A stretch of DNA of 64,000 nt from Natronomonas marina. Its GTDB lineage: Archaea > Halobacteriota > Halobacteria > Halobacteriales > Haloarculaceae. The stretch is taken from assembly GCF_024298905.1 (NCBI RefSeq), contig NZ_CP101154.1, forward strand, positions 1,984,001-2,048,000. Reading direction: 5' to 3'. Below the pieces are notes generated by a model that saw only the letters and a program-made list of their open reading frames with translations, made no database searches and was not told the DNA's origin. The position numbers and the translations under genes are program-made. The stretch's first letter is position 1. Every line of letters begins with the position of its first letter. Shown piece after piece: positions 1 through 64,000 of the stretch.

Positions 1-186
1 CCGGTCCTCGCCAGTTCCCGGCGCCCGTTCGCCGGACTCCTGTCTCGGGACGTACTCGGAGGCCGACTCGCCCTCGCTCGCAGAGGCGGCCCGATAGAGG
101 TACGCCGCCACCGCTACGTGCAGGAGGACGAACAGGGTCGCCGCGGCACCCAGCCAGAGCAGCCCCTCCATGTGTCGTGTGAACAT
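1..186 (-). CDS. Small membrane protein, 3' part beyond window edge
   Basis: An open frame runs from an ATG at 186 to the window edge without a stop (62 codons seen). It begins MFTRHMEG, then has one hydrophobic segment (about residues 8-27, rich in L, A and V) and an acidic, Ser/Glu-rich tail. A second in-frame ATG at residue 6 is an equally good start. The single N-terminal membrane anchor followed by a soluble acidic tail is common among small haloarchaeal membrane proteins. I recognise no family. It is divergent from nothing nearby and lies 38 bases downstream of the zincin gene on the same strand, so the two may be co-transcribed. Confidence 0.6.
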   Translation of the reverse strand, partial: MFTRHMEGLLWLGAAATLFVLLHVAVAAYLYRAASASEGESASEYVPRQESGERAPGTGEDR

Positions 187-224
187 ACGGGACGACGACA
201 CTTAGAGGTTCCCCGGGTTCGGGG

Positions 225-1181
225 CTACGCCGAGCGGGGGCCGACCCGGGCGAGCCAGGCGTCGGGGTCGTCGAGTTCCTCGTCGGTCGGGAGGTTGCCG
301 GGGGCGTCCCAGACGACGGCGGCGCCGGCGACGCCGCGGGCCTCGGCGACGGCGTCGAAGAACGCCTTCCCTCGCTCGTACTGCCGGCGCTTCCTGCCCA
401 GTCCGAGCAGTCGACGCAGAAGCATCGAGATGGGGCCGGCGCTGCCGCGTCGTGCGTCGAGCTTCTCCCGGAGGTCGGCGTACTCCCGGTCGAAAGCCCG
501 GTCCATGACGAGCTCGGCGTACCCCTCGACCGCGGTCATCGTGACGTCGAGTTCGCCGAGCGCCTCCCGGTCGACGTTGCCGTCGGCCAGCTCGGAGACG
601 GCCTCCCTGACGGCCGTCTCGAGTCGGTCGGAGAGCCACGGTGCGGCCCCGAACTCGGCGGCGTGGGCGACCTCGTGGAAGGCGATCCAGCGCCGGAACC
701 GATTGCGGTCGACGTCGAGCGCCGCCGCGACCGTCTCGATGTTCGGGTGGACGAAGTAGAGCCCGTGGTCGCCGTCGCTCAACAACAGCGGGTCGTACTG
801 CCCGAGGACGTTGTTTGCGAGGAAACCGAGCGTGACCGCCATCGATCCGGTGTTGGCCGACCGGGCCAGCGAGGGCGCGAGAACCGTCCGCTCCTCCAGC
901 GGCGCGAGCAGGCGCTCGAAGGTCACGAGATTGGCGTCGATCCAGTGGTGGCGGTTCTGGACCTGCACGTTCTCGGGGAGGTCGAACTCGAGGCCAGCGG
1001 TCTCGCGGATGGCGTCGCGGGCGTCCCCGACGTCGTCGGCGTACCCGCGGCGTTCGGCCTCCGAGAGCGTCAGGTCGCCGGCGTCGGTCCCCTCCCTGGC
1101 GGCGGTGCCGACGGCGGCCCAGTCGACCGGCCCGTCCCCCTCGGAGTCGGCGACGGCGCGGACGGCGCGATAGAGACTCAC
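225..1181 (-). CDS. Zinc-dependent metalloprotease-like protein (F420-associated zincin family)
   Basis: This 318-residue soluble protein carries a zincin signature HEVAH (sequence AFHEVAHAAEFGAAPWL, roughly residues 168-184) inside a helical domain. The pattern of a conserved helical N-terminal part followed by FHExxHxxxF and W-L matches the DUF2342/TIGR03883-type putative zinc hydrolases that were named because they co-occur with coenzyme F420 biosynthesis. Function is unproven in that family; the two histidines and the glutamate are expected to bind zinc and activate water. The start used is a GTG at 1181. No F420 biosynthesis gene is visible nearby, so the link to F420 is by family only. 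Confidence 0.8.
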   Translation of the reverse strand: MSLYRAVRAVADSEGDGPVDWAAVGTAAREGTDAGDLTLSEAERRGYADDVGDARDAIRETAGLEFDLPENVQVQNRHHWIDANLVTFERLLAPLEERTVLAPSLARSANTGSMAVTLGFLANNVLGQYDPLLLSDGDHGLYFVHPNIETVAAALDVDRNRFRRWIAFHEVAHAAEFGAAPWLSDRLETAVREAVSELADGNVDREALGELDVTMTAVEGYAELVMDRAFDREYADLREKLDARRGSAGPISMLLRRLLGLGRKRRQYERGKAFFDAVAEARGVAGAAVVWDAPGNLPTDEELDDPDAWLARVGPRSA

Positions 1182-1271
1182 GGTTGTGGTAGCCAGTGCC
1201 GGGACAAAGGGCTTCCGGGAGCGCGCTGGCGGCGGATCGGGCTCCGTCCGACTGTCGACGGCCGTCGATAG

Positions 1272-1532
1272 CTACACCTCGACGTCGAACTCCTCGTCGA
1301 ACTCCTCATCATCGTCGTCGAGGAACCGCCGCTTTGCGACGTAGGCGACGGCGACCAGAAAGACGAGACCGACGACGGCCGCAAGCGCCGCCCCCGTCTT
1401 CGAGCCGTCCTCGCGGTCGGGGATCTCCTCGCCGGCCTCGACGTCCTTCTCGCCGAACTCGTACGGCGCACTCGCGGTGGCGGTGAAGTCCGAGTCGTCG
1501 ACGTGGATCTCCAGGAAAGTGAACTTGACCAT
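1272..1532 (-). CDS. Small membrane-anchored acidic protein
   Basis: The gene encodes 86 residues: an N-terminal beta-rich segment of about 45 residues (MVKFTFLEIHVDDSDF...), one transmembrane helix at about residues 46-66, two positive residues (KRR) and a very acidic tail (DDDDEEFDEEF). The topology suggests a short extracytoplasmic domain with the acidic tail inside, because positive residues follow the helix. A TATA-like element lies about 24 bases upstream of the ATG, so the mRNA is probably leaderless. I do not recognise a named family; it reads as a conserved haloarchaeal hypothetical protein. Confidence 0.7.
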   Translation of the reverse strand: MVKFTFLEIHVDDSDFTATASAPYEFGEKDVEAGEEIPDREDGSKTGAALAAVVGLVFLVAVAYVAKRRFLDDDDEEFDEEFDVEV

Positions 1533-1552
1533 GCTCGACGTTGGAGTCTCGC

Positions 1553-1561
1553 GTACTTATT
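1553..1561 (-). promoter_or_regulatory. TATA box of the 86-residue membrane protein gene
   Basis: On the minus strand the sequence AATAAGTAC sits about 22-28 bases before the ATG at 1532. That spacing is what a leaderless haloarchaeal transcript would need. Confidence 0.45.
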
Positions 1562-1657
1562 GGTGACGAGGGGCCGCTACGACCGACCAACCGCAGGCGG
1601 TCCGATCCCACCTCGTAGCGCCCTCACCCGGCGGTATCGGGATAGTATGCCGGTGCG

Positions 1658-1663
1658 TTTATA
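1658..1663 (+). promoter_or_regulatory. TATA box of the LSm-eL37 operon
   Basis: TTTATA lies 25 bases before the ATG of the LSm gene. This spacing places the transcription start at or next to the start codon, implying a leaderless mRNA. Confidence 0.6.
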
Positions 1664-1687
1664 CTGCCGGCGCGTGCGGTCACTCGT

Positions 1688-1873
1688 ATGACAGACCGAC
1701 CCCTCGACGTCCTCGAAGCCACGCTGGGTTCGGAAGTGAACGTCACCCTCAAGGGCGGCGAGATGTACGACGGCGTCCTCGCCGGCTACGACCAGCACAT
1801 GAACCTCGTCCTCGAGGAAGGCGACAACGTAACCATTATCCGCGGCGATAACGTCGTCTCGATACAACCATGA
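1688..1873 (+). CDS. Sm-like archaeal protein (LSm, SmAP)
   Basis: This 61-residue protein is a complete Sm fold: Sm1 motif region around [25 protein letters not shown] (residues 19-43) and Sm2 motif [10 protein letters not shown] (residues 50-59). Archaeal SmAPs form heptameric rings that bind U-rich RNA and act in RNA metabolism. The stop overlaps the start of the eL37 gene by four bases (ATGA at 1870-1873), the conserved archaeal arrangement of an LSm gene followed by rpl37e, which indicates translational coupling. The length is normal for a haloarchaeal SmAP. Confidence 0.95.
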
Positions 1874-2043
1874 CCGGAGCAGGGACCCCGAGCCAGGGCA
1901 AGAAGAACAAGACGACACACGTCAAGTGCCGTCGCTGCGGCGAGAAGTCCTACCACTCCAAGAAGAAGGTCTGTGCCTCCTGTGGCTTCGGCAAGACCGC
2001 AAAGCGCCGCGACTACGAGTGGCAGTCCAAGCAGAACGAGTAG
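1870..2043 (+). CDS. rpl37e: 50S ribosomal protein eL37
   Basis: A 57-residue basic protein with a zinc ribbon: [10 protein letters not shown] followed by CASCGFG supplies the four cysteines. It begins [20 protein letters not shown] and ends [14 protein letters not shown], the standard L37e pattern. It is a component of the large ribosomal subunit found in archaea and eukaryotes. Its ATG overlaps the stop codon of the LSm gene, so the two are one transcriptional and translational unit. Confidence 0.97.
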
Positions 2044-2188
2044 CCGCCGCGTTTCTCCCGATTTCCGCCGACCGGACAGCGACCGCTGGCGGCCGTCGAC
2101 CGGGGACCTCCGGTCCGGGTCGCCGGCCGGGATCGAACGACTCTCGACGCCGGCAGCGACGAGCGGCCGACCCGAGCGCGTTCGCCGA

Positions 2189-2210
2189 TATATGCACTAT
2201 CATGCATATA
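2189..2210. promoter_or_regulatory. Perfect palindrome upstream of purF (candidate operator)
   Basis: TATATGCA and TGCATATA form a perfect 8-base inverted repeat around a 6-base spacer (CTATCA). It lies in an AT-rich patch about 40 bases upstream of the presumed purF TATA element at 2250-2257. The symmetric, AT-rich arms and position suggest binding of a dimeric regulator; which one is unknown. Confidence 0.45.
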
Positions 2211-2249
2211 CACAGTCTTGTCGTCCCCGCCAACACGCACGATGGAGTG

Positions 2250-2257
2250 AATTTTTA
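2250..2257 (+). promoter_or_regulatory. TATA-like element of purF
   Basis: AATTTTTA is centred about 28 bases before the chosen purF ATG at 2282. It supports that start and a leaderless or very short leader. Confidence 0.45.
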
Positions 2258-2281
2258 CCCCTGCGCGACGGAGCCCCATCC

Positions 2282-3754
2282 ATGCCAGATGGGCGGCACC
2301 CGGAGGGGCCGACGGAGAAGTGCGGCGTCGTCGGCGTTTCGCTCGACGGTCGGGCGGCGGCACGACCGTTGTACTACTCGCTGTACGCGCTCCAGCACCG
2401 CGGCCAGGAGTCGGCGGGCATCGTCACCCACGACGGCTTCCAGCAGCACAGCCACGTCGAGATGGGGCTGGTCGGCGACGCCTTCGAGCCCGACGACATC
2501 GAGTCGCTGAACGGCTCCAACGGCATCGGCCACGTCCGCTACCCGACCGCCGGGAGCGTCGACTCCTGCTGTGCACAGCCGTTCTCCGTCTCGTTCAAGT
2601 CCGGGTCGCTCGGGCTGAGCCACAACGGCAACCTCGTCAACACCGACGAGGTGCGCGAGGAACTGGCCGCGAAGGGCCACGCATTCACCAGCGACGGCGA
2701 CACGGAGGTCATCGCCCACGACCTCGCGCGCAACCTGCTGGAGTCCGACCTCGTCCGCGCCGTCAAGCGGACGATGGGGCGCATCCACGGCTCGTACTCG
2801 CTGACCATCACCCACGACGACACCGTCCTCGGGGTCCGGGACCCGCAGGGCAACCGCCCGCTCTGTATCGGGAAACTGGAGGACGGCTACATGCTCGCCT
2901 CCGAGTCGGCCGCCATCGACGTCCTCAACGGCGAACTCGTCCGCGACGTGAACCCCGGCGAACTCGTCGTCCTCCAGCCGGACGGCGAGGGCTTCGACAC
3001 CTACCAGCTCGTCGACACCGACAACAGCGCCCACTGCTTCTTCGAACACGTCTACTTCGCCCGGCCCGACTCCCGCATCGACGGCAACCTCGTCTACGAC
3101 GTCCGGCGCGAACTCGGGCGGAAGCTCTGGGAGGAAAGCGGCGTCGACACCGACGTCGTCCTCCCGGTGCCGGACTCCGGGCGCGCGTTCGCCTCCGGCT
3201 ACGCCGACGCCGCCGCCGAGGACGGCGCCGACGTCGAGTTCGCCGAGGGCCTGATGAAGAACCGCTACGTCGGCCGCACGTTCATCATGCCCACCCAGGA
3301 CGCCCGCGAGCGGGCCGTTCGGCTGAAGCTCAACCCCATCAAGGACGTCGTCCAGGGCCGGACCGTCACCGTCATCGACGACTCCATCGTCCGCGGCACC
3401 ACCTCGACGCAACTCGTCCAGCTACTGCGGGACGTCGGCGCCGAGGAGGTCCACATGCGCATCGGCGCCCCGCCCATCGTCGCCCCCTGCTACATGGGCA
3501 TCGACATGGCCTCCCGCGAGGAGCTCATCGCCGCCGGCCGCGACGTCGGCGAGATACGCGAGGAGATCGAGGCCGACTCGCTTTCGTACCTCTCCATCGA
3601 CGCCGTCGCCGAGGCACTGGAGGAGTCCCGTGCGGACCTCTGTCTGGGCTGTGTGACCGGCGAGTACCCCTACGACATCGACGGCGAGGCGACCGACCGC
3701 GAGGTGGTCCGGCCCGACATCGACGGCGCACAGGCCGGCCTCGCCGACGACTGA
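2282..3754 (+). CDS. purF: Amidophosphoribosyltransferase PurF
   Basis: PurF makes 5-phosphoribosylamine from PRPP and glutamine, the first step of purine synthesis. The 490-residue protein has an N-terminal glutamine amidotransferase class-II domain whose nucleophile is Cys14 (EKCGVVGV), so a short propeptide would be removed, and a C-terminal phosphoribosyltransferase domain with the PRPP loop VTVIDDSIVRGTTS. Four further cysteines (AHCFFEH, APCYMG and LCLGC) match the [4Fe-4S]-binding set of the Bacillus-type enzyme. The frame stays open far upstream, but ATG 2282 fits the TATA element and the family N-terminus. It stands alone here and ends two bases from a convergent gene. A palindrome upstream may regulate it. 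Confidence 0.96.
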   Translation: MPDGRHPEGPTEKCGVVGVSLDGRAAARPLYYSLYALQHRGQESAGIVTHDGFQQHSHVEMGLVGDAFEPDDIESLNGSNGIGHVRYPTAGSVDSCCAQPFSVSFKSGSLGLSHNGNLVNTDEVREELAAKGHAFTSDGDTEVIAHDLARNLLESDLVRAVKRTMGRIHGSYSLTITHDDTVLGVRDPQGNRPLCIGKLEDGYMLASESAAIDVLNGELVRDVNPGELVVLQPDGEGFDTYQLVDTDNSAHCFFEHVYFARPDSRIDGNLVYDVRRELGRKLWEESGVDTDVVLPVPDSGRAFASGYADAAAEDGADVEFAEGLMKNRYVGRTFIMPTQDARERAVRLKLNPIKDVVQGRTVTVIDDSIVRGTTSTQLVQLLRDVGAEEVHMRIGAPPIVAPCYMGIDMASREELIAAGRDVGEIREEIEADSLSYLSIDAVAEALEESRADLCLGCVTGEYPYDIDGEATDREVVRPDIDGAQAGLADD

Positions 3755-3755
3755 C

Positions 3756-4268
3756 CTACACCAGCGGCCCTTCTCGCTCGCCGAGGTAGTCCAGCACCGA
3801 TCCCAGCCCGAAGCCGTAGGCGACGTGCCCGACCAGCGTCGCGGCGGCGTACAGCGGCAACTGGATTCCGGAGTAACCCGTGTAGAACGCCAGCACGAAT
3901 CCGGTCCAGAGAATGAACCCGTAGAAGACGCCCGCCTTGGCGAACGTGTCCCCGGGGAGGTACTGGCCCAGCGAGGCGAAGAGCAGCGGCCACGTCACCA
4001 TCCCGCCGAGCAGGAAGATGACGTAACCGATGGCGTTGGCGTAGGCCGGGGCCAGCGCCGCCAGACCGCTCATCTCCGCCAGGATGGTAAAGGAGGTGAG
4101 GTCGAACGCGCCGAGCGTCGAGGCCGCCATGAACACGAGCGTCATCAGTCCGGTCCCGACCGCGCCGCCGACGGCGCCGATGACCCCGTCGACGACGATG
4201 CCCGAAAGCGAGTTCGTGTCCCGCTCGTCGAGTTCCGACACGCCGACCGTCGCATCGTTCTCTGCCAT
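3756..4268 (-). CDS. Four-helix membrane protein, DUF6789-like
   Basis: The 170-residue protein has an acidic cytoplasmic N-terminus (about 25 residues) and four hydrophobic segments, at roughly residues 28-52, 75-100, 108-130 and 136-158. Small residues (G, A) are frequent in the first helix. The pattern resembles the haloarchaeal DUF6789 group of integral membrane proteins, whose function is not known. It is convergent with purF, with one base between the stop codons. Assignment to the domain family is from memory of the sequence pattern and is moderate. Confidence 0.75.
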   Translation of the reverse strand: MAENDATVGVSELDERDTNSLSGIVVDGVIGAVGGAVGTGLMTLVFMAASTLGAFDLTSFTILAEMSGLAALAPAYANAIGYVIFLLGGMVTWPLLFASLGQYLPGDTFAKAGVFYGFILWTGFVLAFYTGYSGIQLPLYAAATLVGHVAYGFGLGSVLDYLGEREGPLV

Positions 4269-4372
4269 ACGTTACCACAACGAAGGGGGGCCTCAAAAGA
4301 GTTGACGCCGCGAGCGCGAAACGAACCGCGAGGTCGGGACGTTTCGACCGGCACCCCGGCGCCGACGAGTCC

Positions 4373-4681
4373 TCACTCGGCGTCCGGCGTCGGCCGTCCG
4401 GCCGCCCCCGACTCGCTGGCCGGGGCCGTGCGCCCCTCGGCCGAGGCGACGGCCGCCTCGCCGGAGCGAACGACCTCGAAGTCCTCTCGCTCGAACCGGT
4501 CGGCGTGAACCATCTGCCCCGTCCGGAACGCTATCCAGTCGTCGTCGACGTCGGCGACCTCGAACCTGTACTCCTTGTTCAGTTTGCTCGTGTAGACGAC
4601 GGTGTCGCCCGCGCGGACGCTGTCCGCCGGGCGTCGTCGGTGCTGTGCTGCCGTCTCGTCGTCCGGTGGCTCTTCGAACAT
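4373..4681 (-). CDS. Small soluble haloarchaeal protein of unknown function
   Basis: A 102-residue acidic protein. The central part (SVRAGDTVVYTSKLNKEYRF... to about residue 72) looks like a small beta barrel; the last 30 residues (AVASAEGRTAPASESGAAG...) are low complexity and probably disordered. The codon bias is that of the neighbouring genes. No motif identifies a function. Confidence 0.6.
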   Translation of the reverse strand: MFEEPPDDETAAQHRRRPADSVRAGDTVVYTSKLNKEYRFEVADVDDDWIAFRTGQMVHADRFEREDFEVVRSGEAAVASAEGRTAPASESGAAGRPTPDAE

Positions 4682-4802
4682 GTCTTCGTCCCCGTAGCTG
4701 TCTCCCTGGACAACCGTCTCGGCCCACTCACCTCCCCCTGGTAGTAATGTGTCCGCTACTGGCGGTAGTGGATGCCTACCGACCCCGGCGGTTCGGCCGA
4801 AA

Positions 4803-4940
4803 TGGACCGCGAGTCCACTGGGACGGCACGGCCATCCAGTCGCAACGACGAGGGACTCCCTACCGGTCGTCCCTCGCCGCTCGCGGGTCGTTTCACTCCC
4901 CGCTCACCACAACGTGAGCCTCACTCGCGTTCGGCTCACG
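4803..4940. repeat. Three successive stem-loops in the 305-base gap before dna2
   Basis: The gap between 4682 and 4986 holds no convincing gene. It contains three inverted repeats: TGGAC/GTCCA at 4803-4817, CGAGGGAC/GTCCCTCG at 4849-4876 and CGTGAGCC/GGCTCACG at 4913-4940, the last two with 12-base loops. They lie downstream of the dna2 stop codon, so they may be terminator or 3' UTR structures. CTCGCG-rich sequence of this kind is frequent between haloarchaeal genes. Confidence 0.4.
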
Positions 4941-4986
4941 CCCCTCGCGGCTCCTCGCGTCGCCGCTCGCAATACCGAGACCCTCG

Positions 4987-7653
4987 CTATCGCTCGGGCC
5001 TCGCTGCCCACTCCAGCATCCGCTCGTAGAACGGCACGCTGCGGAGCGCACCCTCGTCGCCGACCAGCGCGAGCGCCCGCTTGGCCCTCGTCAGCGCGAC
5101 GTTGACCCGGCGGTGGTCCTCGAAGATCGGACTATCGAGGTCCCCGGTGGCCACGAAGGAGACGACGATAACCTCCTTGGCGGAGCCCTGGAAGCGGTCG
5201 ACGGTGTCGACGGCCACGTCCGGCAGCCGGCGGGAGATTTCGGCCACCTGTGCCCGGAACGGCGCGATGACGCCGATGTCGTCGGCGTCGACGCCGGCCT
5301 CGCGGTAGGCCGCGACGATCTCGGCGACCCGGTCGGCTTCCGCCGGATTGGAGTTGCCCGTCGCCGTCCCGTCCGGGTCGACGAAGGAGACGGGGTCACG
5401 GAGCTCCGGCGGCAGGACGTCGGCGTCGACGCCCGGCAGGTCCGCGAGCCGCCGGGCCGCAACCTCCCCGGAGGCCGGCCGCAACGCCCCGTCGTAGAAC
5501 TCCCGGCTGGAGAAGTACTGGACCCGCTGGCTCATCCGGTACTGTCGGTCGAGCATCACGCCCGCGTCGGGATAGGTCTCGATGAGCCGCTCGAACAGCG
5601 ACTCTTGGAGGTCGTTCTCGGCGCGAACCACGGGCGGCAACTGCTCGTGGTCGCCGACGAGGACGAACCGGTCGGCGAGGTTCGCCGCGAGGAAGGTCCC
5701 CGGCTCGGTCAGTTGGCCGGCCTCGTCGACGACGGCGACATCGAACGACTGGGCCTTCAGCGCCCGCGACCCGCAGGCGGCGGTCGTCGCCGCAATCACC
5801 CGCGCCTCCCGGAGCGCGCCGGCCCGCTCCTCGGGGTCGCCCGACCGCTCCAGGCGGTACTCCTGCATGTCCTCGCGGACGCCGGACTCCGAACCCCACC
5901 GGACGACGTCGGTGAAGCCCTGCTCTTCGAGAGCTTCGATGGCGTTGTCGACCGCGCGGTTCGTGAACGCCGACAGCAGGACCCGCTCGCCGTCTTCGAC
6001 CAGCGCCCGGACCGTCCGGGCCAGCGTGTAGGTCTTGCCCGTCCCCGGCGGCCCGTGGACCAGTGCGAAGTCCTCGGCGGTGACGGCGCGGTTGACCGCC
6101 TCGTTCTGGGCGGCGTTGTTGTCGATGTAGGTCCGCTCGTCGCCGTCGAAGGCGGGGTCGCGCCGCCCGAAGAGGACGTCCTTCCGGTCGGGGTCGCCCC
6201 GCAGGACGGCGTCGTGCAGCCCCGAGAGCCGGCGGTCGACGCCGATTTCGGACGGGTAGACGTCGACCCGCCGGAGGTCCAGCGGCTCGTCGGCGACCAC
6301 GACCACCTCCTCGCCGAGCGACTCGACGGTGGCGAGTTCGGCCGTCCCGCGGGTCGGGTGGCCGTCGCTGGCCAGCACGCGGTCGCCCTCGCGTATCTTC
6401 GAGACGGCGTCGCTCGTTCGGCGGGCCGACAGCCGCCAGCGACCGCCGGAGACGCCCTCCCGGCCGAGCGGTTCGAGGTCGATCAGCGCGCGGTCGTCGT
6501 CGGCCCGCTCCGCCGCGGACTGCTCCCACAGTTTCCGGTACTCGGCGTGGACCTCGCGGCGCTCGGCCTCGATGGCGCGGTAGAACCGCTCGAAGTAGGC
6601 CCGTTCCTCGTCCGGCAGGGGCTCGCCGATTTGCCCCGCCTTCGACTCCTGGTCGAGGCGGCCGGCGACGACCATGCAGGTGTCCTGCTCGAAGCAGTAC
6701 TCGCACTTGGCGTCCGCCTCGTAGCCGGTCGGGACCGTCAGGTCGTACTCGGCGGCCGCTATCTCGTTGCGCTGCCGGAGGACGAACTGCAGAAAGCCCG
6801 GACCGATGGAGAAGTCCTTGGCCGGCGAGAGGTCGCCCGAGGCCTCGCTCCTGTCCAGGGCCGTGTTCTTCGTGTACAGCAGCGTCCCCGTGTCCGGCGC
6901 CTCGGCGACGTCGTCGGCCAGGAGGAGCGCGTAGCAGGCCGCCTGGACCTTGTCCTGGAATCGGGGGTCCCGGCTCGTGTTCTTGCCGGTCTTGAGTTCG
7001 ACTGGCGTCCCCCGGCGGACGGCGTCGGCCCGACCCTTGATGCCGAACCGCTCGGAGAGGAGCGTCTGCTCGGAGCGCCAGGAGTCGGTCTCGCCGAGGG
7101 CGCCCTGCTGGAGCCACCCCTGGATTGCGGCGGCGTTCTGTCTGACGTCCTCGGCGACGGCGTCGGCCGTCTCGCCCAGGAGTCCGATGTCGAGTGCGGC
7201 CTCCGCGACCCGCTCGTCGATGCTCTGCGCGAGGTCCCGGCCCCGCAGCAGGTCGTCGAACACCTCGTGGACGACCGTCCCCTTGACGACGGGGTACTTC
7301 AGCGGGACGCCCGAGAGCTTGTTCAGGTAGTAGATTCGGGGACACTGTACCCACCCGCGGATGTCGGTCACGTCGACGAGGAAGTCCGGTTCGACGACGA
7401 CGGCCGACTCGCCCGTGGTCGCGTACTGCGTCTCGCCGCGGAACTCCCCTTTCTCGACGTCGGTGACCAGCAGTTCCATCCCGGCTTCGAGCAGGTCGGC
7501 CGTCTCGGTCCACTTGCCCCACAGCGTCACCTGGACGGGGTCGCCCGCGCCACGCTCCGGCCGGACGAGCACCTCCGCCAGTTCCGAAGTGCCGCGGCTC
7601 GTCTCGACGGTTCGGGCGTCACGAGCCTCGACGACGGGGCCCCGTACGTTCAC
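4987..7653 (-). CDS. dna2: Dna2-like nuclease/superfamily 1 helicase
   Basis: An 888-residue protein combining an OB-like N-terminal region, a Cas4/RecB-type nuclease with an iron-sulfur cluster, and an SF1B helicase. Numbered from the chosen start: Cys104 (VQCPRIYYL), the nuclease ELKTGK at 219-222, Cys317, Cys320 and Cys326 (CEYCFEQDTC) to complete a 4Fe-4S site, then Walker A GPPGTGKT at about 534-541, Walker B DEAGQ, GDHEQLPPV, QYRMS and RFQGSAKEVI. It would process 5' flaps and resected ends in replication and repair. The frame extends to 7758, but that leaves nine bases to the divergent gene, so the GTG at 7653, where the conserved VNVRGPVVEA begins, is preferred. An end at 4987 is certain. 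Confidence 0.9.
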   Translation of the reverse strand: MNVRGPVVEARDARTVETSRGTSELAEVLVRPERGAGDPVQVTLWGKWTETADLLEAGMELLVTDVEKGEFRGETQYATTGESAVVVEPDFLVDVTDIRGWVQCPRIYYLNKLSGVPLKYPVVKGTVVHEVFDDLLRGRDLAQSIDERVAEAALDIGLLGETADAVAEDVRQNAAAIQGWLQQGALGETDSWRSEQTLLSERFGIKGRADAVRRGTPVELKTGKNTSRDPRFQDKVQAACYALLLADDVAEAPDTGTLLYTKNTALDRSEASGDLSPAKDFSIGPGFLQFVLRQRNEIAAAEYDLTVPTGYEADAKCEYCFEQDTCMVVAGRLDQESKAGQIGEPLPDEERAYFERFYRAIEAERREVHAEYRKLWEQSAAERADDDRALIDLEPLGREGVSGGRWRLSARRTSDAVSKIREGDRVLASDGHPTRGTAELATVESLGEEVVVVADEPLDLRRVDVYPSEIGVDRRLSGLHDAVLRGDPDRKDVLFGRRDPAFDGDERTYIDNNAAQNEAVNRAVTAEDFALVHGPPGTGKTYTLARTVRALVEDGERVLLSAFTNRAVDNAIEALEEQGFTDVVRWGSESGVREDMQEYRLERSGDPEERAGALREARVIAATTAACGSRALKAQSFDVAVVDEAGQLTEPGTFLAANLADRFVLVGDHEQLPPVVRAENDLQESLFERLIETYPDAGVMLDRQYRMSQRVQYFSSREFYDGALRPASGEVAARRLADLPGVDADVLPPELRDPVSFVDPDGTATGNSNPAEADRVAEIVAAYREAGVDADDIGVIAPFRAQVAEISRRLPDVAVDTVDRFQGSAKEVIVVSFVATGDLDSPIFEDHRRVNVALTRAKRALALVGDEGALRSVPFYERMLEWAARPER

Positions 7654-7767
7654 GTCACCTACCAGCGCCCTCGCCGGAAAAACGCTATCGGTCGGACCGT
7701 CGTTCGACGTCCCCGCCCGGTCGCGGAAGCCGACAGGTTCATTCCGGTCACGGACCACGGTACGGGT

Positions 7768-8319
7768 ATGCGCGTCCGCGACTGGCAGGACATCCTCGAA
7801 GACGTCGTCGAATCAGGCGCCGACGCCGGCGACTGGCGTGCCGTCGCCGGCGACCGGCGGGGCGGCCCCGGCGAGGACATGTACCTCGGCCACCCCTCCG
7901 GCGGCGTCTTTCAGCTGAAGACCTTCGCCAAGAACCCCTACGAGGTCCGGGGCGTCGGCTCCCGGGTCGCCCGGAAGGTCGACGAGGACCTCGAACCGCT
8001 GTTCCCGGCCGAAGAGGCCGGCGGTCGATTCGGCGTCAACGACGGCGTCGACGACGAAAGCGACGCCGAGAAGAAGGCCAAGAACCTCGAAACCGTTCTG
8101 GAGACCCACGCCGACGCGCCGACGACGCCGGACGCCCTCTTCGAGGACGTGATGGACGCTCTTGACAGCCCCGCCTTCGGTCCCATGGAGTACGACATGT
8201 ACGACCGGCCCGACGAACTCGACGACCTCTCGGACACCTTCGAGGAGGCCGAGGAGCTACTGTCGAAGGAACTGGACGACCTCGTCGAGGACAGCGACGT
8301 CGGCCGGGGCTTTCACTGA
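7768..8319 (+). CDS. Conserved haloarchaeal protein of unknown function
   Basis: The 183-residue soluble, very acidic protein starts MRVRDWQDILEDVVESG. The N-terminal 90 residues contain a conserved-looking GEDMYLGHPSGGVFQLKTFAKNP core with a GVGSRVARKV turn; the rest is helical and acidic. I see no catalytic motif or membrane segment. It is divergent from dna2 with about 115 bases to the preferred dna2 start, and convergent with the broken membrane-protein gene that follows. It looks like a full-length conserved hypothetical gene. Confidence 0.75.
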   Translation: MRVRDWQDILEDVVESGADAGDWRAVAGDRRGGPGEDMYLGHPSGGVFQLKTFAKNPYEVRGVGSRVARKVDEDLEPLFPAEEAGGRFGVNDGVDDESDAEKKAKNLETVLETHADAPTTPDALFEDVMDALDSPAFGPMEYDMYDRPDELDDLSDTFEEAEELLSKELDDLVEDSDVGRGFH

Positions 8320-8324
8320 GGCGC

Positions 8325-8577
8325 CTACCCGAGGAAGTCCCGCAGGACCGCTCCGAACCCGGCGGCGCCGATGCCGAACGTGACGATGCCGCCGATGCCG
8401 GTCAGCGTCAGACCGCCGTTTATCGCCGCGCCGACCAACAGCGGCTTCGTCCAGCCGTCCTCGTGACCGACGAGTCGGTCGCCGACGGCGAGGAAGGCGA
8501 TGGACGCGCCGACGGCCCAGGCAAGATACGCCACGAGGAGGAGCGGTACCGCAATGAAGATGCCGATGATGTTGACT
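8325..8577 (-). pseudogene. Membrane protein, C-terminal half, separated by IS insertion
   Basis: This is the distal part of a membrane-protein gene cut by the element at 8578-10154. Read from 8577 it supplies one base plus VNIIGIFIAVPLLLVAYL and two more hydrophobic stretches, ending GAVLRDFLG. The frame joins exactly with the fragment at 10155-10426: att-ac then a-gtc-aac, giving ITVNIIGIF and an uninterrupted 174-residue protein. A GTG at 8534 could initiate a 69-residue remnant, but there is no promoter-like element for it other than whatever the insertion sequence provides. Confidence 0.75.
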
Positions 8578-8750
8578 TCCTCCCACGGCTAAAGCCGTGG
8601 GATTCCTCCGTGGGCAATCCGGCCAGCCGATTGCCCCGGCTGTGAACTTGCGGGTTCGCTGAGGCTGGTTTGGTCGGGCGACCGCGACTGTTCCCGAAAT
8701 ACTGTGGGTCTCCAGCCGTGGTCGTCCCACTCCCAGTACGCCCCGTCAGC
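8578..8750 (-). ncRNA. Predicted TnpB guide RNA (reRNA/omega RNA) scaffold
   Basis: TnpB nucleases use an RNA transcribed from the 3' end of tnpB through the right end of the element, with the flanking genomic sequence as guide. Here the tnpB stop lies inside the end hairpin at 8582-8601, so such an RNA would overlap the last coding part and continue into the host gene. Sense overlapping RNAs have been reported for IS1341-type genes in Halobacterium salinarum. The 5' boundary given is a guess; only the end hairpin is directly visible. Confidence 0.35.
8582..8601. repeat. Right-end hairpin of the IS element
   Basis: CCCACGGC-TAAA-GCCGTGGG is a perfect 8-base stem. The tnpB stop codon (8589-8591) lies within it. 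It matches the hairpin at the other end at all but the loop bases. Confidence 0.85.
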
Positions 8751-10055
8751 GGGTGCGTCCCTGCCGCGTCCAACAGACAGGGCAGCAGGCCGAGCCATCG
8801 GCCCTACTTCGTCTTGCAGCAGATTCCACGCCCCAGCTACATCGCTGTGAGCGTCTAAGTCACACACGTAGCAGCGGAACGAGTCACCAGCACGGTGAAC
8901 GTCCTCCGACCCACACGCCGGGCACTCGCTACTTGAATCCGCCTCGTTCACTTCTTTGACGGTGATTCCAACGTCTCCGAGCGTGAGTTCGAGCCGGTCG
9001 GTGAGCTGCCCGTGACTCCAAAATGCGTGCGTTTTCTCGTTCACCGTAGCGGACCAGTGCGTGGACAGTACGTCGGAAAGGTCGCCGACGTACACCGTGT
9101 CTACGTTCCGTTCCAGCAGCCACTCAGCAGCGTGCTTCACCGCCGCGTTCCGGCTGTGGTCACGCTTTCGCGTTCGCTCGTCGTACAACCGCTGAATCCG
9201 AGGACTCGAATACCGCTCCTCGGGCAGTTCAGATTGCCGACGGGCGATTTTCGCCGAATACTGCCGGAACTGCTTGAATTGGGGACGAGCGTGGTAGACG
9301 GCGGTTTCGCCGGTGGTGGTGACGATGGCGAGGGTGTTGTTCGCGCCGACGTCGATGGCGGCCGAGTGCGTCGCGTTCTCCGGGTGGAGTGTGTGAGTGA
9401 AGGCATCCAGTCGCTGCTCCTGCAATTGGTCTGGCCGAATGCGAACCGGATGCTTGACGCGAACCGTGTCGGCCGCCTCGTCGTAGGTGAGTTCCAACCT
9501 CGAATCGTCACCGTTCCACTGCGGGTCACCACGGGCTTCGAGCGTGACGCGCTCTTGATACTCGAAGTCGTACTTGTCTTCTAACACGTCACCGACGCCA
9601 AATTCCAGCGTACTCGTGTCCTCGTTCCAGTCGAAGGTGTAGAGGTCGTTGCGGACGAGGCCGTGCAGGTCGTACCCGTCGTTTCGGTTGCCCCAGTAGC
9701 CAGGCGGACTGGGTTTCTCCGTCACGCTGGGGTCGTCACCGTGGTATTTGTCGAGGAGTCGGAAGAACGACCGCCACGCTTCGCTATTCTTCCGGGCGAC
9801 CTGCTGGCACGTTGCTGTCCCGAGGACGGGTGCGTACTCGTCGTACAAGTCGTCGTATGCTACGTCCCAGACGTCTTTGTCGTCGTCGAAGTAGGCTTGG
9901 CGGCGTCGGTAGGTGATCTGATTCCACAGGGGGGCGTGGGCGGCCAACCACTCGAACAAGCACTCCCGATACCGGTCACTGATTGGTTCGGCGGTGTACT
10001 CGTTCGTTCGCTGTGGTCGTCCACTCACCAGTGGTAATATGTCACTGGCCGACAC
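8589..10055 (-). CDS. tnpB: TnpB RNA-guided endonuclease (IS1341-type)
   Basis: The 488-residue protein is a full TnpB. The split RuvC active site is intact: Asp235 in AIDVGANNTLA, Glu371 in EVNEADSSSECP and Asp405 in DAHSDVAGAWN. The zinc finger between the last two motifs has Cys378, Cys381, Cys395 and Cys398. The N-terminal 220 residues hold the helical and beta (REC/wedge-like) parts. Residues after about 412 form a polar low-complexity tail overlapping the right end. TnpB uses the element-end RNA to cut target DNA next to the transposon-adjacent motif and favours retention of the element. No frameshift or stop is present, so it may be active. Confidence 0.95.
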   Translation of the reverse strand: MSASDILPLVSGRPQRTNEYTAEPISDRYRECLFEWLAAHAPLWNQITYRRRQAYFDDDKDVWDVAYDDLYDEYAPVLGTATCQQVARKNSEAWRSFFRLLDKYHGDDPSVTEKPSPPGYWGNRNDGYDLHGLVRNDLYTFDWNEDTSTLEFGVGDVLEDKYDFEYQERVTLEARGDPQWNGDDSRLELTYDEAADTVRVKHPVRIRPDQLQEQRLDAFTHTLHPENATHSAAIDVGANNTLAIVTTTGETAVYHARPQFKQFRQYSAKIARRQSELPEERYSSPRIQRLYDERTRKRDHSRNAAVKHAAEWLLERNVDTVYVGDLSDVLSTHWSATVNEKTHAFWSHGQLTDRLELTLGDVGITVKEVNEADSSSECPACGSEDVHRAGDSFRCYVCDLDAHSDVAGAWNLLQDEVGPMARPAALSVGRGRDAPADGAYWEWDDHGWRPTVFREQSRSPDQTSLSEPASSQPGQSAGRIAHGGIPRL

Positions 10056-10116
10056 TAAACGTTGGGATTGCAGGCAGGCATTCGACCGTGGACTGTCCCC
10101 GCTTTGTCGGCTTCAT

Positions 10117-10136
10117 CCCACGGCTAAAACCGTGGG
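10117..10136. repeat. Left-end hairpin of the IS element
   Basis: CCCACGG-CTAAAA-CCGTGGG forms a 7-base stem about 18 bases inside the left end. It is the partner of the right-end hairpin and the likely recognition structure for a Y1 transposase acting on single-stranded DNA. Confidence 0.85.
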
Positions 10137-10154
10137 CTTTCGCCTTGCAGTTCT

Positions 10155-10426
10155 GTAATGACGAGCACGAGGATCACCAGCCCGAGGAAGACGAGACAGA
10201 TCAGCCCGTAGAGGAACGATCCCAGCGGTTCCTCGACGACGGTCGCCATCTTCCCGAGGGTGTACTCCTCCGCGACCGCGATCAGGATGGCGCCGACGAC
10301 GAGCGTCGTCAGAAACGCCCCGACGGCGCTGCCGAGCAGGTTCACCAGCGGGCGGCCGGCCGACGGCGCCGGGTCGGCCGACACCTGGACGAGGAGGGCA
10401 AGGTCGATCGATGCGAGGAGCGACAT
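10155..10426 (-). pseudogene. Membrane protein, N-terminal half, truncated by IS insertion
   Basis: ATG 10426 opens MSLLASIDLALLVQVSADP, a signal-like hydrophobic start, then two transmembrane segments (LVNLLGSAVGAFLTTLVVGA and a second ending LVILVLVIT). The native frame ends at the insertion; translation would run into the element as ELQGESPRF and stop. A TATA element lies at 10453-10460, about 27 bases before the ATG, so the fragment is probably still transcribed. Joined with 8325-8577 it gives a four- to five-helix haloarchaeal membrane protein with a conserved GWxKPLLVGAAINGGLTL segment. I know no function for this family. Confidence 0.8.
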
Positions 10427-10452
10427 CGTATCCCCGAATCGTCGGCCGCTTC

Positions 10453-10460
10453 GATAAATC
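10453..10460 (-). promoter_or_regulatory. TATA box of the interrupted membrane-protein gene
   Basis: The minus-strand sequence GATTTATC is about 27-34 bases before ATG 10426, the spacing of a leaderless promoter. It is intact, so the 5' fragment may be expressed. Confidence 0.5.
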
Positions 10461-10507
10461 CCGGGGGCAGCCCCGACCGAACCGCCCGCTCCGGCCGGAC
10501 CGACCCC

Positions 10508-11761
10508 CTACCGCGGCGTCTCGGTGCCCCACTTCTCGAGGGCGGTCGCCAGTTCGGGCACCGTCTCGGCCCGCGATTCGAGCGACTCGCCGTCGACGTG
10601 CGCCTCGACGGCCGCCCGGAGGGCACGGGCCCCGGCCTCGGTGCCGTTGGGGTGGCCGTGGACGCCGCCGCCGGCCTGAACCATCACGTCCGTGCCGAGC
10701 GCCGCGAGCAGGTCGTCGACGATGCCGGGATGGAGACCGCCGGAGGCGACCGGCAGGACGTCCCGGAGGCCGTGGAACTCGCCGCGGAGCCACTCGTTGA
10801 TGCCCGCGGTGTCCTCGTTTTCCAGTTTGCCGAGGCCAGCCGTCCCGGTGTGAATGTGGTCGACGCCGGCCAGGCGGGCGAACTGGGCGAGACAGCGCAT
10901 CGAGACGCCGTGTTGCGGCAGGCGGTCTAAGGCGGCGTGCATCGCGCGGTGGGCGTGGATGGCCAAATCGAGGTCCTCGGTCCGCCGTCGGACGGTCTGG
11001 ACGGCGCTCCAGCCCGTCGTGACGACGTCGACCATGACGAACGAGCCGCCCTGGTCGGCGACGTACTCGGCCCTGCGGACCATCTCGTCGGTCTCTGCGG
11101 TGACGTTGACGAGGTAGTCCTTCCGCTCGCCGGTCTCGGACTCGGCGCGGTCGCGCATCTCCAGGGACTCGCTCACGCGGCGCTCGAAGGGGTTGAAGTC
11201 CTGGTCGGTGAGGTTCTCGTCGTCCTTCAGGAGGTCGAGACCGCCGACCCACGCCTCGTAGCCGACCCGAGCGTGTTCGGCCGTCGAGAGGCCGACCTTC
11301 GGTTTCGGCACCGTCGCCAGCGGCGGCCGGTCGCCGGCGTCCAGCAGTTCCGACCGGACCGCCGACCCGAACTGCGGGCCGGGGAACGACCGCGCCAGCC
11401 CCGCGGGCCACTCGCAGTCCAGCAGCCGGATGGTCTCGACCGCCTTCATCCCCAGGATGTTGCCCGCGATGCAGGACAGCACCTGCGCCAGACTCCCGTC
11501 CTCGAAGAGCGCCTCGGGGTAGGCGACGGTCACCTCGGTCCCGTGGTCGCCCGCCGGCCCGATGTCGCAGGCCACCGCCGAGTACTGTGCGACGTCCGAC
11601 TCCGGCGCGAGGGTCGCCCAGGTGCCGTTGGAACTCTCGGAGGCGACCCGGGCGGCGGCCTCCCCGACGGAGAGGCCCGCGCCCGGCACGAGGCGGAACG
11701 TACAGACGAGGTCCGCCTCGTCGGGTTCGTACGTCTCGTCGAGGAAATCAGCGTACTCCAT
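10508..11761 (-). CDS. rbcL: Type III ribulose-bisphosphate carboxylase
   Basis: A 417-residue archaeal RuBisCO large chain. The catalytic VPKPKVGL (Lys153 and Lys155), carbamylated Lys179 with metal ligands in LLKDDEN, IHAHRAMHAA, SGGLHPG and QAGGGVHGHPNG are all present. Form III enzymes carboxylate ribulose 1,5-bisphosphate produced from AMP or nucleosides, feeding two molecules of 3-phosphoglycerate to central metabolism. The ATG at 11761 is favoured over the longer open frame because a TATA box lies 27 bases upstream and upstream codons are not halophile-like. No phosphoribulokinase or AMP phosphorylase is in the window. It is transcribed alone. Confidence 0.95.
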   Translation of the reverse strand: MEYADFLDETYEPDEADLVCTFRLVPGAGLSVGEAAARVASESSNGTWATLAPESDVAQYSAVACDIGPAGDHGTEVTVAYPEALFEDGSLAQVLSCIAGNILGMKAVETIRLLDCEWPAGLARSFPGPQFGSAVRSELLDAGDRPPLATVPKPKVGLSTAEHARVGYEAWVGGLDLLKDDENLTDQDFNPFERRVSESLEMRDRAESETGERKDYLVNVTAETDEMVRRAEYVADQGGSFVMVDVVTTGWSAVQTVRRRTEDLDLAIHAHRAMHAALDRLPQHGVSMRCLAQFARLAGVDHIHTGTAGLGKLENEDTAGINEWLRGEFHGLRDVLPVASGGLHPGIVDDLLAALGTDVMVQAGGGVHGHPNGTEAGARALRAAVEAHVDGESLESRAETVPELATALEKWGTETPR

Positions 11762-11787
11762 ACCTCGTTCGTTCGTCGTCCCGGCCC

Positions 11788-11795
11788 TTATATCT
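11788..11795 (-). promoter_or_regulatory. TATA box of rbcL
   Basis: On the minus strand GATATAAG lies about 27 bases before ATG 11761, which supports that start and a leaderless mRNA. Confidence 0.6.
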
Positions 11796-11957
11796 CGCCG
11801 CCGGACCGGGTCGTCGGGAGGGACGCGGCCGGACGAAGCAGCCGCTATCGGTGGTCGAAACACCGAAAGCGAGGAATCGCTCGTCGAACGGTGCGCGTCT
11901 CGGAGCGGCCGATGGCCGCGACCGCCCCGGGGGCCGACGCCGCGTCGGCCCGGATGT

Positions 11958-12110
11958 TCACGCCTCGTCGCTGGTGTAGCGCCTGTAGCTCATCGCCGAC
12001 CCGTCGACGATGACCGTATCGAGGCCGTGCTGCCGTTCGTGAGCCGGGTCCTCGCCGATCGCTTCGGTCTCCGCGTCGCCGTAGTCGTATGGTGTGTGAT
12101 CGTTCACCAT
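11958..12110 (-). CDS. Small acidic protein of 50 residues
   Basis: A short frame from ATG 12110 encodes MVNDHTPYDYGDAETEAIG and continues to SMSYRRYTSDEA-like sequence before TGA at 11958. Composition (Asp, Glu, Thr, Tyr, His) is that of a haloarchaeal protein, and codons end in G or C. A strong TATA box (TTTATATA) lies 23-30 bases upstream, exactly where a leaderless gene would have it. Without this gene the promoter would have no target. I recognise no family. The product has no cysteine, signal or membrane segment. Confidence 0.6.
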   Translation of the reverse strand: MVNDHTPYDYGDAETEAIGEDPAHERQHGLDTVIVDGSAMSYRRYTSDEA

Positions 12111-12132
12111 GATAGAGGGTCGGAAGCCCTTC

Positions 12133-12140
12133 TATATAAA
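12133..12140 (-). promoter_or_regulatory. Strong TATA box before the 50-residue gene
   Basis: TTTATATA on the minus strand is 23-30 bases before ATG 12110. It is the best match to the haloarchaeal TATA consensus in this part of the window and sits seven bases from the stop of the hydrolase gene. Confidence 0.6.
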
Positions 12141-12146
12141 TCCTTG

Positions 12147-12839
12147 TCAGACGTTACCATCCGACTCGGTCGCGTCGAGGGCGTCGACGACGACGGCGGT
12201 GGCGGCCGTCCGATCCTCGGCGGTGAACGGCTCGTGGCGGCCCTCGTAGAGGTGGACGCGTTCGGGCGGGACCCGCTCGCCGACGCCCTGCAGGCCGACG
12301 ACGGTGTCCGAAAGCGAGACACAGACGCGTGCGCCGTCGGCTATCGGCGGTAGCTCCGCCTGCGCTCGGCGTATCTCGCGGACGAAGGCCGGCGAGACGC
12401 GGTCGGGGACCCGCTCCCAGCCCCGGTCGGTCACCCGTGGGCCGACCTCCTCGCGGTCGAAGTCGATGGGGACCACGGGCGTCTCGATGGGAAGCTTCGA
12501 GCCCCACTCGAGCAGACTGCCCCGTATCTTCTCGCCGTAGAACGCCCACCACGGGCTGACGTAGACGACTCGCTCCGGCTGGAGGTGCGCCGCAACGAGT
12601 CCGCCCGTGCTGTGGCCGACGACGACCGGCGAGTCGAGTCCGTCCCGGACGTCGGCGACGGGCGCGAGGGACTCCCTCTCGAAGTCGGTGGGGTTCGTCG
12701 GCAGTTCCACGAGCGTCACGCGGTAGCCCGCCTCGGCCAGTTGCGTGGCGAACCACCGCTCGTTGGTCCCGTCGACGCGGTTGCCCCACCCCATCACGAA
12801 CAGCAGGTCGTCGCCGCTCCCGAGTTCGTCCGTCTTCAC
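12147..12839 (-). CDS. Alpha/beta hydrolase
   Basis: The 230-residue protein has a typical alpha/beta hydrolase core: the N-terminal strand and oxyanion region LLFVMGWGNRVDGTN, the nucleophile elbow VGHSTGG (Ser in GHSTG), an acidic residue region near DTVVGLQG and a late histidine in YEGRHEPFTAE. Substrate is not predictable; esterase or thioesterase activity is plausible. The start is taken as GTG 12839 rather than the in-frame ATG 12872, because a TATA-like element (12863-12869) overlaps the longer start region and sits 24 bases before the GTG. Soluble, no signal peptide. Confidence 0.8.
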   Translation of the reverse strand: MKTDELGSGDDLLFVMGWGNRVDGTNERWFATQLAEAGYRVTLVELPTNPTDFERESLAPVADVRDGLDSPVVVGHSTGGLVAAHLQPERVVYVSPWWAFYGEKIRGSLLEWGSKLPIETPVVPIDFDREEVGPRVTDRGWERVPDRVSPAFVREIRRAQAELPPIADGARVCVSLSDTVVGLQGVGERVPPERVHLYEGRHEPFTAEDRTAATAVVVDALDATESDGNV

Positions 12840-12862
12840 GTCCCTCGTTCGTGCAGCCGATA

Positions 12863-12869
12863 CATAAAA
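12863..12869 (-). promoter_or_regulatory. TATA box of the alpha/beta hydrolase gene
   Basis: TTTTATG on the minus strand, about 24 bases before GTG 12839. It decides the start, because an ATG at 12872 would lie upstream of the promoter. Confidence 0.5.
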
Positions 12870-12921
12870 CACCCCTCAGCTACGGGGTACGAAACTTCTA
12901 CGAAGAGACGCACCCTCGGGT

Positions 12922-15771
12922 ATGAGACGCAGAAGCTTCCTCGGGGCTGCAGGGGCAGCCGCGGGGCTGGTCGGAAGCGGGCAGGTGACTGCAACGACGC
13001 TCCAGGGGCAGGAGGACGGACCGCTCGAGGAGGTCGAAATTCTCACCGACGAGTACGGGGTCAGTCACGTCTACGCCGACGACGTGTACTCGCTGGCGTA
13101 CGGCAACGGCTACGTCCAGGCGCGGGACCGACTCTTCCAGATGGACGCCCTCCGGCTCGTCGGCAGGGGCGAAAGCGCCGAGTGGCTCGGCCCCGCACAG
13201 TTGCCCTCCGACATCGAGGTCCGGCGGGACCTCTACAGCCGCGACCGGATAAACCAGCAGTGGGAAGACGCGAGCGAGACCACGAGAGCGGCGCTGCGGG
13301 GGTTCAGCGACGGCGTCAACCGGAAGATCGTCGAACGCATCGCCGAGGGGGAGCTTCCGGGGGAGTTCGCCGCGCTCGGTCGCCCCATCGAGCCCTGGAA
13401 GCCCGAGGACTCCATCGCGTGGATCAACTACGCGCTGGGCTTCTTCGGCGTCAACGGCGGCGCGGAACTGTCGAACGCCCGGACGCTCGCGGAGATGTTC
13501 GAGAACTTCGAGTCCGAGCGGGACGCCTGGGCGGCCTACGACGACCTCAACAACGTCGTCGTCCCCGAGGAACACTACGGGTCGGTGCTGTCCAGCGAGG
13601 TCGACGACACCGACGAGCGCGCTCTCGAGTACGACGAACTCTCCGAGGACCAACTCGACGCCATCAGGGCGGCCAGGGACGCGGTTCCGTGGGGCATCGA
13701 CGAGGGGCTCCCGGTACCGGACGGTCTCACCGAGGGGCTCCGGGAGGCTCGCGGTATGCTCAACGGGTTCAGGTTCGGCTCCAACGCCGTCATCGTCGGC
13801 GAGGAACACACCGCAGGCGAGAAACCACTCCTGGGCGCCGGGCCGCAGATGGGGCTGTTCAAGCCACCCATCCCCTACGAGGTCGGGATTCACGGCGCCG
13901 GCTTCGACATCGTCGGGATGGGCGTCGTCGCCGCGCCGGCGCTGGTCATCGGTCGGACGCCCGATATCGCCTGGACGGTGACGACCTCCCAGGACGAGAT
14001 GATAGACACCATCGCGGTCGAACTCGACCCCGAGGACCGACACCGCTACCGCTGGAACGGCGAGTGGCACGAGATGGCCACCCAGCAGGTGCGACACTAC
14101 ACGAACCCCGTCGGCGGCGCGGCCCAGGGCCAGACGAGTCCCGGCGAGTACACGGTCGTCCGCCAGGAGGTCGCCCGCGTCGAACAGGAGGGAACCTCGA
14201 TGCCGGTCATCGCGTGGAACCCCGAGGAGAACGTCGCCTACTGCCAGCGGATAACGTCCCGGATGGACGAGCTAGACGGCGCCTTCCAGTGGGCCGAGGT
14301 TGGCCGCGCCAACAGCATCGACGAGTTCGAATCGTACATCTCGGAGTTCCCGTTCGGGTTCAATTTCCACGTCGTCAGCGACGACGAGATAGCCTACTTC
14401 CGGACGGGAAAGCTGCCGGACCGACGGGGAGATGGCGACCCACGGATGCCGAAGCCCCAGGCCGAACACGACTGGGGCGGCTTCGAGTTCGGCACCAGCG
14501 TCGCCAGCGTCCGCAACCCCGAGCGGGGTTACGTGGTCAACTGGAACAACGCGCCCGCACCGGGCTGGCGGGCCGGTAGCTCCGAACAGCAGTGGGGCAC
14601 CGTCCACAGGGTCGACGTGATGGACCGGCTGATCCGGGAGGCCATAGCGCGGACCGGCGGCGAGTTGACCCGTCAGGACGTCGAGGACATCGTCGAGGAC
14701 TGCAGCGTCGAACACCCCTACGCCCCCCGCTCGGTGCCGGCCATGCTGGAGGCGGTCGCACCGGGGTTCGTCGACGACCAGCTGACGGCGATGGGCGAGG
14801 AGCTCGAAACGTGGGCAGCGACGGACTACTCGTTCCGGCCCGGCTCGAACGGCACCTACGACAACGGCGGGATGGCCATCTGGGAGGAAACGCGAAAGGA
14901 GCTCCAGGAACTGGTCTTCCGGGACGAACTCGGCGAGCAGACGCCGACGCTGAACTACGACCCGACGAACGCCGACGGGATGGGCGGCGGCGACCCCCAC
15001 GCCGCCGACCACGGCGCGACCGTAAACGAGGACGTCACGCTGGTGGCCGCCATCGACGGCGACACCGAGTACCGCTGGTTCGGGAGTCCGGGGGACGACG
15101 CCGACGGGTCCACGCAAAGCGAGGTGATCCGGAAGGCGATGCAGCGGGCGGCCGACACCCTCGAAGAGCGGTACGGCAGCCCCGACCCCGCCGACTGGCT
15201 GCTGGAGAACCGGCAAAGCGAGTTCTCCCCGCTGGGCGCCGCCAACGCCGACCGGGTGCCGATGACGAACCGGTCGAGCTTCCCGCAGTCGTACGTCGTC
15301 GGGGAGGGACTGGAAAACGGCGCGTCGCTGCCGCCGAGCAACTCCGGTCACCAGAACGTCGTCGAACTGCTGGGAACGCTGGCGGGCAACGAGCCCGACC
15401 GCCTGACGAACCAGCTGGACCTCTACGAAAACTTCGAGTACAAGCCGCTGCCGCTGGCCCGCGAGGGCGTCGAGGAGCGGGCGACCGCACAGGAGACGCT
15501 GCGGACCCAAAGCGAGGAAATAGCCGACGCCGGACGGCCGGTGACGGACCTGGCCGTAAAGCTCTTCTCGGTTCCCGGCGGCGGCCTCCGGGCGGTCCGC
15601 GACCTCACCGGCCAGCTCGACCGGAGCGTCAACGGCATCCTCGACGACATCGGGGGTGCGGCCGCGACCGACGTCGACTCCGGCGAAGAAGACGAGACGG
15701 AAGACGAGACGGAAGACGGTCCCGGCGTGACGATTCCGGGATTCGACGGTCTCTCACTCGGGGAGCGCTGA
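12922..15771 (+). CDS. Secreted penicillin-acylase-family (Ntn) hydrolase
   Basis: A 949-residue precursor of the penicillin/aculeacin/acyl-homoserine-lactone acylase family. It begins with a Tat signal (MRRRSFLGAAGAAAG, twin arginine plus hydrophobic stretch). The alpha chain has YGNGYVQARDRLFQMD, and autocleavage is expected before Ser287 in RFGSNAVIVG, the N-terminal nucleophile of the beta chain. The beta chain carries AWTVTTSQDEMIDT and YVVNWNNAP with the oxyanion-hole Asn. These enzymes cleave amide bonds of acylated small molecules; the substrate here is unknown. The C-terminus has a short acidic repeat (DETEDETED). The last 18 bases overlap the convergent HAD gene. Confidence 0.9.
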   Translation: MRRRSFLGAAGAAAGLVGSGQVTATTLQGQEDGPLEEVEILTDEYGVSHVYADDVYSLAYGNGYVQARDRLFQMDALRLVGRGESAEWLGPAQLPSDIEVRRDLYSRDRINQQWEDASETTRAALRGFSDGVNRKIVERIAEGELPGEFAALGRPIEPWKPEDSIAWINYALGFFGVNGGAELSNARTLAEMFENFESERDAWAAYDDLNNVVVPEEHYGSVLSSEVDDTDERALEYDELSEDQLDAIRAARDAVPWGIDEGLPVPDGLTEGLREARGMLNGFRFGSNAVIVGEEHTAGEKPLLGAGPQMGLFKPPIPYEVGIHGAGFDIVGMGVVAAPALVIGRTPDIAWTVTTSQDEMIDTIAVELDPEDRHRYRWNGEWHEMATQQVRHYTNPVGGAAQGQTSPGEYTVVRQEVARVEQEGTSMPVIAWNPEENVAYCQRITSRMDELDGAFQWAEVGRANSIDEFESYISEFPFGFNFHVVSDDEIAYFRTGKLPDRRGDGDPRMPKPQAEHDWGGFEFGTSVASVRNPERGYVVNWNNAPAPGWRAGSSEQQWGTVHRVDVMDRLIREAIARTGGELTRQDVEDIVEDCSVEHPYAPRSVPAMLEAVAPGFVDDQLTAMGEELETWAATDYSFRPGSNGTYDNGGMAIWEETRKELQELVFRDELGEQTPTLNYDPTNADGMGGGDPHAADHGATVNEDVTLVAAIDGDTEYRWFGSPGDDADGSTQSEVIRKAMQRAADTLEERYGSPDPADWLLENRQSEFSPLGAANADRVPMTNRSSFPQSYVVGEGLENGASLPPSNSGHQNVVELLGTLAGNEPDRLTNQLDLYENFEYKPLPLAREGVEERATAQETLRTQSEEIADAGRPVTDLAVKLFSVPGGGLRAVRDLTGQLDRSVNGILDDIGGAAATDVDSGEEDETEDETEDGPGVTIPGFDGLSLGER

Positions 15772-16536
15772 CGGCAGGTCCTCGAGCGAGTCGACGACGT
15801 GGTCGGGCGAGACGTCGCTGGTCTCGAGGTCCGCGTCGGTCGTCACGCCGGTCCGGACGAGCACCGTCGTCATGCCGGCCCGCTCGCCGAGCGCGATGTC
15901 CGTGTCGAGGCGGTCGCCGGCCACGAAACACCGCTCCGCCGGTACATCGAGTGCGTCGAGAGCGGCCCGCCGAGCCTCCGTCGACGGCTTGCCGATGATT
16001 CTGTCGGGCTCTCGTCCGAGGACGCCGCCGACGGCGTTGATGACCGCGCCCGACCCCGGAATCATCCCGCCGTCGGCCGGTATCAGCATGTCGGGGTCCG
16101 TACCGTAGAACCTCGCGCCGGCCTCCAGAGCGCGGTAGCCGGCCAGCATGTCGCCGTAGCCGAACTCCCGCGCGTAGGAGACCACGAGCACGTCCGCGTC
16201 GGTGGCGTCCGCCACGAAGTCCAGTCCCGCCGTCTCGAACTGGCGTTTCAGGCCGGGCGACCCGATCAGAAACACCGCGTCGTCGGCGTGTTCGTCGGCG
16301 AGGAACCGGGTCGTGACCGTCCCCGCCGACAGCACCTCCTCGGGGCGGGCCTCGATACCGAGGGAGTCGAGTCGTTCGACGTACTCCGCCCGCGACTTCG
16401 TCGGGTTGTTCGAGAAGAACAGCGTCCGAACGCCGGCTGCCCGGAGTCGCTCGACCGCCGCGCCCGCCCCGGGGAGCAGTCGGTCGCCGCGATAAACCGT
16501 CCCGTCCAGGTCCAGCACCGCCCCCTCGTAGTCCAT
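15754..16536 (-). CDS. HAD-IIA sugar phosphatase-like hydrolase (NagD family)
   Basis: The 260-residue protein has HAD motif I DLDGTVYRG (Asp nucleophile and Asp acid/base, residues 8-13), motif II FFSNNPTKS, the IIA cap domain, Lys of motif III in IIGKPS, and motif IV CFVAGDRLDTDIALG. NagD-type enzymes dephosphorylate small phosphates such as nucleotides, p-nitrophenyl phosphate or phosphoglycolate. It sits convergent to and overlapping the acylase gene by 18 bases, and heads no obvious operon with the CDGSH gene upstream (34 bases away on the same strand), though co-transcription is possible. Confidence 0.9.
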   Translation of the reverse strand: MDYEGAVLDLDGTVYRGDRLLPGAGAAVERLRAAGVRTLFFSNNPTKSRAEYVERLDSLGIEARPEEVLSAGTVTTRFLADEHADDAVFLIGSPGLKRQFETAGLDFVADATDADVLVVSYAREFGYGDMLAGYRALEAGARFYGTDPDMLIPADGGMIPGSGAVINAVGGVLGREPDRIIGKPSTEARRAALDALDVPAERCFVAGDRLDTDIALGERAGMTTVLVRTGVTTDADLETSDVSPDHVVDSLEDLPSALPE

Positions 16537-16570
16537 ACGGGCCGTAGGTGCTCGGCCCGATTAAGCCCCG

Positions 16571-16804
16571 CTACTCCTCGGCGAGTTCGATCCCCTCGAC
16601 GACGCGGCGCTCGTCGTCGCCGTCCGGGTCGTACCGATAGACGACCCCGTCGGTCTCGTCCTCGGTTCGCCTGTGAGAGCCGTCACAGAGGGGCTGTTTC
16701 GCCGAAAGTCCGCAGCGACAGACGTACAGTTTCCCGTCGTCGCCCAGGTCGTCGGCGTCGAGAATCGCCGGGTCGGTCGCCTCGTGTCGCACCTCGCGTG
16801 CCAT
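16571..16804 (-). CDS. CDGSH iron-sulfur domain protein
   Basis: The 77-residue protein holds one CDGSH motif: YVCRCGLSAKQPLCDGSH, with Cys, Cys, Cys and His as 2Fe-2S ligands (residues about 29-44). Haloarchaea have small soluble forms without a membrane anchor, as here; the role is probably electron or cluster transfer. The acidic tail is typical of the halophile. It lies 34 bases upstream of the HAD hydrolase on the same strand. Confidence 0.9.
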   Translation of the reverse strand: MAREVRHEATDPAILDADDLGDDGKLYVCRCGLSAKQPLCDGSHRRTEDETDGVVYRYDPDGDDERRVVEGIELAEE

Positions 16805-16844
16805 ACCGGGCGTGAGAGCCGCGGCCCCAAGAGCCTTGACCGTC

Positions 16845-17675
16845 TCAGCCCTCGGCCGCCCGGTCGTACCACTCGGGGCGGGTCACCGTCTCGGCGTTCA
16901 CGTCCTCGACGAGGGCGACGGCAGCCAGTTCGGAGCCGTTCTCGGTGACGACGATGTATCGCGCGCCCCGGACGTACCCGTCCTCGTGGACGACGAGCTG
17001 GACCGTGAAGCTCGCTATCTCGGCTTCGGTCGCGTTGCCCGGGAGTATCGCGTCGGGGTCGGTGACGTTCTCGCTGCGATAGCGGTGGAGGGTCCCGTTG
17101 TCGGTATCGACGGTCTCGGGCGTACCGTACTCGACGTGCTCGAACAGCGGGCCGAGATACTGGCTGCCGGTGAACTGCTCGGGGACGAACTCGGTGTCCG
17201 TCGCGTTGTACTGCTCGTCTCCGTCGACCACGAGTCTGAGGTAGAGACGGTCGTTCTCGTAGTACTGGTAGCGGGTCGCGTCGCCGTCGTCACGTATCTC
17301 CAGGGCCGTCTCGTTGGCCTGGTCGACCGAGAGGAGGTAGACGAAGGCGTCCTCGGTCCCGTTGCCGGAGCCGACGCCGACGTCGAATCGGAACCGGTAG
17401 CTGTCGGCCCCGACGAGCGCGTCGACGTGGGTCCGGGCCGCGGCGTCGGGGTCCTCGATGCCGTCGGGACCGTAGCCGTCGGGGTAGTCGACGTTCGCCG
17501 GGTCCTGCGGCGTCGGCGTCGCGGTCGGCGTCGGGGTCGCCGAGGGTGTCGTGGTCGCGGTCGGCGAGGGCGTCGCGGCCGGCGTCTGGTCCTGGTCGAA
17601 AGCGGGGAGAGCCGAACAGCCGGCGAGCGACAGCACGACGACGACGGCGACCGTGGCGACGACCCGGCGGTCCAT
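16845..17675 (-). CDS. Secreted lipoprotein, DUF7537-like
   Basis: The 276-residue precursor starts with a hydrophobic signal and lipobox LSLAGCSA (Cys20 lipidated), then a Thr/Pro low-complexity linker (ATPSPTATTTPSATPTPT) of about 30 residues, and a beta-rich domain beginning DYPDGYGPDGIEDPDAA. The last feature is shared with the next gene (EYADGYGPDGVTDGSVA), so the two are tandem paralogues of the haloarchaeal DUF7537 lipoprotein group. By analogy with LolA/LppX-like folds it could bind a lipid, but this is inference. It is anchored outside the membrane. Confidence 0.85.
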   Translation of the reverse strand: MDRRVVATVAVVVVLSLAGCSALPAFDQDQTPAATPSPTATTTPSATPTPTATPTPQDPANVDYPDGYGPDGIEDPDAAARTHVDALVGADSYRFRFDVGVGSGNGTEDAFVYLLSVDQANETALEIRDDGDATRYQYYENDRLYLRLVVDGDEQYNATDTEFVPEQFTGSQYLGPLFEHVEYGTPETVDTDNGTLHRYRSENVTDPDAILPGNATEAEIASFTVQLVVHEDGYVRGARYIVVTENGSELAAVALVEDVNAETVTRPEWYDRAAEG

Positions 17676-17717
17676 GAGCGGACGTGCCGGCGAGAACCTA
17701 TAAGAGCTGTGACCGAT

Positions 17718-18503
17718 TCAGGCCTCGTCGACCCACGCGGGGCGCTCGACCGACGTGTCGCCGACCGCCGACAGCGAGTACTCCACCGAGAGCGTCCGTT
17801 GCTGGCCGTCGACGGTGTAGGTCATCTCGTAGTCGGCCGACCGGACGACCCCATCGGAGTCGACGGCCATCGTCCCCGAGAACGACGAGATGTTCGCCGA
17901 GTCTTGGACGCCGTAGAAGGAGTCGACGCCCTCGCTGCTGGTCTTCTCGTAGACGACGACCGTCGTGCCGTTCCGCTCGACGACCGAGGAGTCGTACGCG
18001 GAGATGTTCAACAGTAGCGGGCGAACGGGGTCCAGCGCCGTGACGTTCTCGGCGACGAACGTCCGGTCCTGGGACTGGACACTCGATTGGTTGTTGAACT
18101 CCGAGCGCCGGTACCGCGTGTCGCTGTTGCGGTAGACCTCGACCACGCTCGTCGACTGCGGCGTGTCCACGTCGACCCGCTGGTAGTTCTCCTCGGACTC
18201 GAAGTCGACGCGGCTCTCGACGTTCACGGCGGTCGTCTCGTTGTTGGCCTCGACCTCGTACGTGTAGGTCCCGGTGAAACTCCCTCCGTCGATGAGCGAC
18301 GACTGGTGGCTCTCGACGGCCACCGACCCGTCGGTGACGCCGTCGGGACCGTAGCCGTCGGCGTACTCGAACCCGGCGGGGTCGCTCGGGCCGTCCCCGT
18401 CGGTCGCGTTGCCGTTGCCGCCACCGTCCAGTACCGCAGAGCAACCGGAGAGCAGCGTCAGAACGACCACGAGCGACACCGCCAGCGTCGAACGCTTCAC
18501 CAT
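17718..18503 (-). CDS. Secreted lipoprotein, DUF7537-like paralogue
   Basis: The 261-residue protein has a signal and lipobox LTLLSGCSA, a Gly/Asn/Asp linker, and the domain starting YADGYGPDGVTDGSVA. Alignment with the downstream lipoprotein is visible in the YGPDG start, the central VYRNSDTRYRRSEF/YYENDRLYLR region and the DGVVRSADY/DGYVRGARY segment near the end. Both have a C-terminal ERPAWVDEA or TRPEWYDRA. Spacing of 42 bases between the genes suggests a two-gene unit that arose by duplication. Confidence 0.85.
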   Translation of the reverse strand: MVKRSTLAVSLVVVLTLLSGCSAVLDGGGNGNATDGDGPSDPAGFEYADGYGPDGVTDGSVAVESHQSSLIDGGSFTGTYTYEVEANNETTAVNVESRVDFESEENYQRVDVDTPQSTSVVEVYRNSDTRYRRSEFNNQSSVQSQDRTFVAENVTALDPVRPLLLNISAYDSSVVERNGTTVVVYEKTSSEGVDSFYGVQDSANISSFSGTMAVDSDGVVRSADYEMTYTVDGQQRTLSVEYSLSAVGDTSVERPAWVDEA

Positions 18504-18582
18504 ACAGTTCCGTGGTGTCGAGCGGATTAAAAGTGTAGTGGCCCGACCGGACCGGGAGCGTCGGCGACCGCTGGCGGGCGTC

Positions 18583-20064
18583 TCAGGCGGTCGGCTCGGC
18601 CGGTCCCGACTCGATGGATCGGATACGCTCGCGTCGTCGCTGTCGGCGGCGGCGCACGAGCGACTCCTGGAGGCGGTCGGCGACCTCCTCGCGGAGTTCC
18701 GCAGCCACGTCGGCGTCGATGTCCAGCGCCCGTGGCTGGCCGCCGGTCAGGCCGCTGGAGCCGGCGGTGTCGACGACAAGCGTCGCCAGCCGCCGGCGTC
18801 GCTGGAAGACCGTCCTCGAGTCCACGACGTTCTGGACCCGGTAGTACGGCACGACGGTTATCGTCCGCGTCCAGAATCCCTCCCGGAGGACGACGTACTC
18901 CGACTGGACGTCGTAGCCGAGGTTGACCCACTTGAGGTGGGCAGCGACCGGCGCGACCGGGAGGAGAACGCCCGTCCAGTACCAGGCGAAGGGGAGCGCC
19001 GTGAAGCGATTGACCGCAAAGACCGCCGCGACGGCGAGAACGGCGACGGCGCCGTACCGGACGACGTACCGCTGACGGGCGCGTTTCGGCGGACGTTCGA
19101 AGGAGACGTCGTCGAAGGCCTCCACCGAACCCGCGAGGTCGAACACCCGGTCCCGTTCGGCCAGCGGGATGGCCGACTGCGAGCCGGCGTCGCCGGGCGC
19201 GTAGCCGGCCGTCTCGACGGCCAGCGAGGCGTAACCGAGCCGGCGAGCGATGACGTTCTCCGAGATGGAAAGCGTCTGGACCTTCTCCAGCGGGATGGTG
19301 CCGCTGAACCGCTGGAGCAGTCCCCGCTCGTAGTGCAGTTCGTCCGAGCGGCGGGACAGCCGGAACCCGTAGTAGTTCGTCACCGCCAGGGCGCCGCTGA
19401 TGGCGGCCACGGCGGCGACGATGAGGAGGGCCGCGAGCGGCGCCGTCACCGCCAGCCCGACCAGCGGATCGGCGAACCGCTCGCGCAGCGACGGCGCGAC
19501 GACCGGCAACACGACGGTCACGATGGAGAGCAGCCGGAGGTCGATGCCGACGACGCCCAGGAGGACCAGTTCCTTCGTCGTTATCTCGAAGAGTTCGCGG
19601 CTCTCCGGCGCCGTCGCTTCCTCGAGAGACCCCTCCTCGCCGCGCTTCAGGCGACCGATCTCGGCCTGGAGCCGCTCGGCCTCCGCCTCGCTGACGCACT
19701 TCAGGGAGGCCTCCGTCGAGGAGCCACCCGCGGTCTCGAGGTTGATCTCCGAGAGCCCGAGCAGCCGCTGGACGACGTTCCGACTGATGTCGACGTTCTG
19801 GATGCGGCCGACCGGTATCTCGCGGTTCCGCCGGGAGACGACGCCGGAGGCGATGTCCAGCGAGTCGCCCGTGAGTTCGTACTCGAATCGCTGGTAGTAG
19901 ACGACCTGATAGCCCAGGGCGACCACGAACCACGCGACGACGAGCAGTGCGGCGCCAGCGACGCCCTCGAACGGCGATCCGATGAAGACGAAGACCAGCA
20001 CCCAGGCCAGTCGGAGGACGGATTCGCCCGTCCGGTACGGGATCGACAGCGGGTCCAGTTTCAT
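18583..20064 (-). CDS. Membrane protein with three bacterial PH (bPH2) domains, YdbT-like
   Basis: The 493-residue protein has repeated bPH2 units, each ending in a V-x-T-A-G turn: residues about 59-113 (GVVSRRNREIPVGRIQNVDI), 232-287 (GLLQRFSGTIPLEKVQTLSI) and 388-435 (GFWTRTITVVPYYRVQNVVD). Paired transmembrane helices precede them, at 18-55, 165-228 and 335-375. The architecture equals Bacillus YdbT, encoded with YdbS. The start ATG 20064 shares its A with the stop of the upstream gene (TGATG), giving tight coupling. YdbS/YdbT proteins are linked to envelope protection in Bacillus; the archaeal role is unknown. Confidence 0.88.
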   Translation of the reverse strand: MKLDPLSIPYRTGESVLRLAWVLVFVFIGSPFEGVAGAALLVVAWFVVALGYQVVYYQRFEYELTGDSLDIASGVVSRRNREIPVGRIQNVDISRNVVQRLLGLSEINLETAGGSSTEASLKCVSEAEAERLQAEIGRLKRGEEGSLEEATAPESRELFEITTKELVLLGVVGIDLRLLSIVTVVLPVVAPSLRERFADPLVGLAVTAPLAALLIVAAVAAISGALAVTNYYGFRLSRRSDELHYERGLLQRFSGTIPLEKVQTLSISENVIARRLGYASLAVETAGYAPGDAGSQSAIPLAERDRVFDLAGSVEAFDDVSFERPPKRARQRYVVRYGAVAVLAVAAVFAVNRFTALPFAWYWTGVLLPVAPVAAHLKWVNLGYDVQSEYVVLREGFWTRTITVVPYYRVQNVVDSRTVFQRRRRLATLVVDTAGSSGLTGGQPRALDIDADVAAELREEVADRLQESLVRRRRQRRRERIRSIESGPAEPTA

Positions 20065-20657
20065 CAGACGGCGTCCTCGCCCTCGGCCGCGATGGCCAGC
20101 TGTTTCAGTCGGGCCTGGAGGTCGTCGGCCCGCTCCGGCGACAGCCCCGGAATCGAGACGTCCGCGCCGCGGGAGCCGGCGGTGTAGACGACGGTCGTCG
20201 CCAGCCCGAACGCCCGTTCTATCGGCCCCCGGCTCGCGTCGACGTGCTGGATGCGGACGTAGGGAACGACCGTCCGCACGTTGGTGACGACGCCCCGCTC
20301 GAGGTACAGCGAGTCCTCCCGGACCTCGTAGGACCACGACCGATACCGCAGCACCGCGAAGACGGCCGAGACGACGAAGACCGCAGCGGCGACGACCACG
20401 CCCATCCACGGCGCCCCGACGGGGAGGAAGGCCAGCGCGACCGCGACCAGGCCTCCCAGCACCAGCGACGGGACGACCGCCTGCAGGAGCCAGACCTGCT
20501 GGATGGTCGGGTCGAGCGTCCGCCGGGGACCGACGAGTTCCTCGACCGGTGGGGCGGCGTCGGCGCCGTCCGCCGCGCCGTCGTCGACCGGCCGGACCGC
20601 CGGGGTCAGCCGTTCGTCGAACGGACCGTCGTCGCCCCGCTCGGTGTCCGTGTCCAT
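20064..20657 (-). CDS. Membrane protein with one bPH2 domain, YdbS-like
   Basis: The 197-residue protein has an acidic N-terminal 45 residues, two transmembrane helices (about 57-75 and 82-105) and a single bPH2 domain (YEVREDSLYLERGVVTN to VVYTAGSRG, residues about 111-167). It is the first gene of a two-gene operon with the three-domain partner downstream, joined by a one-base overlap. Together the pair has four copies of the same fold and probably forms one membrane complex. A TATA-like AAATA lies near 20683 on the minus strand. Confidence 0.88.
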   Translation of the reverse strand: MDTDTERGDDGPFDERLTPAVRPVDDGAADGADAAPPVEELVGPRRTLDPTIQQVWLLQAVVPSLVLGGLVAVALAFLPVGAPWMGVVVAAAVFVVSAVFAVLRYRSWSYEVREDSLYLERGVVTNVRTVVPYVRIQHVDASRGPIERAFGLATTVVYTAGSRGADVSIPGLSPERADDLQARLKQLAIAAEGEDAV

Positions 20658-20795
20658 TGGGTGTCCCTGTGAGCGCGTGGTATTTAGTTGGCCGCCTCCC
20701 GGACCGACGCCCGGTGGACCCGGCCGGCCGTCACGTCGATGGGCGCCGCGAAGTGCAACAGGGGGTCGCCGGCCGGCCGCTGGAACCCGTTGGCC

Positions 20796-21197
20796 TCAAA
20801 ACAGGTGCGTCTCGACGACATCGACCAGCGGCGGGACGGGTTCCGCCGGGTCGACTCCCAGGAAGACCCCGGTGGAGCCGGCGTACAGCCGCACCACCTT
20901 CACCGAGTCCAGGCAGGTCGTCATGTACTGGACCGATCCGGAGCCGGAAAACAGGACGTCGGTGAAGAGCGCCTTCTCCGCGAAGTCGATGCCGACGTAG
21001 TCGAAGATCCGCTCGAAGTGCTCGAACATGGCGTCGTCGGTCGGATACATCTCGTATGTCTCCTCGCCGACGTACAGCACCTCGAAGTCGTCGGGGTCGA
21101 ACCGGACGACGCTGTACAGCGATCCGTCCGTCCGGCGTCGGAGCGCGTCGATTCCCGGCCCGGGATCGCCGTCGCCCGGACCAGCCGTACCCGGCAT
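20796..21197 (-). CDS. DUF7522-like haloarchaeal protein
   Basis: The 133-residue protein has a conserved-looking core GSLYSVVRFDPDDFEVLYVGEE, an acidic helix region FEHFERIFDYVGI, a beta strand SVQYMTTCLDSVKVVRLYAG and the ending PPLVDVVETHLF. This matches the pattern of haloarchaeal DUF7522 proteins, which often sit beside HalX/HTH regulators; function is unknown. The frame is open to 21524, but ATG 21197 is chosen because a TATA-like ATTTTTCA is 25 bases upstream and the upstream part is antisense to the macro gene. Divergent from that gene. Confidence 0.7.
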   Translation of the reverse strand: MPGTAGPGDGDPGPGIDALRRRTDGSLYSVVRFDPDDFEVLYVGEETYEMYPTDDAMFEHFERIFDYVGIDFAEKALFTDVLFSGSGSVQYMTTCLDSVKVVRLYAGSTGVFLGVDPAEPVPPLVDVVETHLF

Positions 21198-21284
21198 ATC
21201 CGCCACTGGTGGAAGAACAGTGAAAAATCCGAGGGTCGTGTCGATCCGCGAGCCATTTTTGATGGTGGCCGGGCAAGCCCGAGC

Positions 21285-21794
21285 ATGGAGTTCCGAGTGA
21301 TCCAGGGGGACATCGCGGCACAGTCGGCCGACGCCCTCGTCAACGCGGCCGGGACGAGCCTGGAGATGGGTTCCGGCGTCGCCGGCGCGCTCCGGCGCCG
21401 CGGCGGCGAGCAGCTCAACGAGGCGGCGACCGCGCTCGGGCCGGTCGACCTCGGGGCGGTTGCGGTGACGGACGCCTTCGACCTCGAGGCGGAGTACGTC
21501 GTCCACGCGGCGGCGATGCCGCACTACGGCGACGGCCGGGCGACCGCCGAGAGCATCCGGACGGCGACCAGAAACGCGCTCGCCGCCGCCGACCAGCGGG
21601 GCTGTACCTCGATCGTGATACCGGCGCTGGGCTGCGGCGTCGCCGGCTTCGATCTCGAAGACGGCGCTCGGATCATCGCGGAAACCATCGCCGATTTCGA
21701 CCCCGAGAGCCTCGAGGACGTCCGCGTCATCGCCTACAGCGACGAGGAGTTCGAGACGATACGGCGAACCGCCGACGACATCCGAAGCGAGTGA
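21285..21794 (+). CDS. Macro domain protein
   Basis: The 169-residue protein is a single macro domain: the start MEFRVIQGDIAAQSADALVNAAG, with the catalytic-type Asn in VNAAG, the glycine loop MGSGVAGALRRRGG, and the second loop IPALGCGVAGFDLEDGA. Such proteins bind ADP-ribose and in many cases deacetylate O-acetyl-ADP-ribose or remove ADP-ribose from proteins. The length is that of a stand-alone domain. A TATA-like CATTTTTGAT is about 25 bases upstream of ATG 21285. Divergent from the DUF7522-like gene; no sirtuin or ADP-ribosyltransferase is in the window. Confidence 0.9.
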   Translation: MEFRVIQGDIAAQSADALVNAAGTSLEMGSGVAGALRRRGGEQLNEAATALGPVDLGAVAVTDAFDLEAEYVVHAAAMPHYGDGRATAESIRTATRNALAAADQRGCTSIVIPALGCGVAGFDLEDGARIIAETIADFDPESLEDVRVIAYSDEEFETIRRTADDIRSE

Positions 21795-21875
21795 CGACGG
21801 GGTGCAGACTTAAGACCGCCGGCGTACTGCGGCGATACCGTCACGTACATTCGGAACGACCCTATTTTTACGTCC

Positions 21876-22394
21876 ATGAGTCGACCCGCGTACGTCTACG
21901 CGCTGGCCATCGTCGGCATCTTCACCGCGCTGGGTGCCGGTCTCGGGCTGGCGGCCAACTTCACGCTCGGGTTCTTCATCGAGCAGTTCGTCGATCCCGG
22001 GACCGACCCGCTGGACTCGACGCAGGTCGGTATCATGTTCCTCGTCTCCATCTTCTTCGTCTACGCCGTCGGCCCGATAGCGGCGGGCGTCGCCGGCATC
22101 GGCGTCGGGGTGGCGCTCCCGGAGCGGGACGGGACCGCGGCCGTCGTCGCCGGCGTCGGCAGTTTCGTCGGCTTCTTCCTCTTTGCCGGACTCGGGCTGT
22201 TTCTCACGGTCTCGGTGCTCGCGGAGTACGGGGCCGGTGCCGGTGGGGGCGGCGGGGGCGGGGGCGGGGGCGGCGGACCCATCGAGCCGTCGGCACTGGG
22301 GACGCTGATGTTCCAGGTGAGCCTGCCGGTCGGACTGGTCGGCCTCGCCAGCGCCTACATCACGAGCCGTCTCACCCGACCTCTCGATCAGTGA
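21876..22394 (+). CDS. Four-helix membrane protein with a poly-glycine loop
   Basis: The 172-residue protein has transmembrane segments at about 6-30, 50-77, 87-115 and 145-165. Between the third and fourth is a run of about 15 glycines after EYGAGAG (DNA 22240-22270, a GGGGGC repeat). Small hydrophobic residues dominate the helices. The family is not recognised; it is a haloarchaeal membrane protein. The last seven bases overlap the convergent HTH_10 regulator gene. The glycine tract is a simple repeat that may vary in length between strains. Confidence 0.75.
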   Translation: MSRPAYVYALAIVGIFTALGAGLGLAANFTLGFFIEQFVDPGTDPLDSTQVGIMFLVSIFFVYAVGPIAAGVAGIGVGVALPERDGTAAVVAGVGSFVGFFLFAGLGLFLTVSVLAEYGAGAGGGGGGGGGGGGPIEPSALGTLMFQVSLPVGLVGLASAYITSRLTRPLDQ

Positions 22395-23038
22395 GCGATC
22401 TCCGAGAGCATCCGCGCCTCTATCTTCCGGAGGTGTTCGCCGACCGTCGTCGTCGAGAGGTCGAGGTCGTCGGCGATGTCCTGGTGGGTCGCCTGCCGCG
22501 GCACCTCGTAGTAGCCCAGTTCGGTCGCGGTGTCGAGGATCTCCTGCTGGCGGCCGGTCAGCAGCGAGGACAGTTCGCGTAGCTCCGGGTCGTAGTCCGA
22601 CAGTTGCTGGAGTTCGACCCGTATCTCCTCGGGGACGTCCTCGATGGCACGGCGGACGGTCTCCTCGCGCCCGATGACGGCGACCTTCAGCCCCCCGTCG
22701 GGACCGTACTCGATGGGCATATCGAGAACGAACTCGTGTTCCTGTTCGAGTTCCAGGAGGGCAGAGGCCGACTCGGTCGGTTCGGTGTGGACGTACGCCT
22801 GCAGACCGTCCCGGAGCGTCGATACGTTGTGGGAGATTACCTCCCCGGAGTCCTCGAGAATCCCCTCGAGCGTCTCTTTGTCCCCGCGTATCTGGGTGAG
22901 CAGGACGGCGGTACCGTCGTTGAGGCGACTGATGTGGAGTATCGACTCCCGGGTCAGCGAGGGGTGGGCCTCGATGTCCTCGCCGACCGGGTCGATGTCG
23001 CCGCCGGTCGGGATGAGCGAGACTTTGACGTACCGCAT
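22388..23038 (-). CDS. HTH_10 (bacterio-opsin-activator-type) transcription regulator
   Basis: The 216-residue protein has an N-terminal sensor-like region of about 155 residues and a C-terminal HTH_10 domain with LLTGRQQEILDTATELGYY, VPRQATHQDIADDLDLS and TTTVGEHLRKIEARML (about residues 162-214). This is the Bat-type DNA-binding domain restricted to haloarchaea and relatives. The longer open frame upstream is rejected: ATG 23038 has a TATA element about 25-30 bases before it. The ligand of the N-terminal part is unknown. The target may include the convergent or upstream surface-protein genes, which is only inference. Confidence 0.88.
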   Translation of the reverse strand: MRYVKVSLIPTGGDIDPVGEDIEAHPSLTRESILHISRLNDGTAVLLTQIRGDKETLEGILEDSGEVISHNVSTLRDGLQAYVHTEPTESASALLELEQEHEFVLDMPIEYGPDGGLKVAVIGREETVRRAIEDVPEEIRVELQQLSDYDPELRELSSLLTGRQQEILDTATELGYYEVPRQATHQDIADDLDLSTTTVGEHLRKIEARMLSEIAH

Positions 23039-23061
23039 CGCCCCACCGTTAGTAGCCGGGG

Positions 23062-23068
23062 TATAAAC
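23062..23068 (-). promoter_or_regulatory. TATA box of the HTH_10 regulator gene
   Basis: GTTTATA on the minus strand, 24-30 bases before ATG 23038, supports that start and a leaderless mRNA. Confidence 0.55.
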
Positions 23069-23153
23069 CTCCAATGGTCGTTTCGGATATGAAGGGACCG
23101 ACGATTGACGGCGACAGCCGTAACGGACTGAAGCGACGACGAGTATACAACAG

Positions 23154-24158
23154 ATGAGGCCGAATCGTGGTTTCGTCGCGGCACTCGTGGCGGGGCTGGC
23201 GCTGGCGTTGTTGGCCGGTGCGGCCGTGCCCCCCACCGTCGGGGTCGCCGGGGCGAGTCACGGTCCCCAGCAGGCCAACTTCACCGTCGTCCCGCTCGAC
23301 GACCGCAGTCCCGGCGCCGAGAACGTCAGGTACGGCCAGCAGGTCGTCGCCAGGGGCGGCACCGACCTGCGGACCCTCGAACGGACCACCGCGACCTACG
23401 AGGAGGGGAGCTTCAGCAGTTGCGGACCCTCCAACAGCGAGACGTTCGGCATCGACCGCGGGGAGACCCTGGAGGGCTATCAGATCGACGAGAGCCTCCA
23501 GTCGAACGTGAAGTCGTTCACCGCCGGGGAGGACGTCTTCCAGGTCGAGTACTACGGCGAGAACGACTTCGGCGGCTCGACGTACTTCGACGACGGCGAC
23601 GAGTTCATCTCCGTCGCCAACTGCATCGACAACCCCGATCAGCCGGGCTGGTACCGGATAACCGGGACGACCACGGGTGTCACCGAAGGCGGCGAGCGGG
23701 CCACCTTCGGCAGCGAGTCCCACTACTTCTGGATCTGTAACTGCGAGAACGAGGCCGCGGCCCGCGAAAAGCTCGGGCCGCCGCCGTCGGAGCCCCAGGC
23801 GACGCCGACGCCCACTCCCCGGTCCACCCCCACGACGACCGGTACCGGCAGCGACGGCGGCGATGGCGGCACCCCGGAGCCGCGGTCGACGACCGCCGAC
23901 CAGACGCCGACCGAGGCGGCGTCGACCGGCCCACAGCCGACCGCGACGAGTCGGACGACCGCGACGCCGACCACGACGCCGATCGAGACGGCCGACAGCG
24001 TCTCGACGGTTGCCGACGACGGGGCCGCGACCCCGACCGAGGGGTGGGACGACCACGTCCTGCAGACGCCGACCGCAAGCGAAGGCCCCGGCTTCGGGCC
24101 GGTTCCCGCGGTGCTGTCTCTCCTCGGTGCGGTCTACTTAGTCCGGCGGCGGTGCTGA
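23154..24158 (+). CDS. Surface glycoprotein-like protein with PGF-CTERM-like tail
   Basis: The 334-residue precursor has a signal peptide (about residues 8-33, ending VAGASHG), a Cys-containing beta-rich ectodomain of about 185 residues (Cys in SSCGPS, ANCIDN and WICNCEN), a Thr/Pro-rich linker from about 215 to 300 that would be heavily O-glycosylated, and a C-terminal EGPGFGPVPAVLSLLGAV then RRRC. That tail has the order motif-helix-arginines of PGF-CTERM signals cleaved by archaeosortase A, which would attach the protein to membrane lipid. The C-terminus ends in Cys, which is unusual. The ectodomain family is not known to me. Confidence 0.85.
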   Translation: MRPNRGFVAALVAGLALALLAGAAVPPTVGVAGASHGPQQANFTVVPLDDRSPGAENVRYGQQVVARGGTDLRTLERTTATYEEGSFSSCGPSNSETFGIDRGETLEGYQIDESLQSNVKSFTAGEDVFQVEYYGENDFGGSTYFDDGDEFISVANCIDNPDQPGWYRITGTTTGVTEGGERATFGSESHYFWICNCENEAAAREKLGPPPSEPQATPTPTPRSTPTTTGTGSDGGDGGTPEPRSTTADQTPTEAASTGPQPTATSRTTATPTTTPIETADSVSTVADDGAATPTEGWDDHVLQTPTASEGPGFGPVPAVLSLLGAVYLVRRRC

Positions 24159-24160
24159 CC

Positions 24161-25135
<975 letters not shown>

Positions 25136-25192
25136 GCCCGTACCCTCGCAGCGCCCCGTCAAAAAGTCGCCGGCAGGTCGGCGGCCGCGGCG

Positions 25193-26236
25193 TCACCCGA
25201 ACCGTTCCGGCGAGATGCCGGCCGCGTAGCGCCGGACCGCGAGGACGGCGACGGCGGCACCCACGACGTAGCCCGCGAGGTGCAGGTGGGTGCCGGTGGT
25301 CGCGCTGCCGATGGCGAGACGGGCGACGGTCGTGGCGGGGTGTTCGGGCAGCGCGGCCGCGGCCGCAAACGCCGCGAGCGCGCCCAGCGAGTAGGTCAAC
25401 TGCGCCCGCTGTCGGACGGGGATGGCGACGGCGAGCGCGGCGGCGAAGGCGACGGCGACAACCGCGAGCGCGCTCGCGAGGACGGCCAGCAGCGCGACGT
25501 TCGCTATCGCGATGTCGTTGAACTCCAGCAGGGCGACCCACGCGAGCACCTGCAGCGGCGCGAGCGCGGCCAGCAGGCCGGCCTTCCCGTCGACGATGCC
25601 GACGACGGAGACGGGCGCGACCCGGAGTAACTCCAGGGTGCCGCGTTCGATCTCCTCGGTGAGCGAGTCGACGACGACCGCGCCGCTTATGAACACCGGC
25701 AGGAAGACGAGCAGCGGAAGCAGGACGGTGTAGGAGAACCCGAAGTAGGGGCTGGCGTCGATCGAGGGTGGCAGCGGCAGCGGGTCGAACTCGAGGTGGG
25801 CGTCGCGGTCGGCCCGCTCGTCGCGCTCGAGTTCCTCCAGGACCGCCCGCAACTGGACGACGACGAGCGTCTTCCGGAGGCTCGACTGCGGGACGTCGGC
25901 GGTGACGGCGACCCGGCCGTCGCTCGACTCCGCGCGTACCACCGCCGAGACGCGATTCCGCTGGAAGGCGGACCTCGCGGCCGCCCGGTCCTCGTAGGTC
26001 ACCAGCTCCACCCCCTCGACCTCGGCCGAGGCGGCCACCAGCGCGTCGGCCTCCTCGCCGGTGACCGCCACCTCGACGTTCTCGCTGGCGGCGCCGGGAT
26101 CGTACAGCGAGGTGAGACCGACCACCAGAAACGACGAAAAGCCCGCGATGACCAGTTGGATGAGGATGGCGAGGACGATGGTCTTCTCCCGGGAGAGCGA
26201 CCCCAGTTCCCGGCGCGCGATGGCGACTCTAGACAA
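25193..26236 (-). CDS. ABC-2 type transporter permease
   Basis: The 347-residue protein has one N-terminal transmembrane helix (about 20-43), a large extracytoplasmic domain of about 110 residues, and five or six further helices from about 165 to the end, the layout of ABC-2 permeases of the NatB/YhaP type. It is the last gene of an ATPase-permease-permease operon and overlaps the previous gene by eight bases. The conserved DSLTEEIERGTLELLRVAPVS segment is the coupling region before the last helices. The probable role is export of ions, lipids or peptides; nothing fixes the substrate. Confidence 0.87.
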   Translation of the reverse strand: MSRVAIARRELGSLSREKTIVLAILIQLVIAGFSSFLVVGLTSLYDPGAASENVEVAVTGEEADALVAASAEVEGVELVTYEDRAAARSAFQRNRVSAVVRAESSDGRVAVTADVPQSSLRKTLVVVQLRAVLEELERDERADRDAHLEFDPLPLPPSIDASPYFGFSYTVLLPLLVFLPVFISGAVVVDSLTEEIERGTLELLRVAPVSVVGIVDGKAGLLAALAPLQVLAWVALLEFNDIAIANVALLAVLASALAVVAVAFAAALAVAIPVRQRAQLTYSLGALAAFAAAAALPEHPATTVARLAIGSATTGTHLHLAGYVVGAAVAVLAVRRYAAGISPERFG

Positions 26237-28082
26237 GGCGACTCACCACCGCGACGTTGTACGCGAGGTGCAGCAGGATTGCCGCCGCGAGGCTCACGGC
26301 GAAGGCGGTCCGGCCTCGGCTCGCGCCGACCGCCGACACCGTCGCCGTGACGACGTGCAGCGCCAGCGGCGCCACGGCCAAAAGCGCGACGACGGCCGGG
26401 CTGTTCGTCCCGAGCCCGGTCTGGAAGGCCGCGTCGGCGACGGCCGTCCCCGGTAGCCCGACCACCTGGACGAGGACGGAGAGCTTCTCGGCGAGGAAAA
26501 ATCCGACGCCGGCCGACCCGCCGGCCGCGACGGCGGCTCCGAGCGTCCGTCCGTAGCGGCCGGCGAGGAAGCCGGCATAAATCGGCAGCCCCTTCGCCAG
26601 TTCCTCGATGACGGCGATGGTGCCGAACACGAGCGGTATCGAGAGGCCGACCGGGAGGGCAAAGAGCAGCGCGACGGCCAGCAGTTCCGCGACGAAGACG
26701 AACGGGACGAGCAGCGCGACCACGAGCGCGAGGCTCCGGGGGCGGCGGATCCGCCCGGCGAGGGCGTCCAGTGCCTTGCGGTGGACCGGCCGCTGGGTGA
26801 AGAGGTCCTCCTCGCGGTAGACGCCGAGACCGAGCAGAAAGCAGACGCCGGCCACGAGCGTCGCCGGGGCGGTCGCAAAGAGGAACTGTCCGGGCGAGAC
26901 GCCGGCACCCGTCAGGTCCCGGACGGCGACGGTGAGCGGCGAGACGAACGCCACCGGACTCGTCCCCGTGAAGATGGCCGGCACGAACGCGTAGGTCGTC
27001 AGGAGCGTGCTGACGGTGACGGAGACGAAGGTGAGTTCCTTGAACGACCGGGCGAACATCGCCCCGAGGAACGTCGTCGACAGGAAGAGCAGCGCCAGCG
27101 GGACGACCGCCAGCACCGACAGCGGGCCCGCCTGCCCGCCGAGGACCCACAGCCCCGCGACGATGGTCGCCGCGATTGCCATCGCGGCCGCGAAGTACGG
27201 CAGCGTCTTCCCGAAGACGATTTCGGTGGGGCTGACGGGCGAAACGAGCAGCAACTCGCCGCGGCGGTCGAGTCGCTCCGACAGCATCGAACTCCCGTAG
27301 GCCTGGATGACGAAGTTCAACGGCAGCACGAAGAGGAAGGCCAACACGAGCGACTGGAAGGGGAAGGGCGGGGAGATGTCCGACGGCGACCCGGAGGTGC
27401 CGGCCGTCCCGAAGAGGTCGAAGGCGCCGAGCGAGGGCGCCCCCACCTGGCCGCCGTCGTCGCCGGTGCCGCCCGTCGAGGGCAGGCCGCCACTGCCGCC
27501 GTCGCCGCCACCGGTGCCGTCACCTCCGCCACCGCCGCCGTTGCCGTCGCCGCCATCGTCGCCGGTGCCGGCGCCGGCGGTCCCACCGACACCGTCCCGC
27601 TCGACGAACTCCAGGGAGACGACGACGGGGAAGGCGGCCGTCTCGTTGTCCTCCAGGCGCATCCGTCCCTCGTTGTACTGCGCGACGGCCTCCCGGAAGG
27701 CGGCAACTGCGGCGCGACTCTTGTCGGTCGGTTCGCCGCCGCGTCTGGCGAGGTAGATTCGCGTCCGGTCGGACCTGCTTGCGATGTAGATGTCGTACCC
27801 CTCGTCGACCCGGAGTCGGCCGTCCGCAATCGCCTCGGGGTCGGGGTCGCGCACCGCGAAGGTGGGATCCTCGGCGACGGGGTCGTGGAAGGGGCTGTCC
27901 TCGTCAACGCCGACCCGGTAGATGCCGTCCTCGATGGCGACACCTCCGACCAGGCCGACGACGCCGAACGCGACGACGAAGGCGGCCGCGGCCACGACCA
28001 CGGCGACGGCGCCGCGGTCGAAGCCGCCGACGCCCTTGGTCGTCTCCCAGCGGGCGATGCGGAGGAGCTTTCGCGGCCGCAT
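26229..28082 (-). CDS. ABC-2 permease fused to a PrsW-type intramembrane protease
   Basis: The 617-residue protein has two parts. Residues 1-425 form an ABC-2 permease: one helix (26-50), an extracytoplasmic domain with a Gly/Asp-rich tract (about 166-212), then five helices with the coupling segment ERLDRRGELLLVSPVSPTEIV. Residues 450-617 form a PrsW-type glutamic protease domain with all four motifs: Glu493-Glu494-x-x-Lys497 (VIEELAKG), Phe528-x3-Glu532, His576 and His605 (LLHLAYN). PrsW-family enzymes cut membrane proteins within the bilayer. It overlaps the ATPase gene by one base and the second permease by eight bases, so the three are one operon. A frameshift origin is unlikely since the frame is continuous. 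Confidence 0.88.
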   Translation of the reverse strand: MRPRKLLRIARWETTKGVGGFDRGAVAVVVAAAAFVVAFGVVGLVGGVAIEDGIYRVGVDEDSPFHDPVAEDPTFAVRDPDPEAIADGRLRVDEGYDIYIASRSDRTRIYLARRGGEPTDKSRAAVAAFREAVAQYNEGRMRLEDNETAAFPVVVSLEFVERDGVGGTAGAGTGDDGGDGNGGGGGGDGTGGGDGGSGGLPSTGGTGDDGGQVGAPSLGAFDLFGTAGTSGSPSDISPPFPFQSLVLAFLFVLPLNFVIQAYGSSMLSERLDRRGELLLVSPVSPTEIVFGKTLPYFAAAMAIAATIVAGLWVLGGQAGPLSVLAVVPLALLFLSTTFLGAMFARSFKELTFVSVTVSTLLTTYAFVPAIFTGTSPVAFVSPLTVAVRDLTGAGVSPGQFLFATAPATLVAGVCFLLGLGVYREEDLFTQRPVHRKALDALAGRIRRPRSLALVVALLVPFVFVAELLAVALLFALPVGLSIPLVFGTIAVIEELAKGLPIYAGFLAGRYGRTLGAAVAAGGSAGVGFFLAEKLSVLVQVVGLPGTAVADAAFQTGLGTNSPAVVALLAVAPLALHVVTATVSAVGASRGRTAFAVSLAAAILLHLAYNVAVVSRLV

Positions 28083-28972
28083 CAGGCCTCCGTCCGTCCG
28101 GCCCGCTCGCCGGTCTCGGCGAGGTCCAAGAAGAGCCGTTCGAGACTCGGTTCGACGGTCCGGATGTCGGCTATCTCGCCGCCCCGTTCGGCCGCCGCCG
28201 CCTCGATTTCCCGCACCGCGTCCATCCCCTCGACGACGCGCCGGTAGCGGCCGTTCTCCGCAACGGACTCCGGCACCTCGACGGTGGTGTAGACGTGGTA
28301 CTCGGTGCTACCGTACTCGCCACGGAGGTCCTCGAGGGCACCCTTGGCGACGACGCGGCCCTCGTTCATGATGGCGACGCGGTCACAGACCTCCTCGACA
28401 TGGTAGAGGTTGTGCGCCGAGAAGACGACCGTCCGGCCCTCCTCGGCGAGTTCCCGCGTGAACTCGACGATGTAGTTAGTGGTCAGAGGGTCGAGTCCCG
28501 AGGCGGGTTCGTCGTAGACGACCACGTCGGGGTCGTTGACCAGCGAGCGGACGATGGCTACCTTCCGGGTCATCCCCTTGGACATGTCCCCGATGGGGCG
28601 CTCGCGGTGGTCGAGTTCAAGTCGGTCCAGCGCCTCGTGGATGCGCTCGTCCGCCACGTCGCGGGGGACGTCGTAGAGGTCGGCGAAAAACCGGAGGTAC
28701 GAAAGCGCGGTCATCTCCTCGTACAGCGGCGACTCCTCCGGGAGGAAGCCGAGACGACGGCGGGTCTCGCGGGCGTCGGCGGGCGCGCCATCGACCTCGA
28801 CGGTGCCGTCAGTGGGTTCGACGAGGCCGGCGAGCGTCTTCAGCGTCGTCGTCTTGCCGGCGCCGTTCGGGCCGACGATGCCGAACACCTCCCCCGAGTC
28901 GGCGCCGAAGGAGACGCCGTCGACGGCCACGAACCCCCCGTACTCCTTCCGGAGGTCACGTACGTCTATCAC
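28082..28972 (-). CDS. ABC transporter ATP-binding protein
   Basis: The 296-residue ATPase has Walker A GPNGAGKTTT, a Q-loop region near GFLPEESPLYEEMTA, a divergent signature MSKGMTRKVAI, Walker B VVVYDEPASGLDP and the H-loop VVFSAHNLYHVEEV. The C-terminal 70 residues are an accessory domain often found in ABC-2 exporters. GTG 28972 is the likely start (VIDVRDLRKEYGG), since the frame above it is antisense to the SRPBCC gene. It is the first gene of the three-gene operon with the PrsW-fused permease and the second permease. Confidence 0.93.
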   Translation of the reverse strand: MIDVRDLRKEYGGFVAVDGVSFGADSGEVFGIVGPNGAGKTTTLKTLAGLVEPTDGTVEVDGAPADARETRRRLGFLPEESPLYEEMTALSYLRFFADLYDVPRDVADERIHEALDRLELDHRERPIGDMSKGMTRKVAIVRSLVNDPDVVVYDEPASGLDPLTTNYIVEFTRELAEEGRTVVFSAHNLYHVEEVCDRVAIMNEGRVVAKGALEDLRGEYGSTEYHVYTTVEVPESVAENGRYRRVVEGMDAVREIEAAAAERGGEIADIRTVEPSLERLFLDLAETGERAGRTEA

Positions 28973-29024
28973 GCCCGTCGAGTCGGACGGGGAGGACAAA
29001 AAGCCGGGCGCCGTATCGAGGCGC

Positions 29025-29429
29025 ATGGAACTCCGACGGACGAGCGCTGGCCGACGCTGGGTCGTCGGCGCCGACATCGCGGCGCCCGCCGACCGGGTCT
29101 GGGAACTGCTGGTCGACACCGAGCGGTGGCCGGAGTGGGGACCGACGGTGGCGGCCGTCGAGTCACCGACCCGGCGCATCGAGGCGGGGACGACCGGCCA
29201 CGTTCGCATCCGGGGCATCGGAGCCAGGGTACCCTTCGAGATACGGTGCTTCGACGCCGAGGCGATGCGGTGGCGCTGGGACGTCGCCGGCGTGCCGGCG
29301 ACCGGCCACCGCGTCGCGGCGTCGGGCGACGGCTGCCGCGTCGAGTTCGAGATACCGTTCGCGGCCGCCGGCTACGCGCCGGTCTGCCGGCGGGCCTGCC
29401 GGAAAATAAAGCGACTGGCCGAGAACTGA
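29025..29429 (+). CDS. SRPBCC (polyketide cyclase/START-like) protein
   Basis: The 134-residue protein has the SRPBCC helix-grip pattern: ADIAAPADRVWELLVDTERWPEWGP near the start, a beta sheet with GTTGHVRIRGIGARVPFEI, and a C-terminal helix with RRACRKIKRLAEN. These proteins bind hydrophobic ligands in a deep pocket, but substrate cannot be read from sequence. The start ATG 29025 is 52 bases from the divergent ATPase start. The long open frame upstream is antisense to that ATPase gene and is not coding. Confidence 0.85.
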   Translation: MELRRTSAGRRWVVGADIAAPADRVWELLVDTERWPEWGPTVAAVESPTRRIEAGTTGHVRIRGIGARVPFEIRCFDAEAMRWRWDVAGVPATGHRVAASGDGCRVEFEIPFAAAGYAPVCRRACRKIKRLAEN

Positions 29430-29458
29430 GTGGCGGTCCGGGGCACACCCGGGCGACC

Positions 29459-29701
29459 CTATTCGGCGCGGGAGGCGACGCTGAAGTCCCGTACCGGGTG
29501 GAGATCCTCCTCGAGACCGGACCCCTCGCAGTCCTCGCTGGGGCAGGCGTAGTGCCAGCCGTCCTTCGTCGCCCGTCGCTCCGAGAACTGCTCGCCGCAG
29601 CGCTCGCAGATGAGCGCCTCCGCCGAGCAGGTGTCCCGGTGGAGTTCGTACTGGAGTTTGCTCGAGAACGTCCGCTTGCAGTTCCGGCAGGTGTGAGTCA
29701 T
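29459..29701 (-). CDS. Small zinc-finger protein
   Basis: The 80-residue protein has a C2H2-like finger, CRNCKRTFSSKLQYELHRDTC, followed by a second potential zinc site in ICERCGEQF and YACPSEDCEG. Archaeal proteins of this size with two zinc sites are common in haloarchaea, and several affect stress response or biofilm formation in Haloferax. The target, nucleic acid or protein, is unknown. ATG 29701 is taken as the start; the open frame continues upstream, but its Arg/Ser-rich composition is not halophile-like. Confidence 0.8.
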   Translation of the reverse strand: MTHTCRNCKRTFSSKLQYELHRDTCSAEALICERCGEQFSERRATKDGWHYACPSEDCEGSGLEEDLHPVRDFSVASRAE

Positions 29702-29847
29702 GTGCTGACGTGGGCGGTCATCCGTAATAGAAGTGCCCCTTCGTTTGTCGACCAACGAGACGGCGCAAGACGTCGTTTCGCGGCGTTTGAGTCCGCAAGT
29801 GAACGTTCGTTCACGCCGGGCGGCAGAAACGGTCCGACGGCCGCAGG

Positions 29848-30264
29848 TCAGAGACCGACGTTCGCCGCGAGCGGCCACGACGCGCCCGCGAGCGCCAGGA
29901 ACACCAGCGCACCGGCCGAGAGGCTCACGTTCTTGAGGAACTGCGTCATCTCGGTCTGGGCGTCCTCGCCTTCCGCGTTCCAGAAGTCGTGCATCGTCAC
30001 CGCGGAGACGAGGAGGAAGACGGCGAGTGCCCCGGCCCCGACCGTCGGCAGGACGCCGGCGAGTATCGAGAGTCCGCCGAACACCAGCAGTCCGCCGGAG
30101 AACAGTACCGACGCGGTCGGCGCCGGAATACCCTTGAACGCCGCGTACTCCGCCATCTCGTCGCCGTTCTGGAAGTGGTTCAGCCCCATGAAGGCGAGCA
30201 CGCCCCCGAAGACGACCCGCGCGAGCAGGAAGGCGACGTCGGCGCCGGCGGTCTCGAACATCAT
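29848..30264 (-). CDS. DoxX family membrane protein
   Basis: The 138-residue protein has four transmembrane helices at about 9-28, 52-72, 76-92 and 114-133, with the DoxX motif LARVVFGGVLAFMGLNHF in the first. DoxX-like proteins take part in thiosulfate oxidation in Acidianus and in redox and detoxification functions elsewhere; substrate is not predictable. GGAGG lies eight bases before the ATG pair, so this mRNA probably has a leader. It is divergent from an HxlR regulator gene, a common pairing in which the regulator controls the membrane protein. Confidence 0.88.
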   Translation of the reverse strand: MMFETAGADVAFLLARVVFGGVLAFMGLNHFQNGDEMAEYAAFKGIPAPTASVLFSGGLLVFGGLSILAGVLPTVGAGALAVFLLVSAVTMHDFWNAEGEDAQTEMTQFLKNVSLSAGALVFLALAGASWPLAANVGL

Positions 30265-30350
30265 CGCCCCTCCGTCGTCACGGTCGGTCGAGCGTCGATA
30301 CCGTCGAAACTGCGGTTCACAGCCATCACGGTCGTGGATAGCACAGTCGC

Positions 30351-30358
30351 GTTTATAT
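30351..30358 (-). promoter_or_regulatory. TATA box of the doxX-like gene
   Basis: GATATAAAC on the minus strand, about 90 bases before ATG 30264. With GGAGG ahead of the start codon this implies a leader of roughly 60 bases. Confidence 0.5.
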
Positions 30359-30374
30359 CATTTCCCGGACACGA

Positions 30375-30400
30375 GTGTTACCGGGTGACACCGGTGTTAC
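30375..30400. promoter_or_regulatory. Candidate HxlR operator between doxX and hxlR genes
   Basis: The segment contains GTGTTAC twice (30375-30381 and 30394-30400) with a related GTGACAC in between, and ACCGG-GTGACA-CCGGT is an inverted repeat centred on it (30380-30395). It lies between the divergent TATA boxes at 30351-30358 and 30422-30429, where one dimeric regulator could control both genes. Confidence 0.45.
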
Positions 30401-30421
30401 TGGCGCGGCACGTCGATGAGA

Positions 30422-30429
30422 TATTTATT
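30422..30429 (+). promoter_or_regulatory. TATA box of the HxlR regulator gene
   Basis: TATTTATT lies 22-29 bases before ATG 30451, implying a leaderless mRNA. Confidence 0.55.
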
Positions 30430-30450
30430 CGGCGCCCTCGTATCGCTCGC

Positions 30451-30774
30451 ATGGCACAGGCGCCCCAGGAGCCGGAGTCGGTCTGTCCCGTCGTCGAGTC
30501 CATCGAACAGCTCGGGTCGAAGTGGCGACTGCTGGTGCTGCACGCCCTGCAGGACGGCGAACGGCGGTTCAACGAACTGAAACGGGAGACGGACGCCAAC
30601 GCACGGACGCTGTCCCGCGTGCTCGACGACCTGGAGGGGACGGGCTTCGTCGAACGCCGCCTCGAGGAGGACGCCCCCGTCGCGACGTACTACTCGCTGA
30701 CTCCGAAGGGGCGGTCGCTGTGTCCGGTCTTCGACGAGATCGAAGCGTGGGCCGACGAGTGGCTCGAGACCTAA
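30451..30774 (+). CDS. HxlR family winged-helix regulator
   Basis: The 107-residue protein has the HxlR signature: CPVVESIEQLGSKWRLLVLHAL at the N-terminus, the recognition region RRFNELKRETDANARTLSRVLDDLEGTGFVERR and the wing with TYYSLTPKGRSL. The cysteine in VCPVV is in the position used for redox sensing in YodB/HypR-type members, so an oxidant or electrophile signal is possible. It is divergent from the DoxX gene and the intergenic repeat is a probable operator. Confidence 0.93.
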   Translation: MAQAPQEPESVCPVVESIEQLGSKWRLLVLHALQDGERRFNELKRETDANARTLSRVLDDLEGTGFVERRLEEDAPVATYYSLTPKGRSLCPVFDEIEAWADEWLET

Positions 30775-30826
30775 TCGACCACAGCGCCGGCCAAAGACCC
30801 TTGTAGGACGCCGCTGGTGTTCCGGT

Positions 30827-31651
30827 ATGGCACTCGGACTCGACCGTGAAAAGCTCCTCTACGTCGTCGGCATCCTCCTCGGGGTCGCCGCGGCGGCGTA
30901 CTTCGGATTCCAGCTCTTCGAGGGCGTCTCACCGGCCACGACGGCCACCCTGCTGTTCGCCGGCTTCCTCTGCTTTCTGCTCGTCGGCGTCGGCTTCGAC
31001 GTCGAGACCCTGGATATCGTCGCGTACGCGCTCGCCGCAGGCTGCTATCTCGTCTTCGTCGCGTACGTCCTCTCGCGATTCGACGTCGGCGACGGCGGCA
31101 CGTTCCTGCTCCTCGCGGGGTCGTCGGCGCTTTTCATCGCGCTCGGCTATCTCGCCCAGCGGGACAGCCTGACGCTCGGACGGCGGCGGGCGGCGGTTGC
31201 CGTCGTCGCGGTGCTCCTGGCGTCCGTCGCACTCGTCGGCGTCGACCTCGCCGGGCCGCAGCCGACGACCACCGCCGAGTTCGAGGAGTCGGTCGAGATA
31301 CCCGACGTCCGCGACCGGGCCACGGTCGGCACGGTAACGGTCACGAACGGCTTCTTCCTCCCCCGGCGTGCGGACATCGACCGGTACCACGCCTGCGTCT
31401 ACGGTCCGGAGTACCGGCCGGCGCCGCTGGAGTACAGACCCTCGCTCGGTTCGCCGCTGCTGGGCGGTGGCGAGTCCCGAAGCTACGAGCTCGCGCTCCC
31501 CGGGTTCGTCTTCTACGACGACAACGGGACCCGCCGCGAGGGGTTCCAGGACCTGGAGTCGATCCCCGTCGAGACCGCCGCGGAGTGTCCCGAGCGCAGC
31601 GACGAACCGAAGGTGGTGGTCGTCCAGCGACCGACGCCGCCCCGGCGGTGA
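30827..31651 (+). CDS. Membrane protein with C-terminal extracytoplasmic domain
   Basis: The 274-residue protein has five hydrophobic segments (about residues 9-30, 37-57, 63-84, 91-110 and 121-141), then a beta-rich domain of about 130 residues starting TTTAEFEESVEIPDVRDRATVG. The C-terminal domain has a conserved-looking DRYHACVYGPEYRPAP and the ending is basic (QRPTPPRR). I do not recognise the family. It follows the HxlR gene by 52 bases on the same strand and could be co-transcribed. Confidence 0.75.
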   Translation: MALGLDREKLLYVVGILLGVAAAAYFGFQLFEGVSPATTATLLFAGFLCFLLVGVGFDVETLDIVAYALAAGCYLVFVAYVLSRFDVGDGGTFLLLAGSSALFIALGYLAQRDSLTLGRRRAAVAVVAVLLASVALVGVDLAGPQPTTTAEFEESVEIPDVRDRATVGTVTVTNGFFLPRRADIDRYHACVYGPEYRPAPLEYRPSLGSPLLGGGESRSYELALPGFVFYDDNGTRREGFQDLESIPVETAAECPERSDEPKVVVVQRPTPPRR

Positions 31652-31687
31652 GTTCCGACTGCGGCGGCGCGGCCGACCCCTCGTTCG

Positions 31688-32725
31688 TCAGGCGTACTTC
31701 TCGGGGTAGGCGTCCGCCAGCAGTTCCGGCGCCTCGAGCAACCGTTCTCGAACCGGTTCGATGACCTCGGCGATTGCCTCGGCGGCCGCCGGCTTGAGGT
31801 CGGCCGGGTGGAGTTCGCCGGAGACGAAGTCGGACTCGAGGGCCTCGTAGTCGGCGTAGACGAGGTCCCCGCCGTACTCCTCGGGTCGCTCGACGAGGAA
31901 CTCCTCGCCGCGCTCGGCCAACACCGGGAACACGAGAAAGCGGAGGTACTCGAGGACACCGTTGTCCTCGACGTCGCCGGCGGGACAGTAGGCGCTCTCT
32001 ATCTTCTCGGCGACCGCCTCGTCGTCGTCGGTGAGGTTGATCTTCGAGCCCGCCTCCGAGGCGGACATCTTGCCGCCGGTCAGCCCCGACAGCAGCGGCG
32101 CGAAGACGCAGGCGGGCTTGTCGTACCCCTGCTCGGGCAACTGCTCGCGGGCCAGCATGTAGATGCCACGCTGGTCGATGCCGCCGTAGGCGATGTCGGC
32201 CTCCAGCGCCGCCACGTCCAGCGACTGCATCAGCGTGTAGACGAGTCCGCCCAGTTTCGGGTTCTCCGACTGGCGGACCACCTCGCTGCCCGCCCGCTGG
32301 GCGCGCGAGAGCGTCGTCTCCGCGAGCATCCGGTACAGCTCCAGGGTGTAGGGCTCTTCGAGCTGGTAGTCCGTCCCCCGGACGAACTCGACGCCATCGG
32401 GGTCGGCGCCGGCGGCCTCGATCATCGCCTCGATTGCGGCCTGGTAGTACGCCGAGCGGGCGTCCAGCAGTTCGAAGGGGCTCTTCGCGTCGTCGAGGTG
32501 GGCGTGCAGGTCGGCGACCAGCACCGTCACGTCGAGGCCGGCCTCGATGAAGTCCGCGAGCTTCCGGATCGTCGTGAAGTGCCCGATGTGCATCTCGCCG
32601 GTCGGGGCGTAGCCGATGTAGGCGCTCGGCGACTCCCGCTCCTCGAACAGCGCCTCGATCTCGGCTTCGGTGACGACCTCCTCGGTGTACCGCGTGACCA
32701 GGTCGGTCCGCTCGGCCGCGTCCAT
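31688..32725 (-). CDS. tyrS: Tyrosyl-tRNA synthetase
   Basis: The 345-residue class Ib enzyme has the HIGH motif in YAPTGEMHIGHF (about residues 40-51), a variant KMSKS as GGKMSASEAGSKI, and the tyrosine-binding pattern with YTLMQSLDVAALEADIAYGG. The length and the lack of an S4 domain are those of archaeal TyrRS. ATG 32725 has a TATA-like TTTTATC about 25 bases upstream. It stands alone between two conserved hypothetical genes and charges tRNA-Tyr. Confidence 0.96.
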   Translation of the reverse strand: MDAAERTDLVTRYTEEVVTEAEIEALFEERESPSAYIGYAPTGEMHIGHFTTIRKLADFIEAGLDVTVLVADLHAHLDDAKSPFELLDARSAYYQAAIEAMIEAAGADPDGVEFVRGTDYQLEEPYTLELYRMLAETTLSRAQRAGSEVVRQSENPKLGGLVYTLMQSLDVAALEADIAYGGIDQRGIYMLAREQLPEQGYDKPACVFAPLLSGLTGGKMSASEAGSKINLTDDDEAVAEKIESAYCPAGDVEDNGVLEYLRFLVFPVLAERGEEFLVERPEEYGGDLVYADYEALESDFVSGELHPADLKPAAAEAIAEVIEPVRERLLEAPELLADAYPEKYA

Positions 32726-32828
32726 GGACCTGCTACCGTGAGGCGGCCGATAAAACGTTCGGGTATCCGCCTCGTCGCCAACGCCTCGCACACGAGAACC
32801 CACAGGAATCCCCGGAGACCGTACGGCC

Positions 32829-33311
32829 ATGCCCCTCCGGGACCTACTCCGGGGCATGTACACCGGGCGTACCGAGAAGCCCTGCTGTCTCTGTGGCCGC
32901 CCCGAGACCGACCACCGGGTCGACATCCCGCCCCGGGCCGTCCAGTTGCTGAAACACGCCGGCCCGATAGCCTGGCGGGACATCGAGGGCGAGGTCTCGC
33001 TGTACTTCTGTGCCGACGACTGGGCGACCGTCCGGGAACTCGTCCTCGAGACCGGGATGAGTCCGCTGTCTCGCTGCAACGCCGGCCGGGCGTCGTTCGT
33101 CCTCCGGGAGGACTTCGAGGCGCTCCTGAACGCCACCCGCGAGGAACCGGACCAGGCGCCGCTGGAGGCGGAGATGCGCGAGTCCGCCCGCTCGGTCCTC
33201 GACCGATACGAGAACGGCGACGACAACGTCGAGACCCGCGACCTCGTCGAGGCCCGCATCGTCCAGTGGGCGCTCGAGGACCTCGGCCCGCTGGAACGCT
33301 CGACCGCCTGA
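32829..33311 (+). CDS. Conserved haloarchaeal protein with CxxC motif
   Basis: The 160-residue soluble protein has a likely zinc or redox site, PCCLCGRPETDHRVD (Cys19, Cys20, Cys22 region), a further Cys in YFCADDWA and another in LSRCNAG, then an acidic helical C-terminus ending WALEDLGPLERSTA. The four cysteines could bind zinc. A second ATG at residue 10 (MYTGRTEKPCCLC) is an alternative start. The family is unknown to me. Confidence 0.75.
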   Translation: MPLRDLLRGMYTGRTEKPCCLCGRPETDHRVDIPPRAVQLLKHAGPIAWRDIEGEVSLYFCADDWATVRELVLETGMSPLSRCNAGRASFVLREDFEALLNATREEPDQAPLEAEMRESARSVLDRYENGDDNVETRDLVEARIVQWALEDLGPLERSTA

Positions 33312-33454
33312 AGCCGCCTCTACCCGACCCGGAACGGGGCGTCGACGACCGCGACGTCGCTAGCGGAGCCCGTCGTCGACCCTCGGGAAACCTACGACCA
33401 GAATCCGCCCGAAATTATATATAGTGGAACGGTATTAAATCCGTCCCAAGAAAT

Positions 33455-34483
33455 ATGAAAAGATATGTCGCTCTCGTCCTCGTGGCCTCGCTTCTGGCGG
33501 GAACCCTCGGCGTCGCCGCCGCCGACTCCGGTCCGCTGGCCGACGCCGGCCTCGACCAGGAGGTCACCGTCGACACGACCGTCCAACTGGACGGCACCGG
33601 TTCCTCGCACCCCGACGGCACCATCGACAGCTACGAGTGGTCGATAGAGACGCCCAACGGCGGCCAGATCACGCCGGACTGTGCCGATTGCGCCCGGACC
33701 CACTTCACGCCCGACGACCCCGGTCGCTACGACGTGACGCTGACCGTCACCGACGGCGAGGGCCGCTCCGACAGCGACACCCTCTACGTCTACGTCGAGG
33801 GTGCCGGCCCGTCCGTCGAACTGGACGGCCCGACCGATCCGCCGGCCGACGAGCCGACTCCCTACGAAGCCACGGCGGAGACCACCAACGCCGAACTGGA
33901 GGAGATCACCTGGCGCGTCGACGACGCAACCGTCGCCGAGGGATCGCTTTCGGGGGCTGCCGACACCGACGAACGTCCGCTGACCTTCTCCGATCCCGGT
34001 ACCCACCGCATCGAGGTCGTCGTTCGGGACTCGTCGGGCCGCACCGCCCGCGACACGCTCCTCGTCGAACCACAGGCGTTCGATTCCGACGACGACTCCG
34101 ACACGGGCGGTTCGGTCGACGCCGGGTCCGACTCCCAGGACGGTTTCGAGACGGGTAACTCCGAATGTGACCTCGCGGGGGGACCCGCCACCGCCGGCTA
34201 CACCTGCGTCGGGGACCCGACGGACGGTGACACCGGCTCCGTGACGAGCGGGTACAACAGCGCCTGTGACGACAACGACTGCGCCAGCGGCCCCGGCAGC
34301 GGCAACGACGATAAAGGCGATGACCCAGAAGAAGGCGATGGCGACAATGGCGCCAACGATAGCGGGAACGATTTCCCCGACGAAGGTGGAGAAAACGGGT
34401 CCAGTGATGGAGGAGGTGGGTCTGGGTTTTCCAGTGATGGTTCGGGGTATAGGGGGAACGATTCAGGGTATATCCAACCGTAG
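33455..34483 (+). CDS. Secreted protein with PKD domain and disordered tail
   Basis: The 342-residue precursor has a Sec signal (residues 1-23, MKRYVALVLVASLLAGTLG), a PKD domain (about 27-114, with the conserved WSIETPNGG and YDVTLTVTDGEGRSDS), a second beta-sandwich domain (about 115-208) and a Ser/Asp/Gly-rich tail with cysteines in pairs (DNDCASGPGSGNDD). PKD domains mediate surface interactions. Two TATA-like sequences lie upstream (33414-33424 and 33433-33441). The 3' third has noticeably lower GC and many GAT, GGT and AAA codons, unlike the first part, suggesting a different history. Confidence 0.8.
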   Translation: MKRYVALVLVASLLAGTLGVAAADSGPLADAGLDQEVTVDTTVQLDGTGSSHPDGTIDSYEWSIETPNGGQITPDCADCARTHFTPDDPGRYDVTLTVTDGEGRSDSDTLYVYVEGAGPSVELDGPTDPPADEPTPYEATAETTNAELEEITWRVDDATVAEGSLSGAADTDERPLTFSDPGTHRIEVVVRDSSGRTARDTLLVEPQAFDSDDDSDTGGSVDAGSDSQDGFETGNSECDLAGGPATAGYTCVGDPTDGDTGSVTSGYNSACDDNDCASGPGSGNDDKGDDPEEGDGDNGANDSGNDFPDEGGENGSSDGGGGSGFSSDGSGYRGNDSGYIQP

Positions 34484-34590
34484 CCCCAGCCCAAGGCAGA
34501 TTTCCGGTCAGGTTCATCCGCGGTTGACGAGATGTTCAGGACGTGGCACCACCACAGATATATTTACGTATAGTTCTGAAGAGGAATTAT

Positions 34591-35763
34591 ATGATGCGAC
34601 GGCGGCGGCTGCTCCAAACGATCAGTGTTGGCCTCACAGCTGGAACAGCGGGCTGTAACCGCCTCGAATCCGACACCACTACTCCCACGGAGACGCCGAG
34701 CCCGACGGCGACAGACACAGCAACTCCGACAGTAACAGAATCCCGAGAGTACGCGCCTGAGGACCTCACGATTCCAAACTACATGGAACTCTTGCCACAG
34801 AAGCATCTCCGCGGTGAACAGCGGACGAACAACTCGAATTTCGTCCGAATCGACTGGGAATGGTACATCCGCATGATCAATGCCGAAATGACGTTCGGAG
34901 CCACGAAAACCGAGGACTGGACACTCGCTCCGGACAAAGGCAACCTGTTCCGCCCTCCGAAATACGACCTCATCCACACCCCCCTCGGAGCAACAATCGA
35001 TATCGCTGAAATCATTACCGATCCGATCGGTGAGGGGTTCCCGAACGTTGGCCCGGAGCTCCTCAAACAGACCGGGCTCGCTGCGGAGTCAGAACAGCAG
35101 GAATCAGCCCGTGAGGTGGATGAGGTTATTGGATACTCTTCGCCTGGCATAATCATGTTCGTTGGTGCGAACCTGTCGTCGTTTCATGAGGCCGTCGCAG
35201 ACAACCCCTCGACGAAAGACGATAGGTACCCCGATACAGTCGTGTATTCGGGTGTGGAGCATGCCTCTAGCCGGAACATCATCGTGAGTGAGGCGCGAGA
35301 CCGCGATATCATCGCCGTCGAGTCCGGCGATGAAGACCCTGAAGCCCTCCACCCGTTAATCCTCCGGCTTGCTGGTGAGGGTGAGAGTGTGGTGGGTGAG
35401 GAGTCAGTCCAGTGGTGTCTCTCAAAGCTCCGACCGGGAATGCCGATGGTCGTGGGCGAGATCAGGGATGGGCGGGTGCAGTTTGATGACAGTCCGTATT
35501 CGAATCGGGAGGTCCAGCGGTTACCGGAGTTTGATGCGATCTTCTATGGGTTCGACACCAACGGCGAAACGGGGATGGGGCAGGCGGTGACGTCCCGCAT
35601 CAAGGGGTCGCCGCCGAGTGAGGCCGAACTCCGGGAGGTGTATGGCTCGCCAGACGGTCAGGTGACGACCTCCGCTAACGACAACGTCTCCGAAATCACG
35701 GTGACATGGGGCCCCCAGCAGCTCTCTCGGCCGGTCAAGGCATTGAGCGATAACCAGCTGTAG
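34591..35763 (+). CDS. Tat lipoprotein of unknown function, atypical composition
   Basis: The 390-residue precursor starts MMRRRRLLQTISVGLTAGTAGC: twin arginines, hydrophobic stretch and a lipobox Cys, so it is likely a Tat-exported lipoprotein. A Thr/Pro linker follows (TPTETPSPTATDTATPT), then a folded domain of about 330 residues rich in Glu and Asp, but less acidic than neighbouring proteins. Codons ending in A or T are common, and GC is clearly lower than in adjacent genes, which points to acquisition. A TATA element (34556-34566) and GAGG precede the ATG. I recognise no domain. Confidence 0.8.
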   Translation: MMRRRRLLQTISVGLTAGTAGCNRLESDTTTPTETPSPTATDTATPTVTESREYAPEDLTIPNYMELLPQKHLRGEQRTNNSNFVRIDWEWYIRMINAEMTFGATKTEDWTLAPDKGNLFRPPKYDLIHTPLGATIDIAEIITDPIGEGFPNVGPELLKQTGLAAESEQQESAREVDEVIGYSSPGIIMFVGANLSSFHEAVADNPSTKDDRYPDTVVYSGVEHASSRNIIVSEARDRDIIAVESGDEDPEALHPLILRLAGEGESVVGEESVQWCLSKLRPGMPMVVGEIRDGRVQFDDSPYSNREVQRLPEFDAIFYGFDTNGETGMGQAVTSRIKGSPPSEAELREVYGSPDGQVTTSANDNVSEITVTWGPQQLSRPVKALSDNQL

Positions 35764-35806
35764 AGATGTACGACAGTTGAATAATCCACACGGGGATTGG
35801 TGTCGA

Positions 35807-35828
35807 TATGTCACCTCGTTGTGACATA
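35807..35828 (+). terminator. Hairpin after the Tat lipoprotein gene
   Basis: TATGTCAC-CTCGTT-GTGACATA is a perfect 8-base stem with a 6-base loop, followed by AAAATTA. It lies 43 bases after the lipoprotein stop and could be a terminator or an operator; the gap 35764-35883 is otherwise without genes and AT-rich. Confidence 0.45.
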
Positions 35829-35883
35829 AAATTACAGGTCGATTTGAGCATACAACCAGGTCCGGCGGTGAACGCCCTGCCGC

Positions 35884-36867
35884 TCAGGCCTCGATGTAAT
35901 CGTCGTTGAAGACCCACTCGCCGTCGTCGTCGCGGATCATGTACTCGCCGTAGTAGGGCACGCGGTTCTCGACGGTTTCGCGGAACGCCTCCCGGATCTC
36001 GGGTTTCGTCATCTCGCCCATGCTCTTGAGGTCGTCGTTGCGGTTGAGACAGCCCTTCAGGTAGCCCTCGTGGGTGACGCGCACGCGGTGGCAGTTGGCA
36101 CAGAAGGTGGGGTTCTCGACGGGATCGACGATCTCGACCATGCCCGTCTCCGTCTCGGCCGAGTCGTCGGGACCGACCCAGTAGCGGCGGCGGTCGTGCA
36201 TCTCGCGGTGCTCGACGCGGTCGGCCCGTTCTTCGAGCCAGCCGTGGACCCGGTCGATGTCGACCGCCCAGTCGGGCCGGCCGGCGAGTTCGGGCATGTA
36301 CTCGATGAGCTGGAGCTGCAGGCCCTCGTTGTCGGCGACGTGGTCGACCATCTCGGGGACGTACCCCGCGGTCTGCTCGAAGACGACCATGTTGAGCTTG
36401 ACCGGGTCGAGACCGGCCTCCAGCGCGGCGTCGACCCCGGCCATCACGTCGTCGTAGGCGCTACTCTTGGTGACCTGTTTGAACGTCTCGGGCGAGAGGG
36501 CGTCCTGGGAGACGTTGACGCGTTCGAGGCCGGCGTCGACGAGCCCGTCGGCGCGGTCGGGGAGGAAGGTCCCGTTGGTGGTGAGCGAGGTCTCCATCGA
36601 ATCGGGCGTCCGGCGGACGATCTCCTCGAGGTCCTGCCGGAGCATTGGCTCGCCGCCGGTGAACTTCACGGCGTCGACATCGAACTCGGCGGCTACCTCG
36701 AGAAAGCGGACGACATCGTCGGTGTCCATCTCGTCGTCGGCGGGTTCCATCGGGCCGCGGGTGTCGCCCAGCCCCTCGTTGTGGCAGTAGACGCAGTCGA
36801 AGTTACACCGGTCGGTGAGCGAGACCCGGACGCCCGTGACCTCCCTCCCGAACCCGTCCTCGAGCAT
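35884..36867 (-). CDS. moaA: GTP 3',8-cyclase MoaA
   Basis: The 327-residue radical SAM enzyme makes the first intermediate of molybdenum cofactor. It has CNFDCVYC for the SAM cluster (about residues 21-28), [10 protein letters not shown], and the C-terminal 4Fe-4S site in [18 protein letters not shown]. The usual C-terminal GG pair of bacterial MoaA is not present; it ends DDYIEA. A TATA-like TTTTAAG is about 25 bases before the ATG. It is divergent from mrp, whose product carries iron-sulfur clusters. Confidence 0.93.
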
Positions 36868-37002
36868 ATCCGAGAGTTCGTGTTCATGTGCTTAAAATCG
36901 ATGCCACCAGCCGGTCGCCAGTAACTGTATTCGGTTACGCCAGAGCGGTCTCCCGGTCGCCGTTCACAACCCTTATCGTCGTCTCGCGGCCTATCCGGAC
37001 GT

Positions 37003-38046
37003 ATGGACGAAAACGCGATACTCGACCGACTCTCGGCGGTCAAGGACCCCGACCTCGGGGACGACATCGTCTCGCTGGGGCTGGTCAACGACGTGACCGT
37101 CGACGACGGTACCGTGGCAATCGACCTCGCACTGGGGGCGCCGTACTCGCCGACGGAGACGGCGATGGCCGGGGCGGTCCGGGAGGAACTGGCCGACCTG
37201 GACCGCGAACTCGAGCTGTCGGCGAGCGTCGACGCCGGGCCGTCCGCCGACGAGTCGGTGCTGCCGGGCGTCGAGAACATCATCGCCGTCGCCTCGGGAA
37301 AGGGTGGGGTCGGGAAGTCGACGGTGGCGGTGAACCTCGCCGCGGGGCTGTCGGAGATGGGTGCCAGCGTTGGCCTGTTCGACGCCGACATCTACGGGCC
37401 GAACGTCCCGCGGATGATCGAGGCCGACGAGCGACCGAAGGCGACCCACGAGGAGACCATCATCCCGCCGGAACGGTACGGGATGGAGCTGATGAGCATG
37501 GACTTCCTCGTCGGCGAGGACGACCCCGTCATCTGGCGGGGGCCGATGGTCCACAAGGTACTGACCCAGCTGTGGGAGGACGTCGAGTGGGGGCGCCTCG
37601 ACTACATGGTCGTCGACCTGCCACCGGGAACGGGCGACACGCAGTTGACGCTGTTGCAGTCCGTCCCGGTGTCGGGGGCCGTCATCGTGACCACGCCGCA
37701 GGAGGTCGCCATCGACGACGCCCGGAAGGGCCTGCGGATGTTCGGGAAGCACGACACGCCGGTGCTGGGCATCGTCGAGAACATGTCGGGCTTCGTCTGT
37801 CCGGACTGCGGTGGGGAACACGACATCTTCGGCAGCGGCGGCGGCCGCGAGTTCGCCGACGACAACGACATGCCGTTCCTCGGCGAGGTTCCGCTTGACA
37901 CGTCCGTTCGGGAGGGCGGCGACTCCGGGGCGCCCATCGTCCTCGAGACGGACAGCGAGGCGGGCGCGGCCTTCCGGGAGTTCGCCGACGAGACGGCGAA
38001 CATGCAGGGCATCGTCCGTCGGCGGCAGGCCAGCGAGCGCAGGTGA
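37003..38046 (+). CDS. Mrp/NBP35-type iron-sulfur carrier ATPase
   Basis: The 347-residue protein has an N-terminal MIP18/DUF59 domain (about residues 1-83) and a deviant Walker A P-loop, ASGKGGVGKSTVAVNLA, then LFDADIYGPNVPRM, VDLPPGTGDTQLT and the C-terminal FVCPDCGG that binds a bridging 4Fe-4S cluster between two subunits. It would load or transfer clusters to apo-proteins such as MoaA encoded next to it. A TATA-like CCCTTAT is about 27 bases upstream. Confidence 0.94.
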   Translation: MDENAILDRLSAVKDPDLGDDIVSLGLVNDVTVDDGTVAIDLALGAPYSPTETAMAGAVREELADLDRELELSASVDAGPSADESVLPGVENIIAVASGKGGVGKSTVAVNLAAGLSEMGASVGLFDADIYGPNVPRMIEADERPKATHEETIIPPERYGMELMSMDFLVGEDDPVIWRGPMVHKVLTQLWEDVEWGRLDYMVVDLPPGTGDTQLTLLQSVPVSGAVIVTTPQEVAIDDARKGLRMFGKHDTPVLGIVENMSGFVCPDCGGEHDIFGSGGGREFADDNDMPFLGEVPLDTSVREGGDSGAPIVLETDSEAGAAFREFADETANMQGIVRRRQASERR

Positions 38047-38048
38047 CG

Positions 38049-38291
38049 ATGCCGGGAAGCGAGGACGAAGAGCGGGTCGAGAGCGACCCCGAGCGGGCGG
38101 CGCTGTTGCGGGAGGTCGCCGCGGAGGTGCGCGGCGACAGTTCCGAGAGCGAGCAGGTCGCGGCGATGCTGTACCGGGTCTCGGACCTCTACGACCCCGA
38201 CGAGGAGACGACGCCGGCGGAAATCTACCGGAACGTCCGGACCATCCTCGACGTCAAGGAGCGCGGCGGCCGCCCGGAGCGGGACGGCTGA
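38049..38291 (+). CDS. Small acidic protein downstream of mrp
   Basis: The 80-residue protein (MPGSEDEERVESDPERAALL...) is largely helical with a conserved-looking AAMLYRVSDLYDPDEETTPAEIYRN centre. The ATG follows the mrp stop by two bases, with AGGTGA as ribosome site overlapping that stop, so translation is coupled. It may assist Mrp, but that is inference from position only. No motif or membrane segment. Confidence 0.75.
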   Translation: MPGSEDEERVESDPERAALLREVAAEVRGDSSESEQVAAMLYRVSDLYDPDEETTPAEIYRNVRTILDVKERGGRPERDG

Positions 38292-38335
38292 CGCCGATGG
38301 GACCTTTTTTGTCGCCGTCGCCCTCCACGACCCGT

Positions 38336-38488
38336 ATGGACGCGCTGTTGCACACGGGTATCGATCACCCGAACGTCTGGTGGATCGTCGTTCCGAGCAT
38401 GCTGTCGTTCCTCGTGGGACTGGTGGCGTTCGTCTTCTCGGCCCGCATCCGGGCGTTCCTGGGGCTCGAGGAACCGGTCGCGGAGTGA
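38336..38488 (+). CDS. Small single-helix membrane protein (50 residues)
   Basis: From ATG 38336 a 50-residue protein begins MDALLHTGIDHPNVWWIVV, has one transmembrane helix (about 14-37) and a short acidic tail EEPVAE after positive residues (SARIR). The codon bias fits the genome and CTTTTTTG about 26 bases upstream may be the promoter. I do not recognise a family. It ends the mrp cluster. Confidence 0.65.
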   Translation: MDALLHTGIDHPNVWWIVVPSMLSFLVGLVAFVFSARIRAFLGLEEPVAE

Positions 38489-38574
38489 TCGGTCGAGGGC
38501 CGTGTGACCGTCTCACGCCCCAGCACCGCCGTCGCCGGGCGTATCGTTGTGCTTAAGTACGGTCGCGGGGTAGC

Positions 38575-38684
38575 GGAGGACGCAATCGATGCAGGGGCCC
38601 CGGCCCCGAGTCCGAGAAACCCCGAACGAGAGTTCAGGGACGCACGGAACGTAGTTCCGTGAGGGCGAGGATAGGCGCACGCGA
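38575..38684 (+). other. Structured leader region upstream of tRNA-Ser
   Basis: Between a TATA-like GCTTAAGTAC (38551-38560) and the tRNA lies about 110 bases without a reading frame. It can fold into two hairpins: CCC-C-GAAC-GAGA-GUUC-A-GGG (GNRA loop, about 38619-38639) and ACGGAAC-GTA-GTTCCGT (38644-38660). It is either a pre-tRNA leader or a separate small RNA. I see no match to RNase P, SRP or C/D box consensus. Confidence 0.35.
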
Positions 38685-38768
38685 GTCGTGGTAGCCAAGC
38701 ATGGCCCAAGGCGCAGGGTTGCTAACTCTGTGGCGCAAGCCTCCGGGGTTCAAATCCCCGCCACGACG
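38685..38768 (+). tRNA. tRNA-Ser (anticodon GCT)
   Basis: The 84-base gene has acceptor GTCGTGG/CCACGAC with discriminator G, anticodon stem CAGGG/CTCTG around loop TTGCTAA, a long variable arm (TGGC-GCAA-GCCT) typical of class II tRNA, and T stem CGGGG/CCCCG with loop TTCAAAT. The anticodon GCT reads AGC and AGT. It lies 16 bases before the uS13 start, so it is transcribed with the ribosomal protein operon. Confidence 0.97.
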
Positions 38769-38784
38769 CTAATCCAACCCACAC

Positions 38785-39300
38785 ATGAGTGCAGAAGAAC
38801 CCACGGCGGACGAGGAAGACGAGGACATTCAGTACTTCGTCCGTATCGGACAGACCGACCTCGACGGGACGAAGAGCGTCGAGCGGGCGCTGACCGACAT
38901 GAACGGCATCGGTCGGCGCGTCGCTCGCATCATCGCGGACAGAGCGGACATCGACCGCCGGGAACTGCTCGGCGGTCTCGACGAGGACGACATCGACGAA
39001 CTCGTCGACCTCGTGGAGGGGTACGCCGACGAGGTCCCCGAGTGGCTCACCAACCACCAGAAGGACTTCTTCGACGGCGAGACCACCCACGAGATCGGCA
39101 ACGACCTCGAGATGACCCGCCGGCAGGACATCAACCGCATGAAGATGATAGACTCCTACAAGGGGGTCCGTCACAAGCGCGGCCAGAAGGTCCGCGGTCA
39201 GCGGACCAAGTCCACCGGCCGGACCGAGGGCACCATCGGCGTCAACGTCGAAGCCATCAAAGAGGAGATGGACGAGGAAGAGGGAGGTGACGAGGAGTAA
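38785..39300 (+). CDS. rps13: 30S ribosomal protein uS13
   Basis: The 171-residue protein has the S13 core: FVRIGQTDLDGTKSVERALTDMNGIGRR near the N-terminus, the helix-two-turn-helix region, and SYKGVRHKRGQKVRGQRTKS with the basic C-terminal motif. N- and C-terminal acidic extensions (EEPTADEEDED and EEMDEEEGGDEE) are the halophile adaptation. It starts the ribosomal cluster uS13-uS4-uS11-Rpo3 and overlaps the next start codon by one base. uS13 contacts the subunit bridge and P-site tRNA. Confidence 0.97.
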   Translation: MSAEEPTADEEDEDIQYFVRIGQTDLDGTKSVERALTDMNGIGRRVARIIADRADIDRRELLGGLDEDDIDELVDLVEGYADEVPEWLTNHQKDFFDGETTHEIGNDLEMTRRQDINRMKMIDSYKGVRHKRGQKVRGQRTKSTGRTEGTIGVNVEAIKEEMDEEEGGDEE

Positions 39301-39824
39301 TGGCGCTCGGTAGCAACACCAAGTTCTACGAGACGCCGAACCACCCCTTCCAGGGCGAGCGCATCGCCGCGGAGGGCGACCTCCTCTCGCGGTACGGCCT
39401 CGCCAACAAGGAGGAACTGTGGCGCGCCCAGTCCGAACTGCGCGACTACCGCCGGGAGGCCCGCCGTCTCCTCGGGGAAGCGCAGGGCGACGCCGAGGCC
39501 GCCGGCGAGGCGGGCAGCGAGTTCATGGCCCGCCTGAAGCGCATCGGCGTCCTCGACGACGAGGAGGGTCTCGACGACGTCCTGTCGCTGGACGTCACCG
39601 ACATCCTCGAGCGGCGACTCCAGACGGTCGCCTACCGGCAGGGGCTCGGCAACACCGTCAAGCAGGCTCGCCAGTTCATCGTCCACGGCCACGTCACCGT
39701 CGAGGGCGCTCGCGTGAACGCGCCCTCGTACAAGGTCGACGTCGCCCAGGAGGACCGCATCGAGTTCGACGACACGAGCCCGCTGGCCGACGAACTCCAC
39801 CCGGAACGTGCGGAGGAACAATAA
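39300..39824 (+). CDS. rps4: 30S ribosomal protein uS4
   Basis: The 174-residue protein has [21 protein letters not shown] at the N-terminus and the S4 RNA-binding domain [38 protein letters not shown] (about residues 100-140). ATG at 39300 shares a base with the uS13 stop. The acidic tail [10 protein letters not shown] follows the halophile pattern. It is a primary 16S rRNA binder that nucleates 30S assembly. Confidence 0.97.
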
Positions 39825-39825
39825 C

Positions 39826-40209
39826 ATGGCAGACGACAAGACCTGGGGCATCGCGCATGTGTATGCCTCGTTCAACAACACGATCATCACCGTAACGGAC
39901 CTGACCGGCGCCGAGACGATTACGAAGTCCTCCGGCGGCACGGTCGTGAAGCAGAACCGCGACGAGGCGTCGCCGTACGCCGCCATGCAGATGGCGGAGG
40001 TCGTCGCCGAGGAGGTCCAAGACGCCGGCGTCGAGGGCGTCCATGTCCGGGTGCGCGGTCCGGGCGGCAACCAGCAGACCAACCCCGGACCGGGCGCGCA
40101 GGCGACCATCCGTGCGCTTGCCCGTGCCGGCCTGGAAATCGGCCGCATCGAGGACGTGACTCCCATCCCGCACGACGGCACGCGGGGCCCGAAGAACGCA
40201 GGGTTCTAA
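39826..40209 (+). CDS. rps11: 30S ribosomal protein uS11
   Basis: The 127-residue protein matches uS11: [64 protein letters not shown] and [17 protein letters not shown]. The ATG at 39826 follows the uS4 stop by one base. It forms part of the platform of the small subunit near the Shine-Dalgarno site. An in-frame start at 39808 lies inside rps4 and is not used. Confidence 0.97.
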
Positions 40210-40211
40210 CG

Positions 40212-40955
40212 ATGGCAGAGGAGTACGACGTAACGTTCATCGACCGCGACGACCGGAGTGCGCGGTTCCTCGTCCGCGGCGTGACGCCCGCGTTCGCCAA
40301 CGGGGTCCGGCGGGCGATCCTCGCCGACGTGCCGACGCTCTCGATCGACTCCGTGCGCGTCATCGAGAACTCGTCGGTCATGTTCGACGAGCAGATCGCG
40401 CTCCGGCTCGGTCTCGTCCCGCTGACGACGCCGGACGACTACCGGCCGGACGACGAGGTCACGCTGGCCATCGACGTCGAGGGGCCGGCCACCGCCTACT
40501 CGGGCGACCTGGTGTCGACCGACGACCAGGTCCAGCCCGCCGAGGAGAACGTTCCCATCATCGAACTGAAGGAGGGCCAGCGGCTCGAACTCGAGGCCGA
40601 CGCGACCCTCGGCGTCGGCAAGGACCACGCCAAACACCAGGGCGGCGTGGCGGTCGGCTACCGGCACCTCCAGCGCGTCGAGGTCGTCGGCGAGAAAGGC
40701 GAGTTCGAGGACGACGACCCCGAGATCATCCGGGGCGTCATAGAAGCCGACGGCGAACTCGTCCCGACCGAGGAGTTCGACAACGACCTCAGCCAGCGGT
40801 ACCCCGGCAAGGACGTCGAGGTCGAGGACGTGCCGAACGCCTTCGTCTTCAGCGTCGAGAGCGACGGGTCGATCCCGGTCGAGGAACTCGTCCTGGACGC
40901 CGTCGAGACGCTGGAGGCACGCGCGGACGAACTCGAAGAAGCGGTCCAACTGTAA
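40212..40955 (+). CDS. rpoD: RNA polymerase subunit D (Rpo3)
   Basis: The 247-residue protein is the archaeal counterpart of bacterial alpha and eukaryotic RPB3: [29 protein letters not shown] at the N-terminus for dimerisation with Rpo11, the insert domain (about 60-170), and the C-terminal [25 protein letters not shown]. No [4Fe-4S] ferredoxin-like cysteines are seen in the insert, as is usual in haloarchaea. It follows uS11 by two bases in the operon. Confidence 0.96.
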
Positions 40956-41118
40956 CCAACGATGTACCCACACACCCGGACTCGGACGATGGCTCGACGC
41001 GACGGCCCGGCCCGCGTCGGCAGCGGCGGAGCAGCCGCGCGCTCGCCGGCGGGGTCGCCGGCCACGAGCCCGGGGACCGAAAGCGGCTTTAGTGGGGCAC
41101 GAAAACGAAACGGTGCGA

Positions 41119-41203
41119 GCAGGGATAGCCAAGTCAGGCCAACGGCGCAGCGTTCAGGGCGCTGTCCTGTAGAGGTCCGCAGGTTCAAATCCTGCTCCCT
41201 GCA
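41119..41203 (+). tRNA. tRNA-Leu (anticodon CAG)
   Basis: The 85-base gene has acceptor GCAGGGA/TCCCTGC with discriminator A, anticodon stem CAGCG/CGCTG around TTCAGGG, a long variable arm and T stem GCAGG/CCTGC with loop TTCAAAT. The anticodon CAG reads CTG, the main leucine codon of this genome. A promoter-like GGCTTTAGTGG lies about 25-30 bases upstream. The 163-base gap before it (40956-41118) has no gene. eL18 follows 24 bases later. Confidence 0.97.
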
Positions 41204-41227
41204 TCCACTTCTCAGGAGCAATAAACG

Positions 41228-41581
41228 ATGAGTAGCAAGACGAACCCGAGGCTGACCAGTCTCATCGCGGACCTGAAGTCGACCGCCCGCAACGGCGGCA
41301 GCGAGGTCTGGAACGATGTGGCCGAGCGCCTCGAGAAGCCCCGGCGCACGCACGCGGAGGTCAACCTGGGCCGCATCGAGCGGTACGCCCAGGAGGACGA
41401 GACCGTCATCGTGCCCGGCAAGGTGCTCGGGTCCGGCGCCCTCCGGAAGGAGGTCACCGTCGCCGCCGTCGACTTCTCGTCGACGGCCCAGACGAAGATC
41501 GACCAGGTCGGCGAAGCAATCGAACTCGAACAGGCACTCGAAGACAACCCCGACGGCTCGAACGTGCGGGTGATTCGATGA
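41228..41581 (+). CDS. rpl18e: 50S ribosomal protein eL18
   Basis: The 117-residue protein has the archaeal/eukaryotic L18e pattern: [44 protein letters not shown] and [26 protein letters not shown]. It is preceded by tRNA-Leu and a GGAGC-like ribosome site. Its stop overlaps the uL13 start by four bases (ATGA at 41578-41581), showing coupling. Part of the large subunit. Confidence 0.97.
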
Positions 41582-42012
41582 GTTACGCGGAGTTCGACGC
41601 CGACATCGTCGTCGACGCCCGCGACTGTATCATGGGCCGCGTCGCCTCGCAGGTCGCCCAGCGCGCGCTGGACGGCGAGCGGGTCGCCGTGGTCAACGCA
41701 GAAAGCGCCGTCATCACGGGCAGCGAGGAGGACGTGATGTCGGTGTACCGGCAGCGGGACGCGGTCGGTTCCGACCAGGGACCGAACTACCCCAAGCGAC
41801 CGGACCGCATCTTCAAGCGGTCGGTTCGCGGGATGGTCCCCTACAAGGAGACACGCGGCCGGGAGGCGCTCGGCCGGGTCCGCGTCTACGTCGGGAACCC
41901 GTACGAAGAAGCGGAGGTTCTCGAGGATACCTCGCTGGACCGACTGTCGAATATCAAGTTCGTCTCGCTCGGCGACGTGAGCGAGAACCTGGGTGCTAAC
42001 GTCACATGGTAA
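41578..42012 (+). CDS. rpl13: 50S ribosomal protein uL13
   Basis: The 144-residue protein starts [31 protein letters not shown], continues with [48 protein letters not shown] and [15 protein letters not shown], the archaeal L13 pattern. It binds 23S rRNA early in assembly. The last seven bases overlap the uS9 gene. Confidence 0.97.
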
Positions 42013-42404
42013 CCAACACGTCAGGCAAGAAGAAGACCGCCATCGCCCGCGCGACGGTGCAGGACGGCTCCGGCCGGGTCCGGATCAACTCCGAGCCCGT
42101 CGAGCTGTTCGACCCCGAGCAGGCGCGGCTGAAGATGCTCGAACCGTTCCGCGTCGCCGACGAGGAGCTTCGAGACGACGTCGACGTCGACGTCACCGTC
42201 TCCGGCGGCGGCTTCGCGGGTCAGGCCGACGCGGTCCGGACGGCCATCGCCCGCGGCCTCGTCGAGCACACCAACGACGCGGAACTGCGGGACGCGTTCA
42301 TGTCCTTCGACCGCTCGCTGCTGGTCAACGACGTCCGGCAGTCCGAACCGAAGAAGTGGGGCGGCCCCGGTGCGCGGGCCCGCTACCAGAAGTCCTACCG
42401 GTGA
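42006..42404 (+). CDS. rps9: 30S ribosomal protein uS9
   Basis: The 132-residue protein has [24 protein letters not shown] at the start, [24 protein letters not shown] in the centre and the conserved basic C-terminus [17 protein letters not shown] that reaches the P-site tRNA. The ATG overlaps uL13 by seven bases. Codon use and acidity fit the operon. Confidence 0.97.
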
Positions 42405-42415
42405 GGTGAGAAGGC

Positions 42416-42610
42416 ATGATGGTACCGGTCCGGTGTTTCACATGCGGTAACGTCGTCGGCGAACACTGGGAGGAGTTCAAGGCCCGCGCCCGCGAGGGCG
42501 AGGAGGACCCCGCCGAGGTGCTGGACGAGCTCGGCGTCGAGCGCGCCTGCTGTCGGCGCATGCTCGTCTCCCACAAGGACCTCGTCGACATCGTCTCCCC
42601 CTACCAATGA
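42416..42610 (+). CDS. rpoN: RNA polymerase subunit N (Rpo10)
   Basis: The 64-residue protein has the zinc site [15 protein letters not shown] and [14 protein letters not shown], giving the four cysteines typical of Rpo10/RPB10. There are two adjacent ATG codons (42416 and 42419); the second gives [10 protein letters not shown], the usual start. GAGGTGAGAAGG upstream is a strong ribosome site. Its stop overlaps the rpoK start by four bases. It stabilises the Rpo3/Rpo11 platform. Confidence 0.96.
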
Positions 42611-42780
42611 GAGGTACGAACCGATACGAGAAGGCGCGCATCCTCGGGGCGCGAGCCCTGCAGGTGTCCTACGGAGCGCCGGTGCTCATCGAGACCGACC
42701 AGACCGAGCCCATCCTCGTCGCCGCCGAGGAGTACGACGCCGACGTGCTCCCCTTCACCGTCCGGCGGGGTGAGGAGTAG
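42607..42780 (+). CDS. rpoK: RNA polymerase subunit K (Rpo6)
   Basis: The 57-residue protein reads [19 protein letters not shown], then [19 protein letters not shown] and ends [10 protein letters not shown], the RPB6/omega fold core with [16 protein letters not shown]. It folds the RNA polymerase main subunit. ATG 42607 overlaps the Rpo10 stop (ATGA). The enolase ATG follows directly at 42781. The order rpoN-rpoK-eno is conserved in archaea. Confidence 0.95.
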
Positions 42781-43977
42781 ATGACGCTCATCACGGAGGT
42801 CCGGCTGCGCCGGATTCTCGACAGTCGCGGAAACCCGACGGTCGAGGCCGAGGTCAGGACCGAGAGCGGCGGCTTCGGCCGCGGCGCGGCCCCCTCCGGT
42901 GCGTCCACGGGCGAGTACGAGGCCGTCGAGCGGCCGGCGAGCGAGGCCATCACGAAGGCCCGCGAACTCGCCGTCCCCCGGCTCGAGGGGCAGGTGTACG
43001 CCGGCGACCAGCGCGGCGTCGACTCGACGCTGCGGGCGGCCGACGGCACCGACGACTTCTCGGAAATCGGCGCCAACTCGGCGGTCGCCATCTCGATGGC
43101 CGCCGCCAAGGCCGCCGCGGACGTGCTGGGTGCGCCGCTCTACCAGCACCTCGGCGGCGCGTTCCGGGGACGGGACTTCCCGATCCCGCTCGGGAACGTC
43201 GTCGGCGGTGGCGAGCACGCCGCCGACGCGACCCACATCCAGGAGTTCCTCGCCGCGCCGGTCGGCGCACCCTCCGTGACGGACGCGGTCTTCGCCAACG
43301 CCCGGGTCCACGGCGAGGTCGGCGACCGCCTCGCCGAGCGAGGGATCGCCGCCGGCAAGGGCGACGAGGGTGCGTGGGCCCCCTCCATCGACGACGCCGA
43401 GGCGTTCGAAATCGTCGACGAGGCCGTCGAGACGGTCGCCGACGAGGTCGGCTTCGAGGTCGGGTTCGGTCTCGACGTGGCCGGCGCCGAACTCTACGAG
43501 GACGGCGCCTACCGCTACGGCGACCGGACGCGGAGTCCCGACGAGCAGATAGCGTACGTCGCCGACCTCGTCGACGAGTACGGCCTCGTCTACGTGGAGG
43601 ACCCCCTCGACGAGGACGACTACGAGGGGTTCGCCGAGTTGACCGACCGGGTCGGCTCGGAGACGCTGGTCTGTGGCGACGACCTGTTCGTCACCAACAC
43701 GGACCGCATCGAGGCGGGCATCGAGCAGGGCGCGGCCAACAGCGTCCTGGTCAAGCCCAACCAGATCGGGACGCTGTCGGACGCCTTCGACGCCATCGAA
43801 CTGGCCGTCTCGAACGGCTACGCTCCCGTCGTCTCCCACCGGAGCGGCGAGACGGAGGACACGACCATCGCACACCTCGCCGTCGCCACCGACGCCCCGT
43901 ACGTCAAGACGGGCGCTGTCGGCGGCGAGCGCACCGCCAAGCTGAACGAACTCATCAGAATCGAGGCAAACGCATGA
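42781..43977 (+). CDS. eno: Enolase
   Basis: The 398-residue enzyme converts 2-phosphoglycerate to phosphoenolpyruvate. Key parts seen are [51 protein letters not shown], metal ligands in [18 protein letters not shown] and [24 protein letters not shown] with the catalytic Lys, and [17 protein letters not shown]. It begins immediately after rpoK and its stop overlaps the uS2 start by four bases. Confidence 0.97.
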
Positions 43978-44789
43978 GCGACAACGAAGAGGGGTTCGAC
44001 GCCTCCGAACTGGACGAGGAGCTCGACGAGCTCGAAGAGGAGCTCGACGAGGAACTCGACGAGGAGGCTACGGCCGAGGAGGCCGCCCCCACAGACGACG
44101 AACAGCCCGCCGAGGCCGACGACGACGAGGCCGACGACGCCGAACCGACCGACGACGAACCCGCCGAGGAGGAACCGGTCCTCGACGAGGACGTCATGCC
44201 GGACGACGAGGCGGACCTCCTCATCCCGGTCGAGGACTACCTGGCCGCCGGGGTCCACATCGGGACCCAGCAGAAGACGAAGTCCATGGAGCGGTTCATC
44301 CACCGCGTCCGGACGGACGGACTCTACGTGCTGGACGTCTCGACGACCGACCAGCGCATCCGGACGGCCGCGTCGTTCCTGGCGAACTACCAGCCCGAGC
44401 AGATCCTGGTGGCGTCGAGCCGCCAGTACGGTCGCTTCCCGGCCGAGAAGTTCGCCGACGCCGTCGGCGCCCGTGCCCGGACCGGCCGGTTCATTCCGGG
44501 GACGCTGACGAACCCCGACTACGAGGGCTACATCGAGCCCGACGTCGTCGTGGTCACCGACCCCATCGGGGATTCCCAGGCCGTCAAGGAGGCCATCACG
44601 GTCGGCATCCCCGTCATCGCGATGTGTGACTCCAACAACACGACGTCGAACGTCGACCTCGTGGTGCCGACGAACAACAAGGGGCGGAAGGCCCTCAGCG
44701 TCATCTACTGGCTCCTGGCCAACGAGACGCTGGACCGCCGCGGCGCCGAGCCCGGCTACGCCCTCGAGGACTTCGAGACCGAACTGTAG
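43974..44789 (+). CDS. rps2: 30S ribosomal protein uS2
   Basis: The 271-residue protein has a strikingly acidic N-terminal extension of about 75 residues (runs of Asp, Glu and Ala such as [16 protein letters not shown]) before the S2 core: [57 protein letters not shown] and [24 protein letters not shown]. The extension is a haloarchaeal feature and probably disordered. The gene overlaps eno by four bases and ends the superoperon here. Confidence 0.97.
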
Positions 44790-44813
44790 ACCCGTTTTCG
44801 CTATTTCGACACG

Positions 44814-45332
44814 TCATTCCGACAGCGATAGCTCCGCGAGTTCCTCGTAGACGACCTCCTCCGGAACCGACTCCGTCCACCCGACCTCGGCGACGCCGGG
44901 ACCGGCCGCGGGAGGTCCGTCCGTCCGACGACCCTCGAAGACGAGATACGGGTTCGGGACGGCCAGCCGGTCGGTCCGGTCGTCCATGTAGAGCAGGTGG
45001 ACCTGCGAGAGCCCCGTGAGGTCGGCCTCGACGCCAGCGGCATCCCGGAGCGCGCGGTTGGCACACTCCCGGTAGGACTCCCCGGGCCGGCGGGCGTCAC
45101 CGGGGTCGACCCAGCCGTCGCCGTCCTCGTAGCGGACGAGGAGGACGCCGTCGTCGCCGCGAACGCGGACGCCCGCGCCGCCGACGACGCCGAACGACTC
45201 GAACGTCTCGACGAGGGCGTCGCGGTCGTCGGGGTCGCAGTCGAGACGGCGGCCGACGAGGTCGATCTCGCCGTGTTCGGCGGCCAGGTCGGCCACGAGG
45301 GCGTTGACGTGCCGGAGCAACTCGACGGACAC
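44814..45332 (-). CDS. Nudix-fold protein with degenerate Nudix box
   Basis: The 172-residue protein has a short N-terminal helical part (VSVELLRHVNALVADLAAEHG) and a Nudix fold with GVVGGAGVRVRGDDGVLLVRYEDGDGWVDPGD. The Nudix box G-x5-E-x7-REUxEExGU is degenerate: GESYRECANRALRDAAGV has Ala and Asp where the metal-binding glutamates should be. It is probably not a standard pyrophosphohydrolase. The open frame extends to 45491, but the GTG at 45332 starts where halophile-like composition begins; the true start is uncertain. Antisense to the surrounding operon direction. Confidence 0.75.
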   Translation of the reverse strand: MSVELLRHVNALVADLAAEHGEIDLVGRRLDCDPDDRDALVETFESFGVVGGAGVRVRGDDGVLLVRYEDGDGWVDPGDARRPGESYRECANRALRDAAGVEADLTGLSQVHLLYMDDRTDRLAVPNPYLVFEGRRTDGPPAAGPGVAEVGWTESVPEEVVYEELAELSLSE

Positions 45333-45438
45333 ACCTGCCCTGGGACGGCCAGCGGCTTGGGCGTTACTGACCGCGTGGTTGCCCGACCGGCAGCACACGC
45401 GGCACCAACCATATTGCCGGAGCGTCCGAACACCGAAT

Positions 45439-45822
45439 ATGTCCGAAACGGAGCACATCGAGACGATACGAGCGTCGGTTTCTCGGCACAACGATCCCGA
45501 GACCCGCGAGCAGTACCTCGACGACTACGCCGACGAGTTCGAACTGCACGGCGCCGACGCCGACGGACTGGAGGAGTTGCGCGCCTTCTACCGGAGGGTG
45601 TGGGAGGCGATCCCGGACCTGACGGTCACCGTCGAGAGCGTGCTGGCCGACGGCGACGAGGTGGCCGTCCGGTACTCCTGGGAGGGGACCCACGCGGTGA
45701 CCGGCGAGACGGTCTCGCTGGACGACGGTCTGACCTGGTACCGGTTCGAAGACGGCGAAATCGTCGAGCGGTGGGTGGCGCCGGGTACCGGAGCGACGAT
45801 TCGGAACATCGTCGAGCCCTGA
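45439..45822 (+). CDS. SnoaL-like (NTF2-fold) protein
   Basis: The 127-residue protein has the SnoaL/ester cyclase pattern: IRASVSRHNDPETREQYLDDYADEFELHG, LRAFYRRVWEAIPDLTVTVESVLADGDEVAVRYSWEGTH and WYRFEDGEIVERW. Members bind small hydrophobic ligands or act as cyclases or isomerases. ATG 45439 is 106 bases from the divergent Nudix start. It may be in a two-gene module with the Nudix protein, inserted between rps2 and mvk. Confidence 0.85.
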   Translation: MSETEHIETIRASVSRHNDPETREQYLDDYADEFELHGADADGLEELRAFYRRVWEAIPDLTVTVESVLADGDEVAVRYSWEGTHAVTGETVSLDDGLTWYRFEDGEIVERWVAPGTGATIRNIVEP

Positions 45823-45843
45823 ACCGCGAGGCTATCGGATACG

Positions 45844-45851
45844 CTTTTTAT
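45844..45851 (+). promoter_or_regulatory. TATA box of mvk
   Basis: CTTTTTAT lies 22-29 bases before ATG 45873. It gives the mevalonate kinase and IPK genes their own leaderless promoter independent of the ribosomal operon. Confidence 0.55.
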
Positions 45852-45872
45852 CGGGCGGCCTGACCGTCGAGT

Positions 45873-46862
45873 ATGACCACTTCGAGCGCCCCCGGGAAGG
45901 TCTACCTCTTCGGCGAACACGCCGTCGTGTACGGCGAACCGGCCGTGCCCTGTGCGATAGAGCGGCGGGCGCGGGTGACCGTCGAGGCCAGAGCGGACGA
46001 CCGGCTTCAGGTCCAGGCGAACGACCTCACGCTCGACGGCTTCACCGTCACCTGGGGTGGCGACGCCGACGATCGCCCCGACGTGGACGTCCCGGCACCG
46101 CTGGTCGAGGCCGCGATGGGGTACATCGACGGCGCCGTCGAGCAGGCCCGCGAGGCCGCCGACGCTCCCGAGGCGGGCTTCGACGTCACCATCGAGAGCG
46201 AGATTCCGCTGGGCGCGGGGCTGGGCTCCTCGGCTGCGGTCGTCGTCGCCTGCATCGACGCCGCGACCAGGGAACTCGGCGTCGAACTCGACGCCGCGAC
46301 GATAGCCGACCGCGCCTTTCAGGTCGAGTACGAGGTCCAGGACGGCGAGGCGTCGCGGGCGGACACGTTCTGCTCGGCGATGGGCGGTGCCGTTCACGTC
46401 CAGGGCGACGACTGCCGGCGGCTGACCGACGTGCCGAACCTGCCCTTCGTCGTCGGGTACGACGGCGGGACGGGCGACACGGGCGAACTCGTCGCCGGCG
46501 TCCGGGCGCTCAGAGAGGAGTACGGCTTCGCCGCCGACACCGTCGCGGCCATCGGTGACATCGTCCGCCGGGGGAAAGGAGCCCTCGACGAGGACGACGT
46601 CGAGGAGGTGGGCCGGCTGATGGACTTCAACCACGGCCTGCTGTCGGCACTCGGCGTCTCCTCGCGGTCGCTGGACGCGATGGTGTGGGCCGCGAGGGAG
46701 GCCGACGCGCTGGGCGCAAAACTCACCGGGGCCGGCGGCGGCGGCTGTGTCGTCGCCCTCGACCGGACCGAGCAGACGCTCACCGCCCTTGAGTACACGC
46801 CGGGCTGCGAGGAGGCGTTCCGGGCCGAACTCGACACCGACGGCGTCCGGGCCGAGCGATGA
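45873..46862 (+). CDS. mvk: Mevalonate kinase
   Basis: The 329-residue GHMP kinase phosphorylates mevalonate for isoprenoid lipid synthesis. It has the N-terminal APGKVYLFGEHAVVYGEPA, the ATP loop PLGAGLGSSAAVVVA, and the C-terminal KLTGAGGGGCVVAL. A TATA box lies about 25 bases upstream of the ATG. Its stop overlaps the IPK start by four bases, making a two-gene unit of the archaeal mevalonate pathway. Confidence 0.96.
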   Translation: MTTSSAPGKVYLFGEHAVVYGEPAVPCAIERRARVTVEARADDRLQVQANDLTLDGFTVTWGGDADDRPDVDVPAPLVEAAMGYIDGAVEQAREAADAPEAGFDVTIESEIPLGAGLGSSAAVVVACIDAATRELGVELDAATIADRAFQVEYEVQDGEASRADTFCSAMGGAVHVQGDDCRRLTDVPNLPFVVGYDGGTGDTGELVAGVRALREEYGFAADTVAAIGDIVRRGKGALDEDDVEEVGRLMDFNHGLLSALGVSSRSLDAMVWAAREADALGAKLTGAGGGGCVVALDRTEQTLTALEYTPGCEEAFRAELDTDGVRAER

Positions 46863-47587
46863 CGACGGTTCTGAAACTCGGGGGCAGCGTCCTCACCGAG
46901 AAGGACGAACCGGAGACGGTCGACGAGGCGGCCCTCGAGCGGGCCGCCGCGGCGCTGGCCGGACGCGATGACCTCGTCGTCGTCCACGGCGGCGGCAGTT
47001 TCGGCCACCACCACGCGGACCGCTACGGCGTCTCGACGACGGCGGGAACCCACGACGCCGAGGCGGTCCGTGCCATCCACGGCGCGATGAAACGGCTCAA
47101 CGCCGCGGTCGTCGACGCGCTGGCCGACGTCGACGTGCCGCCACTGCCGGTCCACCCGATGTCGGCCGCCCACAGGGACGAATCGGGTACGTTGACGCTC
47201 CCGACCGGGCAGGTCCGCACGATGCTCGCCGAGGGGTTCGTCCCAGTCCTCCACGGCGATTGTGTGGTCCACGCCGGCGCGGGCGCGACGGTCCTCTCCG
47301 GTGACGAACTCGTCGTCGCGGTGGCCGACGCCGTGGGCGCCGACCGCGTCGGCGTCTGTTCTGCGGTCCCGGGCGTCTACGACGAGTCCGGCGACGTCGT
47401 CGAGCACATCGACTCCTTCGAGGCCGTCGCCGACGCCCTCGGCGCGAGCGAGGCGACAGACGTGAGCGGCGGCATGGCCGGGAAGGTGCGGGAACTGCTC
47501 GACCTCGCGGCACCAGCCTACGTGTTCGACCTCGACGGTCTCGAGGCGTTCCTCGACGGCGAGAACCCCGGGACGAGAATCGACTGA
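46859..47587 (+). CDS. ipk: Isopentenyl phosphate kinase
   Basis: The 242-residue amino-acid-kinase-fold enzyme converts isopentenyl phosphate to isopentenyl diphosphate, the last step of the archaeal mevalonate pathway. Seen motifs are VLKLGGSVLTEKDE, VVHGGGSFGHHHAD with the catalytic His, VLHGDCVV, LSGDELVVAVADAVGADRVGVCSAVPGVY and DVSGGMAGKVRELLDLA. ATG 46859 overlaps the mvk stop. Confidence 0.95.
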   Translation: MTTVLKLGGSVLTEKDEPETVDEAALERAAAALAGRDDLVVVHGGGSFGHHHADRYGVSTTAGTHDAEAVRAIHGAMKRLNAAVVDALADVDVPPLPVHPMSAAHRDESGTLTLPTGQVRTMLAEGFVPVLHGDCVVHAGAGATVLSGDELVVAVADAVGADRVGVCSAVPGVYDESGDVVEHIDSFEAVADALGASEATDVSGGMAGKVRELLDLAAPAYVFDLDGLEAFLDGENPGTRID

Positions 47588-47710
47588 AGGTTTTTGTACG
47601 AACGGGAGGCCAGACCGCTCGTGCTCGAGCGAGCCGCCGGACGCGAGACGCGGGAGCGCGGTGCAGCGCGTCCGGTTCCGACCGTCCCCCGTCCGGCCGT
47701 GCACCGCCTG

Positions 47711-49222
47711 TCAGCCCCACTCGACGTCCTCGGCGAGGGATTCCTTGTCGATCTTCTGGCTTCCGGTCCGCGGGAACGAGTCGACTAACGTGACCCGGCG
47801 TGGCTTCTCGTAGCCTGCCAGTCCGTCGTGGTCATCGCAGAACGCCTCGATGTCGGCCTCGGTCAATGAGTCCGCGCCGACGACCGCCGCGGTCACCGCC
47901 TCCCCCAGCCGGTCGTGCGGCGTGCCGAACACCGCCGCCGACTCGACGCCGTCCATCTCCGCGAGGACGCTCTCGACCCGGGAGGGAGCGACCTTCTCGC
48001 CACCGGAGAGGACGATGTCGTCCAGTCGGTCGACGAAGTAGAGGACGCCGGACTCGCGCCGAACGACGTCGCCGGTCCGGAACCACCGGCGGCCATCGTC
48101 GGATTCCTCGAACGCCGTCTCGGTCAGCGCCGGCGCCTCCCAGTAGCGCGGCATCACGCTGTCGCCCCGCAGCCACAGTTCGCCCTCCTCGGCGTCGGCG
48201 CCGGAGTCGGGGTCGACGACCCGTGCCTCGGCGCTGCCGACCGTCTCGCCGAGGGCCCCCTCCGTCCGGGGCGTCTCCGGCGTCCCCGCGACGGTCAGGC
48301 CGGCGGCCTCCGTCTGTCCGTAGTAGTTCAACAGTTCGTCCACCTCGAAAGCGGATGCGAACGCCTCGAGGGTCGACTCGGCGGCGGGACTCCCGCCGTA
48401 GAAGCACATCCGCAACGTCGACGTGTCGTGCTCGCGGGCCGCGTCGGTGCCGAGGACGTCGACCATCATGGCCGGGACCAGCCCGGAGATGGTCGCCCCG
48501 GTGGCCTCCACCAGCCGCGCCCACTCGACCGGTCCCCACGCCGGGTGGATGGCGACCGACCCGCCGGTGAAAAGTCCCATCAGCGTCGCGCCGTGGAAGC
48601 CGCCGACGTGGAACAGGGGAACCGAGACGACAGCCGTGTCGTCTGCCGAGACGTCGTACGTCGAGACGCCGGCGTCGACCTGTGCACCGACGTTGCGGTG
48701 CGTCTGGACCACCCCCTTCGGGTCCCCCGTGGTACCCGAAGTGTGCATCACGACCGCCGGGTCGTCGTCGAGCCGCGTGACCGTGTCGGGGGCGTCCTCG
48801 GGCGGACCGAACGCGTCCCAATCGAAAGACCCGGCGTGACCGTGGACGAGCGCCTCCTCGAGACCGACCGCGGTCGCGGCCTCCGAGGCCGTGCTCGCAA
48901 AGACCGAGTCGTGGACCACGAGGGCGGGGTCGACGTCCTCGAGGACGTAGGCGACCTCGTCGGGGCCGAACCGGTAGTTCACGGGCGTGAACGCACAGCC
49001 GGCCCGCCAGGCGCCCAGTGCGACCGCGACGACCGTCGGGTTGTCGAGCATGAACACCGCGACGCGGTCGCCGGGGTCGGTCCGACCCTCAAGGAACGAG
49101 GCGACCGACGCCGCGCGCCGCCGCAGGTCGGCGTATGCGACGTCCTCCCCGTCGGGGTCGACGATGGCCGGCGCCTCGGGCCGGTCCCGCACCTGCCGCG
49201 CGAACCGCTCGTAGAGGTTCAT
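47711..49222 (-). CDS. Acyl-CoA synthetase (class I adenylate-forming)
   Basis: The 503-residue enzyme activates a carboxylic acid with ATP and CoA. The P-loop HTSGTTGDPKGVVQTHRN, the NYYGQTEAAGL (A5) and WFRTGDVVRRESG (A7) motifs and the terminal catalytic Lys in RTGSQKIDKESL are all present. It resembles long-chain acyl-CoA or o-succinylbenzoate-CoA ligases; with acyl-CoA dehydrogenase and reductase genes nearby, a fatty-acid substrate is more likely. A TATA (49245-49253) is about 25 bases before the ATG. Confidence 0.9.
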   Translation of the reverse strand: MNLYERFARQVRDRPEAPAIVDPDGEDVAYADLRRRAASVASFLEGRTDPGDRVAVFMLDNPTVVAVALGAWRAGCAFTPVNYRFGPDEVAYVLEDVDPALVVHDSVFASTASEAATAVGLEEALVHGHAGSFDWDAFGPPEDAPDTVTRLDDDPAVVMHTSGTTGDPKGVVQTHRNVGAQVDAGVSTYDVSADDTAVVSVPLFHVGGFHGATLMGLFTGGSVAIHPAWGPVEWARLVEATGATISGLVPAMMVDVLGTDAAREHDTSTLRMCFYGGSPAAESTLEAFASAFEVDELLNYYGQTEAAGLTVAGTPETPRTEGALGETVGSAEARVVDPDSGADAEEGELWLRGDSVMPRYWEAPALTETAFEESDDGRRWFRTGDVVRRESGVLYFVDRLDDIVLSGGEKVAPSRVESVLAEMDGVESAAVFGTPHDRLGEAVTAAVVGADSLTEADIEAFCDDHDGLAGYEKPRRVTLVDSFPRTGSQKIDKESLAEDVEWG

Positions 49223-49244
49223 GGCGCCCGACTGGGCGGCGTCG

Positions 49245-49253
49245 AGTATAAGC
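49245..49253 (-). promoter_or_regulatory. TATA box of the acyl-CoA synthetase gene
   Basis: GCTTATACT on the minus strand lies 23-31 bases before ATG 49222. Confidence 0.5.
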
Positions 49254-49276
49254 GTGCGGCCTGCCGCCGGACCATC

Positions 49277-49284
49277 GTTTTTAA
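49277..49284 (+). promoter_or_regulatory. TATA box of the MBL hydrolase gene
   Basis: GTTTTTAA lies 25-32 bases before ATG 49309. It is back-to-back with the acyl-CoA synthetase promoter, so the two genes share an 86-base control region. Confidence 0.5.
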
Positions 49285-49308
49285 TCGCTGGGCGACGACT
49301 GGCGGACG

Positions 49309-50220
49309 ATGGAGTACGAACGGCACGAGTTCACCCAGCCGCTGTACGGCGGGGTCAACGTCCTCCGAATCGGGGACACGCTCGTCGACACCGGTCACGT
49401 CGCGCCGGTGTGTCGGGACGCCGTCCGGGAGGCGCTCGACGGTCCGCTCTCGGGCGTCGAGCAGGTCCTGCACACCCACGCGCACATCGACCACGTCGGC
49501 GGGTCACAGACAATCGACGCCCTCGCCGAGTTGCCCCACGTCGTCCCGGAGGGCCAACCGGAGTTCCTCTACGACTACGCCTCGTACCTCCGGCGTGCCC
49601 GCGAGGAGATGACGCGGCTGCTCGCAGGGTTCGACCCCGACCCCTCGACGTGGGACACATACTTCCCGATTCGGGAGTACGCCGAGGACGCCATCGACGT
49701 GACGCGGACCGTCGGCGACGGTGACACCGTCGAGATGGGTGACGAAGCGTTCGTCGCCGTCTCGACGCCGGGGCACGCCGACCCGCACCTGGCCTTTCAT
49801 CACGAACCCAGCGGGACGGTCCTGTCGGGGGACCTCGTCGACCCCGACGGCCGGTTCCAGTACGGCCCGCTGCTCGGCGATATCGGCAATTACAAGGACT
49901 CGCTCCGGCGACTTCGGGACCTCGACCCGGACCGACTCGTGCCGATGCATGGTCCCGAACTGTCGAACCCACGGGAGCGAATCGACGGGTCGCTTTCGAA
50001 CGCCGAACGGACCGAAGCGCGGTTGCTGTCGTTTCTCGAGGAGCGGGAGGCGTGTTTCGCCCGCGAGTTCGTCACCGACGAACTCGGCGTCGGCGGCGCC
50101 CGGACACCGTTCCTGACGCTCGTCGTCTACGAGTACTGTCGGTATCTCGAGGACCGGGGCGAGCTATCGGTCGACGTGACCAGCGAGGGGATACGGTTGC
50201 GGCCGCTAGAGGTCGAGTAG
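49309..50220 (+). CDS. Metallo-beta-lactamase-fold hydrolase
   Basis: The 303-residue protein has the MBL metal motif [11 protein letters not shown], a later His in [14 protein letters not shown], Asp in [10 protein letters not shown] and the His in [11 protein letters not shown]. The C-terminal 80 residues form a helical extension typical of the LACTB2/thioesterase-like branch. Given its place between acyl-CoA ligase and dehydrogenase genes, hydrolysis of acyl-CoA or a related thioester is a guess. The stop overlaps the convergent acyl-CoA dehydrogenase gene by 15 bases. Confidence 0.88.
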
Positions 50221-51342
50221 CTCCTTGGCGATGATGTTGCGCTGAATCTCGCTTGCTCCCTCGCCGATCTGGTAGATCTTCGTGTGCCGGTAGTGTCGCT
50301 CGACGGGGTAATCCCGGGTGTAGCCGTTACCGCCGTGGAGCTGGATGGCGTCGCTTGCGACCTCCTCGGCGATCTCGGAGGCGTAGAGCTTCGCCATCGA
50401 GGCGAGTTTCGTCGGCTTCTCGTCGGCGTCCACGCGGGCCGCGGCGTCGTAGACCAGTCGCCGGGCGAGTTCGACATTCGTCGCCATATCGGCGACCTTG
50501 TGCTGGACGGCCTGGAACTGCCGGAGTTCGCGGTCGAACTGCTCGCGCTGTTTGACGTAGTCGACCGTCTCCTCGAGACAGCCCTGGGCGATGCCCAGCG
50601 CCTGGGCGGCGATGCCGACCCGCTCCTCCTCGAAGAACTCCATGAGCTGGTAGAAGCCGGCGTCCTCGTAGCCGACGAGGTTTTCCTCGGGGACGCGAAC
50701 GCCGTCGTACCGGAGCTGTGCGGTCTCGCTGGCGTTCCAGCCGAGTTTGTGAATCTCGGACTCGACCTCGAAGCCGTCCCGGTCGGTCTCGACGATGATC
50801 GCGGAGATGCCGCTGTGCCCCTCGTCGCCGGTGCGGCACATCGTCAGCACGTAGTCGGCGATTGTACCGTGAGTGATGAACGTCTTGACGCCGTCGATGA
50901 CGTACTCGTCTCCCTCCTTCCGTGCGGTCGTCTCGATGGAGGCGGCGTCGGAGCCGTGATCGGGTTCGGTGTTGCCCAGCGCGCCGATGAGGTCGCCCTC
51001 GGCGACGCCGCGGAGGATCCACTCCTTCTGTTCGTCGGTGCCGTACTCGCGGATCATCCGGGTGCCGAACTCCGTACCGATTGCCGCGAGCATCCCGGCG
51101 TCGACGCGGCATATCTCCTCCATGAACAGGCAGGTCTCGACCTGCGAGAGTCCGGCGCCGCCGTACTCCTCGGGGATGGTGCCACCGACCAGGCCGGCGT
51201 CGACGGCCTTCTCCCACACCTCCTCGGGCCACTCGCCGGCCTCCTCGTGGTGTCTGGCAACGGGGGCGATCTCGTTCTCCGCGAACTCGCGGGCGGTCCG
51301 CCGGACGGCTCGTTCCTCCTCCGAGAAGCCGAACTCGACCAT
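50206..51342 (-). CDS. Acyl-CoA dehydrogenase
   Basis: The 378-residue flavoprotein has [20 protein letters not shown] at the N-terminus, [21 protein letters not shown], the FAD region [31 protein letters not shown] and the catalytic Glu in [13 protein letters not shown]. It introduces the first double bond in beta-oxidation and passes electrons to ETF, encoded at 59.8-62.4 kb. A TATA-like CTATTTGAGG is about 27 bases before the ATG. Confidence 0.95.
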
Positions 51343-51498
51343 GGGAGCAGGTTACACACGCGCCTCAAATAGGTGCTGCCTCGCATTGCCGGGAAGCAGG
51401 TGCCGCCGAGCGCGGGCTTCCGATTTGGGACCCACGTATTAACGGACCACGACGAGGAGGCAGGGGATTAACGTGGTCCCGACGAGTGACCACTTCGC

Positions 51499-52308
51499 AT
51501 GCCCGACGACTGGCCCGAGACGCCACCGAGTACCGACATCTTCGCCGACGATCTGCTGGCGGGCGAGACCGCCCTCGTCACCGGGGGCGGCACCGGGATC
51601 GGCGAGGAGATGGCGCTGGCCTTTGCGGACCACGGCGCCGACGTCGCCGTCGCCTCCCGCAACATGGACCACCTCGAGCCCGTCGCCGAGGCCATCGAGG
51701 CGACGGGACAGGACGCCTGTGCGACGACGGTCGACATCCGCGAGAAAGAGGAGGTGGACGCGATGCGGGACACGGTGCTGGACGAACTCGGCGACATCAC
51801 GGTCCTCGTGAACAACGCCGGGGCGAACTTCCTGACCCCGCTGGAAGACCTCTCGGCGAACGGGTGGCGGGCCGTCGTCGGAACCATCCTCGACGGCACC
51901 GCCTACTGCACGATGAGCGTCGGCGACCACATGATCGAGAACGGCGGCGGGTCGATCATCTCGATGGGAGCGACGAACTCGGTTCACGGCGGCCCGTTTC
52001 ACGCCCACTCGGGGGCGGGGAAGGCCGGCGTCCACAACCTGATGCAGACCGTCGCAAGCGAGTGGGCCAAGTACGGCATCCGCGCCAACACCATCGCGCC
52101 GGGCATCATCGAGACGGAGGGCGTCGCCGAGGCGAGCGGCGGTGCCCTACCCGAGCAGATACTCGACCACGTTCCCGTCGACCGCTTCGGGACGCCGGGG
52201 GACTGCGTGCCGCTCGCGGTCTTTCTGGCCTCCGACGCCTCGGCGTACGTCACCGGTTCGTACTACCCGGTCGACGGCGGCCACCTACTCCTTCCCTCGC
52301 CGTACTGA
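51499..52308 (+). CDS. SDR oxidoreductase, 2,4-dienoyl-CoA reductase-like
   Basis: The 269-residue Rossmann protein has the cofactor motif VTGGGTGIGEEMALAFADHG, NNAGANF, and SIISMGATNSVHGGP. Instead of the usual Tyr-x3-Lys it has HAHSGAGKAGVHNLMQ, where the Lys is kept but Tyr is absent, as in peroxisomal-type 2,4-dienoyl-CoA reductases, whose helix and APGIIETEG region it also resembles. It would reduce unsaturated acyl-CoA with NADPH in the same pathway as the adjacent dehydrogenase. A TATA-like GATTAACG is about 27 bases upstream. Confidence 0.88.
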   Translation: MPDDWPETPPSTDIFADDLLAGETALVTGGGTGIGEEMALAFADHGADVAVASRNMDHLEPVAEAIEATGQDACATTVDIREKEEVDAMRDTVLDELGDITVLVNNAGANFLTPLEDLSANGWRAVVGTILDGTAYCTMSVGDHMIENGGGSIISMGATNSVHGGPFHAHSGAGKAGVHNLMQTVASEWAKYGIRANTIAPGIIETEGVAEASGGALPEQILDHVPVDRFGTPGDCVPLAVFLASDASAYVTGSYYPVDGGHLLLPSPY

Positions 52309-52377
52309 ACCGCCTGGATTGAAGCCGGCAGCCGTTCCAGACCGAAGCATGTCGCCCTCCATTCGAGGTGCGGGCCG

Positions 52378-53160
52378 GTGAGCAGCATTGGTACGATACT
52401 CGGCGTTCTCGTCGCTGTCGGGGGGCTGGTCAGTGCCGGGTACGGGTATCGCCGCCGTCGACGTCGGGACGCCATCGCCGCCGTCGAGACGACCGATGCA
52501 CTGCGGGTGACGCCCGGTCCGACCGAACTGTACGGGACCGCAGAACCGGCAGATGGGGGTGCGATGCGGGCGCCGTTCTCCGAGGAGGACTGCGTGCTGG
52601 CGGAGTGGAAAATCGAGGAGTGGGAAGAGTCCGGCAAACACTCCAGCTGGCGGACGGAGGGCAGCGGGACGCTCGCGGCGCCGTTCTACCTCGACGACGG
52701 GACCGACCAGGTGCTGGTCCGGCCGGACGAGGCGAGCGTGGAGCTTTCGGGCGGCTGGGGGACGACCGAGGTCGGCGTCGACGAGACGCCACCGGAGCCG
52801 ATACAGGCGTTTATCGATCTCGACGCGACACCCGGCGAACCGAACGAGGCGCTCGTCAAGTCGCTTGACTGGGGGACGCAGGTCGGCGACCGCCGGTACC
52901 GCCAGCGGACGCTCGCTTCTGGCGAGGAGGTTTACGTCCACGGGACCGCGACCCGGGTGGGTGCCGAGACCTTCGGCGGCAACGACTTCGAAGTCGTCGC
53001 CGCGGCCGACGACGGCCACCCCGACGCGGACCTCTTTCTCGTCGCCGACAGCCCCGAATCGAAACTGCTCGAGCGTCGTCGGGACTGGGTCCTCTACCTC
53101 GGCGCGGGCGTCGTCGGCGTCGTCGCCGGGGGCGGACTCCTGGTCTCGTCACTCCTCTGA
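52378..53160 (+). CDS. GIDE-domain membrane protein without RING finger
   Basis: The 260-residue protein has an N-terminal helix (residues 5-22) and a C-terminal helix (about 238-258), flanking a beta-rich GIDE/BAM domain with [18 protein letters not shown], a segment also seen in mitochondrial MUL1/GIDE E3 ligases. The terminal RING finger of the eukaryotic proteins is missing. The start is GTG 52378. Its role in archaea is unknown; the topology suggests an exposed domain held by two anchors. It lies between the dienoyl reductase gene and the RNase J leader. Confidence 0.8.
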
Positions 53161-53177
53161 GATGCCGAACCCACGTA

Positions 53178-53186
53178 CTTTTTAAC
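53178..53186 (+). promoter_or_regulatory. TATA box of the RNase J gene
   Basis: CTTTTTAAC is the only good TATA-like sequence upstream of the RNase J gene. A transcript starting about 25 bases downstream would begin near 53209, leaving a long untranslated leader. Confidence 0.5.
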
Positions 53187-53208
53187 CCCAGAGGGGAAAC
53201 GACTAGCC

Positions 53209-53432
53209 AACCGAGCAACGGTCGCCCCGGACACGGGTGGGCGACCGGCAGCCGCCGGCGGGAGACGGTCCGTCGGGGCAACGGCGTGGGGACGGACTCC
53301 CCGCGAACGCCTCGATCGGGTCCGGCCGCCGGCCGACCGACCTCGCGTCGGTGTCGCAGCCGTCACAGACGGCCGTGCACATCGCCGGTCGCCGAATCGT
53401 GTGTCCGGAGAGCGGTCTCTCGGATGCAAACT
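53209..53432 (+). other. Long structured 5' leader of RNase J
   Basis: About 220 bases separate the presumed transcription start from the RNase J ATG at 53433. The region is GC-rich and contains a perfect 8-base stem GGTCGCCC/GGGCGACC (53220-53246), GGGGA/TCCCC near 53291-53305 and ACCGAC/GTCGGT near 53336-53352. The open frame through part of it is Arg- and Pro-rich and not acidic, so it is unlikely to be coding. Most mRNAs in this window appear leaderless, which makes this leader stand out. Confidence 0.45.
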
Positions 53433-54773
53433 ATGGAAGTCGAAATCGCAACCATTGGCGGATACGAAGCAGTCGGACGGCAGATGACCGCCGTCCGAGC
53501 CGGTGACGACGTCGTCATCTTCGACATGGGCCTGAACCTGTCGAAGGTCCTGATCCACGACAACGTCGAGACAGAGCGGATGCACAGCCTGGACCTCATC
53601 GACATGGGGGCCATCCCGGACGACCGCGTCATGTCCGACATCGAGGGCGACGTGCAGGCCATCGTGCCCACCCACGGCCACCTCGACCACATCGGCGCCA
53701 TCTCGAAGCTCGCCCACCGGTACGACGCGCCCATCGTGGCGACGCCGTTCACCATCGAACTGGTCAAACAGCAGATCGAGAGCGAGGAGAAGTTCGGCGT
53801 CCAGAACGACCTCGTGAAGATGGAGGCCGGCGGCACGATGTCCATCGGCGAGAAGACCGAACTCGAGTTCGTCAACGTCACTCACTCCATCATCGACGCG
53901 ATCAACCCCGTCCTGCACACGCCGGAGGGCGCCGTCGTCTACGGGCTGGACAAGCGGATGGACCACACGCCCGTCCTTGGCGACCCCATCGACATGGAGC
54001 GGTTCCGCGAGATCGGCCGCGAGGGCGTCCTGGCGTACATCGAGGACTGCACGAACGCCGGCAAGAAGGGCCGGACGCCCTCCGAGTCCGTCGCGCGCAG
54101 ACATCTCAAGGACGTCATCTACTCGCTGGAGGACTACGACGGCGGCATCGTCGCAACGACGTTCTCCAGTCACATCGCCCGCGTCACCAGCCTCGTCGAG
54201 TTCGCCGAGGACATCGGCCGGCAGCCGGTGTTGCTCGGCCGCTCGATGGAGAAGTACAGCGGTACCGCGGAGCGGCTCGGCTTCGTCGACTTCCCGGACG
54301 ATCTGGGAATGTACGGCCACCGCAAGTCCGTCGATCGGACGTTCAAGCGCATCATGGAGGAGGGCAAGGAGAACTACCTCCCGGTCGTGACGGGCCACCA
54401 GGGCGAGCCACGCGCGATGCTCACCCGGATGGGCCGCGGCGAGACGCCCTACGAACTCGATCAGGGCGACAAGGTCATCTTCAGCGCCCGCGTCATCCCC
54501 GAACCGACCAACGAGGGCCAGCGCTACCAGTCCGAGAAGCTACTCGGCATGCAGGGTGCCCGCATCTACGACGACATCCACGTCTCGGGCCACCTCAACA
54601 AGGAGGGCCACTACGAGATGCTCGACGCGCTACAGCCGAAGAACGTCATCCCGGCCCACCAGGACATGAGCGGCTACTCGGATTACGTCAACCTCTGTGA
54701 GAACGAGGGCTACAAGGTCGGCCGTGATCTCCACATTTCCCGGAACGGAAACATCATCCAGATTACGGAATGA
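53433..54773 (+). CDS. rnj: Archaeal ribonuclease J
   Basis: The 446-residue enzyme is a beta-CASP metallo-beta-lactamase nuclease with 5'-3' exonuclease activity in archaea. It has the metal motif [23 protein letters not shown], the beta-CASP motifs around [10 protein letters not shown] and VVTGHQGEP, and [14 protein letters not shown] with PAHQDMSGY near the end. [17 protein letters not shown] is the family N-terminus, so ATG 53433 (or 53424) is preferred over 53286. Its stop overlaps the IdsA start by four bases. Confidence 0.95.
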
Positions 54774-55795
54774 CCACCTCAGAGCGCGTCGAGGCCGCCA
54801 TCGCGGACCGCCGCGAGATCGTCAACGACGCGATCACCGAACAGCTTCCAGTGAAGAGCCCGGAACGGCTCTACAGCGCCTCCCGGTACCTGCTGGACGC
54901 GGGCGGCAAACGCCTCCGGCCGACCATCCTGCTGTTGACGGCCGAGGCCGTTTCCGAGGTCGAGCCGATGGACGGCGATTACCGTACCTTCCCCTCGCCG
55001 GCCGGCGGCGAGGTGGACGTGCTCACGGCCGCCGTCGCCATCGAGGTCATCCAGTCGTTCACGCTCATCCACGACGACATCATGGACGACGACGACCTCC
55101 GGCGTGGCGTGCCGGCGGTCCACCGCGAGTACGACCTCGAGACCGCAATCCTGGCCGGCGACACGCTGTACTCGAAGGCCTTCGAGTACATGCTGGACAC
55201 CGGCGCCCCCGCCGACCGGAGCGTCCGGGCGCTCGACGAACTCGCAACGACCTGTACCGAGATCTGCGAGGGCCAGGCGCTGGACGTCGACTTCGAGGGC
55301 CGCGACGGCGTGACGACCGACGAGTACCTCGAGATGGTTGAGTTCAAGACGGCGGTTCTCTATGCGGCCGCGTCGTCGATTCCGGCCATCCTGCTGGGTT
55401 CCGACGACGAGACCGTCGACGCGCTCCACGGCTACGGCCTCGACATCGGGCGGGCCTTCCAGATCCAGGACGACCTCCTCGATCTGACGGTCCCGAGCGA
55501 CACCCTCGGCAAGCAGCGCGGGTCGGACCTCATCGAGGGTAAACAGACCATCATCACGCTGCACGCGCGCAGCCAGGGCGTCGACGTCGACGGTCTCGTC
55601 GGCGAGGACCCGACCGACGCGGAGATAGAGGCCGCGGTCGAACGCCTCGAAGCCGCCGGTAGCATCGAGTACGCCCGCGGGATGGCGGCCGATCTCGTCG
55701 AAAGCGGGAAGGGCAGACTCGACGTCCTTCCCGAAGGCGAGTCGCGGAACCTACTCTCCGACATCGCGGACTTCCTCGTCGAGCGGGGCTACTGA
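54770..55795 (+). CDS. idsA: Geranylgeranyl/farnesyl diphosphate synthase
   Basis: The 341-residue trans-prenyltransferase makes the isoprenoid chains of archaeal lipids. It has the first aspartate-rich motif in [15 protein letters not shown], the second in [11 protein letters not shown] and [12 protein letters not shown] near the N-terminus. An insert with [21 protein letters not shown] precedes helix D. ATG 54770 overlaps the RNase J stop, the conserved haloarchaeal order rnj-idsA. It works downstream of the mvk and ipk products. Confidence 0.95.
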
Positions 55796-55914
55796 CGGGT
55801 ACCGAGAGAGCGACCGCGTGCGGTCCCGTCGCGCCGACGGTCGATCTCGACCGCGGCTGACAGGTCGTGCAAAACGTTTTGACGCCGCTGGTAGATATTC
55901 GGAGCCGGGATACT

Positions 55915-57510
55915 ATGAAGCGGGAAATGCGCACCACGGACTTTCTGGATCGAGCCGTCGACCTCTACGACGACGTGACCGGCGTCGTCGCCCACGACGG
56001 AACCGAGTACACGTACGCGGAACTGGACGCCCGCGTCAACCGGCTGGCGAACGCCCTGGCGGAACGGGGGATCGAGCAGGGCGACCGGGTTGCGCTCCTG
56101 GCGCCGAACACCCACTACTTCATCGAGACACTGTACGCGACGAACAAGCTCGGCGGCGTCTTCGTGCCGATGAACTACCGTCTGACGGCCGGCGAACTCG
56201 AGTACATCCTGAACGACTGTGCGGCCGACATCGTCATTGCCGATTACGACTTCGCCGACAACGTCGAACCCATCCGCGAGGAGGTACCCGCCGAACACTT
56301 CGTCGGCTACGAGGCCGACCGCATCGACGGCGAGTGGCGCGACTACGAGGCGGTGCTCTCGGGCCAGTCGACCGCGGAACCGTCCCGCCCCGACATCTCC
56401 GAGGACGACGACGCCAGCATCAACTACACCTCCGGGACGACCGGCGACCCGAAGGGCGTCGTCCGGACCCACCGGACCGAACACTGGCACGCGCTGGTGT
56501 TGAACCAGCACATGGAGATCCGCGACGACGACACGTACCTGTGGACGCTGCCGATGTTCCACTGCAACGGCTGGGGCCACACCTACGCGATCACCGGAAC
56601 CGGTGGCACCCACGTTTGCCAGCGGACCTTCGATGCCGAAGACACCTTCCGTCGCGTCCGCGAGTACGACGTCAGCTTCCTGTGCGGCGCGCCGACGGTG
56701 CTGAACAACCTCATCCAGTACCACGAGGACAACGACGTCGTGACGACCGGCGACCGGGAGGTCCGCATCGCAACGGCGGGGAGCGCGCCGGCGACGGCGA
56801 CCATCGAGACGGTCGAAGACGAGTTCGGCTGGCGCATTATCCACATCTACGGGCTGACAGAGACGGCGCCAATCATCACGACGAGTAACTCCCCGCGCCG
56901 CCTCGCCGAGCGGGGGCGCGCACTGAAGGTCAAGCAGGGCGCCGAGACGCTCTGTACCGACGTCCGGGTCGTCGACGAGGACGGCAACGACGTCCCCCGC
57001 GACGGGATGACCGTCGGCGAGATCGTCGTTCGCGGCAATCAGGTCATGGACCGCTATCTCGACAAGCCCGAGGCGACGCGGACGGCGTTCAACGATCGCA
57101 TCGAGGGCTACTTCCACACCGGCGACCTGGCGACCATCGACGAGGACGGCATGGTCGCCATCCAGGACCGCAAGAAGGACATCATCATCTCGGGCGGCGA
57201 GAACATCTCCTCGATCGAGGTCGAGGACGCCCTCTTCGACCACGAGGGCGTCCTCAAGGCGGCCGTCATCCCCGTCCCCAGCGAGGAGTGGGGCGAGACG
57301 CCGAAGGCGCTGGTCGTCGAACAGGAGGGCGCCGACCTGACCGAGACCGACCTCATCGAGTTCGTCAAGGGGCGGCTGGCGAACTACAAGGCGCCCACCA
57401 GCGTCGACTTCGTCGAGGACTTCCCCGAGACGGCCACCGGGAAGGTCCAGAAGTACGAACTCCGCGACCGCTACTGGGAGGACGAAGAGCGGATGGTCGG
57501 CCAGGGGTAG
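55915..57510 (+). CDS. Acyl-CoA synthetase, AMP-forming
   Basis: The 531-residue adenylate-forming enzyme has YTSGTTGDPKGVVRTHRTEH, the A5 motif IHIYGLTETAPI, the A7 region GYFHTGDLATIDEDGMVAI, ISGGENISSIEVEDAL and the catalytic Lys in TATGKVQKYELRD. The MFHCNGWGHTY segment is typical of medium-chain acyl-CoA synthetases. The start is ATG 55915, with ATG 55927 as an alternative. It is the second acyl-CoA ligase of the window and sits between idsA and gltX, where it interrupts an otherwise translational neighbourhood. Confidence 0.92.
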   Translation: MKREMRTTDFLDRAVDLYDDVTGVVAHDGTEYTYAELDARVNRLANALAERGIEQGDRVALLAPNTHYFIETLYATNKLGGVFVPMNYRLTAGELEYILNDCAADIVIADYDFADNVEPIREEVPAEHFVGYEADRIDGEWRDYEAVLSGQSTAEPSRPDISEDDDASINYTSGTTGDPKGVVRTHRTEHWHALVLNQHMEIRDDDTYLWTLPMFHCNGWGHTYAITGTGGTHVCQRTFDAEDTFRRVREYDVSFLCGAPTVLNNLIQYHEDNDVVTTGDREVRIATAGSAPATATIETVEDEFGWRIIHIYGLTETAPIITTSNSPRRLAERGRALKVKQGAETLCTDVRVVDEDGNDVPRDGMTVGEIVVRGNQVMDRYLDKPEATRTAFNDRIEGYFHTGDLATIDEDGMVAIQDRKKDIIISGGENISSIEVEDALFDHEGVLKAAVIPVPSEEWGETPKALVVEQEGADLTETDLIEFVKGRLANYKAPTSVDFVEDFPETATGKVQKYELRDRYWEDEERMVGQG

Positions 57511-57611
57511 CCGTTCGGTCCCGGCACCGTCGGGTCGTGAGGTCCCGGGCCGACGCCGTCGCCGGCGGGAACCCCGGTAGGTTTTGTCCCTGCCGGCGGT
57601 AGCAGTCGGTA

Positions 57612-59327
57612 ATGGACGACGACCTCCGCGAGCGAATCGAACGCGAGGCCGAGACGGCCGCGCTGTTCAACGCCCTAAAGCACGACAGCGACGCACAGGT
57701 CGGTGCCATCATGGGCCCGATGATGGGCGAGAACCCGGAGTTCCGCGAGCACGGCGACGAGATTCCGGCGGTCATCGGCCCCGTCATCGACGAAGTCAAC
57801 GGTCTCTCGGCCGACGAGAAGCGCGAGCGACTGGCGGAACTGGACCCCGAGGCCGTCGCCGAGTTGGAGGCCGACGACGAGGGCGACGACCGGACGCTGT
57901 CGGACCTCCCGAACGTCGACGCCTACGAGGAGGTTCGGATGCGCGTCGCGCCGAACCCGAACGGACCGTGGCACCTCGGCCACGCCCGGATGCCGGCCGT
58001 CATCGGGACGTACAAGGAGCGGTACGACGGGTGGATGCTGTGCCGGTTCGACGACACCGATCCCGAGACGAAGCGTCCCGACCTCGACGCCTACGGCGCC
58101 ATCCTCGACGCCATCGAGTATCTCGGTTTCGAACCCGACGAGGTCGTGAAGGCCTCCGACCGCGTCGAGACCTACTACGAGCACGCCCGGAACCTCATCG
58201 ACGCCGGCGGCGCCTACACCTGTAGCTGCGGCGGCGAGGAGTTCTCGGCGCTGAAGAACGACGGCGAGCCCTGCCCGCACCGCGAGAAGGACCCCGGGAC
58301 GACTCACGAGGAGTTCGATCGGATGGTCGCTGGCGAGTACGACGCCGGCGAGATGGTCCTCCGGGTCCGGACGGACATCGAGCACAAGAACCCGGCGCTG
58401 CGGGACTGGGTCGCCTTCCGGATGGTCGATACGCCGCATCCCCGAGAGGCGGCCGCCGAGTACCGCTGCTGGCCCATGCTGGACTTCCAGTCGGGGATCG
58501 ACGACCACCTGTTCGGCATCACTCACATCGTCCGGGGTATCGACCTGCAGGATTCGGCGAAGCGGCAACGGTTCGTCTACGACTACTTCGACTGGGAGTA
58601 CCCCGAGGTCGTCCACTGGGGCCACGTCCAGGTCGACGCCTACGACGTGAAGATGTCCACCTCGACGATCAAGGAAAAGATCGATGCCGGCGAACTCGAC
58701 GGCTGGGACGACCCCCGGGCGCCGACGCTCGCCAGCCTCCGTCGGCGCGGCATCCGCGGCGAGGCTATCGTCGAGGCGATGACGGAACTGGGCACGTCGA
58801 CCTCGAACGTCGACCTGGCGATGTCGTCGGTCTACTCGAAGAACCGCGAGTTGATCGACGACGGGGCGGACCGGCGGTTCTTCGTCCGCGACGGCGTCGA
58901 GAAGACGCTCATCGGCGGGCCGGAGACGGCCGAACCGCCGCTGCACCCGGACCACGAGGAGCGCGGCGTCCGGGAGATTCCGGTCGGCGGCGCCGTCCGC
59001 GTCGAACCCGACGACGTCCCGCCGAACGGCAAGCGCGTGTGGCTGAAGGGCCTCGGCCCGGTCAGACACACCCGCGACGCCTTCGAGTTCACCGGCGAGG
59101 ACATCGGCATCGTCCGCGATGGCGACGTCGACGTCGTCCACTGGGTGCCGGCCGACGAGAGCGTCCCGCTGCGTCTGCGCACGATGGAGGGCGACGAGTC
59201 CGGTCACGCCGAACCCGGTCTCGTGGCGTACGAGACCGACGACGTGGTGCAGTTCGAGCGCATCGGCTTCGCTCGACTCGACCGGATCGGCGACGGCGAG
59301 AGCGTCGCGTACTTCGCACATCGCTGA
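57612..59327 (+). CDS. gltX: Glutamyl-tRNA synthetase
   Basis: The 571-residue class I synthetase has an archaeal N-terminal helical domain (about 100 residues, MDDDLRERIEREAETAALFNALKH), the HIGH motif as VAPNPNGPWHLGHAR, KMSTS in VKMSTSTIK, and a beta-barrel anticodon domain. Archaeal GluRS also charges tRNA-Gln in the indirect pathway. There is a Cys-rich zinc site, YTCSCGGEEF with EPCPH. It follows the acyl-CoA synthetase by 101 bases. Confidence 0.96.
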   Translation: MDDDLRERIEREAETAALFNALKHDSDAQVGAIMGPMMGENPEFREHGDEIPAVIGPVIDEVNGLSADEKRERLAELDPEAVAELEADDEGDDRTLSDLPNVDAYEEVRMRVAPNPNGPWHLGHARMPAVIGTYKERYDGWMLCRFDDTDPETKRPDLDAYGAILDAIEYLGFEPDEVVKASDRVETYYEHARNLIDAGGAYTCSCGGEEFSALKNDGEPCPHREKDPGTTHEEFDRMVAGEYDAGEMVLRVRTDIEHKNPALRDWVAFRMVDTPHPREAAAEYRCWPMLDFQSGIDDHLFGITHIVRGIDLQDSAKRQRFVYDYFDWEYPEVVHWGHVQVDAYDVKMSTSTIKEKIDAGELDGWDDPRAPTLASLRRRGIRGEAIVEAMTELGTSTSNVDLAMSSVYSKNRELIDDGADRRFFVRDGVEKTLIGGPETAEPPLHPDHEERGVREIPVGGAVRVEPDDVPPNGKRVWLKGLGPVRHTRDAFEFTGEDIGIVRDGDVDVVHWVPADESVPLRLRTMEGDESGHAEPGLVAYETDDVVQFERIGFARLDRIGDGESVAYFAHR

Positions 59328-59365
59328 CGCGGCGCGAACGTTTAAGTTGGCGCCCCATCTGGTAA

Positions 59366-59704
<339 letters not shown>

Positions 59705-59835
59705 CCGACCGGGGGTAGTCGACCGCCAGCCCCCGCGCGCTCTCCATCCGTCCAGCGACCGCTGTGCCGTTCCCACTCCACGGTTTCGTGATAAAAACTA
59801 TTAGTCGCTGGTGGTACTCCATAACACGAGAAGGA

Positions 59836-60759
59836 ATGACGATTGACACACTCGTACTGACGAAAGGCGTCCCCGACTTCCGGGAGGGGCAGGTATCCTT
59901 CGACGAGGACGGTCACCTCGAGCGGGGGAAGACGCCGACGGTGATGAACCCGAACGACAAGCACGCGCTACGTGCGGCCCTACAGACGAAGGTTCGTCAC
60001 GGCGGCAACGTCTCGCTTATGAGCATGGGCCCGCCGGGATACGCCGAAATCCTCCAGGAGGGCATGCGGGACGTCTACGCCGACGACCTCTATCTGCTCT
60101 CGGACCGCGAGATGGGCGCGGCCGACACCTGGGCGACGGCGATGACCGTCTCGACGGGCATCCAGTACCTCGAGGAACCGCCGGACCTGCTGTTTGCGGG
60201 GTTCAAGACCGCCGACGGCGAGACGGGCCACACCGGTCCCCAGACCGAGTGGTGTCTGAGCCTCAACGACGAGTTGCCGGACTACCCGCTCGTCACCCAC
60301 GTCGTCGCCATCGACATCGCCGAAGACGAGGGCGTCGTCCGGACGAAACGGCTGGTGGAGGGCGACGTCTCCGAGATCGAGACCGTCGAGACCGAACTCC
60401 CGGCCTTCATCGTGGCCGACCCCGAGTTCGAACCCACCTACCGGAAGGCCGACCACCGCCTCCGACACAAGGACTTCCGGGCCGAGACCCGCAAGCGCGC
60501 GGCGGAATTCGGCGAGCACCTCGACGACGACACCGACAAGGAGCCGACGGACTACGAGGACTTCCACATGTGGAACCACGAGTACCTCAACCTCGACCCG
60601 GACTACATCGGGCTGGACGGGTCGCCGACCATCGTGGCCGGCGTCGACCCCATCCCGAAGGCGCCCTCCGAGCGCGAGGCGACGGTCGTCGAACCGGACG
60701 ACGAAGCGGAGATGGAAGCGGTCTTCGAGGAAATCGCGGCCTACGCCGGAGGTGACTAG
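59836..60759 (+). CDS. etfB: Electron transfer flavoprotein beta subunit
   Basis: The 307-residue protein has the ETF-beta pattern: DTLVLTKGVPDF at the start, NPNDKHALRAAL, and LLFAGFKTADGETGHTGPQ for the flavin/AMP-binding region, though the C-terminal part is longer and more acidic than in bacteria. ATG 59836 has GAAGGA as ribosome site. The gene ends one base before etfA. With EtfA it carries electrons from acyl-CoA dehydrogenases to ETF-quinone oxidoreductase. Confidence 0.93.
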   Translation: MTIDTLVLTKGVPDFREGQVSFDEDGHLERGKTPTVMNPNDKHALRAALQTKVRHGGNVSLMSMGPPGYAEILQEGMRDVYADDLYLLSDREMGAADTWATAMTVSTGIQYLEEPPDLLFAGFKTADGETGHTGPQTEWCLSLNDELPDYPLVTHVVAIDIAEDEGVVRTKRLVEGDVSEIETVETELPAFIVADPEFEPTYRKADHRLRHKDFRAETRKRAAEFGEHLDDDTDKEPTDYEDFHMWNHEYLNLDPDYIGLDGSPTIVAGVDPIPKAPSEREATVVEPDDEAEMEAVFEEIAAYAGGD

Positions 60760-62385
60760 ATGCCGGAGATAGACCCGACAGAACACGACATCGCGGAACT
60801 GGGACCGAAGATCAAGGACGTCGACGACGAGCAGGAACTCGAGGAGATGCTGGCCCTCGAGAAGGGCGGCGAGGACCGTGCCCCCGTCGTGACGCTCATC
60901 GAGGACCGCCTGGAGAAGGTCGGCGGCGAGGAGGAGGAAGTCGACCCGGAGACGGTCGACCTCTCGGAGTTGACCGTCGCCGACGTTGCCAACATGATCC
61001 GCGACATCGAGGACGTGGAGGTCCTCCGGGACGTCCTCGAGCGCGAAAAGGAAGGCAAGGACCGCAAGGGTGCCAAATCCCAGATCGAGAAGAAGATAAA
61101 CAACCTCGAGGAGGACGACGGCGAGGAGACCGAAGTCGAGTACGTCCCGCCGGAGGAGAAGTACCCGGAACTGGACCACCCGACGAACGACAAGCGGTAC
61201 GTCGAGGGGACCGTCGGCGGCGAGTACCGGGACATGTGGGTGTACTGTGAGACCCAGCAGGGCGGACTCATCGACGTCTCCCGGGAGATGCTCGGCAAGG
61301 CCCGGGAGCTGATGGACGGGTACAACGACGACTACGACGAGGACGAGCAGGTGATCGCGGTGCTCATCGGCGACGGGGTCGAAGAGCTCGCCGAGGAGTG
61401 TCTCGCCTACGGCGCCGACCGCGTCGTCTACCACGAGGACGAACAGCTCGACCGGTTCCGGCACCGGCCGTACACCGAAATCTTCTGTCACATGTGCCGC
61501 GACTGGGAGGCCGACTGGCGGGACTACCACGAGCCCCGCTACACGGTCTTCCCGGCGACGAACAACGGCCGGGACCTCTCGGCGCTCGTCCAGGGGGAAC
61601 TCGACTCGGGGCTGGCCTCGGACTGTTCGGGGCTGTACATCGACGCGGCCGACATCTCGAACCCGGCCAAGACCGGCACGCCGGGCGAGTCCAAGACATT
61701 CGAGAAGGTGCTGCACATGAAGCGGCCGGACTTCTCGGGCTTCGAGTACTCGACCATCCTCTGTATCGACAAGCCCCACCGGGACTTCCACCCGCAGGGC
61801 GCGTCGGTCATCCCGGGCAGTTTCGAGATTCCGGAGGCCGAACCGGAACCCGAAGGCGAGGTCGTCGAGCACGACCTCGACCTGCCGGCGGAGTGGTTCC
61901 ACGTCAACGTGACCGACCACGACCAGCTGGACGGCGGGGTCGACCTCACCGGCAACGAGGTGGTCGTTGCGCTGGGGCGCGGCATCGGCGAGGACCCGAC
62001 GAAGGGGATGGAACTGGGACTCGACCTCGTCGACGCCTTCGAGGAGGCCGACCTCGGTCTCTCGCGGGGCGTCATCACCGCCTCCTACCAGTTCGACGGC
62101 CACGTCGAGGACTACGTGGCCGAGGAGCGCCAGATAGGCGAGTCCGGCCAGGTCGTCGAGCCGGAGCTGTACATCGCCGCCGGCATCTCGGGGGCCGTCC
62201 AGCACAAGGTCGGCATGGACGAATCGGACACCATCGTCGCCATCAACACCGAGGCCGACGCCGACATCAAGGACTTCTCGGACTACTACATCCAGGGGGA
62301 CCTCTTCGAGGTGCTGCCGCGGCTGACGGAGGCGCTGGAGGCCGGCGAGTTCTCGCGTGCGGTCGCGGAGGTGAGCGATGACTGA
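60760..62385 (+). CDS. etfA: Electron transfer flavoprotein alpha subunit, extended N-terminus
   Basis: The 541-residue protein has a normal ETF-alpha body (from about residue 155: MWVYCETQQGGLIDVSREMLGKA, and the FAD part ALGRGIGEDPTKGM, ASYQFDGHVEDY, GISGAVQHKVGM and VAINTEADADI). Ahead of it is an acidic extension of about 150 residues with two copies of a 46-residue helical repeat (residues 9-54 and 71-116, 13 identities without gaps, sharing LEREKxGxDRK-type ends). The extension may be a docking domain. The stop overlaps the ETF-QO gene by eight bases. Confidence 0.93.
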   Translation: MPEIDPTEHDIAELGPKIKDVDDEQELEEMLALEKGGEDRAPVVTLIEDRLEKVGGEEEEVDPETVDLSELTVADVANMIRDIEDVEVLRDVLEREKEGKDRKGAKSQIEKKINNLEEDDGEETEVEYVPPEEKYPELDHPTNDKRYVEGTVGGEYRDMWVYCETQQGGLIDVSREMLGKARELMDGYNDDYDEDEQVIAVLIGDGVEELAEECLAYGADRVVYHEDEQLDRFRHRPYTEIFCHMCRDWEADWRDYHEPRYTVFPATNNGRDLSALVQGELDSGLASDCSGLYIDAADISNPAKTGTPGESKTFEKVLHMKRPDFSGFEYSTILCIDKPHRDFHPQGASVIPGSFEIPEAEPEPEGEVVEHDLDLPAEWFHVNVTDHDQLDGGVDLTGNEVVVALGRGIGEDPTKGMELGLDLVDAFEEADLGLSRGVITASYQFDGHVEDYVAEERQIGESGQVVEPELYIAAGISGAVQHKVGMDESDTIVAINTEADADIKDFSDYYIQGDLFEVLPRLTEALEAGEFSRAVAEVSDD

Positions 62386-64000
62386 CGACTACGAGCACTA
62401 CGAGGCGATAGTCGTCGGCGCCGGGCCGGGCGGGGCCGCCGCGGCGGCGACGCTGGCCGACCAGGGCGTCGAGACGCTCGTCCTCGAGCGTGGCGTCGAC
62501 GCCGGCTCGAAGAACGTCTCGGGCGGCCTCATCTACGCCGAGGAGTCGGCGCCCTACACCATCGACTCGCTGTTCGATGGGTTCCGCGAGGAGGCAGCCG
62601 AGCGGCCGATCTCGGAGTACTACATCCACAACCTGGCCGGCGAGAAGGTCAAGACGTTCGACCTCCACGACATCCACCACCACGACACCGAGTGGTGCGA
62701 CGCGGTGCTGCGCCGGCACATGGACTCGTGGCTCGCCGAGCGGGTCCACGAGAAGACCCGCGAGACCGGCGGCGGGCTGTTGACGGAGGTCCGGGTCAAC
62801 GGCCTGCTGCGGGAGGGCGGTGAGATCGTCGGCGTCACCTGCGACGAGATCGACCCGATAACGGCCGACGTCATCATCGCCGCCGACGGCGTCAACTCCG
62901 AACTGGCACGGGACGCCGGCCTGATGGACTGGGAAGAACCGGACGAGTGGTTCCAGGGCGTCAAGGCCGTCGTCGACATGGAGCCCGACGTCGTCAACGA
63001 GCAGTTCGACGTGGCGCCGGACGACGGCGTCGCCCACCTCTTCTCGGGGGACCTCTTCCAGGGCGTCCGCGGCGGCGGGTTCCTCTACACGAACGAGGAC
63101 TCGCTGTCCATCGGGACGGTGTTCCACCTCGACTCGCTGGCCGAAGAGCGGGCCGAACCCCACGAGTTGCTCGACGCGCTGTTGACGCACCCACTGCTCG
63201 ACCAGTGGTTCGACGGCGAGTACCACGAACGGGAGTACTCGGCGAAACTCGTCCCCGACTCGAAGAAGGCGGCCCACCCCTCGCCCCACGAGGGCCGGCT
63301 GCTCTTGGTCGGCGACGCCGCCGGCCAGATGCAGGCCCAGGGGCCGATAATCAAGGGCATGAACCACGCCGTGAGCGCCGGCGGGCTAGCCGCCGAAGCC
63401 TTCGCGGAGGCCAAGTCCCGCGGGAATCCGGGGGCGGCCGGCGGTCTCTACGAGCGGAAGCTCGTCGACGAGGGCGTGATGGGCAAACTGCGCCCGAAGC
63501 GCTACCGGATGACCCGTGCGCTCTCCGAGAGCGACCTCGTGACGAAGGTAGGCAGCGGTCTCGTCGACTCCGCCGTCGGGCGGGCCGGCGTGAAACTGTT
63601 CGACGGCGCCATCGAGCGGGCGTTCAACTCCCCGTTCCTGCTGGGGATGATCCCGGACACCCGAACGTCGTACGTGACGGTGCCGCGGGTGGTCGCCGAG
63701 ACGCTCGGCGAACCGGTCGACGGCGAGAGCACCATCGAGCCGCCGGAACTGGACGACCGCATCGGCGACCTGACGTACGACGTGGGCGACCCCCACATCG
63801 AACTCGTCGACAACAGCTACGACGCCAGCGGGACGGCGGTGACGGCCTGTCCGGTCAGTGCCCGTGACTTCGGCGGCGGTTGCTACCGCGAGGAGACGGT
63901 CAAGACCAACGGCAGCGAAGAGCAGGTCGTCAGCCTCGACACCCAGCCCTGCGTCGAGTGCGGCACCTGCGCCATCGTCGCCGACACGGAGTGGGAACAC
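62378..64000 (+). CDS. ETF-quinone oxidoreductase (FixC-like), C-terminus beyond window
   Basis: The 541 visible codons run in one frame to the window edge without a stop. The product has the FAD dinucleotide motif VVGAGPGGAAAAATLA with LVLERG, GGLIYAEE, GVNSELARDAG and LLLVGDAAGQMQAQGP. Near the end, ACPVSARDFGGGCYRE and QPCVECGTC give the four-cysteine ferredoxin-like cluster domain. The FAD domain is like FixC and the C-terminus like FixX, so the two are fused. It would pass electrons from EtfAB to menaquinone in the membrane. Confidence 0.93.
   Translation, partial: MTDDYEHYEAIVVGAGPGGAAAAATLADQGVETLVLERGVDAGSKNVSGGLIYAEESAPYTIDSLFDGFREEAAERPISEYYIHNLAGEKVKTFDLHDIHHHDTEWCDAVLRRHMDSWLAERVHEKTRETGGGLLTEVRVNGLLREGGEIVGVTCDEIDPITADVIIAADGVNSELARDAGLMDWEEPDEWFQGVKAVVDMEPDVVNEQFDVAPDDGVAHLFSGDLFQGVRGGGFLYTNEDSLSIGTVFHLDSLAEERAEPHELLDALLTHPLLDQWFDGEYHEREYSAKLVPDSKKAAHPSPHEGRLLLVGDAAGQMQAQGPIIKGMNHAVSAGGLAAEAFAEAKSRGNPGAAGGLYERKLVDEGVMGKLRPKRYRMTRALSESDLVTKVGSGLVDSAVGRAGVKLFDGAIERAFNSPFLLGMIPDTRTSYVTVPRVVAETLGEPVDGESTIEPPELDDRIGDLTYDVGDPHIELVDNSYDASGTAVTACPVSARDFGGGCYREETVKTNGSEEQVVSLDTQPCVECGTCAIVADTEWEH

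What the first reader, a model, noticed from the sequence alone, without database searches (positions are those of the whole stretch)
8560..8620. Predicted TnpB guide matches the element's own vacated site
If the guide RNA runs through the right end, its guide is GTCAACATCATCGGCATC-like host sequence preceded by A, and the empty site would present TTAC followed by exactly that sequence. TTAC is thus the predicted transposon-adjacent motif. This is the arrangement that lets TnpB cut empty alleles and promote re-copying of the element. RuvC residues Asp235, Glu371 and Asp405 are intact.
Basis: partly seen in the sequence, partly recalled or inferred. Interest (0 to 1): 0.6.

Follow-up and report, generated by a model that had tools for sequence, protein, structure and literature searches.

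The report
Haloarchaeal TnpB element with TTAC site

Summary
The window holds an IS1341-type (tnpB-only) IS200/IS605 element on the minus strand, 10154-8572, inserted in a small host membrane-protein gene. TTAC (10158-10155) directly flanks the left end, so TTAC as predicted TAM is supported. The right end is wrong by 5 nt: GTCAA (8576-8572) belongs to the element (RE cleavage site TCAA, as in IS608). Host sequence resumes at 8571 with CATCATCGGCATC. Evidence: a 99.8% identical element pair in the same genome ends exactly at TTAC and GTCAA; conservation across 24 elements stops there; joining TTAC|CATCATCGG restores the host frame as in 18 uninterrupted homologues. So the guide is CATCATCGGCATCTTCATTG, not GTCAACATC... 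RNA-level constraint over 8802-8572 and a covarying terminal hairpin support an omegaRNA reading through the right end. D235, E371 and D405 are present, but E371 is the relocated 'Ealt' glutamate; the canonical position (324) is Gly. A guide matching the vacated site is how every TnpB element is built, so the match itself is not surprising. No real TTAC+guide empty allele was found, and the genome's only Y1 transposase gene has an in-frame stop. Verdict: known kind, coordinates corrected. A side lead (HgcC RNAs) may be more novel.

The parts
8572..10154 (-). IS1341-type IS200/IS605 element (1583 bp), left end at 10154, right end at 8572
   Evidence: homology limits of other copies, identical pair L036/L037, conservation edge, restored host frame
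10155..10158 (-). TTAC, host target site kept at the left flank; predicted TAM
   Evidence: same tetranucleotide as IS608
10137..10140 (-). AAAG, left guide (GL) tetranucleotide at the base of the left hairpin, as in IS608
   Evidence: IS608 GL = AAAG
10117..10136 (-). left-end hairpin CCCACGGTTTTAGCCGTGGG
   Evidence: sequence; conserved in other copies
8589..10055 (-). tnpB, 488 aa, Ealt-type (D235, G324, E371, D405); runs 12 codons past the stop position of its 74% relatives
8572..8802 (-). predicted omegaRNA/reRNA scaffold overlapping the 3' end of tnpB
   Evidence: third-codon-position conservation 0.51 -> 0.86 with change point at 8802; fold z = -3.54
8602..8605 (-). GAAT, right guide (GR) tetranucleotide at the base of the right hairpin, as in IS608
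   Evidence: IS608 GR = GAAT
8582..8601 (-). right-end hairpin CCCACGGCTTTAGCCGTGGG
   Evidence: covariation: 97.9% of cells paired, score 0.715 against 0.195 shuffled, 0/500
8572..8575 (-). TCAA, right cleavage site, last bases of the element
   Evidence: IS608 CR = TCAA
8552..8571 (-). predicted guide (16-20 nt) CATCATCGGCATCTTCATTG, host sequence
   Evidence: first host base; guide length inferred from ISDra2
10155..10426 (-). 5' part of the interrupted host gene (small membrane protein)
   Evidence: homologues L040-L047 and L064-L076
8325..8571 (-). 3' part of the interrupted host gene

Best explanation
It is a transposase-less (IS1341-type) member of the IS200/IS605 family, inserted 3' of TTAC in a haloarchaeal membrane-protein gene. 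Shown by sequence: element limits TTAC|...|GTCAA, IS608-like end signals, RNA-level constraint over 8802-8572, a covarying right-end hairpin, and a TnpB whose RuvC glutamate sits at the alternative (Ealt) position. Inferred: the 3' part of the tnpB transcript is processed to an omegaRNA ending in 16-20 nt of host sequence that starts at 8571 (CATCATCGGCATCTTC...); TnpB with this RNA cuts DNA carrying TTAC directly followed by that sequence, which is the empty site; repair from an allele that still holds the element re-installs it. The occupied allele is spared because the matching sequence there is preceded by TCAA instead of TTAC.
For: Boundaries. Empty site: joined flanks give an uninterrupted 172-aa frame, co-linear with 18 distinct uninterrupted homologues. 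End signals TTAC/AAAG/GAAT/TCAA identical to IS608, and the target has C at +1 (TTAC|C), the base IS608 prefers. RNA: third-position identity rises from 0.51 (408 sites) to 0.86 (69 sites), change point 8802, highest same-sized block elsewhere in the gene 0.62; hairpin covariation; fold z -3.54. Protein: D235, E371, D405 invariant in 22 aligned sequences; model matches Cas12f, TnpB and Fanzor2 structures. No other TTAC+guide site within 3 mismatches in the genome; the element's own right junction shows TCAA. Haloarchaeal sense overlapping RNAs at the same place are expressed in Halobacterium (PMC12558985). ISDra2 sets the mechanism: TAM equals the target site, guide equals the right flank (PMC8612924).
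Against: No transcript or cleavage data for this element. All empty-site homologues found are other species and none carries TTAC plus the guide: most read TCAC, and the one with TTAC (L076) does not match the guide. The genome's only Y1 transposase gene has an in-frame TGA, so excision that would create an empty site may not happen now. The tnpB frame has lost its usual stop, perhaps a first sign of decay. The window does not reach Rfam gathering scores for the sot RNA families.
Confidence: 0.78

Rival explanations
1. One reading: right end at about 8578 and guide (A)GTCAACATCATCGGCATC.
For: RNA through the right end would include these bases in any case.
Against: GTCAA is the shared end of related copies inside and outside this genome and of an identical element pair; the resulting host junction has two extra codons absent from all homologues.
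Confidence: 0.03
2. The TnpB is catalytically dead or a TldR-like RNA-guided repressor, because the canonical RuvC-II glutamate is Gly324.
For: VYVGDLSDVL has Gly where Cas12f/TnpB have Glu.
Against: An exactly reciprocal swap: of 37 TnpBs in the genome 23 have E at 324 and none at 371, 14 have G/S at 324 and E at 371; E371 lies six residues before CxxC, the published Ealt position used by Fanzors (PMC10711439); element ends are intact, unlike a domesticated repressor (TldR features from own knowledge).
Confidence: 0.1
3. A decaying passenger: no functional guide RNA or nuclease is made any more, and the features are inherited from an active ancestor.
For: Single full-length copy, no intact Y1 transposase found in the genome, altered stop codon.
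Against: Frame, catalytic residues, omegaRNA region and both ends are intact.
Confidence: 0.2

Closest known systems
IS608 (IS200/IS605, Helicobacter pylori; PMC5934647)
   Same: TTAC left site, TCAA right cleavage site, AAAG and GAAT guide tetranucleotides at the hairpin bases, preference for C at +1
   Different: IS608 carries tnpA and tnpB; here only tnpB, in an archaeon
ISDra2 TnpB-reRNA (PMC8612924)
   Same: guide RNA from the 3' end of tnpB plus right end plus about 16 nt of flank; TAM equals the target site
   Different: TTGAT TAM; canonical RuvC-II glutamate; biochemically proven
Ealt TnpBs with a D-Phi-G RuvC-I motif, sister group to pro-Fanzors/Fanzors (PMC10711439)
   Same: glutamate six residues before the first CxxC; RuvC-I motif not DPG (DVG here)
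   Different: the text of that survey does not mention archaea; the haloarchaeal group is here tied to GTCA-type right ends
Halobacterium salinarum sotRNA/omegaRNA elements (RF02656, RF02657; PMC12558985)
   Same: haloarchaeal IS200/IS605 tnpB with a sense RNA over its 3' end and a right-end hairpin
   Different: the window RNA does not reach the Rfam gathering score of these families

Membership tests
IS200/IS605 family, IS1341 group (tnpB only) | Subterminal hairpins, no terminal inverted repeats, insertion 3' of a fixed tetra/pentanucleotide without target duplication | tested here: met
IS200/IS605 family, IS1341 group (tnpB only) | tnpB present, no tnpA inside the element | tested here: met
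   only tnpB is recognised between 10154 and 8572
TnpB RNA-guided nuclease | OrfB_IS605 and TNB/zinc-ribbon domains, RuvC D-E-D | tested here: met
   glutamate at the alternative position
TnpB RNA-guided nuclease | omegaRNA overlapping the tnpB 3' end and reaching past the right end | tested here: inconclusive
   comparative evidence for the scaffold up to 8572; transcription past 8572 not testable here
TnpB RNA-guided nuclease | TAM-dependent cleavage of DNA | not testable with these tools
   needs an experiment
Ealt subgroup of TnpB | no Glu at the canonical RuvC-II site; Glu six residues before CxxC | tested here: met
   G324, E371-x6-CxxC
pro-Fanzor/Fanzor | DPG motif in RuvC-I together with Ealt | tested here: not met
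   motif is DVG at D235
TldR (nuclease-dead TnpB repressor) | loss of RuvC catalytic residues and of transposon ends | tested here: not met
   D, Ealt and D invariant, both ends present
Haloarchaeal sot RNA, RF02656/RF02657 | covariance-model match above gathering score | tested here: not met
   no such match in the window; relative L109 matches RF02656 below gathering

The most novel reading that the evidence does not exclude
The haloarchaeal GTCA-ended TnpBs form a lineage of active nucleases with the Fanzor-type relocated glutamate that persists in a genome without a working Y1 transposase, purely by cutting empty alleles of the host gene and being copied back, i.e. as RNA-guided homing elements.
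Probability: 0.15. Interest if true: 0.55.

Novelty: new member of a known kind. Interest (0 to 1): 0.27.

Why it matters
The corrected coordinates decide whether a cleavage or small-RNA test of this element would work: the guide starts at 8571 and the target is TTACCATCATCGGCATCTTC. The reciprocal Ecan/Ealt split among 37 TnpBs of one genome, matching their right-end class, offers a compact natural set for testing what relocating the RuvC glutamate does.

Tried and rejected
TldR or dead nuclease was rejected as first choice. Fanzor/pro-Fanzor membership was rejected because RuvC-I is DVG. A single-protein search of IMG/VR found nothing; an alignment search found only four distant contigs, so the AlphaFold model rests on five sequences (mean pLDDT 72.6) and the Foldseek matches have low global TM-scores. 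They confirm the family but not the position of E371 in the active site; no coordinates were available to measure distances. RNAalifold on the whole scaffold alignment was weak because of indels, so only the terminal hairpin is claimed as covarying. A TTAC+guide empty allele was sought in 20 genomes of the genus without success.

Full report
What is there. The region holds tnpB on the minus strand (8589-10055, 488 aa) with OrfB_IS605 and Cas12f1-like TNB domains. It interrupts a small membrane-protein gene whose 5' part ends at 10155 and whose 3' part resumes at 8571. The locus L064 in genome G001 of the window's genus shows the same alignment as L040 of Natronomonas sp. CBA1123, so the host is probably Natronomonas (inference).

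Where the element ends. Four lines of evidence give the same limits. First, BLAST of the element against its own genome finds related ends whose similarity typically starts at the TTAC (query 22-23) and stops at query 1609-1610, which is window 8572-8571. Second, two 99.8% identical elements at different sites in the same genome (L036, L037) share sequence from TTAC to GTCAA and nothing outside. Third, in 24 right ends anchored on GGAGGAWG the next bases T, C, A, A are conserved and the fifth is random (0.07 bits); closely related copies in other genomes (L097, L098, L099, L103, L105, L106) also end ...GGAGGATGTCAA followed by unrelated DNA. Some subfamilies end GTCAC or GTCAT instead (L031/L035, L051/L052). 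Fourth, joining the flanks as TTAC|CATCATCGG restores a 172-aa frame...VLVITIIGIFIAVPL..., co-linear with uninterrupted homologues such as ...VLAITIIGIVVAIPF...; 18 distinct homologues were aligned.

End chemistry. The four short signals of IS608 - left site TTAC, left guide AAAG, right guide GAAT and right site TCAA - are all present at the expected places, and the target has the preferred C after TTAC. This explains the boundary mechanistically: TnpA cleaves after TTAC and after TCAA by base pairing with these tetranucleotides (PMC5934647). The element has no transposase. The genome search found one Y1 transposase gene, next to a different tnpB, and it has an in-frame TGA; movement may therefore have ceased or depend on a transposase from elsewhere.

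The guide RNA. Against five relatives about 74% identical in protein (one of them partial), third-codon-position identity is 0.51 over the body of the gene and 0.86 after a change point at 8802; the highest block of equal size elsewhere in the gene is 0.62. Conservation continues past the relatives' stop codon and ends at GTCAA. The 231-nt segment folds better than shuffles (z -3.54), and the terminal hairpin keeps 97.9% of its pairs through extensive compensatory change (0 of 500 shuffles reach the score). This is what an omegaRNA scaffold would look like. Haloarchaeal sense overlapping RNAs at this place are expressed (PMC12558985). That the transcript crosses 8572 here is inferred.

The guide and the empty site. 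The predicted guide begins at 8571: CATCATCGGCATCTTCATTG. Its match to the vacated site is a consequence of element architecture shared by all such TnpBs (PMC8612924), not a special property. Within three mismatches of TTAC plus 16 nt, the genome has only the element's own right junction, where TCAA replaces TTAC, and one site without a TAM. So the occupied allele is expected to be spared. Among uninterrupted homologues none carries TTAC with this guide sequence: the drive-like role could act only on empty alleles of the same lineage, which were not seen.

The nuclease. D235, E371 and D405 are invariant among 22 aligned sequences. However, E371 is not the canonical RuvC-II glutamate. That position is Gly324, aligned with the Glu of Cas12f. 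E371 lies six residues before the first zinc-ribbon CxxC, the 'Ealt' position described for Fanzors and some TnpBs (PMC10711439). In this genome 23 TnpBs have Glu only at the first position and 14 only at the second, and all 14, but none of the 23, have GTCA-type right ends. This clean swap argues for a working, relocated active site and against a dead enzyme. RuvC-I is DVG, so it is not a pro-Fanzor.

Side lead. A sub-threshold Rfam match (HgcC, RF00062) led to above-threshold HgcC RNAs in other archaea of the phylum. They share the GGAGGAGGUCA end and lie at one end of TnpB elements of about 1.3 kb with tnpB on the opposite strand, or in copies of about 170-219 bp without tnpB. HgcC was still called functionally unresolved in 2017 (PMC5732400). 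This suggests that HgcC is a separately transcribed TnpB guide RNA; it was not pursued to proof.

Verdict. A new member of a known kind. TAM right, guide shifted by 5 nt, mechanism plausible but untested, moderate-to-low interest.

Noticed in passing
L143-L153 (genomes G148, G195, G176), e.g. L148 1901-2120 and L146 about 811-2121: Rfam HgcC (RF00062), an archaeal ncRNA still described as functionally unresolved in 2017 (PMC5732400), ends in the same hairpin + GGAGGAGGTCAG as TnpB right ends. Above-gathering copies form one end of elements of about 1.3 kb with tnpB on the opposite strand (L146, L147, L153) or of about 170-219 bp tnpB-less copies (L144, L148, L149, L151) with different flanks after GTCAG; HgcC may be a separately transcribed TnpB guide RNA carried on its own mini-element.
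   Followed up: partly
G000:C1:1166840-1166890 (L054 from 2001) and G000:C1:1474453-1474504 (L141); 17 in 40 genomes: Minimal elements of about 50 bp: TTAC + AAAG + a single hairpin + GGAGGANGTCA, i.e. left and right ends fused on one hairpin. 17 matches against 0 for the reversed control pattern; G008 and G049 have three each.
   Followed up: partly
Own genome G000, 37 TNB-domain genes: 23 canonical-Glu and 14 relocated-Glu TnpBs coexist; the relocated-Glu set coincides exactly with GTCA-type right ends, while other subfamilies use other flanking motifs and right ends (TAGTTCAC, TAGTTTAC, TAGCTCAA).
   Followed up: partly
L039 1501-1857 (G000:C1:2768405-2768761): The only Y1 transposase gene detected in the genome has an in-frame TGA inside the Pfam match, although 37 tnpB genes are present.
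   Followed up: partly
window 8589-8632 (-): tnpB reads 12 codons past the stop position of its 74% relatives (CAA where they have TAA) and ends inside the right-end hairpin.
   Followed up: partly
L142 1990-2150, L140 1760-2150 (own genome): Orphan omegaRNA-like right ends: L142 without a detectable tnpB nearby, L140 with only short tnpB fragments.
   Followed up: no
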